64,000 bases of DNA, taken from positions 55,837,581-55,901,580 of the forward strand of contig NC_088203.1 in assembly GCF_037126465.1 (NCBI RefSeq), written 5' to 3'. This document shows positions 1-64,000 of this stretch, piece after piece. The notes beneath the pieces were generated by a model. That model did not search any database and was not told the origin of the DNA. It saw only the letters and a list, made by a program, of their open reading frames with translations. Numbering within the stretch: position 1 is the stretch's first letter; every line of letters starts with the position of its first letter. Position numbers and translations under genes: made by a program. Source of the stretch: Ornithodoros turicata (taxonomy: Eukaryota; Arthropoda; Arachnida; Ixodida; Argasidae).

Positions 1-235
1 CTCTCTGAACACAACTGAGTCCAAAGAATGAATGCTCCAGCCTTGAGCGCACAAGCATTTAAACGTCGCGCCGAAAAGTCTAGAAACAGCACGTGCGTTT
101 GTCAGAGAGCAGCCGATGTGTCTGGAATCTTCTTGCTTCTTCTTCAGCACGCGCCGGGATGAGATGTACCGTTTCGTGCCTGCCCTGGAAGTTTCTCAAA
201 GATGATTCGTGGCAGTATTTTACAACCGAAATGGG
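1..235. repeat. Dispersed repeat, second copy at 34851-35062
   Basis: These bases recur almost base for base at 34851-35062 in the same orientation, starting with the same CTCTCTGAACACAACTGAG. The short ORFs here are not preserved as a common reading frame between the copies, so no protein is called. The family is unknown. The window starts inside or at the edge of the copy, so the left boundary cannot be judged. Confidence 0.75.
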
Positions 236-1094
236 CCAGCGTTCTCTGCCGAACCGCGTGGAACGCGAGCAGAGCTCTTCCAACTGCATGCGACGGATTC
301 TCGGCGCGCGTGGTTGGCATGGTGACGCGTCGTATGTACATACTAGTCGCATTGTAGCTATGCTGATGATAACACGCAATGTCATCTGTTTCCACTTTCG
401 TAAAACTTTGAGCTGCCAAGATGTGCGTCCTCTTTTGTGCACCCGCGCGTCCCCGAGGCGCTTCTGGCTTCGCCTGGTTCCAGCTGGTCATGTTCCTTGT
501 TGTTGGTCATGCTGCTAGTCGCTTGCTTTGCTTCGCGATATTAAGTAATCACGGTAACATAATCAGCAGTGTATACATGACAGTGGCGATTATGTGCTGG
601 AAGCAGCAGCGATAAAATATGACAGCCAACTTCAGTCACATTCAAATTTCAGTCACATACAAATACCCGAGACGTCAAACCGGGACTCAAGTAATCAGTC
701 ATCGAAAGCGCATGACACAATGAAGAAAGGCGACACACACACGAAGCGTACTGTCAAAAAAGTTTATTGACTCCCATATATATTGTTTAAAAACTTGCTA
801 AAATTTTCTTTGTCGATTACGCCATCAACGGAAACGGCGCCAATCCTCACCGCTCTTCGCTAAGTGTAAATACATTTGCCTAAACACGTAAATACACTTA
901 CGAGTTCGTCCGCGAGTTTTGTCCAGAATAAATTATTCGTCACGTCATTGTACTCGTCCATCTTCACGTTCCAAGCATTCAACATCGTACACCTCGAATC
1001 GGGCAGCCATGTTTTCTGTTTACGTGCCGTGCTCGCCGTGCTGTAGGGAGGGCGGTCACGTGCACTTTCCTCTCGCTGCTGACTGGCTGGCCCG
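236..1094. other. No recognisable gene
   Basis: This stretch has short overlapping ORFs on both strands without recognisable domains or splice logic. I see no RNA gene or mobile-element terminus in it. Confidence 0.5.
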
Positions 1095-1134
1095 ATTTCG
1101 GCAGTGACGAGCGGAGGCTCGTCACTGCCGAAAT
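1095..1134. repeat. Perfect 18-bp palindrome, 4-nt loop
   Basis: Arms 1095-1112 and 1117-1134 (ATTTCGGCAGTGACGAGC and its reverse complement) match perfectly around the loop GGAG. It lies just upstream of the first X module. There is no U-run, so it does not look like a terminator. It resembles the other near-spacerless palindromes at 8985-9056, 52868-52920 and about 62911. Confidence 0.9.
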
Positions 1135-1243
1135 TTCTATCCCGCCAGATATGCGCGTTTCGGCTGTGTGCCTATTGTTCTGCCGTTCGGTTGCACGCTC
1201 CGCTTGAATTCGGCTGGCAAATACGCTCCATGCGGTTGGCGCG

Positions 1244-2050
1244 TAAGCCTTTTCCCTGCTCACTTAAGGAAATTTGTGTATCCCTGTCCTGTGCTTTCTT
1301 TATGCTGTGCTGTGTATGTGGCATTATGCAAGAATTATCTGGTGGCAGAAATGGGTGTCTTTTTCTCAGTTTACTAGTGTGCGCTACGGTTTCTTGCAGT
1401 TACAGCTACTGGAGCACAAATGCGTGTAATTTTTCGCGGTTCTTTTCTCCTTTCACTGCTTTTACATAGAATGTAGATGAGGGGGAAACAGTCAGTATCC
1501 AGGTAGAGCAGAAGAAAGCCGCTAGGCCAAGGAGAGTTCATGAGAATAGAATTTGTTTGTTTTTTCTTATATGTCGTTCAGTGTCAGTATTCACTTTGCT
1601 GGATATGTTGATGGAGTAAGCTGTTTGCATTTATAAGTATTTGTGCAGAAATGCTGGTATCTGAGCACGGAGTAGAAATTCCTATAAAGCACGTCTCCTT
1701 GTGCATTCCTGAGCTCATGTCTGTGTGTGCGTGCTTTGTTTTCTTGATTTGTGACGTCATCATGGCATGTCTGAACTTGTTTAGCAGTGTTGCAATTTTA
1801 CCCACCGCTAGTATCTTGTTGTCGTCTTGTGTTAGCCGCGTAGCGATGTGCGGTGACTCTGCTATTATTCCTCAGGTCTTAAGCCCTTTCCCTGCTCACT
1901 TAATGGAATTTGTGTATCCTTGTCCTGTGCTTTCTTTACGCGAGGGCAATGCGGCTGTGTATGTGGCATTATGCAAGAACTATCTGGTGGAAGAAATGGA
2001 TGTCTTTTTCTCAGTTTATTAGCGTGCGCTATGTAAGAATGAATATCATT
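1244..2050 (+). repeat. X-module tandem repeat (about 633-bp period)
   Basis: The block starting TAAGCCTTTTCCCTGCTCAC at about 1244 restarts at about 1877 and again yields a stretch around TGTATCCTTGTCCTGTGCTT. Close copies lie inverted at about 61260-62236 and direct at 62913-63853. The ORFs that run through it drift in frame between copies, so it is treated as non-coding. It may be part of a large non-autonomous element. Confidence 0.8.
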
Positions 2051-2059
2051 AAGAGTCGG

Positions 2060-4056
2060 ACAAAGGAAATCATCTTGCGATTCAATAAATGGTAGGAGTC
2101 TTTGTCTTTGCCGCTGCCTTCTTCAGACAGGATGCGATTACGTCGCGCAGTGTTTCAGGTGTCTGTAGCAATGCATTGACTGTTACTGGAAAAAAGTGTA
2201 GCAATAGAAAAAATGGAGGATGGTGTGCATTGTCCTGGAGGGATTTACGATGAGCACTGTTCTTCGATTAAGAGGAATGGGTGTGCTTAGAAATAGTTTG
2301 ATGTTGGTTTTCTGCTTTGTTCAAGTGTTTTATCTTCACTTTTTTCCTCCTTGTTGTCTGACAAACATGCGCTGACATGCCCTGACCTGTTCTGTCATGC
2401 TTTCCTTCTAGGTGTTTTTTTTTTTTTCTTTTTGACTAGGAACATTCTCGCCTTGTCGATAGTGCTGCCTTGAATGGGAGTAGAGCTGTTCTTAATAATT
2501 TTGCTATTCGTTTAGTTCAGAGAGTAGCCGCAAGGGGAACAGGTGTGGCTTTATTCAGCAGGAACAAAGCGTCATTATTCAGTTATCTGCCTGGCTCTCG
2601 GATAGGATGGACATATCTCGATTAGCTCGTTGTATGTAGCCATTGATGGTGTTAGGATATTTTGTTCTTTTCCGAGTCTCATTTAGTAAGACTTTGGGAA
2701 TGAAATGCTTAATTCCTACAATCACCCCTATGTAATCGTTATAGTAGAAGAAAGGAAATAATCTTGGGAAAGTGATTCAATAAGTAACAGGTTCCCTGTC
2801 TACAGCGTACGCGTCCTTGAACCACGTAGCTGCATGCTTGGGTCACGCCGCGGCTCTATTGTTTCAGGTGGTTCTTGTCCAGTTCAGCATTAGTGGAAAA
2901 AACAGTGTAGCCCTGAGACAATAGGCTGACGTCACAGACCAATGAGCAAGGTCTGCAGGGGGCACAAGGGTTCACTTCCCTCTTGGACATTGGCGGGTGT
3001 GGACGCATTAATTCTGTTCCTACCAATTGCGTTGGCCGTTAGTGGAAAAGCGTAGCCTCTGTGGGATTCAGTTTACCTCTGACGGGGTACGGATGTATGG
3101 TTCATCATGGTGTGTACTTCCGTTGATGATGATTGGCGATGATGATGATTGGAGTTTTAGTGGCGCATTGACAACACAGGTCGTGTGTGCTTCCGTGGAC
3201 GGATATACAATGAGGACTTTATGAATAAGTGGAGTGTGTGTGTGTTTGCCACTTTGTTTAAGTGTTTTTCTGTGTTTGCTTTCCTTCGTTGTCTAACAGT
3301 CGTGCAATTTTTCCTATGGTGACAGGCTCCTGACGTGCCCAGGCCTGCATGCTTTCCTTTGTTGATGCTCTGTACTTTTTCTTTTTTGACAAGAAAGATT
3401 CTTGTTGATCATTCTTGTCTTAACGATGACGATAGTGCTTCCACACCCTTGATCTGGACGTGAGTAGCACTGCCACGATTCTTAATAATTTTGCGATTAA
3501 ATTAGTCCATAAATTAACCGCAAGCGGGATAGACGTGTGACTTTATTCAGGAGGAAGAAAGCATCATTATTCAGTTCTCTGCCTGACTCTTAGATGGAAC
3601 GGACACATGGTTCTGCGCTCCTTGTTAACCATGCTCTGTGTTGATCTTTTGTATACCTAGTCCATGTTATTAGCCACTGATGGTGTTAGGATATTTTGTT
3701 CTTTTGTGAGTCGCATTCACTAAGTCATTGGGATAAGAATGCTTGCTATGATCAGTTTTCATGCATGGTGCTCTTCTGCAGTAGGTTTTCTATGCAACCG
3801 TTATAGCAGAATAAAGGGAATAATCTTGGGATAGTGATTCAGCAGCATGTCGGGCGCTGGCTGCTGTTGTCCAGGCATCCCCGCCATTTTCTATCTTCTT
3901 CTGCCTTAGGAACGAGAGTAGCGCTGTCGTGATTCTTAATAATTTTGCCATGAAATTAGTTGAGAAAGTAACCGCTAGAAGGGCGGCTGATGCGCAACTT
4001 TATAGAAGAGAAAAAATAATTATGAGTCAGTTCTCTGCCTGGCTGTCGGATGGAAC
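2060..4056 (+). repeat. Y-module tandem repeats (about 990-bp period, third copy partial)
   Basis: Landmark words such as ATTCTTAATAATTTTGC recur at about 2489, 3478 and 3935, giving a unit near 990 bp with a short last copy. The same modules occur reversed at about 58680-60500. Other shared landmarks are GACTTTATTCAG-type and TGCCTGGCT-type words. No conserved ORF was seen. LINE A abuts the third copy at 4057. Confidence 0.8.
3124..3182 (-). mobile_element. 59-bp severely 5'-truncated LINE insertion
   Basis: The insert reads as a (GAT)n-like tract followed by TTTTAGTGGCGCATTG, the 3'-end signature of LINEs A-C in minus orientation. It is flanked by GTGTGTACTTCCGT (3110-3123) and GTGTGTGCTTCCGT (3183-3196), a 14-bp duplication with one mismatch. 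It therefore marks a complete retrotransposition event that kept only the very end of the element. Confidence 0.7.
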
Positions 4057-4087
4057 ATGATGATGATGATGATGATTCGGGTTTTCA

Positions 4088-4120
4088 TGGCGCATAAGCA
4101 ACGAACGCCATAATGCACCA
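4088..4120 (-). promoter_or_regulatory. LINE A 3'-terminal hairpin, candidate RT recognition structure
   Basis: TGGCGCAT at 4088-4095 pairs with ATGCACCA at 4113-4120 (one G-U in RNA), directly beside the ATC tail. The same feature is a perfect 10-bp stem in LINE C (46204-46213 with 46227-46236) and is recognisable in a plus-strand copy near 39362. Structured 3' ends are bound by the RT of several LINE groups; that role here is inference. Confidence 0.6.
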
Positions 4121-4597
4121 AGACAATGGTAAGAAAAGTACAAGCTAAAAGTATAGCGACTTAGTAAAACACAACTTTACAGTTAGAGTATCAAAGGACA
4201 TAAAATCAAATAACTAAAACTACAATGCAGGTAAAATACCAATGTCTTGAAATAAGTTAAAAACACGTTCAAACGGTAAAAGAGCCTCATCCCCCAGCAA
4301 AAGGGAGGGATGTAGAGGTGTATGCTATGTGTACAATTCGTGAAAATGGTGAAGTCGGTGTGTGTCAGATGATGGACATGTAATGAGCATGTGAAGGACT
4401 GATTTCGTCTCGTCGCATCTCATGCAACGAGGAGCCTCTTCATTGCGGAGGAGATGACTGTGGGTCAAATGCGTGTGCCCAATTCTCAGCCTGGCAGAAA
4501 CAACTTCATGAAGACGACTGTTAAAACACTCTGTCCGTTTTGCAGTGGTGGGCTTAACTATATGAAGTTTGTTGCTGTGCAGTGTATTCCAGTGCTG

Positions 4598-7500
4598 TTA
4601 CCATTTGTTGTTTATGGCCCTCATAAGTGTAGGTCGGAGGTCTTGGGACGGTACATCAAAATGATTCACCTCAGATGAAAGAGCAGCTGTAGCAGCTGCA
4701 TCTGCGAGTTCATTCCCGGGTATACCCAAATGACTGGCTATCCAGCAGAATGTTAAAGAGAGACCCTTTTTAATTACCTTACCAGAAAGGCACTGTGCCT
4801 TCTGCACAAGGAGGTTTTTGAACATCACCATGTTGCCTATTGCTTGAAATGAGCTTAGAGAATCTGTGTAAATGACTGATGACTTGGTGTGACTTTCTAA
4901 GATGTAGTTCAGTGTGAGGATTATTCCGTATACTTCGGCATTAAAAACTGAGAGCATGTAGGTAGACGATATGACTGAGTGAATCCATCGGTTACCATTG
5001 CACATGAGACTGAGGTGCGTGTTTTGGAACCGTCAGTGTAAAAATCTGTGTTGCCCAAGACTTTCTTTAAGGGACTCAAACTCCTGCTGGAGCACAACAG
5101 GTGGTGTGTTCTGTTTCTTAAACATAGTCAGGGAGCTATTGAAACATGGAGGTGATTGCCACGGCGGGACCCGTGGGCTAGCCTGTACTATGGTGAAATC
5201 ATCATGTGGGAAATTGTAATCCTCACATCCCTGGAGAACGCGCATGCTAAATGGGGGAATAACGCTGGGTTTATTAAGAAAGAGCTGCTTGAAGCGTGTC
5301 CCTTTAACGCAGGAAATGACTGGGTTATTGGGATAGCCTCTTACCCTCAAACAGTACGAAGCAAACAAGTAAAATCTCCTTCTTTCCAGTGACCATTCGT
5401 TACTCTCAACATAGAGGCTTTCCACTGGGGATGTGCGGAAAGCACGAGTTATCAAACGCAGTCCCTGGTGATATACTGGGTCTAAAATCTTCAGGACAGA
5501 TTTCCGAGCAGACCTAAAGACAACACATCCATAGTCCATTCTGGACAGCACTGTGGACGCATAGACCCTGTGCAGAGTGTCACGATCTGCTCCCCAAGAT
5601 TTGTGGGACAGCATTTTCAATAGGTTTAGGGATTTCATGCATTTTGTTTTAAGGCTCTTGATGTGAGGTAAGAAGGTGAGCTTTCTATCAAGGATGACCC
5701 CGAGAAATTTGTGTTCACCCTTAATAGCGAGGTCCTGTCCGTTCAGCTTAAGAGCAGGTGGAGGAAACAGTCCTCTCACCCTCGAAAAATAAACACAAAC
5801 GGTTTTTTCATGTGAGAACCTGAATCCATTCTCATGGGACCATTTCGTAAGCTTATTTAAAGTTAGCTGCACCTGTCGTTCACATGTTGCTAGATTCGTG
5901 AAAGAGAAGGAAACCTGAATGTCATCAACGTACAGTGAATACGACATGGAAGGTGGAATTATTCTAGCTACTGAATTGATTTTCACTAGAAACAGAGTGA
6001 CGCTAAGGACGCATCCCTGCGGCACTCCATTCTCTTGGATGAAGGGACGGGATAGCGTTGCTCCGAGCCGCACTCGGAATGTCCTGTCTTCGAGGAAGTT
6101 TGTTATACACCTAAGGAGGCGCCCCCTGATCCCGAAAGAGTACATGTCTTGTAGGATACCGTACCTCCAAGCGGTGTCATATGCCTTTTCAAGGTCAAAG
6201 AACACCGACAGACAGTGTTGCCCACGGACAAATGCTTCACGGACCATTGTTTCTACTCGTACGAGGTGGTCAGTTGTAGAACATACAGCGCGAAAACCAC
6301 ATTGGAGTTCCGAAAGACATTTGTTTTCTTCGAGGGAATGGACCAGCCGAGCATTGACCATACGCTCAAACGTTTTGCCAATGCAACTCGTGAGAGCGAT
6401 GGGTCGATAACTGGCCGGGCTTGAAGGTTCCTTTCCAGGTTTTAACAAAGGAATTATAGTGGAAATTTTCCAGGCTGAGGGTAATTTACACTGAACCCAA
6501 ACCTGGTTAAAAAATTGCAGTAAAACCTCTTTGGGTGCCTCAGACAGATGGATCAGCATACAATACATCACCCTGTCTGGGCCTGGTGAAGTTGTCTTTG
6601 TACGCTTTAAGGAACGATTTAGTTCTACTTTGGTGAAAGGCTGATTATATATCAAACTGTCTCCGCACTGCATTAGAATTTTCTTCCTCTCTGCACTACG
6701 TTTTACTTTGAGGAACTCATTGCTGTAGTTGGAGGAAGAGGAAACACTTTCAAAATGCTCACCAAGAGTATCAGCTTGTTCCTGTAAGCTTTGACATGGC
6801 TGACCGTTAACTACTAAAAGAGGAGTAGCACGGCTCATGTGTACACCTCTGATCTTATGAAAGCGATCCCACATAAGTTTAGAAGGAGAATTGAAAGACA
6901 GGGATGATACAAAACTGTGCCAAGAGGACCGCTTGGCTTGCTTGCGCGTCCACCTGGCTTTGGCTCTTGCCTTTTTGAAGAGAACAAGGTTTTCACTGGT
7001 GGGGTATCTCAAAAATCTACCCCACGCCCGATTCCGAGCTTTTCGTATTTCTTCACACTCTTTGTTCCACCAGGGTTTTGGTCGCTTAGGCAAGCGACCA
7101 GAAGTTTCGGGAATACATTGTGTTGCTGCGTCAAGGACGACATTAGTTATGACACGGTTTGCTTCGTCAGTTGTCATCCTATCAACAGGGATTAAAGACA
7201 GGTCGCATTTTTCAGAAAAAGTGTTCCAGTCGGCTTGTTCTAGTTTCCACCTGGGGGGACACGTTGTCAAGATATCTACCTGAGGCAGGTACTTCAATAC
7301 CACTGGAAAGTGGTCACTTCCCAATGGATTCTCTTTTACTGACCACTCTAAAACTCCAAAAAGCGATGGACTACATAGAGACAGATCTAATGCCGAGAAA
7401 TATTGTGTAGCGGAATGTACATATGTAGGAGACCCTGTATTCAAAAGACAGACGGAAGATGATAGCAAGACTTTTTCTATCATCTTTCCCCGACAGTCGG

Positions 7501-7934
7501 TCCTTGTACTACCCCAGGGTGGGTTGTGCGCGTTAAAATCGCCTAAAAGAATGAAAGGAGTTTGAAGTTGGCTGCATAGACCTTCTAAGTCGTTTTGCGT
7601 GATGGATGCTGTTGGCGCCAGATAAACAGAGCAGACAGTGACTACTCTGTCCAGGCACACCTGCACTGCTACAGCTTCGAACTGTGTATTGAGGTTAACT
7701 GCCCTGGATGGAACAGACGCTCGTGTGACAATCGCCACACCTCCAGATGAACGATTCGTGTCATTTCGATCCTTTCGGAATATGTTGTGTCTACGTAAAG
7801 GAGTTGGGGAGGTTGTATTCAAGTACGTTTCCTGGAGACAGAAGCATGCTGCATTGTAGGTATCAAAAAGATCATTTACTTCATCTAGATTTGAAAACAA
7901 ACCACGGCAATTTCACTGGAGGAAGTGGTTCATA
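4598..7934 (-). pseudogene. LINE A ORF2 (endonuclease-RT-RNase H), nearly intact
   Basis: A continuous 955-codon frame (7900-5033) covers most of the protein. Endonuclease motifs are CFCLQETYLN, GGVAI, LLGDFNAHN and GSDHFPVV; RT motifs are SYRPIALTS, FFDLEKAYDTAW, NGVPQGCVLS and SLYVDDIQVS. The normal LQWNCRG start is broken: TGG (W) reads TGA just after a likely ATG at about 7934. A frameshift near 5040-5060 separates RT from RNase H, whose FYTDGSKT and later AEVY and TDSLS residues are visible down to 4598. Further frameshifts hit the C-terminal zinc segment (about 4250-4590). RT carries YVDD rather than YADD. It is probably inactive. Confidence 0.88.
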
Positions 7935-8219
7935 ATGGCGGCAATTCCAAGAAGAAACAAAACGAAGCGCAGCACTTGGTTATGCCGACTGAATAGCACT
8001 TGTTTCATTTAGGAGGTTGGACCCTTCGCAGGGGTGGCTTCTGTGGTTCGCTTGTCTTTACTCCTCTTCCTCTGCCTTTTTTAGGGTAAATATATCATCT
8101 TCCTTGTTTCACATTGTGGTGAAGGATCGATAACAAGTTATTTGTTTGCGCATCGTGTACAATCTTCAAAAGTTCGCTAGGGGCAACAGGCATTTTTATC
8201 TACATAAATGCAGAAAATC

Positions 8220-8984
8220 TTAGCTTATCACAGAAAGGTCATCATAACCAGCGATCTGATGGACCGGTGTACCCTCTGATTTACGCGCGAACAGCCTTCC
8301 ATTGTTTGCCCATACATACTTTCAACCAATTTCGCGTTTACGTGCAATGGCAGCACCAAGTATTCGCTTAAGTGCAGGGCATAAAGATAAAGAGGAGCCG
8401 TAGGAGTAATACACAGATCAGCAATAGTCATACGCTTTTTCTTAGCTTTATCTAGAATTGCATCTCTTTTGGAGCGATGCACAAATTGCACTATTATATT
8501 TGCCATGTCTCTGCTACCAGCAACAGGAACTCTGTGACATATTTCGATATCATTAGTGCTCAAGCTCTCCCCCACTATTTCGCTGACCTTCGTGACAGTA
8601 TCGGCCACATTTTCATTTGTTTGAATAGGTACGCCCTCGATCTCGAGGTTGCGGTTCCTACTGTACTGCTCAGGGAGGAGGAGGAGGAGTGTCGTTGGGA
8701 GGAACCCGAGAGGTCTGCCTGCCTGATTAGGCGGCATGTTTCTCGGGAAGGGAAAGGTGGTGGAGAGGAGGAGAGGAAAGGGTGAAGTGGAAGACCGAGC
8801 GGAATCCGCTCGGGGGGAGGATAGCTGCGTCCATGGGCCGACTTCAGGGGAACTGTGCCGGCATACGCCTATTACACATCTGAGGGAAACCCAGGAAAAA
8901 CCCCAGACGGCACAGCCGGCCCGCGGATTCGAACCGCGGACCTCCCAGACTGTACTGCTCAAGCTGTATTATCCTCGTGCTCCT
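8220..8984 (-). pseudogene. LINE ORF1 fragment with FP25K-like C-terminal domain, split by a SINE
   Basis: The minus strand encodes a coiled-coil end (about RIIQLEQYSRNR), then NLEIEGVP, NDIEICHRVP and a segment around KRDAILDKAKKK, in the order typical of ORF1 proteins of CR1/L2-like LINEs that share a domain with baculovirus FP-like proteins. After a frameshift near 8310 the end YVWANNGRLFARKSEG is readable, with a stop at 8220. A SINE sits after the first part of the coiled coil. The upstream part is lost at the palindrome at 8985. The protein would bind RNA as a chaperone in the LINE ribonucleoprotein; this copy is broken. Confidence 0.7.
8672..8948 (-). mobile_element. tRNA-derived SINE, 5'-truncated, with 12-bp target duplication
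   Basis: The minus strand shows a B box (GGTTCGAATCC), then the same body as the SINE at 57538-57846, including GGTTTTTCCTGGGTTTCCCT and a (CTC)n-type tail. It is flanked by perfect ACTGTACTGCTC copies at 8660-8671 and 8949-8960. It lacks the A box present in the other copy. The insertion splits a LINE ORF1 at the codons for EQYS. Confidence 0.85.
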
Positions 8985-9056
8985 ACTTCTTATTGTTGAC
9001 AGTATGCCAGGGTCCTACCATACGAGGACCCTGGCATGCTGTCAACAATAAGAAGT
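8985..9056. repeat. 32-bp inverted repeat with 8-nt spacer
   Basis: Arms 8985-9016 and 9025-9056 are reverse complements except for one position; the spacer is ACCATACG. It marks the junction between the LINE ORF1 fragment and an unrelated block. Confidence 0.9.
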
Positions 9057-9420
9057 TTAACAACCTAGATAAGACCCTGTTGCCTTTTCTCGTTTCAGCC
9101 AGATCAAAATCCCCACTGACCCACAAGGACGATGAGCCCACTCCTGGACCTGACACAAAAGCGCTCTGGAATTTCCCCAATTGACAATCGCCAGGTGGCG
9201 GGAATTTCCCCCAACCGACCACGTCATTCTCAAGCCCCTTATCAGCCTCGTGGCCACATTTAGCTCTTTTGTCCCGAAGAAGGCGGAGCATCCGCCGTAA
9301 CGTAGACATCCTCCCTAACTTTTATAATTTTTAAGTTTTAATAAACCCCTTTTTTGTTACTTCCTCTACTTTCGTCTTCTGTCTCCCATTTATTTCAACT
9401 ATATATATATATACTATTTT
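9057..9420 (+). other. Possible Penelope-like 3' remnant with decayed hammerhead-like hairpin
   Basis: No ORF is supported. At 9275-9305 there is CCGAAGA, a perfect GGCGGA/TCCGCC stem (9282-9287 with 9291-9296), then GTAACGTAG. That is the layout of Penelope-associated hammerheads with two core substitutions (U4 to C, and GAA to GTA). An AT-rich end with AATAAA (about 9340) and an (AT)n run at about 9400 follow. This reading is tentative. Confidence 0.3.
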
Positions 9421-9590
9421 CGATTTGTATATGTACTTGCTAGCTTGCAGTGCGGCCTCCACAGGTGACGCCGCCACCGTGGAACATTCATGCCTCGCCG
9501 AGGCACACTGTCAGCGCCGACCCAAGATCGTGTCACTTCCCTGCGCCCTGCTGAAGAGCTCTAAGTAGAGCGAAACAGCTGTCCTCGGCT
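9421..9590 (+). mobile_element. Solitary partial 233-bp retrozyme unit
   Basis: This stretch is collinear with the monomers at 11003-12234, from GTATATGTACTTGCTAGC through the GCCGACCCAAGATCG segment to the ribozyme. It covers about 170 of 233 bp. It is about 1.4 kb from the array and is not tandem. Confidence 0.8.
9544..9590 (+). ncRNA. Hammerhead ribozyme, stem I damaged
   Basis: The core CTGAAGA (9551-9557), stem II GCTC/GAGC (9558-9561 with 9568-9571), GAA (9572-9574) and the GTC cleavage triplet ending at 9583 are all present. Stem I reads GCGCCCTG against CTCGGCT, so two pairs near the core are lost. It is expected to be weak or inactive. Confidence 0.65.
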
Positions 9591-9599
9591 AAGAGCCCA

Positions 9600-9992
9600 G
9601 TTGGAAATCTGCTGCAAGTGGATCCTCTTGAAAACCACTTGCACGTGGTTTATGAAACAATTCCCACTTGAGAAACCACTTCAGCCAGACCCCTTTGAGA
9701 TCCACTTTGAAAACCACTTATAACCATGTCCACTTTGAAAACAACTTGTAAGTGGTTTATGAAACAATTCCCACTTGAGAAACTACTTGCAGTTGGATCC
9801 ACCTTGAAGACTACTTGTAACCAAGTCCACTTTGGAACCCACTTGCAAGCAGATCCACTCTGGAAACCACGAAGTGGTTTTCAGACTGGATGTCCCTACA
9901 AGTGGTTTCCAGAGTGGACCGGGCTGCAAGTGGCTTTCTAGGTGGATCCAGCTCCAACTCATTTCTGAGGTGGGAATTGCTGCATAAACCAA
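9600..9992. repeat. Foldback island built from ACCACTT/AAGTGGT words
   Basis: The words CCACTTG, AAGTGGT and ATCCACTTTGAAAA recur irregularly in both orientations. The ends are mutually inverted: GGTTTATGAAACAATTCCCA near 9648 against the reverse complement of the end near 9965-9990. It has no coding potential. It could be a degenerate foldback MITE. Confidence 0.65.
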
Positions 9993-11002
9993 ACTACTTG
10001 TAGATGGAAGAAAACATTACTTGCTGCATAGTGTGTACATCGAGGAAGAAATGACACTGCACGTGGCAAAGCAGAGAACGTTATAACAGCGTTTGCAGTA
10101 TTTTGTTCAGTACATAACCACACAGCATTAACGTGAACCTGAAGGCGTAAGTAAAACACTGCTTGCTTCAGTGCAGAGCACAACATATTCATTTAACTGT
10201 CCAAGTTAACTATACAAACTCACACTCCCTGCTGGGAATAGACCAGAAATCTTATTCTTTTTAAGTGGAGATCACATTCACAATTTTAATTGAAAGTGAC
10301 CAAAATTTCTCATTCCGAATCGACAATTTTGGACAAATACCATATTGAAAACAACACGAATTTAGAGGGTTTCAATGAGAAATCATGGTAAATGTGAATG
10401 TGAACAAAGTGGAACCGGTCGCACCCATTGGAAGCCAGCCTATAGTTTCCCACTGGCCAACAGCATCAAGGATTTTCCCATTGAAGTCACATTGAAATTC
10501 TCATTGCCGATGCACTTTTTGAATGCGCAGTGATTATTCTGTTGCATCTGTTGCATGTTGCATCAGAAAGCATGTTTTCGCTGTAAAAATGAGTTGCACA
10601 AAATACCGTTCCTGCGTGAACATTTATTCTGACCCATACAGTAGATGTGAAAATATTCAAAGTGGCAGATACAACTGTGAAAGTTATTTGTGATGTTTTT
10701 ATAAGAGCGAGTATTGACCAAGCGGTTGAAAATCGCTAGCAGGACATAGAAACATCAAGAACAGAAACCGTAATAAGCACTTACATGTTGTGAAGGTATT
10801 CTGTCAATCATCAACACACATCATCAATCCACAATGAAAAAGTTCATAGAGATGTATCCCCATGTCCGAACAGTGACAGCGAAAAAAAAAAATGCCATGA
10901 AGCTCTTTCTCGTAGGAGATTTCTAAGGCCCGCCCAGCTTGCCTTTCTTGCGTGAAATTTAAGTCCAGCTTCTTTGAGAATCCGTTTTGTCCACCTGCCA
11001 AA
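9993..11002. other. No recognisable gene
   Basis: Only short unsupported ORFs are present. An ORF on the minus strand runs across the left boundary of the retrozyme array and therefore is not a real gene. No element ends were identified. Confidence 0.5.
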
Positions 11003-11031
11003 TGCCGACGCAAGATCGTGTCACTTCCCTG

Positions 11032-11078
11032 CGCCGGGCTGAAGAGCTCCAAGTAGAGCGAAACAGCTGTCCTCGGCG
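11032..11078 (+). ncRNA. Hammerhead ribozyme, unit 1
   Basis: Stem I CGCCGGG (11032-11038) pairs with CTCGGCG (11072-11078, one G-U). The core CTGAAGA is at 11039-11045. Stem II is GCTC/GAGC around loop CAAGTA. GAA is at 11060-11062. Stem III is ACA-GC-TGT (3 bp, 2-nt loop). Predicted cleavage is after C11071 in GTC. Confidence 0.88.
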
Positions 11079-11264
11079 GGGAGTGCACGATCAAATTACA
11101 AACATATGCTCAACGTGCAGCTACAGAGCTTCGGCTATTTCCTATTTGTATATGTACTTGCTGGCTTGCACTGCGGCCTCCACAGGTGACGCCGTCACCG
11201 TGGAACATTGCTGCCTCCCCGAGGCACACTGCCAGCGCCGACCCAAGGTAGTGTCACTCCCCTG

Positions 11265-11311
11265 CGCCGGGCTGAAGAGCTCCAAGTAGAGCGAAACAGC
11301 TGTCCCCGGCG
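11265..11311 (+). ncRNA. Hammerhead ribozyme, unit 2, fully Watson-Crick stem I
   Basis: It matches unit 1 except that the 3' stem I strand reads CCCGGCG. This turns the G-U pair into G-C, so the pairing is kept. Predicted cleavage is after 11304. Confidence 0.88.
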
Positions 11312-11497
11312 GGGAGTGCACGATCAAATTACAAACATATGCTCAACGTGCAGCTACAGAGCTTCGGCTATTTCCTATTTGTATATGTACTTGCTGGCTT
11401 CCACTGCGGCCTCCACAGGTGACGCCGTCACCGTGGAACATTGATGCCTCGCCGAGGCACACTGTCAGCGCCGACCCAAGATCGTGTCACTTCCCTG

Positions 11498-11544
11498 CGC
11501 CGGGCTGAAGAGCTCCAAGTAGAGCGAAACAGCTGTCCTCGGCG
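11498..11544 (+). ncRNA. Hammerhead ribozyme, unit 3
   Basis: Sequence and pairing are identical to unit 1, with an intact core and GTC. Predicted cleavage is after 11537. Confidence 0.88.
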
Positions 11545-11730
11545 GGGAGTGCACGATCAAATTACAAACATATGCTCAACGTGCAGCTACAGAGCTTCGG
11601 CTACTTCCTATTTGTATATGCACTTGCTGGCTTGCACTGCGGCCTCCACAGGTGACGCCGTCACCGTGGAACATTGATGCCTCGCCGAGACACACTGTCA
11701 GCGCCAACCCAAGGTAGTGTCACTCCCCTG

Positions 11731-11777
11731 CGCCGGGCTGAAGAGCTCCAAGTAGAGCGAAACAGCTGTCCTCGGCG
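11731..11777 (+). ncRNA. Hammerhead ribozyme, unit 4
   Basis: Ribozyme sequence is identical to unit 1 although the neighbouring unit sequence is of the other type. Predicted cleavage is after 11770. Confidence 0.88.
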
Positions 11778-11964
11778 GGGAGTGCACGATCAAATTACAA
11801 ACGTATGCTCAACGTTGCAGCTACAGAGCTTCGGCTATTTCCTATTTGTATATGTACTTGCTGGCTTGCACTGCGGCCTCCACAGGTGACGCCGTCACCG
11901 TGGAACATTGCTGCCTCGCCGAGGCACACTGTCAGCGCCAAACCAAGGTAGTGTCACTCCCCTG

Positions 11965-12011
11965 CGCCGGGCTGAAGAGCTCCAAGTAGAGCGAAACAGC
12001 TGTCCTCGGCG
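11965..12011 (+). ncRNA. Hammerhead ribozyme, unit 5
   Basis: Core, stems and GTC are intact as in unit 1. The spacing from unit 4 is 234 nt. Predicted cleavage is after 12004. Confidence 0.88.
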
Positions 12012-12197
12012 GGGAGTGCACGATGAAATTACAAACATATTCTCAACGTGCAGCTACAGAGCTTCGGCTATTTCCTATTTGTATATGTACTTGCTGGCTT
12101 GCACTGCAGCCTCCACAGGTGACGCCGTCACCGTGGAACATTGCTGCCTCGCCGAGGCACACTGTCAGCGCCGACCCAAGATCATGTCACTTCCCTG

Positions 12198-12234
12198 CGC
12201 CGGGCTGAAGTGCTCCAAGTAGAGCGAAACAGCT
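12198..12234 (+). ncRNA. Truncated, mutated hammerhead, unit 6
   Basis: The core reads CTGAAGT (the invariant A9 changed to T), and the unit stops at GAAACAGCT without the cleavage triplet or the second strand of stem I. It is inactive by inspection. Confidence 0.8.
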
Positions 12235-12506
12235 TTTAGCTTCCCTAGAAACGATTCAAAGCAAAAAGCACTGAAGGAATCAGGGGGGCCATGATTTAGA
12301 CAGTCTCTTGCTAGATGAATGAGCAAATGAACGTTGTAGGCAAGGTGCGTTGTGCCATAAAGTACACCCATTTCTTGAACCAAGTATCGTAACAGCTTGT
12401 CCGCATACTCGTTTTCGCACCTTGTGTAAATTAGGTGCAGCTAGTGTCCCTGCTGTTCCATGGATGAGAAGAAAATGGTGGTAAAGCTTGTCAGGCAACA
12501 ACTGCT
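12235..12506 (-). pseudogene. Transposase gene, C-terminal segment
   Basis: After the TTAA element the minus strand continues with LPDKLYHHFLLIHG, then after a one-base frameshift ENEYADKLLRYLVQEMG, then YNVHLLIHLARDC and CFESFLGKLK, where the retrozyme array cuts in. These blocks follow the order seen in the large transposases whose upstream part contains LDYMHLLCLGVMKRL (TNP2/EnSpm-like in my recognition; a search is needed to name the family). The true C-terminus is not seen left of the array. Confidence 0.65.
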
Positions 12507-12510
12507 TTAA

Positions 12511-14184
12511 AGGAGCTCTGAAAGCTATCTAAAAAATTTTCCGTTCCGAACGCGTTGTGGAAGCAGGTAACTGAACTCGATGATTAACACGATAATTTTC
12601 TGTGTACGCGATGTTTTTCGTAGAAAAGAAAGACACTTGAACATCGCCGCGCGCGTTCCCACTCGACTCGCTCCTCCGGGTCAAACGAGGAGGAGAATGA
12701 AAAAAACGTGACTGGTGACGTAATAATAGTCCATAGCGGAGACCGCGCTTCTATCCGTGTCAGTGCTGACTGGTTTTCTTTCTCCCAGGGAAAACGCTGC
12801 TTCGTAAGATGATATGCCGCGATTAATAACATAACATCATTATTTAATGACTCAAGTTCAGGGGTTTTCGATATGTGTCAAAGTCGTCTTAGCGAACGAA
12901 AGACACATTTTAGCACCCCTTTGGCTTAGCAGGGCGGCATGTTGGTTAGTTAGTTGTGTGCTTGCAATATTATGGCTGGGTTAGTCACTGTTTGCCGGTG
13001 GTGGTTTCCCCCGCGCGACATATGCATTTTATAGTAATCTCAAATTTAGGCTAGTCGCGTGTCTTTTCAGTGCACGCTGATATGTCGGCGGATCCAAACT
13101 TAACCGGCGTTTTCGGTCACTATATGATGGATAAAACTGATGCACTACATGGTGACAAAACAAAAGGCGCCGAGCACGAACGAACTCAAACTTGCGTGTG
13201 TGCGTCGTCCACATTTCTAGTCTGCATCGGCCAGTTCTCGTTTACTATGATTGGAAAGTTGACCATAAATTGTTGTGGTCTTATGACACTGCTTGGCTAT
13301 GTTGGTGTGTAACTCAGTCAATGAATGTTCAACGCCTGATGCCCCGACGTGCCGGCGACGTCATATTGCGATAGACTTCATTGGATTGTATCTGACAACG
13401 TATGGGCAAGAACACTCCTCCTGCTGAATAAGGAATTAACTGAACGGCTGGCAAAGTTGCTAGTCGAAGTGACGGGCACTACTGATCATAGCGAATTAGT
13501 GATATAGCGAATATTGATATAGTGACATAGCGAACGAAATTAGTGATCATAGCGATGTAGCGATGCAGCGATCATTTTGAGGCGTGAAATGAAGCAGCGC
13601 TTAGTGCTGCACTGTGTTTACACTTATTGCCGCCAACAACGCCACAACGTACAGTCACCATGATAACAAACAGCATACAAAACACGGACATGGACAAGGC
13701 AGCGTTCAACTGGCACCTCAAGTTTATTTTCATAATCCACCTACTCCGGAAGGTCGTTTTAGGGATGGCAAGGTCGAGCAGAGAGAGGTTGACCGATTTG
13801 TGGTTGACCTTACTCGGGGAGTTCAATGAGGATGGCCTCCACAATCTCACGTCCTCCTTGAACAGTGTCTGTAGACCAATCTTCGTTTACTGTATCTGAT
13901 AAATAAAAGAAAAAGCAAAAAGAAACTTCTTCCACCGTTGCGGCGGGGTTCCGAGTGAAAAATAGCAGACGACGTTCCTCGGAACCAATCAGCGGCTCGA
14001 CTTTTCCTACGTCAAAATGACGCAAGCGGCTCTACGGCTCGTTCCGGGCATTGCCACCGTTGCGCACGGTCGCGATTTCCAAAATCGAATTCTGCGATAT
14101 TTGGGCACCTGTTGACAGAATCACTTCGCATGGTGCGTTTTAATAAGCATGAATGTTAGTGATTAAAGTGCTTTCAGAGCTCCT
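12511..14184. mobile_element. 1.67-kb TTAA-flanked TIR element (piggyBac-type, non-autonomous)
   Basis: Perfect 15-bp inverted ends AGGAGCTCTGAAAGC (12511-12525) and its complement (14170-14184) are each bordered by TTAA (12507-12510 and 14185-14188). Joining the flanks at one TTAA restores the transposase frame around PVALK. TTAA duplication is the hallmark of piggyBac superfamily insertion. No transposase ORF lies inside, and 13490-13570 has short GTGATATAGCGA-like words. Confidence 0.82.
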
Positions 14185-14188
14185 TTAA

Positions 14189-15213
14189 AGCCACTGGTCC
14201 CGTGTACAACAAAAAGGTGCGAAACTCTGTGGCTTTCCACCTGTCACGCTCTTCGATGCCTCTCGGCTTCCTTTGAAACGAAGCAGGAAAATCTTTGGGG
14301 TAGGAATTTAGCCAATCACTTAGAATGCACTGCTGTTCTGTAGTCAGCTTTGCTCTTCCGTATTTTCTTCCTGTCCAAATATGCATAAGTCTTTTCATCA
14401 CCCCCAAGCACAGCAGGTGCATATAGTCCAGTGGAAAGACTGCAATCATGTCGATATCCAGCTCAAGAAAAGGTGACACACCGGTGTGGTGGTGTGAACA
14501 AATTTGTTCACGGAAGCTTACGTCCGTGTGAAGGGCAGTATCCAAGTCCAGAAAGAGCAGTCTGTTTTCAGTGAACTCCCTTCTGTGTGCATCGTTCACA
14601 GCCATAATAGCCATTATGACTTTTTATGCATTTTAGGTAGCTACGTTCCACAGCATCACATATGATAGCACTCAACTTTATACTGATGTGCCGTCCATTA
14701 TAATGCAATCCACTTCTAGTAAGATCCTGAACTTCCTCGATGAAGGGTCCCAAAAAGGCCTGCCAATCTGGCGGCTTTCCTGTGCCACAGTACACGCTGA
14801 TGAGAAATGGCTCCTTGATGCTACGGCCCATGACCATTCCCAAAATCGACCAGAAACTCGTCGAGGAGGTCTTGTACAATGGCAGTTCATCGATATTTAC
14901 TTGAAGTTTGACTTCAACAGGTGGAGGCCCAACTTGGATAGACTCCATAATGGCAGTTCTTTAGACCAAAATGGGCAGGTGTCTCATTTTGATCCACCGG
15001 AGCTTTCCTTGCATCCTTTGGAACACTATGACCATGGGACCTGAGCAGAGCCGCAATGTCGTTTATGATTGCGTGCGTCAAATTATGTTTCAAAGAAAGT
15101 CTGGGTTCACCAAATCCTGTTCTGGATCTTCTAGACGTAGGGCAGCTTCACATGGTCCGTCTTGTACCTCTTCATGATCACTGGACTCCCTCCACGACAG
15201 ATCCGATTCCGAC
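14189..15213 (-). pseudogene. Transposase gene, middle segment
   Basis: On the minus strand from LINE B's left duplication: DASESDLSWRESSDHEE, a frameshifted part with AALLRSHGHSVPKDARK and PAHFGLKN, then VNIDELPLYKSS-like residues, IISVYCGTGKP-like, AIICDAVERSYLKCIKSHNG, CERCTQKG, then AVFPLDYMHLLCLGVMKRL and WKATEFRTFLLYTGPVALK. This is the catalytic region of a cut-and-paste transposase-like protein. Several frameshifts exist (near 14570-14620 and 14960-15180). It is interrupted on the left by the TTAA element and on the right by LINE B. Confidence 0.72.
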
Positions 15214-15401
15214 GCATCGAAACGCTGATGATGATGATGATTGGGAGTTTAATGGCGAAACGACAACAAAGATCATAATGTGCCAAAATTCTGATGTGTA
15301 AAACAAATTTAATTTAAAAATATACTGATTATTTTGAAAGATAAAAATATTCAAGGTTTCAGAGGGAGTGTAAATCTCTGCATAAAAGGGGAATTGTGAC
15401 A

Positions 15402-18400
15402 CTACAACTCAATAATGATCCCGACATCTCTACAAAACTTAAAAACATTATCAAACGGAACGTGAGCCTTATCACCCAGCAGCAATGCTGGATGCAGAGG
15501 TACACAGTGTTCATAGAGGAAAGAAAAATTGCGTTGACGATGTACCTCGAGAAAAGGACAGCTAATAAGTAGATGCAAAATTGACAGGTCAGCTCCACAC
15601 TCTGTGCACGCTGGTGGGCCCTCTCCTCGTAACAAATGCCCATGGGTCAAGAAAGTATGACCCAATCTGAGCCGACTAAACAAAACTTCGTGCAGTCGGC
15701 TCTGAAAGTGTTACAGGCACTTTCCAATGTGCGGTTTTACGGTGTCCAACTTGTTGACTGTTTGTGTTTCCCAGAAGTCCTGCCATTTTTTATTAATGTC
15801 TCTCTTTAACTGACGGACTAGATCACATAAGGGAACTTCAAAAGGTGTGACATCGCTTCCCTGGGCAAAGGCTGTCGCGCGGTCAGCTTTCTCATTTCCA
15901 CATATGCCGACATGGCTAGGTACCCAGCAAAATGTTAAGGTGTAACCTCTACCCTGTACGACACTCGCTAAGTATTGTGCACGCCTCACAAGAAGATTTT
16001 TGTGAGTTTTTATAGTATTAATTGCATGCACGGCACTAAGTGAGTCTGTATATATAACAGAAGATGTTATGCACATTTGTAAGACATGGTTGAGTGCCAC
16101 CACAATAGCGTACATCTCTGCACTGAAAATGGACAGGACACTGCTAAGACAATGGGATTTTGTGCAGTCACCAGACACCATGGCACATGATACCGCTGAA
16201 CTGGTCTTGGATGCATCGGTGTAAATTTCAGTGTGGTCACCGAAGCTCTCCTTGAGAAATTCAAATTCGTGCTGTATCTCAACAGCAGGTCTTTCCCGTT
16301 TGTTGAACTTCAACAGTGAAATATCATACGTTATAGCAGGTTGCCAGGGAGGGAGCATTTTGCTACATTGCAAGGAAGGCAGGTTGTAGCTCAGAAAAGC
16401 GTAGTGTTCGGTGTCGCGTTGTAACCGCAGACTGAAAGGCACAACAGCACTGGGCTTGTTAAGAAACAACCGTTCAAAACAGGTGCCCTCCACACAGGGT
16501 AAAGCGGGGTGTTGAGGATACCCTCTTACCCTCAGTCCGTACGACACTGCAAGATAGAAGTGTCGCCTTTCTAGAGACCACTCATTTGCTTCAACATATA
16601 GACTTTGAACTGGGGAAGTCGTGAAAGCTCCAAGTACCAACCTTAAGCCGAGGTGGTGCACTGTATCCAGGCATTTTAAGGCAGAAGGCCGTGCTGACCC
16701 ATGAACAAAACATGCATAGTCTAACTTGGAGCGCACAGTGCTCGTATATATGCGATGAAGGGTCTCACGATCGGCACCCCAAGACCTGTGTGACAGGATT
16801 TTCAAGATATTTAAAGACTTGAGGCCCTTTGCTTTTAAGTTTTTGATATGCGCTGAGAAGGTGAGCTTTCTATCAAAAGTTACTCCCAGGAACTTGTGTT
16901 CATCCCGAACGGCAATATCCTGGCCGCTCATTTTGAGTGTGGGTTCTGGGAATAGACCCCTAATTCTTGTAAATAGAATACAAACCGTCTTGCTCGGTGA
17001 AAACTTAAAGCCGTTTTCACACGACCACTTGTCTAACTAGTTAAGAGTCAGTTGAAGCTGTCGCTCACAAACAGCCAGACTTGAAGCTGAGCAGGACATT
17101 TGCAAATCATCAACGTACAAGGAATACTTGACTGATGGCGGCATAACGCTTGCAACGGAATTCACTTTCACTATAAACAGTGTAACGCTGAGAACGGGCC
17201 TTGTGGGACCCCGTTCTCCTGCACGAATGGGCGAGACAGTGTAGCTCCCAGTTGGACCCTGAACATACGTCCTTGAAGGAAGTTTGAGATACAACGGAAC
17301 AACCGGCCTCATGTTCCCAAGGAGTGCATGTCTCTTAGTATGCCGTAACGTCAGGTTGTATCGTAGGCTTTTTCGAGATCGAGAAATATGGAAACACAGT
17401 GTTGCCTCCTAATAAATGCTTCTCGTATGGTAGTCTCTAAGCGCAGGAGGTGATCTGAGGTAGAACGGGAGGATCTGAACTCACATTGGTACTGGTCAAG
17501 GCATCGATTTTCCTCCAGGTAGTATATAAGCCGGGCATTGACCATGCGCTCGAAGGTTTTTCCAAGGCAGCTGGTCAGGGCAACAGGCCTATAACTCGCT
17601 GGATCCGAAGCTTCTTTGCCAGGTTTGAGAAGAGGAATGATGGTCGCCATTTTCCAGCTGGTAGGCAAGGATCCTTCTCGCTCGACCAGATTGAAATAAT
17701 CAAGAAGGCTTTCTAAAGAGGTAGTTGATAAATGACTGAGCATAGAATAAGTGGTACGATCAGGGCCAGGTGCTGCGACTTTACGGCAGCACAAGGCTCT
17801 GAGCAATTCTTGCATTGTAAAGGGCTGGTTATAGGCACACCTATCACCTGTGCCACTTGAAATGTTCTGTTTTTCGGCATGATGTTTAACTCTCAAGAAG
17901 TTATCAGCGTAATGTGAAGAGCTTGACACATTTGCAAAGTGTTCACCGAGAACATTGGCTTGCTCCTCCATGTGCTGACAAACAGTACCATTTACCTGCA
18001 GTAAAGGAATAGAAAAACTGATATAGTCACCCTTAATTTTTCTCAACCGGTCCCATATTATTTTAGAAGGGGTGCTTGAGTTCAGGGACGACACAAAATT
18101 ATTCCAAGGATCTTTCTTGGCTTGACGCCTTGTCCAACGTGCCTTTGCATAAGCTTTCTTGAAAAGAAGTAACTTTGTGCTTGTGGGGAATCTCCTGAAA
18201 ATACCCCACGCCCGATTTTGTTGCTTGCGAGTCTTCTCGCAGTCACTCGTCCACCATGGCTTTGGACGTCTTGGAAGGTTACCTTTTGTTTGTGGAATAG
18301 ACTGCTGAGCAGCATTTATAATAGTATTTGTAATTACAGTGTTTGCCTCGTCAACATGAAGATGTTGAAAAGATTGGGTCAAGATATTGGCCTCTTTGGT

Positions 18401-19198
18401 GAAAAGGTTCCAGTCTGCCTTTTGTAGTTTCCACCGAGGCGGGCGTGTTGCAATATTGTTGGTGGGGCCACGAAATGTGACAACAATTGGGAAATGGTCG
18501 CTACCACGCGGGTCGTGATCCACCCTCCAATCTAAAGAGGAAAAAAGGGAAGGACTGCAAAGAGAGATATCAATAGCAGAGAAGGATTGTGTTGCAGAGC
18601 TTAGGTAGGTTGTTGACCCTGTGTTTAGGAGGCAAAGTGACCTTGAAAAGAGAACTCTCTCCACCATCTTTCCTCGGCTATCAACCTTTGCGCTGCCCCA
18701 CAAGGGATTATGCGTATTGAGGTCGCCTAAAATCATCAAGGGCTGAGGGAGCTGATCAATTAACTTTTCAAACTCTCTCTGACCGACGGAAGTTGAAGGA
18801 GGAAGATATAATGAACAGACAGTTATAGTCTGTTCAAGACACACACGGACAGCAACAGCTTCTAGGTCTGTTGTAAGCGGAATATTCATTGCAGGTACAG
18901 AGCGAGGAAGGGCAATGGCTACACCACCCGACGAACATGCTCTGCCTACACGATCTTTTCGGAATATATTGCACCTACGAAAGGGGTTTAAATTTTCTGG
19001 ATTTAAGTAGGTTTCCTGCAGGCAGAAACAAGTTGCATTGTGTTCCTCAAACAAGTCGTTAACGTCATCCAAGTTAGAAAAAAGACCTCGGCAATTCCAC
19101 TGAAGTATGGTGCCAGCACCCATTAGGAAGGTAAGGGAGGAAAAAAGTAGCAACGACTTTGTCATAACTTGGATGTGTAACTTGGAGTGTGTGGGCAT
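15402..19198 (-). pseudogene. LINE B ORF2 (endonuclease-RT-RNase H-zinc motif), broken
   Basis: It starts at ATG 19198, 11 nt after the ORF1 stop, and shows ILQWNCRGLFSN, CFCLQETYLNP, LGDLNTHNP and GSDHFPIV (endonuclease), then SYRPVALTS and FLDLEKAYDTT. In-frame stops follow at W and R codons near 17340 and 17300, both explainable by single transitions. A frameshift in the NGVPQG region (about 17215) precedes SLYVDDLQMSC. A stop near 17038 precedes the thumb, RNase H (IYTDASKT, AEMYAIV, YTDSLSA, HVGICGNEKAD) and a C-terminal CTECGADLSILHLLISC zinc motif ending at 15402. Confidence 0.88.
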
Positions 19199-19760
19199 GA
19201 AAGTTTAGTTTAGGGAGGAGTAATTCTCGGTGGAGGCATTTTCGGTGTCTCTTTTACTTTCTTGCCCCTACCTCTGCTAGCCGTTTTCTCTCTTTGCTTT
19301 TCCAAGAGAAGAAACACCTGACATACTGGAGGACGACTTCTGTGACAGAGAGTCGTCGTCCTCCACCTCCATGTTTTGTTGTGTATCTTGAGACGAGGCC
19401 TGTGTGGCCCCGTCCCAAATAGACTGCGTGCCGTCAGCTCCACAGGAAGCTGAGGCAGTGTCCTGGCTGCTCGTCCGGCAAGCCAGGGAACTTGGAAGGG
19501 ACACTTCCGTGTCCTGCTTTTCGTGTTGGGGGGTGTGGGGTGGAGGCTCAGACGTTTGAGTCTCCACTGAAACTCTGAGTGGTGCCACCACCCTGCGCAC
19601 CACCTCAGAGAAAGTACCTTTTCTTTGAAATTCAACCTGTGCCTTCGCCGCCCTGTATGTTATGTTTTGCTCTGCCTTTACTCTCAAGATTTGTTTCTCC
19701 TCTTGCCAACGTGGGCACGACCTGGAGTACACTGCATGCCCACTCTGACAGTTTGCGCAC

Positions 19761-21646
19761 TTTATTTATTTATTTTTTTTTTTCATTTATACTTCTAGCG
19801 TCTTAGACGCCAAAAAAGGAGTGGGATTACATACACACGGAGAAACATCTTGCTCCGTAGCAGCCGCGGATATACAGAAAATTTAGATGAACCACGAACA
19901 CATGTATATACCATATATCAAAAACAATCTACACACGCATACAACCTTCACATAAGATTACAACAAACGTAGCAGCACACTCTACCTACAAATTTGCGAT
20001 CGCCAGCATAAAACTCGACAAGGTGTCACACCGTACCATTTCCTCCGTCAGTCCGTTCCATGCCTGAATGGACAGCGGAAAGAAAGAGTACATAAGGCGG
20101 TTAGTCCTAGAAAATAATTGTTTTATGGATTTGCTATGTTTCGTTCGGTGGCTACCAGTTGTGTTAAATGTAATATAATCAGAAGGCCTAATACAGGTAT
20201 GGTTATTTATTATGAGCCATAGTAGCTTAAGTCGCTGAATTCGAGTCCTTTGATACAATGGTGTCAGTCCCGCGAGGTGGAGTAATTGCGAGGGGGAGTC
20301 ATAACGCGAATATCTGCCATAAATAAATCTAACAGCTCTTCTTTGGATCATTTCAAGCATATGTATTTTGTTCTGCTGCTCAGGGAACCATACCACCGAA
20401 GCGTAGTCCATAACTGATCGTACTAGTGCTTTGTATGCAATTAGCCGCGTGTGAGAATCTGCGTCGTTTAAGGTCCTACGTAAATAATTGAGGCGGGTAC
20501 CGGCCTTCCGAACAGTCTCTGTTGTATGGCTATTCCAGTTCAAGCTGTCGGTAAATGTTATACCTAGATATTTATAATTTGATACTCGATTCATTACTGC
20601 ACCGTTTATAGTATAGTCATGTATCAACCGAGACCGTTTTGTAGTCACGCTCATAACTACGCTTTTGCTCCTATTAATGCTCATTTGCCATAGGTCACAC
20701 CAGCTCAAAATTTTATTTAATGATAACTGCAGAGCTTCATGGTCGTCTCCTGAAGATATTTCACGGTATAACACACAGTCGTCCGCGAACAACTTGATGT
20801 TAGCACTAATGCCTTCAGCAATGTCGTTAATAAAAGTTATGAATAGTAATGGACCCAAAACTGAACCCTGAGGGACCCCAGAAGTGACCGACGTCATAGC
20901 TGAAGGGCTGTTTTCAAAACTGACAAACTGGAAACGATCAGATAGGTAAGACTGCAAACAACCACATAGCTTGTCGTTTTTAAAGATGGCCTTGACCTTG
21001 AGTAGAAGTTTAGAATGTGACACCTTGTCGAAAGCTTTTTCAAGGTCAAGAAATATAACATCAGTTTGTTTGTTTCGATTAACGGAAATAGAAAGGTCGT
21101 GTACAAATTCGACTAACTGGTTTACAGTACCTGAGCCAGATCTGAAACCATACTGATAACGAGAAAGAAGTTTGTGTTCCGCAAGGTACGAAGCCATGTG
21201 TTTGCTAAGAATGTGTTCGAATATTTTGCAGCTTGTCGACAAGAGAGAAATAGGTCGATAAGACTCAACATCCCTTGCTGCCTCTTTCTTGGGAACTGGT
21301 ATTACCTTTGCAACCTTCCAATCAAACGGTATCTGACCTGTTGTGTAAGCTCTAGTAAATATTATTTGGAGATACAGGGACACCCAATCGGCGTATCTTT
21401 TCAAGAAGTGATTATCAATCCCGTCATAGCCTGGACTCTTCTTTACATCCAAATTTCGGAGAAGAGAAAGTATGCCCTCGCTGCAAGACAAAACGTCCTT
21501 CATAGCAGGAAAACCATGACTTGCAAAGGAAGGGACAATTCCGTTCTCCACCGAAAAGACGGAAGAAAAATAGGCATTGAAAGTATCTGGAAGGTACTCA
21601 TCAGATCTTGTCATAATTTGGGTTTGAGGTGCTTTCTTAGGAGCAG
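19761..21646 (-). mobile_element. CR1/L2-like LINE, 5'-truncated, nested in LINE B ORF1
   Basis: The minus-strand insert ends in an AAATAAATAAATAAA tail at 19761-19775 and starts inside its ORF2 near 21646. The flanks share a short GCA(C)TTT-like overlap, compatible with a short or mutated target duplication. The split lies exactly before the third zinc knuckle of the LINE B ORF1. Confidence 0.8.
19986..21646 (-). pseudogene. Reverse transcriptase of nested LINE, long open frame, N-terminus missing
   Basis: A 550-codon uninterrupted frame carries the RT blocks in order: KSPGYDGIDN, KVIPVPKK, YRPISLLS, YQYGFRSGSGT, FLDLEKAFDKVSH, SGVPQGSVLGPLLF, FADDCVLY and YLGITF, then an RT tail (WNSHTTETVRKAGTRLNYLRR). 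FADD and the lack of an RNase H domain separate it from LINEs A-C and fit the CR1/L2 group. The endonuclease is absent because of 5' truncation. The frame's lack of stops suggests this insertion is younger than its host LINE B. Start choice is arbitrary (the fragment is open at its 5' end). Confidence 0.85.
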
Positions 21647-22865
21647 GCATTTCTTTAAGGCATTTTGGCACGAGTCAGAAGAATGGTTTGTCCATGCACA
21701 TTTTGGGCAAACAGCCTGACCTCGACAGACCTGCGAGCCGTGCCCAAACCGTTGACACTTAAAGCAGCGTCTCGGGTTGGGGACGTACGGTCGCACGGAC
21801 GTACGGACGTATTGGGCTGCTGACATGACCTGCTTTGATGCTTGAAGGCAGCTTATGGAGTTCAAAGGTGAGAACGACATGTGGTGTGGATATTTCTTTT
21901 CCTTCTCTGCGGATGATGATCCTGTTAGCATTGATTACCCCATGGTCCTTTAAGCCCTCCGTCATCCCTGAGTCAGAACATGGTAGCAACTCACTGGCAG
22001 ATATGACCCCTTTCACTGTGTTCAAGCTACGATGTACTGTGACAGAAACTGGGGTTTCTCCAATGGTCTTTAGTGAGGAGAGTGTTGTACTTTGTTGCCT
22101 AGTTTGTACCTCGACCTGTATGTCTCCGGTGTTCAGTTTCCTGGCGTTGTAAGACTTCCTGACTACTTGTTGAGTGTCTTAGCCACAAGAAATGGAGACA
22201 GCCCTGCAAACGACTTTGTTTCATTCTCTGCATCTATGACTAGGAATTTAGGAAACCACGGCTCTTGACCGCTTTCAAAGAGGCTCATTGCATTGTCTTC
22301 GGTGCGGTGCCGCTTTGGGCGCCGATCAGTTTTTTTGGAATTTGATTTATCCATAAAGAGTGAATGTTGAATTCAGTGCAAAGGGTGTGTCGGCCACCAC
22401 CGACCCTAACCAAGGGAACGTGTCTCACACGTTAACACTTGCCTGTGCACTATACTCCAGTGCAGCTTCTGGAGGGTGAAAGACTGCCCAAGGTTGACCC
22501 TTGCCGCCAAAGAAGGTGAAAAGGAAAGTGAGAGGCTGAAGAACTAGAGAAAGAGAAAGCAATGAAAAGAGAGATGGCGACTAGCTGAATAGTCCTGGCC
22601 GGGCCTTCCAGGACCACCCGTCTATGGGAAGAAGAGGCCAAAGTGGTGTATTGCTTTCCCAGAGGGGCCCCGAGGGGTCCAAAACAACCTCTGGTTCAAC
22701 TCAACAACCAGGATCCCCCTTTCCCCAGACACGGGACAGCCACGCACAGCTATACGTGGGGGTCTCCCTCCTGCGGCGACCCAACCGTGAGTGCAGGAGG
22801 GGGCTACTGCGGCTGTTGCAGGGTGATGGGGGCGCCAAGTTCCCGACGCCGGGGCATCGAAACGC

Positions 22866-23041
22866 GGCACGATGCTTTCGTCCTCATCACTATGCAGTTC
22901 ACGGCCGTCGTCTTCCTCTTTTCCGAACGTGGAACTCGTACTCGGAGGAGCAGGTGCTTCCGGTGCATCACTGTTCGCTATTTCATTCACTGGGTGCTCG
23001 TATTCTTTGCGTATCTGTCGATAACGTGTCCACCTCGACAT
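22866..23041 (-). pseudogene. Transposase gene, N-terminal segment
   Basis: ATG at 23041 starts MSRWTRYRQIRKEYEHPVNE, followed by an acidic and Ser/Pro-rich stretch (EEDDGRELHSDEDES) up to VPRFDA, where LINE B inserted. Across LINE B the frame resumes with SESDLSWRESS at 15213. The acidic N-terminus without a recognisable DNA-binding domain is typical of the family members I recall, but the assignment rests on continuity with the downstream segment. Confidence 0.65.
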
Positions 23042-24835
23042 GACGCGAACGGCACCTTTCACGGACGGAGGACACGGTAATCGGAGGGCACGGTTCTGTA
23101 CAACGCACAACTGTGCGTGGGAGGCAGGTTCAGCACATATCGTGCGACAACAGACGTATGTGAGTAAACACAAAATATACAGACTGGAAACAGTACGACA
23201 CTAGGATTGACCACAAAAAGCATCAGCGTTGCGACGACTCTTCTGCAGATGTAAACAAGCCGATCGCCGCGAACAGTAACTACAACAACTTCGGGCCGGA
23301 AGCAGACATGTTTTTCCAGAACTCTCCTGTACACCTGTAGGACATGTACTGTGCGACAAACTGGTGGCGCCGCGATGCGGCCTCCGGAGAAAGTACCTTG
23401 CGTGATAGCCGCCGGGTCGCCAGCTTTGTTTACATGTGAAGTGCGGGCGTCTTTTTTTGCCATACTGGAACTGTTGCATCTCTAACTGTGTCAGCACCTA
23501 AAAGAGCTCTTCATTAGGGACCAGATGTTTCATTTCTCGTGATTTCTATGCTTCCAATACCACCGAGGGCACTAGACGCGCAGCGAATAGCGTTTGTGAC
23601 GCGCGTTCGGCCATTGCATGAGGTGTGCACAACATGAGCGAATATATTCTTTCTTTTGTTCTAGTTTCAATGAAACTGAATGAGGACCTGCAAAATGATC
23701 AATGATCAATCCACTTTCGTGACAGTGAAACGCCGCTGGATACTGTATCACCGTCAAATGCACAGACCAAACGGCAACCTATTTCGAGATAATGATTGAG
23801 GTGTTTCATCGCCAGTGTCCAGAGCTGATATTGCTCCCGGTAATCTGGTTGACGAGTCTCACAGTGAGAACGGAAGTTCTACGTTGTCCAAAAGGTTTAG
23901 TATTTACGCACCGACCATTTCACAGCTGTCGTGCTGCAAGCCTACGGCTATAGCCGAGGTAAAAACTCATAGAATTTCTCCTTTGAGGATCTCTTTAGCG
24001 TTATTGTATCAGAAGATACTGGAAAAACTGCAGTACAAATTCTGACAATAAGTTGTGACCTTACGTGTTTATTTGTATGGATAAAACGGACGCACGATGT
24101 AGATTTCAGTGACGAAGGTATGTGTGTGCAAAGAGCACGAAAGGAATACAAGACTATGTCAACAACATGATATTACAAATGGCTGGAGTCAGAGAAATAC
24201 ACGTATATAGCCTTCGCTAGCAAGCCAGGATTTTGTGAGGCGTCAAATAACCATTCTGTCGGCGTATCACTTACAGGTGTTTTGACCAGACAGACAACAG
24301 TGGCTGTTCTCCTTCCGCACTGTTAGATACATTATAAATACGGTGGTTGCTTCTGTGCAGTTTGTTTCCATTCTCTTCGTTCGCGCCCCAGAAAGGTTCC
24401 ACATTATTTGCACTTCAAAAATTTGCCCTTCCAATGACGACGGTCGCCACGCAAGCTACGGTTCCACTTGAGAATGCATAGAACGGGCGGCGTGGTATCA
24501 TATCGGATACTTCCAAGACCGCCACTGGCGGCGCTGTCGCGACGGAGCAGCGCGCCCCGTTTAGGTGTCGCACGGTCCCTATATCTTTACATTACTTTTT
24601 TTTCGTGTATTCTTATATTTTGCGGTTTTTTAACAAAATGAAAACTGCGCGAATCAAATGTACCGAATCAAGTGCGTGCCTTCACGCGTTTCCGTTTCCT
24701 TCTTGTTTCCGCGCCATTTTTGTCTTTCGTATTTCAGCTTGCGACATTGCGGGATCTTTTCGTTGTTTCTTTTAATTCGCTATCGGGCACGTCTGACAGA
24801 GGTGATGGCTCCGTCGTCGAAAAGGACTAGCGAAA
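23042..24835. other. Intergenic, no recognised gene; possible 5' region of next gene
   Basis: Short unsupported ORFs only. The 24340-24835 part directly precedes the split start codon of the DUF4806-like gene, so it may hold its promoter and 5' UTR; no clear TATA box was picked. Confidence 0.4.
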
Positions 24836-27800
24836 CATGAGGTAAGCTGTCAGAGACGCTATCCTCGTTTTTGTTTTTAGGCGGTGAATTTCGTCCACCG
24901 CCCACCCGGCCCCACCCCATCCGAAACCACGCCGCAATTTGGTGAAAATGCGCACCTACCTTCTAACTAATTTCCTTTGTGGATTTCAGTAAGAAATTCA
25001 CGGTCGTGAAATTCGAGAATGACAATGAAAAAATAGCTAGGAAGCAAGCGAGGTGGTGAATGGTGGTGAGAATGACACCGTCGAATTCGTGCCAACGAAG
25101 TGGATAGTTGCTGGAAGGATGTGTTTGTGGCCAACAAACAAACCAAATTCAAGATATTGGAGATGGTAAAGGAACTGTGCGAGCCGGAGGCCGACTGGGA
25201 GATTTGTCCTTGCGAGTGCATGGCGTCCTTCAGTAAGTGTAGCGAATATTGCCGTGACTTTCAGGCTGTCCCTCAGTTTTTTCTAAGTGTTGTTTTTGTG
25301 AAATAGACAGCTTTTGAACACAAAGAAAAACGCAAGGGACGCGGAATACACGTCGCACCTCGAGTCGGAATCCAGTGTATGAGAGGATACTGGTGCAGGT
25401 ATTATTATAATTAAACTGTCATATCAAATAGCATATTTAATCACTGGTGCTTTACAGAATGTGCTCTTTTTCATAGTTAATGCAAGTCAGCCAACGAAGA
25501 GAATGAGACTACCATCACCACGTAAGCTACACCTTCTTCCAGAACTGAGACTTTCTGAGATTATGTGACGTGCAATATTGTATTGTCTGCACAGCCAGAA
25601 ACATGGAAAGTGCATCTTCTAGCCCTGGTGAGTGCACTGAAGTTCTTTTAAATACATGTTGAATTGTCGATATGTGTACCATTAGGGATTCACATCAAGC
25701 TGCAACCCAAACCTAAATTATTCGTGTGATGATGATACAGCACCAGCCATTATTGGAACAATGTGGTACTTCAAAACACATTTTGCTACCAAGTTTGTGT
25801 GGTGGAAGTATCTTTTTGATATTGTGCACACTCTACTCGTCTGTGCTTCCAGTATCACAACCCTCAAGCAGTGGGAGCAGGCAGGATGCATTATCCCTAG
25901 GACACAGTAAGGCTGATTGTACACCAGTTTATTTTTTGCTCCGAGGCTGACTACTTTAAGTTCTGTGGCACATGAACCTCTGATATGGTACATGATGTCC
26001 TTTGTCAAAGCTTTTGAAAAGTGTAACAGGACAAGTACTTCTGTAGATCATTTTTACTGCTTAACGACCTATGACAAATCACGTAGACATAATGACAGCT
26101 GTTACTGCGATGTTACAAAGGGAATAAGGACAGGCCGTTATCGTATGTCCATTATAGCATTTCTGCAGCAAGGAACGTTCTTGAACACTGCAGTGTGAGC
26201 AATTTGTTGTACTTTACTTCATTTCATGATTGTTTCAGGCTCACGTACCTCTACCTCAGGACGTAGCAACAGCGCAGTTCACACTGAAGCGCTGGATGCT
26301 GAAGGGAATCTTACACGTAAGCTTATTGAAGTTTTTATGGACTTCTATGTTCTCTACGGATGTTCACTTCTATACCGTTTTTGTTCAAGGTCACGTGCTC
26401 ATCAACTGCTCAGCAGGAGCTAGCTCGTGCCCCGGTACTTTCTTCTCTGATACACAGTGACATTTGTGTGTTTCTGCTGCAGTTTTGTAAGTGTTGTGGG
26501 ATTTTTCACTTTGCAAAAACAGCCTGGCTACTTTTTGCAAAATATTACAACCCCAAACTGAGGAAGTAAAATTTGTTAGTTGATTGTGTGCTCAGCCCTT
26601 TTTGGGCTACAGAACAGGAGGCAATCCTTTGTAACATTTAAAAAAAAATCTCTAGTACAGTAAATCACAGTTACGTATGTACTGAGAGTCAGTCGTCACT
26701 TAACCCTTGCTGAACTGAAGTTGAAATTGTGTATACTAGACAGTTTCAGAAAATCCTGACAAGCTTTGTGGGCATCCAACATTCTGGGAACTTACTAATA
26801 GTGGACAAAAAAAACTTTTTTATGCTGTTCATGTTTCTCCCTGTTTATTTTTCATTTCGATAAACAATGCCCCCCTCCCTTGGTGGACAATAGGTAGGAA
26901 AGAAGAAACTGAAACAGTTTGGTGGCTTTTCCTGTCTCATAATAAAATCCCACACTTTGATGGTTTCAAGGGTACTCGACTGTTTCAGAAAATCCTGACA
27001 AGCTTTGCAGGCGTGCAGGATTCCGGGAACTTATTAACAGCGGACAAGAAAAAAAAAAAAGCTTTCTTTTATGCCTTTCAAGTTTCACTTCCCCTGATCT
27101 TGACCCTTGGTGGACATTAGGCAGGCAATGAGAAACCAAAATGGATTATGGCTCTTCCTCTCTCATAATAAGGTCCCGCAGTTCAAAGCACGGTGCATTG
27201 CCTCCTGGGATTTTCTTAAGTCCTTTACTGGGTGCAGGTGAACACGTGCAATGATAATTTGGGGCACCTGGTTACGCAGTAATCAGACAGATGATTTTAT
27301 GTCAACCTAACCTGACCCATATTGCTTTGCAGCTTTCGAAAGAAAGACTCTCAAAATGCTGATTGAACTAGCGGTGCGAGACCTTAGGGCTGCAGTAGCA
27401 AAAGGCAGATGTAATATGGGGACAACAGCACTAAAGGAGACCAGTGGTTTGCTCGGGGATATTCTACCAGAGCCACTTTCCACCTGTGAAGAGTGGGAAG
27501 AATTAGCGAGCAAGCTAGAGGACAGTAGTACAAGGAGGAACCTTGTAAGTGCATCCTTATGAATTGGACGTGAAAAGTGTGATGATTAATACAGTGGGTG
27601 TATGTGACGAACGAAATCAACTTTGTGTGTCATGTAGTGAACTGCAGAGGAGCCCTGTGTGATCCCAACCAGAAAAGACCCCCTGTTTTGCAGGATAGTG
27701 CTAACGATCAATGCTCTTCTGTTTGCTAGGCGGATAGACTAGCAGTCCTGGATGGTGCAAATCTCAATGATGTGGTGCGTGTCATAATGGAAACATGCAC

Positions 27801-29174
27801 CAAGAAATCACTGCAGCAGAAGATAACGGTTGAGGGCCGGAATGGAAAGCGATCCTTCAAGGGCGGACGCCTTTTTGATTGTGTCCTCAGTGAGTACAGT
27901 TTTTGGAAAGTGCTTTTGTTATTATGCAACCTCTCTACCTTGACAGAATTAAAGCACATGCCAGTGGCAGAAACGCTTTCGGGACACTGGCACGAGCACC
28001 TGTAAGCATTTCAGGGTTCCCTAAGCTTTTTGCAATTTGAACTGCTTTGCCAGAGCTGATATGGATGTTACATCATAATAGCTAACTTTACACGTTAAAG
28101 GGATAATGTGCTCCCAGGTGGAGCTAAAATAAGTGTACCCAATAGGTGAAATGGGTGGTCAATAATTTTTCTGCATGTGCTTTCATTCGAAATCTCTAAT
28201 TTAAAAATTATATTTATTTTCTGCCGGCGGCTGGCAGCAAGTCCTCGCCTCTGGGAAGGAGACTGGAAGGGAGGCCCCGATCGGTTTGCTTGACGTTTCG
28301 CGACGCTGCTTCGGGATGAAAGAGTGCCACATATTATCGTGTTCACCGCCACAAGAGGAAGCTAGAATGCCAGATCCTGACCTGACCCATTGTACATTAC
28401 AAAGCAATACGGTGCACAGATCGTGCTGGCGCATACTAAAATACGAATCTAACAGTTGAATGTGCTCCACCGTTTCCAAGAAAAACCTCTGAACTGATGC
28501 TCGGAGAGCAAACTATCCCTTTAAGCAGACAAGTGATAATAAATTATGCTTCCCCACCTTTACCCCAGGAAAACGTAATACAGTAATGCCAAATGGGCAA
28601 ACAGCATGAGGCACATATTTATGTAACTTTATACACAAGCTAAGCTAGCTTCATGATATGGCAAACCTGTTCGTCATACGAGGTATACAGGGTGCTTCAG
28701 ATAAATCCCCGGGCAGAATAATTTGAGAACGGTGTCACCTATTGGGAAACTTCCTCTTTCGTAAGCATTGCTGGAGTATCATCAATTAGCCATGCAGCGT
28801 TAAATTGATGTGTGCACATTAATTAGCTGGAAGTAGAAATCAATTTCCACGCCATGGTTTATTGGCTTTTCTTGTTTCCCTTTTTGTTTTGCATTTTGTT
28901 TTTTCTTTGGCGTATCTGTGCTATACAACCTTGTATACCAATCTGTACATAACCTCACCCACTTGTGATGCTCGTTTTGTGATAGTTCTTCAATGCTGTA
29001 CATATGGCCTAAAAACATTTCTTTCTCCTCTCTTTGAAAGCTGCCGTCCATAAGCGGATGGAGACCCTCAAAGTCCCTGTAAGGGACAGAGAGATCACTG
29101 CCCGTGTGGGAAGATACTTGACCTGCGCAGGTGACAGGGAATGCGGAAGGAAACAAAGAGCTGTTAGGCATTAA
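24836..29174 (+). CDS. DUF4806-like multi-exon gene (5' exons frameshifted)
   Basis: Exon 1 ends ATGAG before GTAAGC (24841); exon 2 begins after TTTCAG (about 24988), so the junction gives MSKKFTVVKFENDNE. Exon 2 (to 25232) then needs two frame changes to read VEFVPTKWIVAG and VKELCEPEADWEICP, and exon 3 (25311-25398) has a stop in the expected frame. From exon 4 (ending 25521) the exons 25595-25627, 25853-25906, 26239-26316, 27333-27544, 27730-27889 and 29041-29174 join in consistent phase without stops. The C-terminal domain (LLGDILPEPLSTCEEWEEL, ADRLAVLDGANLNDVVRV, GRNGKRSFKGGRLFDCVL) matches my knowledge of DUF4806; function is unknown. It may be a gene with assembly indels or a young pseudogene. 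Confidence 0.65.
28099..28520. mobile_element. 422-bp TTAA-flanked MITE in the last intron
   Basis: TTAA at 28095-28098 and 28521-28524 borders imperfect inverted ends AGGGATAATGTGCTC and AGGGATAGTTTGCTC. It has no ORF with support. It shares the A-G-G-start TIR and TTAA target with the elements at 12511, 38016 and 62241. Confidence 0.75.
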
Positions 29175-31323
29175 AGCGGTGTCCAACGTGACCAGAATGT
29201 TTGCTTATTTCCTGGGTAAGTAAGATATTCGTAGATTACTTTTTAGTCTTGCTGGTCATGCCAAGGAAAGTGCTCCACTAATTTATTTATTCATGCATTG
29301 GACAGGCCCTTTTTAATTAACGTGGGGGCTAACAAAGGGTGTCCAAAATGTAAGTGATGTACTGCTGTTCTTACCTTGGGAGCACCTCTGCTAACGCGGT
29401 CCACCTTTGTGAACCGCGTCTTCGATTTTGTCCGAAACGCCACGTGGCAGTGTTGCTTGCAGTTCTGCTTGGAGAAACAGAAAATGGAACGTGTGGTGAC
29501 CGTGACTGAGGTTGAAAAATGAAAAAAAGAGGTAGATCTCCGGAAAACTGTACCCGGTGGATATCCACAGGGATGAATTTTCTCACATTCAAATTAGTGT
29601 TCTAAACATTTTTTGAACGTCTTCAAGACGGCCACAAGCACGTCTTCAAGACTCGGGAAAGCGTCAACTTATCCTGGGGTAGAAGACGTTATGTAGATCA
29701 GATTGGAGACGTCTCCTAGATGAAAATATGGTTGTGGCTAGACCTTTCCTGGACGTTTACAAAACGTTTTGTGCTACTAGGGGTATTGCGAGATACAGTT
29801 GGTGCCAACGACGAATGATCGGTACACGGTTCATAGCTGCTGACATGTTAGTCCTAAGCTTTAGTGCGGTAGTTTAGGGTGCTCCTAGGACCCTTGGCCA
29901 GCGTCCTAAATTGCGCGGAGCGAGCGCCACCACTTTAGTGTTGTAAAAGTTTCGTGCAAGCCACTTACGGCTCCGGCACTAGTAATCAACACCACAGCGC
30001 TGATAAGTTGAGGGTGACAGAAGCATGTATAAGAAAGAGTTGTGTACTGTGCTGCCTTTTAGTTCACAAGTTTTTGGGCAAATTTTTGTCTCATGGTAAA
30101 GGTCGAGCAAACTATGTGGTCTAAATTCATGCACACTTGAGGGGGAAATGTGTCTCTAGTATCAGTACTAGCTATGCAGATTTGATGCACACAGTCGCAG
30201 CCCTGTTCGCTACAGTTTCTTAGGAAGCCACTTTCATGTTTTGGCCTTTGTGAAGTCAGTTTTGTGTTTCAAACCATTGTAATTGTGTTGTAGTTGTGAT
30301 GGACAGGTGGACTTGTCCATAGATGTTTGAATGGCAACTTTTTTCAGGTGGATGCTCTGAGTGATCTTACAAGCATCACCACGCTGCGTGCGTGGTTAGC
30401 GTGCAGATATCTCGTTGCCGTCTTTCATATTTTTGGGAATTATCAATCATGTAGTCCGTTGAGGGTTACTTGAATTTAATAACTGAAGCTTATCATTCTG
30501 AAGTGTGCACAGAGATACATAATATATTAATGAATAATTGAACATGATTTCTCCATAAATTCACAATGAGAAAAATTTCATTGCACTTTGCATGAATTGT
30601 TAGCAGATATGCATTTTTCAAAATGTTCACTGTTCGTAATGGTGCTACCTAGTTACGGTGTGCAATGCACAGAAACTGATTGCTTCTATTTTTTTCAAAA
30701 GTTGCTGTTCACGAGAGGTGCATGGCTCACAAGAAGGCTGAGAGGGGACAGGTACAGAAGGAATTCAAATAAATGTTTATTCACCTAAATCACCTTTCAT
30801 GTCTCAATATCATGGTGTGTAGAAAACACATGCTGCAGACTAAATACAAAATCAAGTTGGTCTAACATCGGCTGGCAAGCGGCATATGATATCTGTACCA
30901 TGTCGGCACACGACATCGGACCAGCATCGGCTACCAGGCGGCATATGATATCGGTACAAAGTTGGCACGTTACATCGGCCCAACTCTGACTCTTGGGAAG
31001 GTGCCTCGTCAGGACACATACCTTCGAGAGGAATACGCTTCGCAGTTATGCATACTAGAAGAAATTTCTATTCTTACTTCAATTGGCTTGATCGCATTAA
31101 TTCCAGGTTGTTCTGTCAAGACCACATTAAATCGTGTTTTTTAGAACACACAAAATTGAAGCAAGTGTAACGTTCCGAGAGAATAGTTATAGATTGAGAC
31201 AGTCATTACACAGTCTCTTTGCTATTCCAGAACAGCTCAAGGATCTTCTCCGATTAAATAATTTTATTTTAAGAAGGTGACACAGCCCACTACTATGGAT
31301 AGCCATTTGAACGCACTTATGAC
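29175..31323. other. No recognised gene; two short word-repeat patches
   Basis: At about 29600-29780 the word GACGTCTTCAAGAC and relatives recur; at about 30860-30970 the words CATCGGCT and GGCATATGATATC recur. Otherwise only short ORFs occur, none with a domain I recognise. Confidence 0.45.
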
Positions 31324-31832
31324 TTGATTATAGAGATAGAAGTACTTGTTACAAAAAGAATAACTATCCCACCAGATCATTACAAAACTCCGAAATTACT
31401 GCTACATACAATCAATTACAGGGCAAAGCTCTGCACTAACAACCCACTTGATGGTGTAACCATTCATCTATCTGAATACCTCTCCAATATGTTGGGTTTT
31501 GCACCAGTTACAACTTTTGCAAACGGTACAAGTGGAAACATGCACCTCAAACTTACACTATTATTCCATCCTTTTATTTTAAAGTTTATTGTGACATTAT
31601 CAAATCATCACAGTTGGGTGCAAAGAAGTTTCCCATATTAAAATTAGTCCCATACTCTGCAAAGGAAGACAATATCATTCATTACGCTTTCCAAAACCTG
31701 CAATATATTAAGCCATTGCATAATGAAATAAATTTCATTTCAATTAAGTTGTGTGACGACTGTGGTCGATCTCTCCACTTCAAAGGTCCAGGCAAAACAG
31801 CTCTAGCTGTACACTCTAGACATGTTTCTTAA
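31324..31832 (+). pseudogene. Polinton/adintovirus-like minor capsid-like protein remnant
   Basis: Two adjoining frames show PPDHYKTPKLLLHTIN and LSEYLSNMLGF, then VYCDIIKSSQLGAKKFPILK and IKLCDDCGRSLHF. That order is familiar from a structural (penton-like) protein of Polinton/Maverick-type elements and adintoviruses. At least one frameshift separates the halves (about 31570-31610). It is an old, decayed copy. Family naming is from memory of the pattern and needs a profile search. Confidence 0.55.
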
Positions 31833-31892
31833 AGAAATCCCATAAATCCACTACGGTCATGGATTTGGCCACCTTACACCATACTCGGGACC

Positions 31893-32030
31893 AATGTTTC
31901 AGAGGGGCAGTGGATTCTTTAAATCATGTGCAAGTTCGCATTACCACTCCTGCGACGAGCACATCCATACGTTACTAAGACTGCAATGAATGCAGCAAAA
32001 AACCTGGCACGAAAACTATCAGATGGACAA
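31893..32030 (+). pseudogene. Small basic virion-like protein remnant (Polinton-like)
   Basis: FQRGSGFF, then, in another frame, FALPLLRRAHPYVTK and ARKLSDGQH follow the capsid-like remnant. Glycine-rich start plus basic LPLLRR-type helix is the pattern of the small pVI/pX-like proteins that sit beside the capsid genes in Polinton-like elements. It is frameshifted and short. Confidence 0.45.
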
Positions 32031-32536
32031 CATTATGTCATTATTTGACAATAACCTTGTACACAACGATCTCAAAGTAATAAAAATGACTGAAGAGGAA
32101 TACCTCGTTTAAAAATTGTTTATTTGATTTATTCAATGTACAAGCTCTTTGACAATAATCCTCTAGATTCACTATCTTGCGAGAGCCGTCTTCTTTTCGC
32201 TGGACGATGTACTGGGAATGTTGAATGTAATAATTCCGGAGGATCGGTCTTCTCAAACTGGCATTGATAAGGTTCGGTAAAATTTGTTCGCAATCACGGT
32301 AGCGTCTTAACGAGTCACATTTCACGGTGACAAACCTTTGTAGTCTCTTCCTTAGTTGTTCGCGTCTTGTTTTGAGCTGATACGGTCAACTTTGCAAGAT
32401 GAGTGTGAAGTCACTCTCAGATCCATTGCAATTCAAGTACGAGTTTAATTTCATCAGGTCCTTGTACATCATCCACTGTATAGTCAAGTGAAATCTCTCA
32501 GCCGAGTTCATACAAAATCCGAGTTGGGATGGCATC

Positions 32537-32590
32537 CGAGATATGGCCTGATGTTATGATCTAGCCAGTCTGATGATTTCGTTGAAATCA
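32537..32590 (+). repeat. 54-bp exact direct repeat, left copy
   Basis: It is identical to 33218-33271, starting CGAGATATGGCCTGATG and ending CGTTGAAATCA. Fifty-four bases is too long for an ordinary target duplication. Confidence 0.9.
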
Positions 32591-33217
32591 GATAAGTTCG
32601 TAGAATTCTTGAAATGGGTCCGCAGAGTCGTAGGAATCATTTGCGGGCCCGACACTACGTCGACACGTTACGAAAGGAGGAGTCCACGGGGACGTGACGT
32701 AGAACACCAACAATATACGTACATTTATTACAGGGAACTTCCAGTTACAACTGCTAGCCTATGTGGCAGCGAGACCATCAGCTATCAACCCCGCTAACAT
32801 GCACGGGTGCCTTCTTAAAGGAAAGGCCACCTCTCTTCTACCAATCAGCACACACGAAACTGACGTCAGTATAAATATACAAAATGTGTGGTGAAAGTGT
32901 AACCCCTCCACACGAGCACTGCATCAGTTCAATTACAGCTGTGCTGCCTAACAAGCGGCGACTTTCGTCGCAGCGTTTCAAAGCGACGGGCCCCGCAGGG
33001 TTAACCTTGGATACCTGTTGTGACTCTGCCGCTAGCACGACTATAACCCTCCCAATGTCCTTGGAGGCACCTACGTTATGTATAGACGGCGGTGACCAAA
33101 AGGGTACCTTAATCCCATAATGTCTCTAGGTGCAGGGTTCCCATGTCGGCGAATAGGGCGCACTTCAGAACAGAGGTCGCCGACACACCAGCAAGAGGTT
33201 GTGCACCTAACAGCATA

Positions 33218-33271
33218 CGAGATATGGCCTGATGTTATGATCTAGCCAGTCTGATGATTTCGTTGAAATCA
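33218..33271 (+). repeat. 54-bp exact direct repeat, right copy
   Basis: Right partner of 32537-32590. The interval of 627 bp between the copies has no recognised gene; it contains a TATAAATA-like word at about 32872. Confidence 0.9.
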
Positions 33272-33589
33272 ATCCCCCGCAGCGACATCGTCTCAGATGG
33301 TCGCCATTTTGTATAAAGAAACTTCTGGGTGGTGTCTTCAATGTTTGGACAATGGGGAAATCGCCTGTCAGAAGGCACTCGTAATCTAAAATAAAAATCT
33401 CCTGAAAGTAATTGGAAAGAGAGAAGAAAAGCTGTAAACTCACAGTGCTCCAGGGAGAGTGAATAGCACTCGTCTGTTTCCATCGTTGATTTGGAAGATA
33501 ATGCGATGGAAAAGATGCCTATTGGTTTTCTTAGTATGTCATTGGTTAACGATTTTCTATGTACAATTTTCGGGCCCGCCCACATTTAC

Positions 33590-33597
33590 TATAAAAT
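33590..33597. promoter_or_regulatory. Possible TATA box between divergent ORFs
   Basis: TATAAAAT lies between the minus ORF starting at 33585 and the plus ORF starting at 33820. Position is suggestive; no other evidence. Confidence 0.25.
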
Positions 33598-33819
33598 AGT
33601 GGCCGATGGGTTGTCTTTCCACCAAGTTCTGTTGCCCTAATTACAGTGCTTGTTTCCTTTGCCAAAAATTTGTTTTGGTATGCTGCTCAAGTTGCCGAGA
33701 TCTTTGAAGAGTAAGTCTGCTTCTTGCTTATTGTTCTTACTTTAATTTACGGAATGTCTATTCTAGTGCTTCGCTCTGGAATATGTGGGTATGATTGCAT
33801 TGATAAGGTAACTTGTCGT

Positions 33820-34161
33820 ATGGAGGAGGAAGCTACCGTTCCAAATTTAGATCCTGCTTTGTTTGATGAAGAGTGGGGTTTAAAATTTGATCGAGTTTTG
33901 ATGGATGGAGTTGTTGATGATGATACGCCGGCAGATGCCGTGCAAAATCTAGATAGCTCAGAGCCTGTTGTGAACAATCTCACTGAACATGTTTCGGTGG
34001 CCCATCCTGGTGTTAGCGTACCATACTTCCCGTTCTTTGAATCCGCTGCGGCCTTTGAAGGGTACCTTGGATGTTACGTCCTGTTCGCGTCACCGTTTGA
34101 CGACTCCGTTCCATTCGAACACCTGATATATTACCGGCACAATATAGTTTCCATATTATGA
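33820..34161 (+). CDS. Hypothetical acidic protein, 113 aa
   Basis: ATG at 33820 gives an acidic protein (MEEEATVPNLDPALFDEEWG, then VVDDDTPADAVQNLDSSE) ending with YYRHNIVSIL. An in-frame extension upstream exists, but this ATG has the most natural start. No signal peptide or known domain. It sits between Polinton-like remnants and may belong to that element. Function unknown. Confidence 0.4.
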   Translation: MEEEATVPNLDPALFDEEWGLKFDRVLMDGVVDDDTPADAVQNLDSSEPVVNNLTEHVSVAHPGVSVPYFPFFESAAAFEGYLGCYVLFASPFDDSVPFEHLIYYRHNIVSIL

Positions 34162-34206
34162 CAACATCCCATACCATTTAAATTTTATATGCACATGTAA
34201 GCATTG

Positions 34207-34443
34207 ATGGTGAAGCAAGTTGGCGATTCGATGGGCAGCCATTTTGCCTTTCTAAGTGCCGTGTCGCGAGAAATTCATAGTCTCGCGGATATAATGGTTG
34301 TGCTAAATGAAATGATTAGCGAGATAGCACGCAACCTGAAAAATTATCAGGGTGAAGGTAGCGGTTACGTCTCCCGGGATGTGTCCGAAATCGAATTGAA
34401 CATAAGCACGATTGAAAAAAGAAGATTGGCTGCAACACTGTAA
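34207..34443 (+). CDS. Hypothetical helical protein, 78 aa
   Basis: ATG 34207 starts MVKQVGDSMGSHFAFLSAV; the rest is heptad-like (IHSLADIMVVLNEMISEIARNL), suggesting a helix or coiled coil. It follows the acidic ORF by 45 bp in the same direction, as in compact viral gene clusters. No family recognised. Confidence 0.4.
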   Translation: MVKQVGDSMGSHFAFLSAVSREIHSLADIMVVLNEMISEIARNLKNYQGEGSGYVSRDVSEIELNISTIEKRRLAATL

Positions 34444-34533
34444 TTTCTACCGCATTGAAAAAAGAGAAGGAAAACACTCACAAATGTAAAATGCCCCGAC
34501 AATGAGTGTTTCAAATACAACCCTTTAGCTCTA

Positions 34534-34848
34534 TTGCATCCTCAAAAAAAAAAAAAAAATAATAATAATAAAGGAAATCAGTGGAAAACATATAGCAAGT
34601 ACCTGGTTGATCTCGAATCAAATTCATTGGCTAGAGTCAGATGGTGGCCTGACGGTCTGGTGTTGCAGACCGTGCTGCAGATTGCAGAGTTTGAAGAATT
34701 GCACGAAATTGAAGTGTATATGTACTCATATCAGGATGGAAGTATCCACACTTCTCGTATTGTCACGAAGCGAAATGGGCTGGCGAGTCGTCGAATAAAC
34801 AGCGAACGGTTTATTAGACTACTTGGTAGCAAAAGACAAGAGTTATAG
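34534..34848 (+). CDS. Hypothetical ORF (about 80-104 aa) after a poly-A tract
   Basis: The frame opens in an A-rich tract (34545-34575) and continues with WKTYSKYLVDLESNSLARVR, EELHEIEVYMYSYQDG and a stop at 34848, two bases before the dispersed repeat copy. The first codons are low complexity, so the true start is unclear. No family recognised. Confidence 0.3.
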   Translation: MHPQKKKKNNNNKGNQWKTYSKYLVDLESNSLARVRWWPDGLVLQTVLQIAEFEELHEIEVYMYSYQDGSIHTSRIVTKRNGLASRRINSERFIRLLGSKRQEL

Positions 34849-34850
34849 CT

Positions 34851-35062
34851 CTCTGAACACAACTGAGTCCAAAGAATGAATGCTCCAGCTTGGAGCGCAC
34901 AAGCATTTAAGCGTCGCGCCGAAAAGTCTAGAAACAGCACGTGCGTTTGCCAGAGAGCAGGCGATGTGTCTGGAAGCTTCTTGCTTCTTCTTGAGCATGC
35001 GCCGGGATGAGATGTACCGTTGTGCCTGCCCTGGAAGTTTCGCGATGATGATTCGTGACAGT
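34851..35062. repeat. Dispersed repeat, partner of 1-235
   Basis: Near-identical to the start of the window with a few substitutions and short deletions. It sits exactly between the hypothetical ORF and the polymerase remnant, as an insertion would, but no clear target duplication was seen. Confidence 0.75.
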
Positions 35063-35069
35063 ACTCTGC

Positions 35070-35926
35070 GTCTCACATTTAACGATAAAGTGCAGTTATT
35101 GGATTTTGATAATCACTTTTTTGGTATAAGGAATTTCAGTACCTCGTTTGGTCGCGGAGAAATGTTTTTTTGCGAAAAGTGTACGCGGGGTTTTACAACA
35201 CCTTAAAACCTAGTGTCACATAGGAGAGTGTGCAGGAATTCTGAGGAGGTTTTGTTGGAGTTCCCTGAGCCGGGTAAGAATGTTCTAAAATTTGACAAGT
35301 TTGGTCACATGTTTGCATTTCCATATATTATTGGACTCGGTACAGAGTCCGTCCTCAATCCTGACACGAACGTGAAAAGTGCTGTGCAGACGCATGTTAT
35401 AAGTTCCTTCTGCTACATTCTAATCATACCATACGATTCGAAAATACTTGCAAATGAAAAATATTTAGGCCCCGATGCCGCTTCCAGGTGTATCGACTGC
35501 CTGTTACGTTTTCATAACAAGGTGGTCGATATCAGTTGTTGCCCTGCCGCCATTAAGATCACAGACAAAGAAACTCGTAAACATATCGCTGCAACGCACT
35601 GTGATTATTGTGGTGTGTTATTTAGTGTTAATAGGAAAAAGGTTCATCATCACGATCACAGTCGTGAAAGCAGTGTCAGCAACTTTTTGGCTAGCATTTG
35701 TAACGAATGTAACATCAGTTGCAGCAATCACGGCAAAATTCCAGTGCTCATCCACAACCTTCAGTATGACATCAGCTCCCTACTGCATTGCTTCCACGCT
35801 TTGAAGTGGAAGCGACCACCAAAGCTCATCGCGACGAGTTCGGAGAAGATTCGGAACTTTGAATATGGCAATCTCATATTCAGGGACACCACCAGATTCT
35901 GTAATATCTGCAACGTAAAAACTTGA
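35070..35926 (+). pseudogene. Protein-primed type B DNA polymerase N-terminal remnant (Polinton/adintovirus-like)
   Basis: Frame 1 has a CX2C finger (FFCEKCTRGF) followed by a stop near 35204; the second frame continues with HRRVC, PGKNVLKFDKFGHMFAFPY, a broken ExoI position (GLGTES where a D-x-E is expected), a Cys/His cluster (CDYCGVLF and HHHDHS, then ICNECNIS) and the ExoII-like IPVLIHNLQYD. The frame ends at 35926 with no polymerase motifs. This order is that of the exonuclease half of Polinton-type PolB. The copy is clearly dead (frameshift, lost acidic residue, truncation). Confidence 0.65.
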
Positions 35927-36786
35927 GTCTGCCTTCGTTGAGGGTAAACAGTGTTGTTCTGAAATATATTTTACCTGACTTCCAATGCTTAGTCCTACAA
36001 AGCACGAACCAGATTTCATCAAAGTTTCAGCACGGTGGGTGTACTGACACTGGGCACAGGGAACTGAGGATTCAGTAGTACTTTCTCCGTCATCTGCTTT
36101 AGCACGGATGACAGGACCGGCAATACAAATGAAAGGTACTGTTTCTTGTCTGTTCCGAACACGGACTATAGAAAAGGTACTTTGACAACGGTGGGTCGAC
36201 TGTGTCTGTGATGTGAGCACTAACGACTCGCAGGAGGCTCTCCGTTGCCTTTCTTGAGGAGTGGTACCTCAGGCTGTGTGCTAGAATAAACAACAGGCTG
36301 TCTCTGCGTGACAGCTTTGACCCTGGGGGCAGAGTGGTTGACTCTATCAAAAGACAGAAGGCGTATGCAAACGTTTTCTTCTCGGTTGAAAACTAGAAAA
36401 ACGACAGCGTTTGCACAAACCATTCTGAAGAAAAGCAGACATCACGAGAGGTAAATCCATACATGCTAAGTCAGGACTAATGTTTTATTACACACACATT
36501 TATACGGGTAACGCGTAATTGCGTTACTAGTGATGAGGGCAATTACTTTTTTCAGATTACTTTTGTTGCAGGAACACAAAACCAACCATTCTTTACAAAC
36601 TATAACTAACGGGACCGCAGCTGTAACATTTTGAGTCACCTTCCCTATTCATTTTTGGCTAGCCACGTTCCGACTACTGTGTGCGTCTCTTAGTGCCTAT
36701 ATTTATGTCTGCTTTTCAGCGAATTGACCCTTAGCAAAAACTGAAAAAGATCATTTAACTTGTTCTAATGACAATGCGAAACTTAC

Positions 36787-36933
36787 GGGTTCGTTTGATG
36801 TTTCTGTTTGCGCCTGTGAGCCTCCCCACTCCCCAAAGTCAAAATAAAGTTGTTGTTCGTAGAAAGCATCATCCGATGTGGCAGCGCCGTCGTCGTCGTC
36901 GGATGGTAGGTCCAGGGGCGGATTACTAGCCAT
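36787..36933 (-). CDS. First coding exon of an unknown spliced gene
   Basis: ATG 36933 encodes MASNPPLDLPSDDDDGAATS, then an acidic/aromatic stretch (YEQQLYFDFGEWGG), ending at a good donor (CCC before GTAAGT). A possible second exon begins at 36424 after TTCTTCAG and in phase gives NGLCKRCRFSSFQPRRKR and a stop. Function unknown; the gene may be truncated. Confidence 0.45.
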
Positions 36934-37927
36934 TGCATCGGTGCGTCGGCCTACCGTGGCAACGCCCACCGTCAGGCAAGCGCGCGCTGCCGACGCAAGA
37001 TCTGAAGTGGTCAGTAAGGTCACCGTCGTCCGCTGGGTAGGCGAGCCTCGCCGGCGCGTGGAGCAATGACGCTACTCTCGGTGGCAGACGCAAGTCTGTC
37101 AAGCAAAAACCCTAAATTTGACGACATTAACTTACTTTGTATTTACGTCTAACAACTATAAATTTTGTTACCGCGTGGAAAGAAATCTTCTTGCACATAC
37201 TTCGCTAGATGAGCACGTAAGACACGAATCAGCCAATGCGAATGCAGTGCGGTATCGTCTGCTGCCGTCGCTGGCTCGAAGGGACCCAAGCAAGCAATGG
37301 CCGATGGCCAACGGTTGAGCAAGCTGTGGCATCCAGTTGGCCTGCCACTCATTGGTCGTCCATAGTTGGGCCAACGTTATCCGGAGCTAGGTACAACGGC
37401 GATCGGTTCCGGGTCGGTCAACGTGCTCGGGACAAGCTCGGTGACCAGCGGACCGCCTACGCTGCCTATCTTGCGCAACGAAACATAATCCGCACACCAA
37501 CCACCGCGCGGCCATATATTTCCATAACTGTCGTGAGACGTAAGCCGAACGGGTCTTAAGTTTTATTTAACGGGTTATTTAATGTATTTAACGGGTCTCA
37601 TACTGGGCGGGTAGTATTTAAAAAACGCGCTGTCACGTGGTTTCCGACGTTGGAGTTCAAAACGAAATAAAAAGCAAGCCATCACAAGCATCTGTGTGTT
37701 GACCATGGTTGACTTTCTCAAAGTCTGATCATCTTTAGTAAACAGAAAAGCGGATACAACGGAAAAGTAAATCCCATAGAGGCGCTGTCATTCCGGCCAA
37801 CGCTACCGGCTACTGGCACGGCTGCGTCTTCGCCTGTGGACATCGTTCGTCTGCGTTCGTTAATTTGCGTCGTATTTTATATGCGTCTCAGCTCGCCGGC
37901 TCTTCGTTTCGTGACATCACGCTGCAT

Positions 37928-37996
37928 ATGCCACTATCAACTCAATTGAGGTCTTCATCTCCAATGTCAGTACGACCTGCCAAGCTACTTCTTAAG
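37928..37996 (+). CDS. Possible short first exon next to the 5.9-kb TTAA element
   Basis: ATG 37928 opens MPLSTQLRSSSPMSVRPAK and ends at a donor (AAG before GTATGT). The TTAA element starts 19 bp further. No downstream exon could be assigned, so this is weak. Confidence 0.25.
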
Positions 37997-39349
37997 GTAT
38001 GTATACATACATTAAAGGGACTCTGACCAGAAACTGTGAGAGCTCTTTCGTACTTGTAGTCGATAAAGCACCCAACAAGGACTCTCCATGCGAAAATGCA
38101 CGCATTAAAACCCCACGGTTTCTCTAAACTCGAATTTTAAACATTCGACTTCATCCGCGTGCAGCACGCCTAGCGTCAAACCGAGAAAACATACGTTTAT
38201 ATAGAATTTCCACCCCGGCCCACCATCAAGATGACGTCAACACGGGGGCCACTCGCAACACCCACAATTGGCTCAAACGCGTCACGTGGTCACGCAATAT
38301 CTGTCAATTTCCTTCATGAAATGGCATTTCTACGTTAATATGTTTTTGTTACAGAGCCTCAAAAAGAAAAATATACCCCGCGTTTATCACCTGCAACAAT
38401 TTCTACGACTTTCTTTTCAATCTGTACACGGCGTTCGATATATGCTTCCGTATTCGGTCAGCTGTAATGGATGCCGTATGCCGAGCTTGCGAACTGCGAA
38501 CTTGTGTGACTCCCGGTTCATCCTTTTTGTTCGGGTCATTGGGTTGGTGTTGGAGTTGGTCACCATATTCTGAACGTTTCACCTATCGTTGCGGTGTACT
38601 GTTCTTGATCTGCTGCGAAGCGACGAACCGCAACGGCAGTCACTCGCCTCAGCGAACTTCTGTCTGCTGCATCTCAAAGGAGCATGGGGACCTGATGATA
38701 CCTTCAACTAAAGAAACCAAATGTGCTCTCGTGTGGTCCTGACGGAAAAGTAGTATCAACAAGGTTAGCACATTTATTTTTCAGTTCCAAGTCTAGGTAC
38801 TGAAAACCATGCAGGTGCAGTCGATCATTCTCGTAGCTGTTGTGTAACGCGTATGCTTTCTTACATATCCCACAGAACCCTCCACTTTTTCAACCAAGTT
38901 ATCTTTATGAGATCCTTCTGATGGCTTCTTACTAGGCTATGCCGCTCCGAAGCATTGAGATGACGAAGCGTCGTGGTAGCTGCACCTCTGCCTTCGAAAG
39001 ATGAATCAGTCATTCCACACTGTGCTTACTGGCTTTGTATAGAGTCTGGCAAATCCGACTGCCTTTTTCAAGAAAGTTTGAAATGTAAGTATGTGTATAT
39101 TGGTTTCACATATCTACCACATATTGAGCGTGTGTATGATTGTACTTTATATGCTACAGCGTATCAGCATACATTATTATTCAACACATAGTGTGGCAAA
39201 CTCGACATCAGTCACACAAAGCCAACAATTGCCTTTTCTTCAATTGCTTATTTTTATCATATCATGTTTTTGTCTATATCTCAATTTACCAACCAACAAA
39301 GTATATTATTTTAGTATAATCGTCTGATATTTAACAAGTCACAGTTTTA

Positions 39350-39418
39350 TCATGGTTTTGGCGCACTATAGCCCGAGTTGCTTATGCGTCATTAAATTGA
39401 ATCATCATCATCTTCAAC
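39350..39418 (+). mobile_element. LINE 3'-end remnant, plus strand
   Basis: TTGGCGCACTATAGCC, then TGCTTATGCGTCATTA and ATCATCATCATC reproduce the hairpin plus tail of LINEs A-C in plus orientation. The body is missing and no target duplication is clear. Confidence 0.6.
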
Positions 39419-39744
39419 TGCCATTATTCAATTGAAGTGCCAGGTGGATATAATGATATGGCGAGATAAATTTTGTGCTGTCATCCTGGAATTGCTCATT
39501 TCATAGTCACCGTGAAGTTTGTTTTCGTTTTCAGAAACATTACGAGGACTAAAACCAAACACTTTTCTTTCAGAGCATCCCTTATGCACCTGCATTTCAA
39601 TTCCAAACTGTATTACAAGAATGACAGACCACTCAACAGAGATGAACATCTGAAAGCGAAAGAGCTGGAATGAAGATACGTTAATCTGTGTCAAAGGTTC
39701 TTAGTATGTGTGCGAGTCGAGGACATAGGTCTCAAGCTTATTCC

Positions 39745-40075
39745 TGTCTTCAGAAGAGGTGACAACTATGCTCCTTCTATCTATTAACCAGCTCCACTTT
39801 TTAGGGTTCCCTGTAAACTAATGGAGGACATCATGTACTACCATGTCGATTTCTTTTTTTAAATTCCAGCATGGCTTTAGAAAAGGGTATTCAGGCAAAA
39901 CTAACGTAGTGGAATTCGTTCACAGCATTTCAAACTGTCTTGATTTCTGGGTCCACGTAGATGTAGTATTCTTTTTATTTTGTAAGGGCTTTTGACTTTT
40001 GACACTGTGCTCTATGCTCGCGTGTTGGCCAAAGTAGCCTAATTAAAATTTGATCCTGCTACCTGGATATGCAGT
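39745..40075 (+). pseudogene. LINE reverse transcriptase fragment (CR1/RTE-like), plus strand
   Basis: Frames with stops give FRVPCKLMEDIMYYHV, FQHGFRKGYSGKTNVVEFVH and HVDVVFFLFCKGF, equivalent to RT blocks 2 to A (catalytic DFSKAFD now decayed). Only about 330 bp survive. Confidence 0.6.
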
Positions 40076-40346
40076 TTCTAACCGTAACCGTGGCGACAAC
40101 TCGTGAGGAGAACCTATCATATCGCCACCATGCAGCATTTGTTATATTACAATCGCTTCACATTTTAATCCTGTCAAAAGCAAGGACTTTTGGTGATCGG
40201 TCTTGTATGATTACGTGCCCCTCCGTTATGTAACACCACACTGGGTTCTTCAACCTATGATAGATAAATAAATATGTTGCCAAGTAAATTGTCTACAAGG
40301 CTCGTTATTCCATTTCGCCACACTACCACAAGCAATTGTTAGAGTA

Positions 40347-40691
40347 GTGGCCCAGCGTATGAAGCTCGCCACTAAAATCCTTTACTCAGAACACTGGCTT
40401 AACACAACAATTAAGAATAAAGAGAGTAAACATTTCATTGCCTATCCAGGTGGCATCATCCCTCCAACAGAGAACAATCAAAAACAACATCAAAGGAGTC
40501 AAATCGGTGGTCCGCATTCCTTTCATCCAACGTATTTCATACGCTATTTGGAGGGCAGTGTGCCCATCAGGCATTTTGACTGTGCATATCAAGTTGAGTG
40601 CATAGAATGTGATGCAACATACATTGGCGAGATAGACAAAAGACGTGTGACAAGACTAAAAGAGCCAGTTGCCAGGGCTACTAATGCTTAG
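40347..40691 (+). pseudogene. Penelope-like element remnant: GIY-YIG endonuclease end
   Basis: The C-terminal part reads HFDCAYQVECIECDATYIGE followed by RRVTRLKEPVARATNA. The Y-x-V-x-C-x2-C ... YIGE ... R-LKE pattern is that of the GIY-YIG nuclease of Penelope-like retroelements, which cuts target DNA to prime integration. The RT is not seen upstream, and the expected T and H of GET and KEH are changed, so the copy is partial and decayed. Confidence 0.6.
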
Positions 40692-40919
40692 CTTAACTAA
40701 ACAGGACCGAATCAGTCTACCACTGCTGTCCTAAGGGACATATATTTTGATGGTGCAGTAACCTTTGCTCATGACTAGCGATGGGGCCCTAGAAAGTTCT
40801 TCGAATCCTGCTTTATCAGGCGTGATGCTTCAGCCTGTAATACATACCGTGGCCCCCTATCGGATGTGTAAGATTCCCTCTTAGATAGGCTGATGTGCTC
40901 ATCTTTGGCCTCTGTTGTA

Positions 40920-40951
40920 CTGATGATGCCACCCGGATAGGCGACAAAACG
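40920..40951 (+). ncRNA. Decayed hammerhead-like motif downstream of the Penelope remnant
   Basis: CTGATGA (a canonical core) is followed by GCC/GGC pairing and CAAAACGTTT, where GAAACGTH is expected. G12 is replaced by A, so activity is unlikely. Penelope-like elements are known to carry hammerheads with a minimal stem III (ACGT), which fits the position. Confidence 0.45.
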
Positions 40952-41008
40952 TTTACGCTCTGTTTTTATTCGTTGTGTTGAGCGGTGTTTGCAGTAAAGG
41001 ACGCTACA

Positions 41009-42820
41009 TTAAGAGGTTGTCACCCGGCTTTTGGAATATATTTTCAAATAAAGTTGTTGTTTTACAAAGCTCAATACATTGCAGAAATCATTCTTGCTGC
41101 CTATTGTTTTGGGGGTGCCATCCTTGCAGTCACATGAAGCACTGAAGGGCCAACTTAAAAAGTAAAGGCAATCTGATTTATGTTCTTGCCGACATGGCAC
41201 AGCGTATGTACGAGGTAGCTCCATTTCAGAACCTGAGAACACTCAAAGCAATTAGTATGCTAGCATCAGATATGGTGTACAGCATTACATATTTGCTTTT
41301 GCTAGGGCAACTAAGAAGGGTGGATAGAAAGGCAGTTACAACCTGTTTCCACAAAAGACACTCAGATTCATTAGCAATTTCCTCCAAGAGAGCCAAGGCT
41401 TTTTCTAGATTAGTTGAACATGGGTACCTGGTTATAAATAACAAGAATTCATCTACCAGAAGTCAGTGTTTCACACACCCTGCTTTCCATCAACACTATT
41501 AAAAGCTGTGTCCCCCAAACCTGCACAAAATTCCTGGAGAGTCTTTACTGGACACTGTTGCTGTCCCTCTCACCAGGTGCTCTCTATGAACCCGATTCAC
41601 AGTTCTGGATGCACTGCCTGAGCTAACTTCAGCATGCTTTCCCAACACGAATGGTAACTGCTATGAGGAGTGTTGTACTTACTGAAAGCAACATGAAATG
41701 CTGTACCTTGACAGGTAATGTTGATATACTTCTTAAGACCGTAGAGAGATGTTCCTTGCTCCCTTTCTTCCAAATCTTACTATCAGACGCAAGCCCACTT
41801 GCCACCAAGCCAATGAGTTGTGCCTCACAGTGAGTGCAATCAAGGGAATCTATCACTGAGGCTCAGAAAAGCTGTTTTCCATCGGGATCTGATCCAGCAC
41901 TGAGCCGTGAGTAGCCCCGTGAAAGTACCAGGGTTTCTTCGAATTTTAGATGTGCCAGCGTTTGTTTTCCTCCCCTCCGTCATTTTATGTAGTAGCTGAT
42001 TACTTTAGCCTTGTACTGCTTTGGAGATTGAAGATGTGGAGATGATGTAAGAGGTGCAACTAGGCTTTATGCAAAATGAGACAAAGTGTGACTACGTACA
42101 AATCTTATGAGAATGTTTATGTATCATTCACACAAAGAGAGGAGACGTGTTACATCTTTTTCCGGTTTTGATATTTATTTATGTATGAATATATCTCAAA
42201 GGCCATTGCAGGCATTACATGAAGGGGGACATCAACATGGGTCACTTAACAAATACGGAAGTTACAAGGAACATACATATTTGGAAGACAAGACTATTTT
42301 TCGTTCGTTCATCAGTCTTGCTCAAGAAATTGTTCACTGTAGCAATGGTACACAATGTCACGAAAGGAGTGCTCATCTATCGTTCCGCAAGACTCATTAA
42401 AAAGCACTAGTGTTGTGTTTCAACACAACATGTTGAACTCATGAACCATGCATCATCCTGAGAGCTATAGATCATCCTAAATACAGATGCTGAATTATTT
42501 TAAATGTGATAGACGAGCTGTGCAAAGAGGTACCCCCAGTAAGGATCTTGGGTACTTGAAGCCTGTGGCATTTACTGTGGGAAAGGCTTGCCAGACCCTC
42601 TTCACTGCACAGGTTGGGATGACCATGATCTTCTTTTTCCCAAGCTTGTGCCATACTCACCTTGCAAACTGGCGATACGCAGTGTATCTGCATGTACACA
42701 GATGTACATAAAATATAGTTTAGGCAAATAGGTAACCGGTTACAGTACAGTGTGTGTGCAATGTCATTTCTACATGTACCTGAGAGCAACTGCAGTTTAC
42801 CTGCCCACACCTTGTACATT
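41009..42820. other. Unassigned ORF pieces inside the TTAA-bounded segment
   Basis: Medium ORFs occur on both strands (for instance minus 41856-41629 with TQLIGLV-like residues, and plus 41194-41502). I cannot assign any to a family or build a consistent spliced model. Confidence 0.3.
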
Positions 42821-43139
42821 ACTACACATGCTGTGTTCTTTTAGAACCCAACATTGTTTTACTTTTCACTGAATCGACAATCAAGAACACTCAATATCGC
42901 TAAAAACCTACGCTAAAACCTTATGCACAGGGCAATACATAAAAACGTGACTCAGGACACAGCACACTGACAATTACAAAATTGCCTACATTGGTTTTCT
43001 CCAGTTCAGAGTCGTGTACTGTATAGCCTTTTTATGTGCTGCGCCCTGTACTGGAGTTTTTAACGACTTTATTGCAGGACCAAACCAGTTTTGGGCGCCC
43101 AAATTTTAACATCGTTCGACAAGGACACATGTGACTTAC

Positions 43140-43642
43140 TTGTGAATATAGTCGCTCATAGGTACGCGCTGCCCACTGAGTTCAATATGCGACCTTCAGG
43201 ACAGTCATATTGAAGAATAGAAGTTGGAAATCTCTGTGGGTTGTAATGCACTCATACTGCAGTCATTCGGCAGTGTTTTCGAGCTCCTTGCAGCACAAGC
43301 ATTCGATCTCCTGCGGCATTATGACACACCAGCCACACCAGCACCATGAACAGCAAGTGCGCATTAGATATCAGAACACGAAATTTCTGAGAACGTTTAC
43401 ATGTTCGATCACAGTGTGCGTTAAAAAGCTCATCGCTTACCTGAAGACAGGCGACTCATGCTGTTTGCTTCATCTGTGACTGATGTTCGTAGAGCTCTAA
43501 CTAACGTCTCGCATTCGCGGCATCGGCGACGTTTCGAAAGCCTACCGAGCTGTTCAGCACGCAGAATTTTCCTCTCGATCGCAGAAAGGTCAGAAAGAAG
43601 TTCCGGGCTCGAAGTCTCCGCATTTCTTCCTTCGACGTCCAT
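43140..43642 (-). pseudogene. P2X7 C-terminal-domain-like gene, first two exons
   Basis: Exon 1 (43642-43441) encodes MDVEGRNAETSSPELLSDLS, then a basic region (LSKRRRCRECETLVRAL) and ends CTTCAG before GTAAGC. Exon 2 (about 43320-43140) carries EIECLCCKELENT, then in-frame stops, with CITTHRDF and MTVLKVAY positions recognisable, and ends before GTAAGT. A degraded third part follows below 43060. The Cys pattern ECxCC ... CITxHxxF is that of P2X7-intracellular-domain-like proteins that are abundant in ticks. Stops mark it as a pseudogene. Confidence 0.55.
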
Positions 43643-44072
43643 ATTGAAGATCGCTTTCCGGACGGATGCCGGCGCTCTCACAAACTCACTAACAACAGAA
43701 CTTCCGGTCCGGGCGCCCAATGAAACGTGGCCCTCGTGATTTCGTCACGCACACGGAAATTGGCGGATGTCCACTGCAAAGAGGCTAGATTTCGGCCCCG
43801 ATTGCGCGAGTTGAGGGGGAAAAGCGAAGCCAGTTTTCAGCTCCCCGTTTGGCAAACTTTGCCTCCGCGCACAGCCAAAATATTTCGCGTGTGGCTTGGA
43901 GGCATATTTTACCTTCGTAATAGATGCAAACGAAATATTAGTCGAACTTCTGGTCAGAGTCCCTTTAATATGCTTGTCGACTACATAGACCCTTGCGTCC
44001 CACGTACGACCTGCTTGACTTCCGAAACCATATGCGTCCCCTCGATGTCTTCTTGGTTATAAAAGTGGTTGA

Positions 44073-44954
44073 TATACCGGGTGTCCCACCGAAAAAGGGC
44101 CAGGGGCTAAAGAAAAAAACGGAGTGCTTTACACAAATGGAACCAACTGTACGTGCGTGGCAGTTGTATGGTCTATCCAAAAATATCTTTTTCATTGCCA
44201 TTTGTCAATTAATTAGCGGTGACTAATTTTCGAACTTTTTAAGTATCGGTTTTAGCTCTCATGATGATGATGATGATTCCGGTTTTTATGGCGCACAGAC
44301 AACTAATTTTTAGCTCTCAGATGTCAATGAGGAAGTTGTAGGACATGTCGAAAAAGACGCTACTGAAGTGGTTCGAGGTCGTTATGGCTTGTGGTTTCGT
44401 TTTTTCCCGGGTTTAAAATTTGGTTTCAAATGCCGGGCGGATCGCAGATCGCTGCCCACAATCCGGCACCCGCGCGCGACGATCCGAGCGCCCTCCGGCG
44501 TACATTGACCTTGAGATTAGCGCTTGGAGACCATCCTTGGGCCACGTCACACAAAAGGAAGATATTTCACGTGTTTCACTGCACACCTTTAAGAGTGCAC
44601 TGCAATCGTCGCGCGCGGGCCCCGAGTTATGGGGAGCTCTGTGGTGCGCGCGGCTTCTGAAACCAATTTTTAAACCTGGGAAAAACGAAACCACAAGCCA
44701 TAGCAACCTCGAACCACTTCAGTTGCGTCTTTTTCGACATGTACCACAACTTCTTCATTGACATCTCAGAGCTAAAACGGATAATTAAAAAGTTAGAAAA
44801 TTAATTACCGCTAATTAATTGTCAAGGGGCGATGAAAAAAATATTTTTGGATAGACCACACAACTGCCAAGCATGTATAGTTGGTTCCATTCGTGTAGAG
44901 CACTTCGTTTTTTCTTTAGCCCCTGGCCCTTTTTCGGTGGGACACCCTGTATAT
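44073..44954. mobile_element. Foldback DNA transposon (about 330-bp arms), TA-type ends
   Basis: The left end CCGGGTGTCCCACCGAAAAA and the right end (reverse complement CAGGGTGTCCCACCGAAAAA) extend as long imperfect arms through the GGCCAGGGGCTAAAGAAA, CCAAAAATAT and TTAATTAGCGGT landmarks. The flanks read TATA. The middle (about 44440-44640) is unpaired. No transposase. Confidence 0.8.
44262..44308 (-). mobile_element. 47-bp LINE insertion with 11-bp target duplication
   Basis: (TGA)n-type tail plus TTTTTATGGCGCACAGAC is the 3' signature of LINEs A-C. It is flanked by perfect TTTAGCTCTCA at 44251-44261 and 44309-44319. It interrupts the left arm of the foldback element. Confidence 0.8.
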
Positions 44955-45539
44955 TTGTGTGCGTAAACGTTGCCGGTTCACACTTCATTGCTTAGTTTTG
45001 ACATAGGCTTGAGTTGCTTGCGCTAGGTGATCGAATTTAAGTACTTTCTGGAGCATGACGCCGCTTTTCATCCCCAATGTAACATAACGGCATGGTTTTT
45101 ACTTTGCCATTCGTACCAGAGTGTTAGCATTTTCCTAGGAGTTGCGGAATGTCAAGGCTCGATATGCATATATCGAGCAGTATGTCAACATATCGCAACA
45201 AGTTTTTCGTTGAGGGAATCAAGTGAGTTGCTTCTTGCATTGTCATTGAAGTGTTCACGTGAAGCGTTCATGAAACTCATCTTTACCAACGGGAACATCG
45301 TGGTTACTACCACATGTAACGTATGTTTGCTTTGCACATTAACTAAGTACATTTTGTTTTCCTTTTTAGTGCCAGCGCACGCCATGCCGGACGTACCAGT
45401 TCTAACCGGCGATTCACAAAAACGGTAATCAACAGCATCTGTGCATGGTTATTAGCTTCGTTATGGCGGGACGAGAACGCATTTGGCGAAAACAGCGGCA
45501 GCGAATCACAAAAGAAACTAAGAAGTGTTTAGACTTCGT

Positions 45540-45850
45540 TGATTCATTAACGGGTACACTGTGACCTGTGACGGGTACAATGGCGTGACCTATGCTATGT
45601 CACTGAAAGCTGTCGTATGTGATGCCCCTGCACGTGCGTACGTGAAAGCCGTCAAAGGACCTAACGGGGTATTTAGATGCGAAAAGTGTATCACTGAGGG
45701 CGAACATAAAGGCAGAAGAATTTTTCCTGACCTGGAAAGTGCTCTTAGGACAGATGATTCATTTTTTGCAACAGGCACAGGAGGAGCATCTTCAACCCTA
45801 ACTAGAATTGGTGTACCGATGGTATCTGCATTCCCCTTAGACTACATGTG
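45540..45850 (+). pseudogene. Second copy of the TNP2-like transposase, fragment
   Basis: The frame SLKAVVCDAPARAYVKAVKG, GVFRCEKCITEGEHKG and ending VSAFPLDYM matches the middle segment at 14189-15213 (AIICDAVERSYLKCIKSHNG, CERCTQKG, AVFPLDYM). It ends abruptly at FPLDYM with a stop, so it is an internal fragment on the opposite strand. Confidence 0.65.
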
Positions 45851-46170
45851 AACTTTGAATGTGATGATGAACTGAGGAAGAAGACTCGCGACACACGCAA
45901 GCGAATTGTCTTATCTGATAGTAAGGATGACACGCCAGACAACAAACAGTTGCAACGAAAGAAGAAAGGTTTGATGTGTAGTAGACTGGCTTTCGTGCTC
46001 CTGACTCATATCACTATTTCACAGCTTCCCACAGCCACAACAAAAGGATACCCCTACCTCCGATGCTACCACCTAGACAGCATCAACCCAATGAGTATCA
46101 AGCCAACACTGTGCCATCATCTGCTAAGAACAGCACTGAAGGTGGGTCTTACAGAATGTGCAAACGTTCA
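45851..46170 (+). pseudogene. Possible exons upstream of LINE C (same gene as 51669-54444)
   Basis: A charged frame NFECDDELRKKTRDTRKRIV, then KDDTPDNKQLQRKKK, ends at GAAAG before GTTTG; after TTCACAG at about 46024 a Pro/Gln-rich frame (LPPRQHQPNEYQANTVPSSA) ends near GTGGGT at about 46141. This resembles the linker exons of the DUF4806-like gene at 24.8-29.2 kb. Tentative. Confidence 0.35.
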
Positions 46171-46314
46171 TGTGCTTTGATTTGATTTGATTTGGTTTTT
46201 TTCTGGCGCATTAGCTACTAAGGCCATAATGCGCCAAATACCAGTGTAAGTTTTATCTGGGTAAAATTTGTGTATTTACTAAAACAGTGTTGAGTGCTGG
46301 GTTAGTAATTAAAA

Positions 46315-49300
46315 TCACAGATCCTTTAAAAACCCGGTATCTCTAAAAAACATATAGATCTTTTCAAAGGGTATAAAACTTTCATCGCCCAGCAAATGCG
46401 CCGGGTGGAGTGGTAAGAAGTTTCTATAGAATAAAACAAAATGACGTTCACGAAGATGCTGATACGCTGGGCATACAATGAGGATATGGAGGATTGAGAG
46501 TTGTTCCCCACAGTGATTGCACTTGGGAGGGTCTTCTTCCCGTAAGAGGTATCCATGTGTTAAGTATGTGTGTCCCAAACGGAGCCGACAAGATAGCACC
46601 TCATACAGTCGATTGGATGCAGATGGAGAAGGGCCTATCTTGGGTTTTATAGCATGTACTTTGTTGTTTGTCTGTTGGTCCCAAAAGCTCTGCCAGTGTC
46701 TGTTAATGCTGCTTTTTAAACATGAGATCTTTTGATGGAATGTCGAAAGTCGTAATGTCGTTTGTTAGGGCAGCAGCAGCTGCTCGATCGGCCTTTTCAT
46801 TTCCGGGTATCCCAACATGGCTGGGTACCCAGCAGAACAGTAACCGATAAGCCCTGTTAGCTATAGTGCTTGCAATGCGCCTTGCACGATGGACAATGGG
46901 GTCTTTTGTGCAATGAATGCTACAGGTAGTCTGTAAGGAACTCAAAGAATCTGTGTATATGACTGATGATTTGATACGATTTTGTAAGATATAATTGAGG
47001 GCTAAAATTATGGCATACACTTCCGCTGTGAAGACAGACATGGTGACCTTCAAACGATGTGACCTCTAACTGTGCCAGTAACCATAGCGCACGATACCCC
47101 GGAAATAGTTTTGAGCCATCAGTGTACAACTCTACATGGCTGCCAAAGCTATCCTTTAGCACTTCAAATTCCTGTTGCAGGACAGTGTTAGCAGTTTCAC
47201 GTTTGTTGTATCTGGAAAGGGACGTGTTGCATTTTGGAGGGGGCTGCCATGGGGGGATTTTCTTAGTTGTCTCAAGGATCATAGAGTTGTACTCTGGAAA
47301 GCCATAGTGTTCTACTGCTTGTGACATTCTAATACTAAAAGAAGACACAGCTGAAGGTCTGTTCAAGAAGTGCTGTCTGTATTGTGTATCTGTCACACAT
47401 TGATATGCTGGGTTCTCAGGGTGACCTCTGATTCTGAGTGCATATGACGTTGCGAGGGAAAACCTGCGTCTCTCTAAGGACCATTGATTCGATTCTATAT
47501 AAAGACTTTGTATCGGAGAAGTTCTGAAAGCTCCAAGAACTAAACGCAGTCCTTGGTGGTGTACTGGACTAAGGATTTTGAGTGTAGATGGCCGTGCTGA
47601 GCCGTACACAGCACATCCATAATCCAATTTGGAAAGAACAGTGGAGACATAAATCTTCTTGAGTGTGTCACGATCTCCTCCCCAGGACCGGTGAGAAAGC
47701 ACTTTTAGAAGATTTAGAGCTTTGATGGCCTTTACCTTGAGGTGTTTGAGGTGAGGAATGAAAGTCAATTTCCGGTCAAATATAAGCCCAAGAAATTTAT
47801 GCTCAGGCTTTACAATAATGTTGTGGCTGCCCATTTTAAGTGTTGGTTCGGAAAACACCCCCCGTACCCTAGAGAAGTAGACACAGACAGTCTTCTCCGG
47901 GGAAAACTTAAAACCGTTTTCGTGCGACCATTTGACCAACTTCTTTACTGTGAGTTGAAGTTGACGTTCGCACCTAGCAATGCTGGAAGAGGAACAAGAA
48001 ATTTGTACGTCATCCACATACAGTGAATACCTGACTGATGGAGGAATGGCACTTGCTATGGAGTTCATCTTTACAATGAAAAGAGTCACACTTAGGACGG
48101 ATCCTTGCGGTACACCGTTCTCTTGTATGAATGGGCGAGAAAGTGTCGATCCAACCTGGACCCGAAATAACCGTCCTTGAAGGAAATTGGCAATGCTGCG
48201 AAACATGCGGCCGCTTATTCCCAGAGTGTGTAGGTCCTGCAGAATACCATACCGCGAGGCAGTGTCGTACGCCTTTTCGATGTCGAAAAATACGGACACA
48301 CAATGCTGCCTTCGGACAAATGCTTCTCTGATGGCAGTCTCTAGCCGCAGCAGGTGATCTGTTGTCCAGCACGCAGCTCTGAAGCCACTCTGGAATTTAT
48401 CGAGTCATTTATTTTCTTCAAGGAAATACATCAGGCGATCATTCACCATGCGCTCAAAAGTTTTCCCTAGACAACTTGTGAGTGCTATGGGTCGATAGCT
48501 GGAGGGGTTTGAGGGGTCTTTTCCGGGTTTTAGCAATGGAACAACGGTTGCCACCTTCCAGCCAGACGGAAGACAACCCTCTCGCCAGACAAGATTAAAG
48601 AAATCAAGAAGGGATCCTAAAGATGTGGAAGATAAGTGCTGGATCATGGAGTAGGAAACACGATCCGGACCTGGTGCTGTAACTTTACTGAATGACAGAG
48701 CCCTTCGAAGCTCAGTTATTGTAAAGAGAGAATTGTATGCATACTTTTCACCACCCTCGCTTGGAATCGTCTGCTTCTCAGCAGATGATTTTATTTTCGA
48801 AAAATCACTGCTGTAGTGAGCTGAGCTGGATACATGTTGCATATGCTCCCCAAGGGCATTGGCCTGCTCTTCCAAACTCTGACAAACTACGCCATTTACC
48901 TGCAGTAATGGGACAGAGAAACTTGAGTAGTCTCCTTTGATTTTCCTTAGCCTGTCCCATATAAGTTTTGAGGGAGCGTTACAATTTAAAGACGATACAA
49001 AATTTTTCCAAGATTCTTTTTTCGCCTGTCTTCGTGTCCAGCGTGCTTTAGCACGTGCTTTTCTGAATGCCACTAAGTTTGGAGTAGTGGGGTGCCTTCG
49101 AAAGACACCCCACGCCCGATTTTGTTCTTTGCGTGTAGTTTCACAGTCGCTCGTCCAACAAGGCTTGGAGCGCTTAGGGAGTCGACCGGATGTTTGTGGG
49201 ATTGACTGTTGAGCGGCATTTATAATAGTGTCAGTAACAAGATTATTGGCATCTTCTATACTTAAACCTTGGAAAGATGTTAGGATATTGGCCTTCTCCT

Positions 49301-50088
49301 TGAAGAGAGTCCAATCGGCCTGTGACAGTTTCCACCGAAGTGGACGTGTACCTAAGGTATTTGTGGTATTATGTAGTTTCATGACAACCGGAAAGTGGTC
49401 GCTACCCCGAGGATTCTGCTCTACTGCCCAGTCAATGGTTTGAAACATTGATGGGCTGCACAAGGAGAGGTCGATGGCAGAGAAAGATTGGTTAGCGCTG
49501 CTTACATACGTAGGACTTTGTTTGTTTAGAAGGCAGATAGACCTAGAAAGTAATATGTTTTCCAGCATTTTTCCTCGCCGGTCGACTCTCGAGCTGCCCC
49601 ATAAACAGTTATGGGCATTAAAATCTCCCAGTAAGAGGAAAGGCGGCGGGAGTTCGTCAATTAAAGTTTCGAGAGTGTTCTGAGCAACCACAGCTGATAG
49701 TGGCAGGTATACGGAACATACAGTTATGACCCCTTGAAGACATATTTGAACGGCAACTGCCTCGAGTGCTGTTTTTTAGTGGAAGGTGCTTTGCAGGGAG
49801 GGTTTTTGAAGTCAGGATAGCAACACCTCCAGATGTACGTGTTGCATCAACCCGATCGTTTCGGAACAAGTTCCATCTCCGTAGTGTATGTGTTCGATGT
49901 GGATTCAAATAAGTCTCTTGTAGTGCAAAACAGAGTGTGTCATACTTGTCCGAAAGATCATTGACATCATCAATATTAGTGAGAAGCCCTCGACAATTCC
50001 ATTGAAGGATCGCCATAATATTGATAAACGTTTGCACAAGAGGCGTTTCCGTCATAGGGAAGAGACTATGGTGTAAAGAAACTTTCAT
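46315..50088 (-). pseudogene. LINE C ORF2 (endonuclease-RT-RNase H-zinc motif), frameshifted
   Basis: ATG 50088 overlaps the ORF1 stop by one base (TAATG). After 24 residues come MAILQWNCRGLL and CFALQETYLNP. A frameshift at about 49775 precedes LLLGDFNAHN and GSDHFPVV; another near 48405 precedes FFDIEKAYDTAS, NGVPQGSVLS and SLYVDDVQISC. RNase H shows ELYTDGSK, frameshifts at about 47050-47110, AEVYAII, YTDSLSS and HVGIPGNEKADRA. The C-terminal zinc motif is CNHCGEQLSILHILIVC, ending at 46315. Few lesions suggest a recent insertion. Confidence 0.9.
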
Positions 50089-51308
50089 TATTTCTTCTTT
50101 GCGGGCATTATGGGCTGTCTCGGAGTTTTTTTCAGCGCAGCCGCGAGTTCCTTGGGCGATATATTGGGGAGTGAGCCACTCCTTGAAATACTGCTCTTAG
50201 GCTTTTTTTGAGATTGTGAGGTCACGCTCGCGAACGAGCCTTGCGAGCTCGTGTCATCATCGCATTCCATGGAGCTTGCCTCCACGGTTTGCGATGACGA
50301 AAGTGGCGCCTGTGAGAGTGACGCCACAGAAGAGGGTTGGGAAGCTGTGGTTACAGTTACAGGAGGTGGTGTTTCAGAAAGAAGTGTACATGTTTCTTCA
50401 CTTTGTGTTGTGTTCTCTGTCTGTGTTGCGTATGAGATCATCCTTGGTTTCTCTTTAGCGACAGATGAAAAGGATTTCTGGAACTGGAACGGAGATACCT
50501 TCTTCCTGGCTTCTGGATAACTTAGTTTCTGTGTTACTTTGATGTGCATCACCTCTTTCTCAAACTTCCACTTTGGACAAGACCTAGAGTATGAAGGGTG
50601 GTCACCTGCGCAGTTAACGCAGTGATCAGGCCCTCTGCACTCCTTAGAGTTGTGGTCCTGCTTGCTGCAGCGGGCACAGCATGCAGAACCTCTGCAAGTA
50701 TCGGAAGGATGGCCAAAGCGGTTACACTTGAAGCATCTGAGTGGATTAGGGATATATGGCCGCACCTCTGCAGTCAGCTACCCTACCTTGAGCCTTTCTG
50801 GTAAAGTCGGGCAGTCAAATGTGAGGATTGTGTTGCGTGTCGTTATGTACTCATTGTTCTTCCTGATTTTGATTTTTCTTACGTCGATCACCTTTTGGCT
50901 TTTCAGATTTTCAAGAATCTCTTCTGACGGAACATCAATGAGTTCGACACAACGACACAACACCACGGGAGGTATTCAGAGTCCTATGCAAGGTTGATGA
51001 TATTTTGATTCCGAGCATCTGCTGTGTGTTCAGAATTCGCTCACAATCTGCTTCCGAGGTACATTTAAGCAATAAGTCACCTGATCTGAGGCGCTTAATT
51101 TCAGTCACATTTTTTTACAGCGATGCCACCGCCTTCTCAATGAAAAACGGTGACATTTTTCCAAGTGGTGTGTTCTGTTCATTATCAGTGCTTGCACTGC
51201 TAATGACAATGTATTTTGCTTGAAAGACGTCGAACGCCTGTTTGAAGACTTCGGTCCGCGCGCGCTTGCCGCCCGCGATCGAGGAGGAAATAGAATTTTT
51301 AACCATAT
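50088..51308 (-). pseudogene. LINE C ORF1 with three zinc knuckles, two in-frame stops
   Basis: The likely start ATG 51308 gives MVKNSISSSIAGGKRARTE, aligning with the LINE B ORF1 start. A TAA interrupts after FFIEKAVASL (51115), a frameshift occurs near 50970, then IDVRKIKIRKNNEYIT. A TAG at 50778 (where a Tyr would fit) precedes CFKCNRFGHPSDTC, CARCSKQDHNSKEC and CVNCAGDHPSYSRSC. A Ser/Thr-rich tail ends KKTPRQPIMPAKKK at 50088. It would be the RNA-binding partner of ORF2. Confidence 0.85.
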
Positions 51309-52099
51309 GAGGTTTACGAAAATGAATGTTCCCATTGGTCACCCACACTTCACATTCATACATGTGGGAAGGTCCCGGAGTTTTAGGGAAAACCCGTCGG
51401 CCGGGGCTTGACCAAGACCCCGATCGGCACCGTTCAAGGTTTCTGACCCTTCACCTTGCATCCCCTCGGCACGGTACGGTTAACACCTTGGGACAGGGGG
51501 CTAGGGTCCGTGGTGGCGCCACTCACCAAACACCAGCCGAAGCCGGTGCCCCCTGCTGGGCGTTCATGTGCACTAGTTGTAGATTTGTTTGTAGCATTGC
51601 GGTATTTATAACCCTTCACACTGAGACTGAAATTTTGGAATACTCATTGCATCTGGCTTGTACATCAGCAGAGTCTCCCATGATGTTCTGTAACGTAAAC
51701 CAGACAACGGATGAAAGCGAGTCCCAACCACGCGCACTGCCGTCTTATGTCCAGGCGTCGACTGCTAGGGCACCTGCTCTTCATCCTTCATATTCATCAT
51801 GCGCTGGTATGGGCACACAAACTTGCGCCATTGCTCTGTGCTTTGCTCAGTGCTGTGCCATTTTGGTGTTTCGTGATGTACCCACATGATGCGTCTGAAC
51901 GATTTTTTGTTCTATTTCTTTTCATTTCCTCCTGGCACCTTTCTTGATGCAATGCCACCTGTACAGAAAAGTCTACCCCTCCTTCCAGGCAACCACACAT
52001 GCCCTTTGCAGAAGCGTGCTTCTTGGACTCGAGTTGTACAGGAAACAGGTTCATTAAGCAGTACACATACGATACATGTAGTATACCATAACCTCTGTC

Positions 52100-52430
52100 T
52101 CACATTACCAGTACACCCAGCCAAATCTGGACTGGTTCCAGAATGGTTCCATTTGAATCTGGGCTGGTTCCAGAATGGTTCCATTTGAATCTGGACTGGT
52201 TCCATTTGAATTTGGATGGTTCCGGAATGGTTCCAGTTGAATCTTGGTGGCCCCAGCTGGATTCGCAAGTGGGGTGGCAGGTTCCACATTGGTGAAATCA
52301 GTGGTACCACTCTGGCCTCAAATAGTTCCAGAACTTACAGTGGGAGCCTCACAGGTACCATTTTGTTCCCACAATGGTCAATTGAACCACTTTAGATGCC
52401 AAGCTGGGCAGCTTCCCCCTTTGAGATCCG
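52100..52430. repeat. Word-repeat island (GGTTCCA / ATTTGAATCTGG)
   Basis: TGGTTCCAGAATGGTTCCAT and ATTTGAATCTGG-type words recur with irregular spacing, later as GGTACCA and CCACTTT variants. Non-coding; resembles the islands at 9600, 53570 and 54840 in style but with its own word. Confidence 0.65.
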
Positions 52431-52867
52431 TTAGGGGAAGAAGAGTCCACTCTCGCCATATACCCTTCCGTTTTTTGTTTTTTTTTTTTGCTTTTTTAGC
52501 CATTATTTTGATGGAATTTAGGACACGTATGATCTATATTTCTCGGTTTTTTATCCGTTTACGTCTTCGATAAAATATATGCTGTAACTTCAATTCGTGC
52601 TCATATTCTCATCTAAAGGCAAATGTCATAAAATGTACCAGCAAAATGCCAAAAGACACAATCCAAAGATGACACACTCCGCCAAATAATTAGAAGAACT
52701 AAAACCAAACAGGTAATTGCACGGGCTGACCCAAAGCAGATGCAATAATTATGAGGGCGCTCCGGGCTCCGGTGCGGCGGGAGGCTTTCAATTCAAATTC
52801 TAACGGCGGGCCGCGAGAGGCGAGAGGGAGCAGAGAGAGCACAGGCGTCACTGACGCAGGTGGCAAC

Positions 52868-52920
52868 AACGACGCGTCAAGTTCCAACTGACGCCGTCAG
52901 TTGGAACTTGACGCGTCGTT
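52868..52920. repeat. 26-bp perfect palindrome with 1-nt spacer
   Basis: Arms 52868-52893 and 52895-52920 around C52894, centre GACGCCGTC. ORFs leave both sides with the same first residues (MELDASL), which is a by-product of the symmetry. Confidence 0.9.
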
Positions 52921-53569
52921 GCGAGGTCGTTTTTTCTCTTTGGTTGCCGTGGCAGATAACGGGCATCTCCTGTGCACTATTTACGTGGTTTTAGTGCGTT
53001 TTCTAAGACAACGTGATGGCAATGAGTCATGTGAAACATATTGGCGATATCTCGGAGAAGTTTCGACGCTAGGGAGACACAGCGTCCGCAGAAGAACCCG
53101 ACGATGAAACGCCAAACGGACTGCACAGAATGCTTCTTCCGATTTTAAGAGGTATAAGTGCTTACCGTGGTGCTTCGATTACTACTGATTATGTGTTTTA
53201 TTTCAGAAGCTAGAGGAACCTGAGAAACATGGTTAGGACGAGTATAAAGATTAGGATCGTTTGGTGAAGAGGAAATGGTACATGCCGCGACCTACATGGA
53301 CGGAGGTGTCATCTTCTCTGAGAAAATACAGGTGTGAGGTGGTCAACAAAACGCCATGTTCCCTGTTGTCCGTGAGTGCATCGCAAATTCAACACAAGCA
53401 CATGCCTCGTCTGAACGCAGTGAGTGATTACCCGTGTGCGACTTAGTACGTGAGAGATGTATCGATTATTTCTTTATCCTTAGTGCATGCTCATAGCAGA
53501 ATAAACAATATTTACTTCAACAGTATGTGCTTTTCTACGCATTACTTTCGGTCATGCATTTAGTGGTCC

Positions 53570-53760
53570 CATCTGCTAAGTGGTCGGATCCGAGACCACT
53601 TAGCAGAGGGGACCACTGAATAATTTCTATTGGTTCCACTACAAGTGGTACCACCGTGAAACTGGTTCCGCTTTGGTCTAGTCCCAGCCATTGAATGGTT
53701 CCACATTCCAAGTGGTTCCTGTCCGATAATCCACTTCGAACTGGTCCCACTCCAGATTTT
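53570..53760. repeat. Word-repeat island (AGTGGTCC / GGTTCCAC)
   Basis: CCACTTAGCAG, AGTGGTACCAC, TGGTTCCAC and similar words recur in both orientations, including the inverted pair GTGGTCCCATCTGCTAAGTG and CCACTTAGCAGAGGGGACCA. Non-coding. Confidence 0.6.
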
Positions 53761-54839
53761 TGCCTGGGCAAGCAGGAAACTTGCAATTTAGAAGGACTGA
53801 CGTACTGTTTACAGCTGACGGTCACACAGCTGTACATGGAATATGCTATGACGATATCCCTTCTACACTGCCAAGGACTGGGGTTCAAGCTGCCTTTTCT
53901 AAACAAGGGTCTCAACCTGTAGGTAAGTAACAGGAGCCAAAATTTTTTTTCTTCTCTCGGAACAATGGCCTTGAGTATTTTATGTGAGCATGACGTGTAC
54001 TGCACCTGTCTGACTTACCATGTCATGCATCACACCTGAGTGCGATGCTGTAGCCAGTGTCAGAAATCTGCAGTCGTATGAGATCGAGTCTTCGCTTTAT
54101 ATTTCAGATTCTTCATGCAACGATGTACTCCACAAAATAGAGCAATCGGTGCTGGCATTAGAAGCAAGGTTCCTTGGTATGGGATGCACATTACTTCTTT
54201 CTTGCTGCTATGCTTTGCTGTATTCTTGTAAAATAGCTTGCAATCAAAGGCAGCCCCCTGTTTGTCCAACAGCATTCCAGACAAAGGCATTCCTGCACAA
54301 TACCGAAATGCTCCTCCTCGACAGCAAAATGACGAGCTCGTTACTGTGCATCTTCCTGAAGGCTGTCTACAGCTGCCAGCCACTTTTTTCGAACTTGAAG
54401 ATTTGAAAAACTTTCTTGAGGACCGCAACAATATGGCAAAAACTGTTAGTGTCGCCATCCACCGTTGTCTTTTTCGTGACTTGTTAATGGTTTCTTTTTA
54501 CACCTGCATTTTCTCAGGACAGTTCTTTGCTGTCAGGGCAGTTGTCATGCCATATAAATTAGTATTCCTATGTTCTGCTACCCAGCTCTCCAATGTATGG
54601 CAAAGAGAGTGTACTTGACCAATAATAAAATGTGTTTCATGCATAACCCATACTAGTGGTGTCATATTGGGAAGGGAAATATCTGAAATTGAGGTATCTT
54701 TAAGTATAGGTAGGGTGCGACGGTTCTCCAGAGAGAGGGAAAAAGCACGGGTAAAGCTATGGTGTGACGTCACGTGCACGCTACCTATATTTTGGGGCAC
54801 TTGAAAAAACGTTGGCAGAACATTGGCCAGCCAAGGCTT

Positions 54840-55265
54840 GGCAAAGCATTAGTACCCTAGTAAAAATATGTTTGAAAGGCCTTTCAGGATTTCCTGAGAT
54901 CTGGAAGGACCTTTCAAGTTTCTGTGAGAGGCCTGAGAGGATAGTTGAGAGGTTTGAGGGGACTACTCAAGCCCAGGTGAGAGGGCTGGGGAAACCTTTC
55001 AAACCCCTGTGAGAGGGCTGCGGAAACCTTTCAAGTCCCCGTGAGAGGCCTGAGGGAACCTTTCAAGCAGCTGTGAGTGGTCTGAAACGGCCTCTCAAGC
55101 GGCTGTGAGAGGCCTGATAATGCCTCTCAAAGTATCCGTAAGAGGTGGGAAGCGGGCCTTCAAGCAAAGGGGGGAGGGGGTGTTCTGTGAGTCCTCTTAA
55201 AATGCAGTAAAATCTTGGGGACCTCTTTCAAACTGCCCTAAAAGGAGGCATCACAAACCCCGTAA
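54840..55265. repeat. Word-repeat island (CCTTTCAAG / CTGTGAGAGGCC)
   Basis: CCTTTCAA, CCCTGTGAGAGG and GAAACCTTTCAA recur about every 30-35 bp with drift. Non-coding tandem-like repeat. Confidence 0.65.
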
Positions 55266-55845
55266 AAGATGTCGGCGATGTCCTCAACCGTACGGGTGGA
55301 ATGTGTGCCCCAGCAGCAGAACTTGTATGATGGCCCGTATTTCCCGCATAGAACCCAATCACCGCCAAGCCCCGATAGCTGAGAAAGAGATTGCTCAAGT
55401 GGAATTAACATTTACAAACACGCAACAAACGAAGCCAATGGATAGCGCGAAACCTCATCTTCCTCTACTTTTACTAACAGGCCGATAGGTCTACTTCTTT
55501 TTCGTCGTCCCAGCGGGAAGCTCATGCAACGGTACCGCCGGAAGTTGACTTGTTACACCCAGTCAGCGTTTACCAGCGCCGCAGCTCTTCCTTGTTTCAC
55601 TCAACGTACGTGATGGAAGTACAGATCGCCAGCCCGTCGCGCGGTGCGCGCGTAAGCATTGAGAAATAACGATCTGACGCCATTATGTGCGCAGGCGCCT
55701 CTTATTCCATTCAAATCCTCTGTGTTCATATGGAAAACAATAAAAGAAATCTGTATAGCTTCATGTAGAGGGATGATCATGACCAGTCTGTCCGTGTCCA
55801 CCATTTTGAGAGAGAATTCTGAACATAGGTTGCTGCTTGCATCCT
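55266..55845. other. No recognised gene
   Basis: Short ORFs only, none with a domain or splice context that I can support. Confidence 0.4.
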
Positions 55846-56186
55846 CTGCTAACTGTTGTCATGACAGCCAGAAAGCGCACTGACTCGGGCCATCGAAGAA
55901 AGCAAAATGTCGTTGTGTCTGTTATTTAAGTCCTGCGAGCACTGCTGATCACTGCCTTCATTGCTTGACGCTTGTGTACCCTGCTAACTGTTGTCATGAC
56001 AGCTAAAAACGCACTGACTCGGGCCGTCGGAGAAAGCAAAATATCGTTGTGTCGGTTATCTAGGTCCTGGAAGCACTCATGATCACTACCTTCATTGGTT
56101 GTCGCTTGCGTACCCTCCTACCTGTTGTCATGACAGCTAAAAACGCACTGACTCGGGTCGTCGTAGAAAGCAAAATATCGTTGTGG
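55846..56186 (+). repeat. 134-bp tandem repeat (about 2.5 copies) just upstream of a start codon
   Basis: CTGTTGTCATGACAGC followed by GCACTGACTCGGG and GAAAGCAAAAT recurs from 55846, 55981 and 56115. The last partial copy ends 15 bp before ATG 56201, so the repeats lie in the promoter or 5' UTR of the next gene. Confidence 0.8.
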
Positions 56187-56200
56187 CCATTTCACATGTG

Positions 56201-57334
56201 ATGGATTTGAGCCCCAAGGATGACGATGACTTCAATCCCGACATACTCTATCAAGTATACTGGAGTGGGGACGATGACACGGAAGGAGGGTTCTACGATG
56301 CGCAAATTATCAAACTATCTGGTAAGTATACTTGCCACATGCCGGGAAAAGTAATGTAATTAACTACACGACTATCTTGTTCCGTGACATTCCGTCATGC
56401 ATTGCTTTTTGTCAGTCATTATTGTCATCCTTACTAATTAGTTTTTCTACGTCAACCCAGCAACGCGGGCCGCACTTGAATCCGTTCGGAGGAAGAGGCA
56501 GAGGCCAATTGGAAGTTCAGGGAGTAAGGTTGGAGCTGCCAAGAAACCCAAGGTATGAATTACCCAGCATAGAGGTGTACCTTGCAAGTAGTTGTAGTGC
56601 ATTTATGCCATGGTGACATGTTCATGGTAGATATGGAGCCCCACCAGTGTGATTTGCTTGTGCTTGTAAAACAGAAAAACAAGAAGGACAAGGCTGTTGT
56701 CGCGGAAGCCAAACGGCAGCGGCAGCTTGAGATTCTGGAGCATTTGGAGGAGGTTGACGACAGGGTACCACGCCGCTTGTATGACAAAGTCTGCAGGGAG
56801 CTACAGGAGGTCAAGCAGGAGCTGCAGGATGTCAAGCAGGAACTACTGAAATGCCATGAAAGGAACAGCACCCTGCAAGAAGCCATCGCCATAAAAATAC
56901 TAAAAGCAGGCAAGTTTTCATACTCTGAGTTCTGTCACATTCTATCAGTTGCTTGCCGTTTGTAACGTAATTCTTGCATGTGTGTGCTATGTGAAGTTGA
57001 TTTGTCATTGATTTAATCTAGACTGCTGTTGTGATGCCGCAAAGCCAGCACAGGCACCCGTAGACTACTACGTAGGTGTGGCAGAACCACAAATGCCGTA
57101 GATGGAGGAGTGCAAGCAACGCCTCTGACGCCCTGGCAAGAAGTGGAAAGGGAACTCCTGGTACCAGTCTTTCAGCCTGTGGCCCCAGTTGAAGACAACA
57201 GTCCAATGGCAGCGCATTTCCCAGCAAGGAATGAGGTGCGCATTGCGGAGCCTCTAGCACAGACACCAGCTGCTTCAAATGGCGTCGCAGCTGCAACTTG
57301 CCGCGCAGTTGATTCCGAAGAAGGGGAGGAAAAG
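56201..57334 (+). CDS. Spliced coiled-coil protein (resembles tick BEN-type genes), last exon frameshifted
   Basis: Exon 1 (56201-56321) encodes MDLSPKDDDDFNPDILYQVY, then WSGDDDTEGGFYDAQI, before GTAAGT. Exon 2 (56461-56552) is basic (VRRKRQRPIG) before GTATGA. Exon 3 (56675-56909) is a long coiled coil (AKRQRQLEILEHLEEV, VCRELQEVKQELQDVKQELL) ending at a non-consensus GC donor. Exon 4 (57022-57334) gives VDYYVGVAEPQMP and a stop at 57101; one base indel would continue into PLTPWQEVERELLVPVFQPV. The YQVYWSGDDD...GGFYDAQI start is familiar from BEN-domain genes of ticks, but no BEN domain is visible. Phases of exons 1-4 agree. Confidence 0.55.
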
Positions 57335-57537
57335 GTAACGAATGAACTTTCTGAAACTTATCTTGCTGTGAGTAGTAATCATTCAACCCAAGTTTTACAC
57401 AGAAAATCCACGGCAAGTATTGCACTTTTTACTTTCAATTATTTTAAAATTACCTTAAATTTTTTTAGAAATTAGAAATTTAAATTTTTAAAATTTTTAA
57501 ATTGGTAGAAAACCTGACTCAGTGCAATACTTGTCCA

Positions 57538-57846
57538 GTTCCGGTGGCGCAGCGGTAACGCGTGCGCTTGGAGACTGGGAGGTCCGCGGTTCGAATCCGC
57601 GGGCCGGCTGTGCCGTCTGGGGTTTTTCCTGGGTTTCCCTCAGATGTGTAATAGGCGTATGCCGGCACAGTTCCCCTGAAGTCGGCCCATGGACGCAGCT
57701 ATCCTCCCCCCGAGCGGATTCCGCTCGGTCTTCCACTTCACCCTTTCCTCCTCTCCACCATCTTTCCCTTCCCGAGAAACATGCCGCCTAATCAGGCAGG
57801 CAGCCTTCTCGGGTTCCTCCCAACGACACTCCTCCTCCTCCTCCTT
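57538..57846 (+). mobile_element. tRNA-derived SINE with A and B boxes
   Basis: The head has an A box TGGCGCAGCGG (57545-57555) and a B box GGTTCGAATCC (57588-57598), the pol III internal promoter layout. The body matches the SINE at 8672-8948, and the tail is (CTC)n. The flanks share only TTGTC, so the duplication is uncertain. Confidence 0.8.
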
Positions 57847-58679
57847 GTCGTGGATTTTCAATGTAAAACTCGAGTTGTAGGAAATAAAAAACTAGATAGA
57901 AAGGAAGCAGACAGTGGGAAATAATTTATTTGAAAATCAACGACGCCATCTTGAAGAAATCACGCCGGTGCGGGCGACTGGAGCACGACGGTTGCAGACG
58001 CAGGTGGCAAGCTAGTTCCAAGCCATCACACCAGATGGCGCCAGCATCGTAGCTCTATACGAGAAAGACAGAGAACAAGAAAGTACTAGCGACACGTAAA
58101 AAAGGCAACACTGCGCGACAAGTCTAAGCATGCCAGAGCGCGGGGGAAAGGCCTAACCGCTACTGCTAAACAGCACGGAGAAAACACTACACATCGGGGA
58201 AGAGGCTTAAGGCAATCGACTAGGCCTAACCACAGCGTCACAACACTACGCGGCTAACACAAGGCGGGAACCACTAGCCACACGACGGTAAACATGCGTC
58301 AACAGGCTTGGACGCCACTAAACAAGTCTAAACATTCGCGTACGGCGAGAAAAGGCTTAACACGACCACGGTAAAACAACGCGCAAACATCGGTAAATCA
58401 CTCACCTATTTCCCCGCTGCGACGGAGCGTCCGCTCTCGTCGACAGCCAGGGATCAAGTGACGACGGAGCGACCGCACGTCTTCTCCCCACTTAGCCAGA
58501 GCTGGACTGACGTAAGCGCCACTCTACGGGTGCTACGCATGCGCGCGCGCTCCTAGCGCCCTCTTTGCGCGCTCCTACCGCCACCTGCGGCGACCACCTG
58601 CGAGAGGCTAAGAGAGGAGAGCATTCCTGCGCCCTCTTCTTGCGTTGCTCATTGGTCGTGACGTCATCCCATTGTCCCA
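57847..58679. other. No recognised gene
   Basis: Moderately GC-rich sequence with short ORFs and no recognised terminus or domain. Confidence 0.4.
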
Positions 58680-60500
58680 AGGCTACCCTGCTTTTTTTTC
58701 ACACAGTCGACACAACTGGACAAGGTCAATCTGCAATGAAGCCATGGCATGACGTCATCATGCACCTGCGTGGCTCAAGGACGCGTACACTCTGGACAGG
58801 GGACTTATTATTTATTGAATCACTATCCCAAGATTATTTCCTTTATTCTTCTATAACGATTGAATAGGAAACCATTGCAGAAGAGCACTATGCATGAAAG
58901 CTGATCGTAGGAATTCCAAAGTCTTACTAAATGAGACTTGCAAAAGAACAAAATATGCTAACACGTAACTCCATCTATGGCTAATAAGAGGACTAGGCAC
59001 TCAACAAATCAACACAGAGTACGGGTAACAAGGAGCGCAGAACGATGCGTCTACTCTATCTGACAGCCAGGCAGGGAACTGAGTCGCAATGCTTTTTCTC
59101 CTCTATAAAGTCATGCATCTGTCCCTCTTGCGGTTGATTTCTGAACTAATTTAATCGCGAAATTTTTAAGAATAGCACTATTCCCATTCAGGGCAGCACT
59201 ATTGACATCGTCAAGATTAAGAATGTTCCTTATCAAAAAAGAAAAAATACAAAGCGTCAACAAAGGAAAGCATGCATATCAGGGCATGTCACGACACGTC
59301 AGGACAAATCGCACGACTGTTGGGCAACAGAGGAAAACAAACACTTGAACAGAGTGAAAAGACACTCACTATCATCGGACACGTACACTACATTCCCTCA
59401 TTGTAAATCCGCTCGTCACAAAATCCACCTGCATCGTCGAACACCATTCACCAGTGGCGAACCACACATCCGCACCCCATCAGAGGCAGACAAAACCCCA
59501 CCTAAGCTATGCTCTTCCACTGACGATCAACGCAATTGCTAGGATCAGAATTAACGTCTCTACACCCGCCAGTGTCCAAGAGAGAAGTGAATCCTTGAGC
59601 CCCCTGCAGGCCATTCTCATTGGTCGTGACGTCATCCTATTGTCTCAGGGCTACACTGTTTTTTTTTTTTCACTATTGCTCCTCTAGACAAGGTCAACCT
59701 GAAACAATAGTATCGCGGTATGACGTCATCATGCAGGTGCGTAACTCAAGGACGCTTACGCTCTAGACAGGGGACCTGTTACTTATTGAATCACTATCCC
59801 AAGATTATTTCCTTTATTCTACTATAATGATTGCATAGGGAACTATTGCAGAAGAGCGCCATACATGAGAGGAGATTGTAGGAATTAAGCATTTCATTCC
59901 CAAAGTCTTACTAAATTAGACTTTCAAAAGAACAAAATATCCTAACACCTTCAATGCCTACATACAACGAGCTAATCGAGACATGTCCATCCCTTCCGAT
60001 AGCCTGGCAGCTAACTGAATAATGTCGCTTTGTTCCTCGACTGGATAAAGCCATGCACCTGTCCCCCTTGTGGTTACTCTCTGAACTAAATGAATCACAA
60101 AATTATTAAGAATAGCACTACTCCCATTCAAGGCAGCACTATCGTCAAGAATGTTCCTTGTCAAAAAGAAAAAAAAAACTACATGTAGGAGGAAAACATG
60201 ACAGAACAGGCCAGGGCATGTCAGCGCATGTTTGTCAGACAACAAGGGGGGAAAAAGCAAAGAGAAACACTTGAACAAAGCAAAAAACCAACATCAAACT
60301 ATTTCTAAGCACACGTACTTATCTTATTCAAAAACAGTGCTCATCATAAATCCGTCCAGGACAATACATACCATTTTTCTATTGCTACACTTTTTTCCAG
60401 TAACGGTCAATGCATTGCTACAGACTGCGTGACGTCATCACATCCTGCCTGAAGAAGACAGCGGCAAGGACAAACACTCCTATTATTTATTGAATCACAA
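58680..60500 (-). repeat. Y-module repeats, inverted relative to 2060-4056
   Basis: Complementary landmarks such as GCACTATTCCCATTCA-like and ATTATTAAGAATAGCACTA occur at about 59163 and 60103, that is a period near 940 bp. Word order is the reverse of the left-end copies. Non-coding. Confidence 0.75.
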
Positions 60501-61259
60501 GATTATTTCCTTTGGCTTCTGATATCCATTCTTACATTAAAATTCAACAAAAAAGCACACCAGTAAACTACCACTGCTCGTTTAAAATAATAAGTGAGTC
60601 CACTCAATATCATCACCAGGCTTATGTAATACACGACCCTTTCTATGCTCGTATACTCATTGTCTGAGGCTACACCTGCGAGCAAAAAGGCGCCAAAGCC
60701 GGGGGGCAAAGTTCCATTCGCGCTCGACGGAGGACTAGACAGAACGCCTATACGGGAACATGATGGCATTCCCACCATATTAATGATTATTACATTGCAG
60801 TTTAGAAAAACTACTACAAAACTATAATTTTAGGAGCCTATTAAAATTCTACTTTCTATGGAAACTATAATTGCCCTATTACTTGGATCGCTATTAACGA
60901 AGCGCTCCAATTTTTTCTCTCTTCCCATTTCAGCCTTGTCATGCAGTGAAGCAGACTCACATCCAAAATAATTAATTTACACTGAGGGTGCCGTGCTTCA
61001 GGAATTCCTATCCTGCGCTCAATTGCAAGCATTTCTTCACGGATACCTTTAACAGCTGACTTCCTCAACATACCGAGCTCCTAACAACATCTAACAAACA
61101 ATCAGAGAATCCCTCTTCTCAGCTGTATCATGCGACTTTCTTCTGCGTAAAATCGGTGATTTGAGGAAGAGAGCAGCGAAAAATTGCGCGCACTTGTGCT
61201 TGACTTAAAAAACCTCAAGCATATGCTAATAAACTAAGGAAAAGACGCTCATGTCTGGT
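60501..61259. other. Unique-looking spacer within the repeat block
   Basis: AT-rich sequence without a supported ORF. I find no copy of it elsewhere in the window. Confidence 0.35.
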
Positions 61260-62236
61260 ATCTGATAGTGCCACATACACAGACGCATTGCCCTTGCGTA
61301 AAGAAAGCACAGGACAGGGATACACAAATTTCCTTAGGTGAGCAGGGAAAAGGCTTAAGACCTCAGGTCACCACACATCGCCACGCGGCTAGCACAACAT
61401 GGCACCAACAAGATACTAGCAGCGGGAAGAACTGCAACACGGCTAAACAAGTCCAGACATGCCATGATGACGTCACAAATCAGGAAAAAAGCACACGCAT
61501 GCACGCACAGAGGACAACGCATTAAACACACGGAGCGCTCAGGAATAATCGTAGCGTTACCGCACATCGCTACGAAACTCAATGCTAACACAAGACGACA
61601 GCAACAAGATATTAGCGAAGGGTAAAAATTGCAACACTACTGAACAAGTCCAGACATGCGACATCGCATACAAAACACTGCTCATCGGGGAAAAGGCCTA
61701 AGCCTGCGGCGGATCATCATAGAGCATACACAACTTCATTTTTCTATTTCGCGTAAACTAAACGCGGTCTGCTTGGAAAACGACGTACAAATTTTCTTAG
61801 GGAGCAGAGAAATATAGAAATTTCTACTCCGTGCTCAGATACCAGCATTTCTGCTCAAAAACCTGCAAAATTAAGCACTGCTTACTTCGTCAAGATATCG
61901 AACACCCAACAAAATCAAACAAACAACCCCACTTCCACTGATAGAACACTATTCAGCTTTTACGCAGGAGGCTTTCTTCTACATAAAAGTAGAGAAAATA
62001 AGAAAAGAGCAGCGAAAAATTACGCGCACTTTTGCTCGCATAGCTATAAGAGAAAATAAAATAAAATAACGACGCACACGCTAATAAGCTTTGACAAAGA
62101 CACCCATTTGTGCTATCAGATAATTATTGCATAATGCTAAATACTCATTTGCATTGTCCCTGCGTGAAGAAAGCACAGCACAGGGATACACAATTTATAT
62201 TAAGCGAGCAGGGAAAGTCACTTCTACTCGAACAGC
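61260..62236 (-). repeat. X-module repeats, inverted; left arm of long palindrome
   Basis: From about 61338 to 62236 the sequence is the reverse complement of 62950-63853 with only scattered differences, for example one small indel at the CATTGAG site. The part below 61338 continues as X module. Same family as 1244-2050. Confidence 0.85.
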
Positions 62237-62240
62237 TTAA

Positions 62241-62843
62241 AGGGACTATGAAATTTCCCGAACCCCCATACTTTTTTTCGATGGAAACTGTTCTTCCCGC
62301 AGAGAAACTAATATGCCACAAATTTTTCCGGACGAAATCGCTCCACTCTGCGAGGAGCGCGCGCTGGAAATGTCTCTTCCGCGTTCCTCCTCTCCCGCGC
62401 ATCTTTCCCAGCCGATGGTGTAACTGTACGGACCGCACTTCGGTTCCCCGTTACGTCACCGGTGTTTAATGCCGCGAGCTCGCGCTGTGGCTGCCGCCAC
62501 TGCCTAAATCTGCCGATCACGCGAAAGCTGCCGTCATGGAGATTTCCACTCCCGATGAACGCATACGCGGGATCCTACGGCGCATGCTCCTGGCGGGATT
62601 CCTCGGCTCGGCGACACGTCACGATGACGTGTTGCTGAGCCGGCCGTGGTCGCGTCAAGTAGCCCGTTGTGTCTCCGCTCGGCAGCCCGCCACGGCGCGG
62701 CGCAGGCTGTCCTCCCTTCGCCGCTCCGTTTAAATTCGCTCCCGAGAAATCCGCTCGCGCGACGAAAGTAAAATTTCGGTTCTAGACTCAGAAAAATGTC
62801 TTCTTTCGAACGAAACGAAGAAAGAAATCGTTTCATAGTCGCT
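62241..62843. mobile_element. 603-bp TTAA-flanked MITE inside the palindrome arm
   Basis: TTAA at 62237-62240 and 62844-62847; inverted ends AGGGACTATGAAA and AGCGACTATGAAA. Removing it restores the left arm to match the right arm (GCTGTTCGAGTAG side), so it postdates the palindrome. Confidence 0.82.
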
Positions 62844-62847
62844 TTAA

Positions 62848-63853
62848 TACCATGAAGTCTGAATTTTTGCAAAGAAAATAAAGCTTGAACAGCGCTACGT
62901 TCGTAGCACTGTTCAAGCTTTATTTTCTTTGCAAAAATTCAGACTTTATGGTATTAAGCTGTTCGAGTAGAAGAGACTTTCCTTGCTCGCTTAAGATAAA
63001 TTGTGTATCCCTGTCCTGTGCTTTCTTCACGCAGGGACAATGCAAATGAGTATTTAGCATTATGCAATAATTATCTGATAGCAGAAATGGGTGTCTTTGT
63101 CACAGCTTATTAGCGTGTGCGTCGTTATTTATTTATTTTTTCTCTTATAGCTATGCGAGCAAAAGTGCGCGTAATTTTTCGCTGCTCTTTTCTTATTTTC
63201 TCTACTTTTATGTAGAAGAGAGCGTCCTGCGTAAAAGCTGAATAGTGTTCTATCAGTGGGGTTGTTTGTTTGATTTTGTTGGGTGTTCGATATCTTGACG
63301 AAGTAAGCAGTGCTTAATTTTGCAGGTTTTTGAGCAGAAATGCTGGTATCTGAGCACGGAGTAGAAATTTCTATATTTCTCTGCTCCCTAAGAAAATTTG
63401 TACGTCGTTTTCCAAGCAGACCGCGTTTAGTTTACGCGAAATAGAAAAATGAAGTTGTGTATGCTCTATGATGATCCGCCGCAGGCTTAGGCCTTTTCCC
63501 CGATGAGCAGTGTTTTGTATGCGATGTCGCATGTCTGGACTTGTTCAGTAGTGTTGCAATTTTTACCCTTCGCTAATATCTTGTTGCTGTCGTCTTGTGT
63601 TAGACATTGAGTTTCGTAGCGATGTGCGGTAACGCTACGATTATTCCTGAGCGCTCCGTGTGTTTAATGCGTTGTCCTCTGTGCGTGCATGCGTGTGCTT
63701 TTTTCCTGATTTGTGACGTCATCATGGCATGTCTGGACTTGTTTAGCCGTGTTGCAGTTCTTCCCGCTGCTAGTATCTTGTTGGTGCCATGTTGTGCTAG
63801 CCGCGTGGCGATGTGTGGTGACCTGAGGTCTTAAGCCTTTTCCCTGCTCACCT
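62848..63853 (+). repeat. Palindrome centre and right arm of X-module inverted repeat
   Basis: The inner arms 62848-62909 and their complements meet at about 62911 (GCTACGTTCGTAGC) with almost no spacer. The right arm then runs to 63853 and stops at the start of another repeat. Confidence 0.85.
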
Positions 63854-64000
63854 ACACTCTAAGAAGTTTCTCTGTTATTTTACGGAAAAAGTATAGGAAA
63901 ACGTAACCCAGACGATGTCAGTAAAATAACAGAAAAGGAGTAAGTCCTACTAGCGATTTAGTCTGTAAAAGTAACAGAGATTATGTTATATTACATCAAT
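63854..64000. repeat. Edge of another repeat, cut by the window end
   Basis: It begins ACACTCTAAGAAGTTTCTCT and contains several (A/T)AATAACAGA words. It interrupts the X module just after CTGCTCACCT. Family unknown. Confidence 0.4.

Follow-up and report, generated by a model that had tools for sequence, protein, structure and literature searches.

The window, which is the whole stretch of 64,000 nucleotides that was analysed, was found to carry on its plus strand a tandem array of units with predicted type I hammerhead ribozymes. A partial copy of the same family, of which the preliminary description had made no mention, was located between this array and a sequence resembling the 3' untranslated region of the Penelope-like elements (PLEs) of this genome. 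The features considered here were as follows:

9272-9311, plus strand: match to T1, a 3' untranslated motif of the PLEs of this genome (blastn map)
9400-9413, no strand: (TA)n tract separating the PLE 3' end from the partial copy (sequence map)
9414-9589, plus strand: partial copy of the window family, with a sub-threshold hammerhead at 9545-9589 (RF00163, 28.3 bits against 34; blastn map)
11004-12234, plus strand: tandem array with a period of 233-234, comprising five full units and part of a sixth (Tandem Repeats Finder, Rfam)
11033-11077, plus strand: type I hammerhead of unit 1, cut after 11071 (RF00163, 35.1 bits)
11100-11107, plus strand: AAACATAT, unit position ~105 (unit 1 shown), the first site where copies elsewhere abut (TA)n (sequence)
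11145-11153, plus strand: TTTGTATAT, unit position ~151 (unit 1 shown), the second site where copies elsewhere abut (TA)n (sequence)
11266-11310, plus strand: type I hammerhead of unit 2, cut after 11304 (RF00163, 35.8 bits)
11499-11543, plus strand: type I hammerhead of unit 3, cut after 11537 (RF00163, 35.1 bits)
11732-11776, plus strand: type I hammerhead of unit 4, cut after 11770 (RF00163, 35.1 bits)
11966-12010, plus strand: type I hammerhead of unit 5, cut after 12004 (RF00163, 35.1 bits)

The array at 11004-12234 was described by Tandem Repeats Finder with a period of 233, 5.3 copies and 95% matches. The hammerheads were called by cmscan using the Rfam Hammerhead_1 model (RF00163) with its gathering threshold of 34 bits, and all five full units reached this threshold with scores of 35.1-35.8 bits. 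The sixth unit was partial and stopped at 12234, short of its own cut site. The preliminary description had reported five units with an intact core, stem II, a 7-bp stem I and a GTC triplet; each of these elements was seen, and the covariance-model search that it had set as a refuting test returned hits above the threshold. The spacing of 233-234 nt that it had given for the cleavage sites was reproduced as well, the predicted cut sites being 233, 233, 233 and 234 nt apart.

The hammerhead consisted of a CTGAAGA...GAA core with the GTC triplet, a 7-bp stem I including one G-U pair and extending outward beyond a small bulge, and a four-pair stem II (GCTC/GAGC) closed by the loop CAAGTA. Helix III could be drawn either as two pairs with a palindromic AGCT tetraloop or as three pairs with two bases. 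It had been taken earlier for a minimal, Penelope-like stem III, a claim that had to be given up: helix III and loop II matched the canonical invertebrate type of PMC7229834, according to which a two-pair helix III with a palindromic tetraloop is typical of invertebrates. Minimal hammerheads lack helix III and the loop-loop contacts, whereas the two-pair helix III with its tetraloop and the loop II CAAGTA were present here. Since the hammerhead was of the canonical and not of the minimal Penelope type, a dependence on dimers was not implied. In unit 2, CCCGGC was found instead of the CTCGGC of the other units, by which the G-U pair of stem I became G-C. The change had thus been reported correctly, but being one-sided it was weaker evidence for selection than the two-sided changes recorded between arrays.

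The units were arranged head to tail without a central region, and no LTR-centre-LTR layout was seen. The GC content of four window units was 56.0-57.1%. When folded as circles, the units were 58-61% paired with energies of −74.3 to −82.7 kcal/mol, and 25 mononucleotide shuffles per unit gave averages of −63.2 to −68.9 kcal/mol. The linear fold of a unit had a z value of −1.69, and an equally stable fold was obtained in 10 of 200 dinucleotide shuffles; hence, the RNA structure of the unit was only modestly more stable than that of the shuffled sequences. Protein coding round the circle was rejected, as four stops per frame occurred within three turns in the two units tested.

The preliminary description had proposed a candidate retrozyme, and a retrozyme-type hammerhead repeat was judged to be the right reading. 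PMC7229834 describes metazoan non-LTR retrozymes as small units of 170-400 nt, repeated in tandem, in which a canonical type I hammerhead is present and LTRs are absent; they occur as anything from single copies to long arrays, contain no coding frame and share their genome with PLEs, and in all of this the repeat was alike. A GC content below 50% is given for them as a trait and not as a definition, whereas that of the window units was 56-57%. Metazoan retrozymes are further characterised by the absence of a primer-binding site and polypurine tract, by target-site duplications that exceed 4 bp where they occur, by a highly self-paired unit RNA, and by self-cleavage with circular RNA in tissue. 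Plant LTR retrozymes, as presented in PMC4918200, likewise contain hammerheads, are non-autonomous and presumably move by way of circular RNA; unlike the window array, they have type III hammerheads placed in LTRs, a primer-binding site, a polypurine tract and 4-bp target duplications. A retrozyme of the tick Argas monolakensis is already in print (PMC4918200, legend of Fig. 7). The array was assigned to this known kind, the animal retrozyme, within which its 233-bp family may be new. The arachnid-like origin suggested for the DNA was reasonable and the host is probably a tick, as the named sequences closest to the PLE protein came from Ornithodoros turicata (58% identity) and Ixodes species, and those closest to a LINE protein from Ixodes ricinus. 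The tick lipocalin model PF02098, however, had a single match, which contained two stops.

A search of the genome (1.07 Gb, 379 contigs) with a half-hammerhead pattern of the window family, designated family A, gave 1,625 matches with one mismatch allowed and none for the reversed control. Copies were thus present at many other places, the absence of which had been named in advance as an outcome against the retrozyme. Two other hammerhead families, B and C, were also present. Family B was 71-76% identical to family A over 82-149 bp and had a GTACTG/CAGTAC stem I. The family C hammerheads were spaced near 290 bp and gave 10,772 pattern matches (control 0). Family C, the more numerous, often adjoined copies of the window family, as in the loci L009 (5036-5639), L014 (3352-3938) and L054 (779-1101). 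By eye, a stretch common to families A, B and C (L009, L031 and the window), resembling CGTGCAGC.A.AGA.GC together with TGGCTT.GCACTG, was noticed immediately 3' of the start sites, where it may serve as a promoter or as a binding site.

Covariation was assessed in a set of 59 hammerheads, of which 56 were taken by the core pattern, no locus contributing more than two distinct sequences, and the remaining three, from family C, were added by position; the stems played no part in the selection. Altogether, 92.9% of the cells were paired and 10 of the 15 pairs had changed on both sides. The observed values were reached in none of 500 shuffles, and a control in which the partners were slid while relatedness was kept gave 31-45% pairing. 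The helix III pairs were formed in 59/59 and in at least 56/59 copies. Among 101 distinct cores, stem II was GCTC/GAGC, GTCC/GGAC, GTTC/GAAC or GGTC/GACC, and the triplet was GTC in 70 and GTA in 31.

These data bear on the view that the repeat is an ordinary satellite DNA with a chance hammerhead, which was spread by unequal exchange and segmental duplication only and passed through no RNA stage. We considered this unlikely. The two-sided changes preserved stems I and II, which is hard to explain without selection on RNA, and single or short copies as well as dispersed junctions at fixed unit sites also spoke against it. On the other hand, the arrays were long and homogeneous, and the locus L022 carried a repeated 649-bp block comprising array and flank. 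The search for target-site duplications at 20 loci, a set that did not include L026 (no flanks), L028 and L029, gave best matches of 1-7 points with mismatched borders, none of which was accepted, and this fits a satellite too. Further, an array of about 36 units (L011, G000:C3:107181365-107189745) had GCA in place of the core GAA in at least 27 of them, and thus a part of the amplification needs no ribozyme.

The ends of families A, B and C and of three PLE tails were mapped on retrieved loci, which had been picked by similarity, GIY-YIG score or list order and not at random; L001-L008, L026, L030-L033, L057 and L058 were left out as repeats of others or as having no usable ends. Tracts of (TA)n with n of at least 4 were recorded at the 3' flank in 30 of 71 rows and at the 5' flank in 4 of 75 rows before the removal of repeated events. 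After L039, L045 and three segmental copies of L022 had been removed and two ends at N runs set aside, such tracts stood at 28 of 63 3' ends versus 4 of 67 5' ends, the other 35 of the 63 3' ends having no (TA)n. The background frequency per 38-nt stretch was 0.16% for the window and 0.8-2.0% for three other regions.

Of the 50 rows with a family A 3' end, 10 ended at unit positions 103-108, 11 at positions 138-151 and 29 at scattered positions. For the ends flanked by (TA)n, seven of eight in family C fell at unit positions 27-31, in GAGTATCT, and three of four in family B at positions 117-127. Genome-wide junction counts, in which two mismatches were allowed, amounted to 316 for unit position 105 followed by (TA)n (control 50), 241 for position 151 followed by (TA)n (control 1) and 8 for the mirror junction of (TA)n followed by position 105 (control 0).

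The (TA)n tracts might instead have originated from slippage of TA-rich sites inside the units and not be insertion targets at all. A (TA)n expansion of this sort, within a unit at a TA-rich site, was indeed present in L011. However, a tract produced by slippage should be bordered by unit sequence at either end, and the strong bias of the junctions at position 105 towards the unit-(TA)n direction, along with the narrow range of the family C ends, made this explanation highly improbable.

The hammerhead cut site followed by (TA)n was counted only 5 times (control 3), and the linear hammerhead product was rejected as a template on this ground, for the (TA)n insertions only. The avoidance of the cut site by the (TA)n junctions argues that the copied RNA was circular or uncut. 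In addition, single copies such as L047 ran from position 105 back to 39 and so spanned the cut site at 69/70, which implies that the template, whether a circle or an uncleaved transcript, was continuous there. Insertion of a DNA circle that had been opened at a single point was set aside, because the unit positions at the 5' and 3' ends were mostly non-adjoining; the loci fitting such an insertion were L019 (145/151), L011 (47/38) and, by eye, L016.

The copies were also often paired. In 40 of 78 rows a neighbour lay no more than 90 bp from the 5' end, and in 34 of the 40 it had the opposite orientation; 15 distinct head-to-head junctions were left once repeated events were removed. Family C pairs within 600 bp comprised nine head-to-head and one tail-to-tail among the first 100 matches listed. 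The same layout was recorded for the PLEs: the best 150 of 3506 candidates from a GIY-YIG search included 34 head-to-head, one tail-to-tail and no same-strand neighbours within 10 kb. At the locus L046 (G000:C2:6431300-6440000) two intact PLEs faced each other head to head, the outer 3' end of each adjoining (TA)n, and each had open frames of 928 and 277 codons and a repeat at both ends. In one of these copies the frames matched RVT_1 and GIY-YIG, and GDSL lipase. The lipase match (PF13472, 1.1e-8) belonged to the 277-codon frame, which preceded the RT/GIY-YIG frame; in other animals, some PLEs are reported to have esterase frames (PMC5408684).

A (TA)n tract with n of at least 4 was present within 45 nt of 24 of 36 PLE tails, and the 12 tails without it included the two internal repeats of L046. 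Some tails ended at CCCCTATC and others ~42 nt further at GTAGCG, two endpoints that resemble the optional tail of other PLEs as described in PMC11167929. The T1 motif found in the window was located downstream of GIY-YIG frames in this genome as well, and the sequence between 9312 and the (TA)n tract of the window resembled the remainder of a PLE tail, but gave no blastn match. The possibility that the PLE tails were minimal hammerheads (CTGAYGA..GAAACGTC) was dropped, as the one tail tested had no Rfam hammerhead match. No PLE frames were detected beside the arrays in L030 and L031 among frames of at least 120 aa.

LINEs can produce inversions of their 5' parts through twin priming. A retrozyme moved by LINE machinery, with (TA)n priming and twin priming yielding the inverted pairs, was weighed as well, LINEs being abundant in this genome (7528 candidates from an endonuclease search). 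The best 150 of the 7528 had one head-to-head, one tail-to-tail and nine same-strand neighbours, so that no head-to-head excess (1/11) was seen, in a control that was blind to twin-primed fragments. The retrozymes had their pairing and their (TA)n 3' ends in common with PLEs, and several retrozyme pairs had (TA)n ending both halves (L014 and L028, with L052 having one). Taken together, a LINE helper appeared quite improbable.

PLEs have been put forward as a strong candidate for the retrozyme helper, since type I hammerheads and tandem copies are features of both and the two co-exist (PMC7229834), and the proposal, made from co-occurrence, is repeated in PMC7761336 and PMC11722881. According to PMC11167929 and PMC3846280, PLEs have AT-rich targets, internal starts with an optional tail, head-to-head and tandem copies and, in many cases, hammerheads, and in these respects they are alike to the repeat. 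The window repeat differs from them in carrying no reverse transcriptase or endonuclease, and in its canonical hammerhead. In PMC11167929, the PLE protein of the anole cleaves AT-rich DNA, elongates both strands and begins reverse transcription inside its RNA. The head-to-head arrangement is the commonest one among PLEs according to PMC3846280, where another cause, self-priming, was proposed for it.

Based on the mapped ends and the paired copies, we infer that PLE machinery would reverse-transcribe circular or uncut retrozyme RNA at (TA)n. The window array itself is probably a copy of an animal, and probably tick, non-LTR retrozyme, the family of which was probably moved via this machinery at (TA)n. 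We somewhat favour the fuller proposal that PLEs act in trans to move the retrozymes of this genome, by means of (TA)n-primed internal starts on circular hammerhead RNA and of cDNAs fused head to head. The arrays would be transcribed and the multimeric RNA cut by the hammerheads, after which a host RNA ligase may circularise the monomers; alternatively, some of the multimers may remain uncut. The PLE reverse transcriptase and GIY-YIG endonuclease would open a (TA)n tract, and the exposed 3' ends of the broken tract could serve as primers at A/U sites within the retrozyme RNA. Copying round the circle would give a multimeric cDNA, and two such cDNAs, one from each side, may join 5' to 5', which would result in inverted pairs flanked on their outer sides by (TA)n. 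Subsequent expansion at the DNA level would apply to some long arrays.

The PLE-like target, 3' start behaviour and inverted pairs were found in the retrozyme family and not in the array of the window, which terminated at unit position 66 and had no (TA)n, inverted partner or target duplication at its borders.

The insertion footprint, that is, (TA)n 3' junctions and head-to-head pairs common to retrozymes and PLEs, is new here. In the open-licence PMC literature no report of (TA)n junctions common to both was found, and (TA)n 3' junctions with head-to-head pairs were not found described for retrozymes. With insertion scars common to the two, the question of which machinery copies such RNAs into DNA becomes directly testable, and the common target, 3'-end behaviour and inverted layout can be counted in any animal having retrozymes and PLEs. 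If true, the proposal would mean that insertion sites bear witness to the helper long suspected for animal retrozymes, and the ribozyme and the ligation would serve to supply a template without ends.

Several other features were recorded in the window. A 239-codon open frame at 35207-35926 on the plus strand had no Pfam match at 0.001, and a second tandem repeat with a period of 134 and 2.6 copies was located at 55835-56185. Matches to miRNA families on (TA)n tracts and hairpins were all under their cut-offs. One of them, a sub-threshold MIR4208 match (55.5 bits against 140), was to a long hairpin at 62842-62958 on the minus strand, which is probably a small inverted-repeat element. LINE-like open frames were present on the minus strand at 5033-7912, 15711-19204, 19986-21674 and 46920-49775; all three that were scanned matched RVT_1, and one of them also matched endonuclease models.
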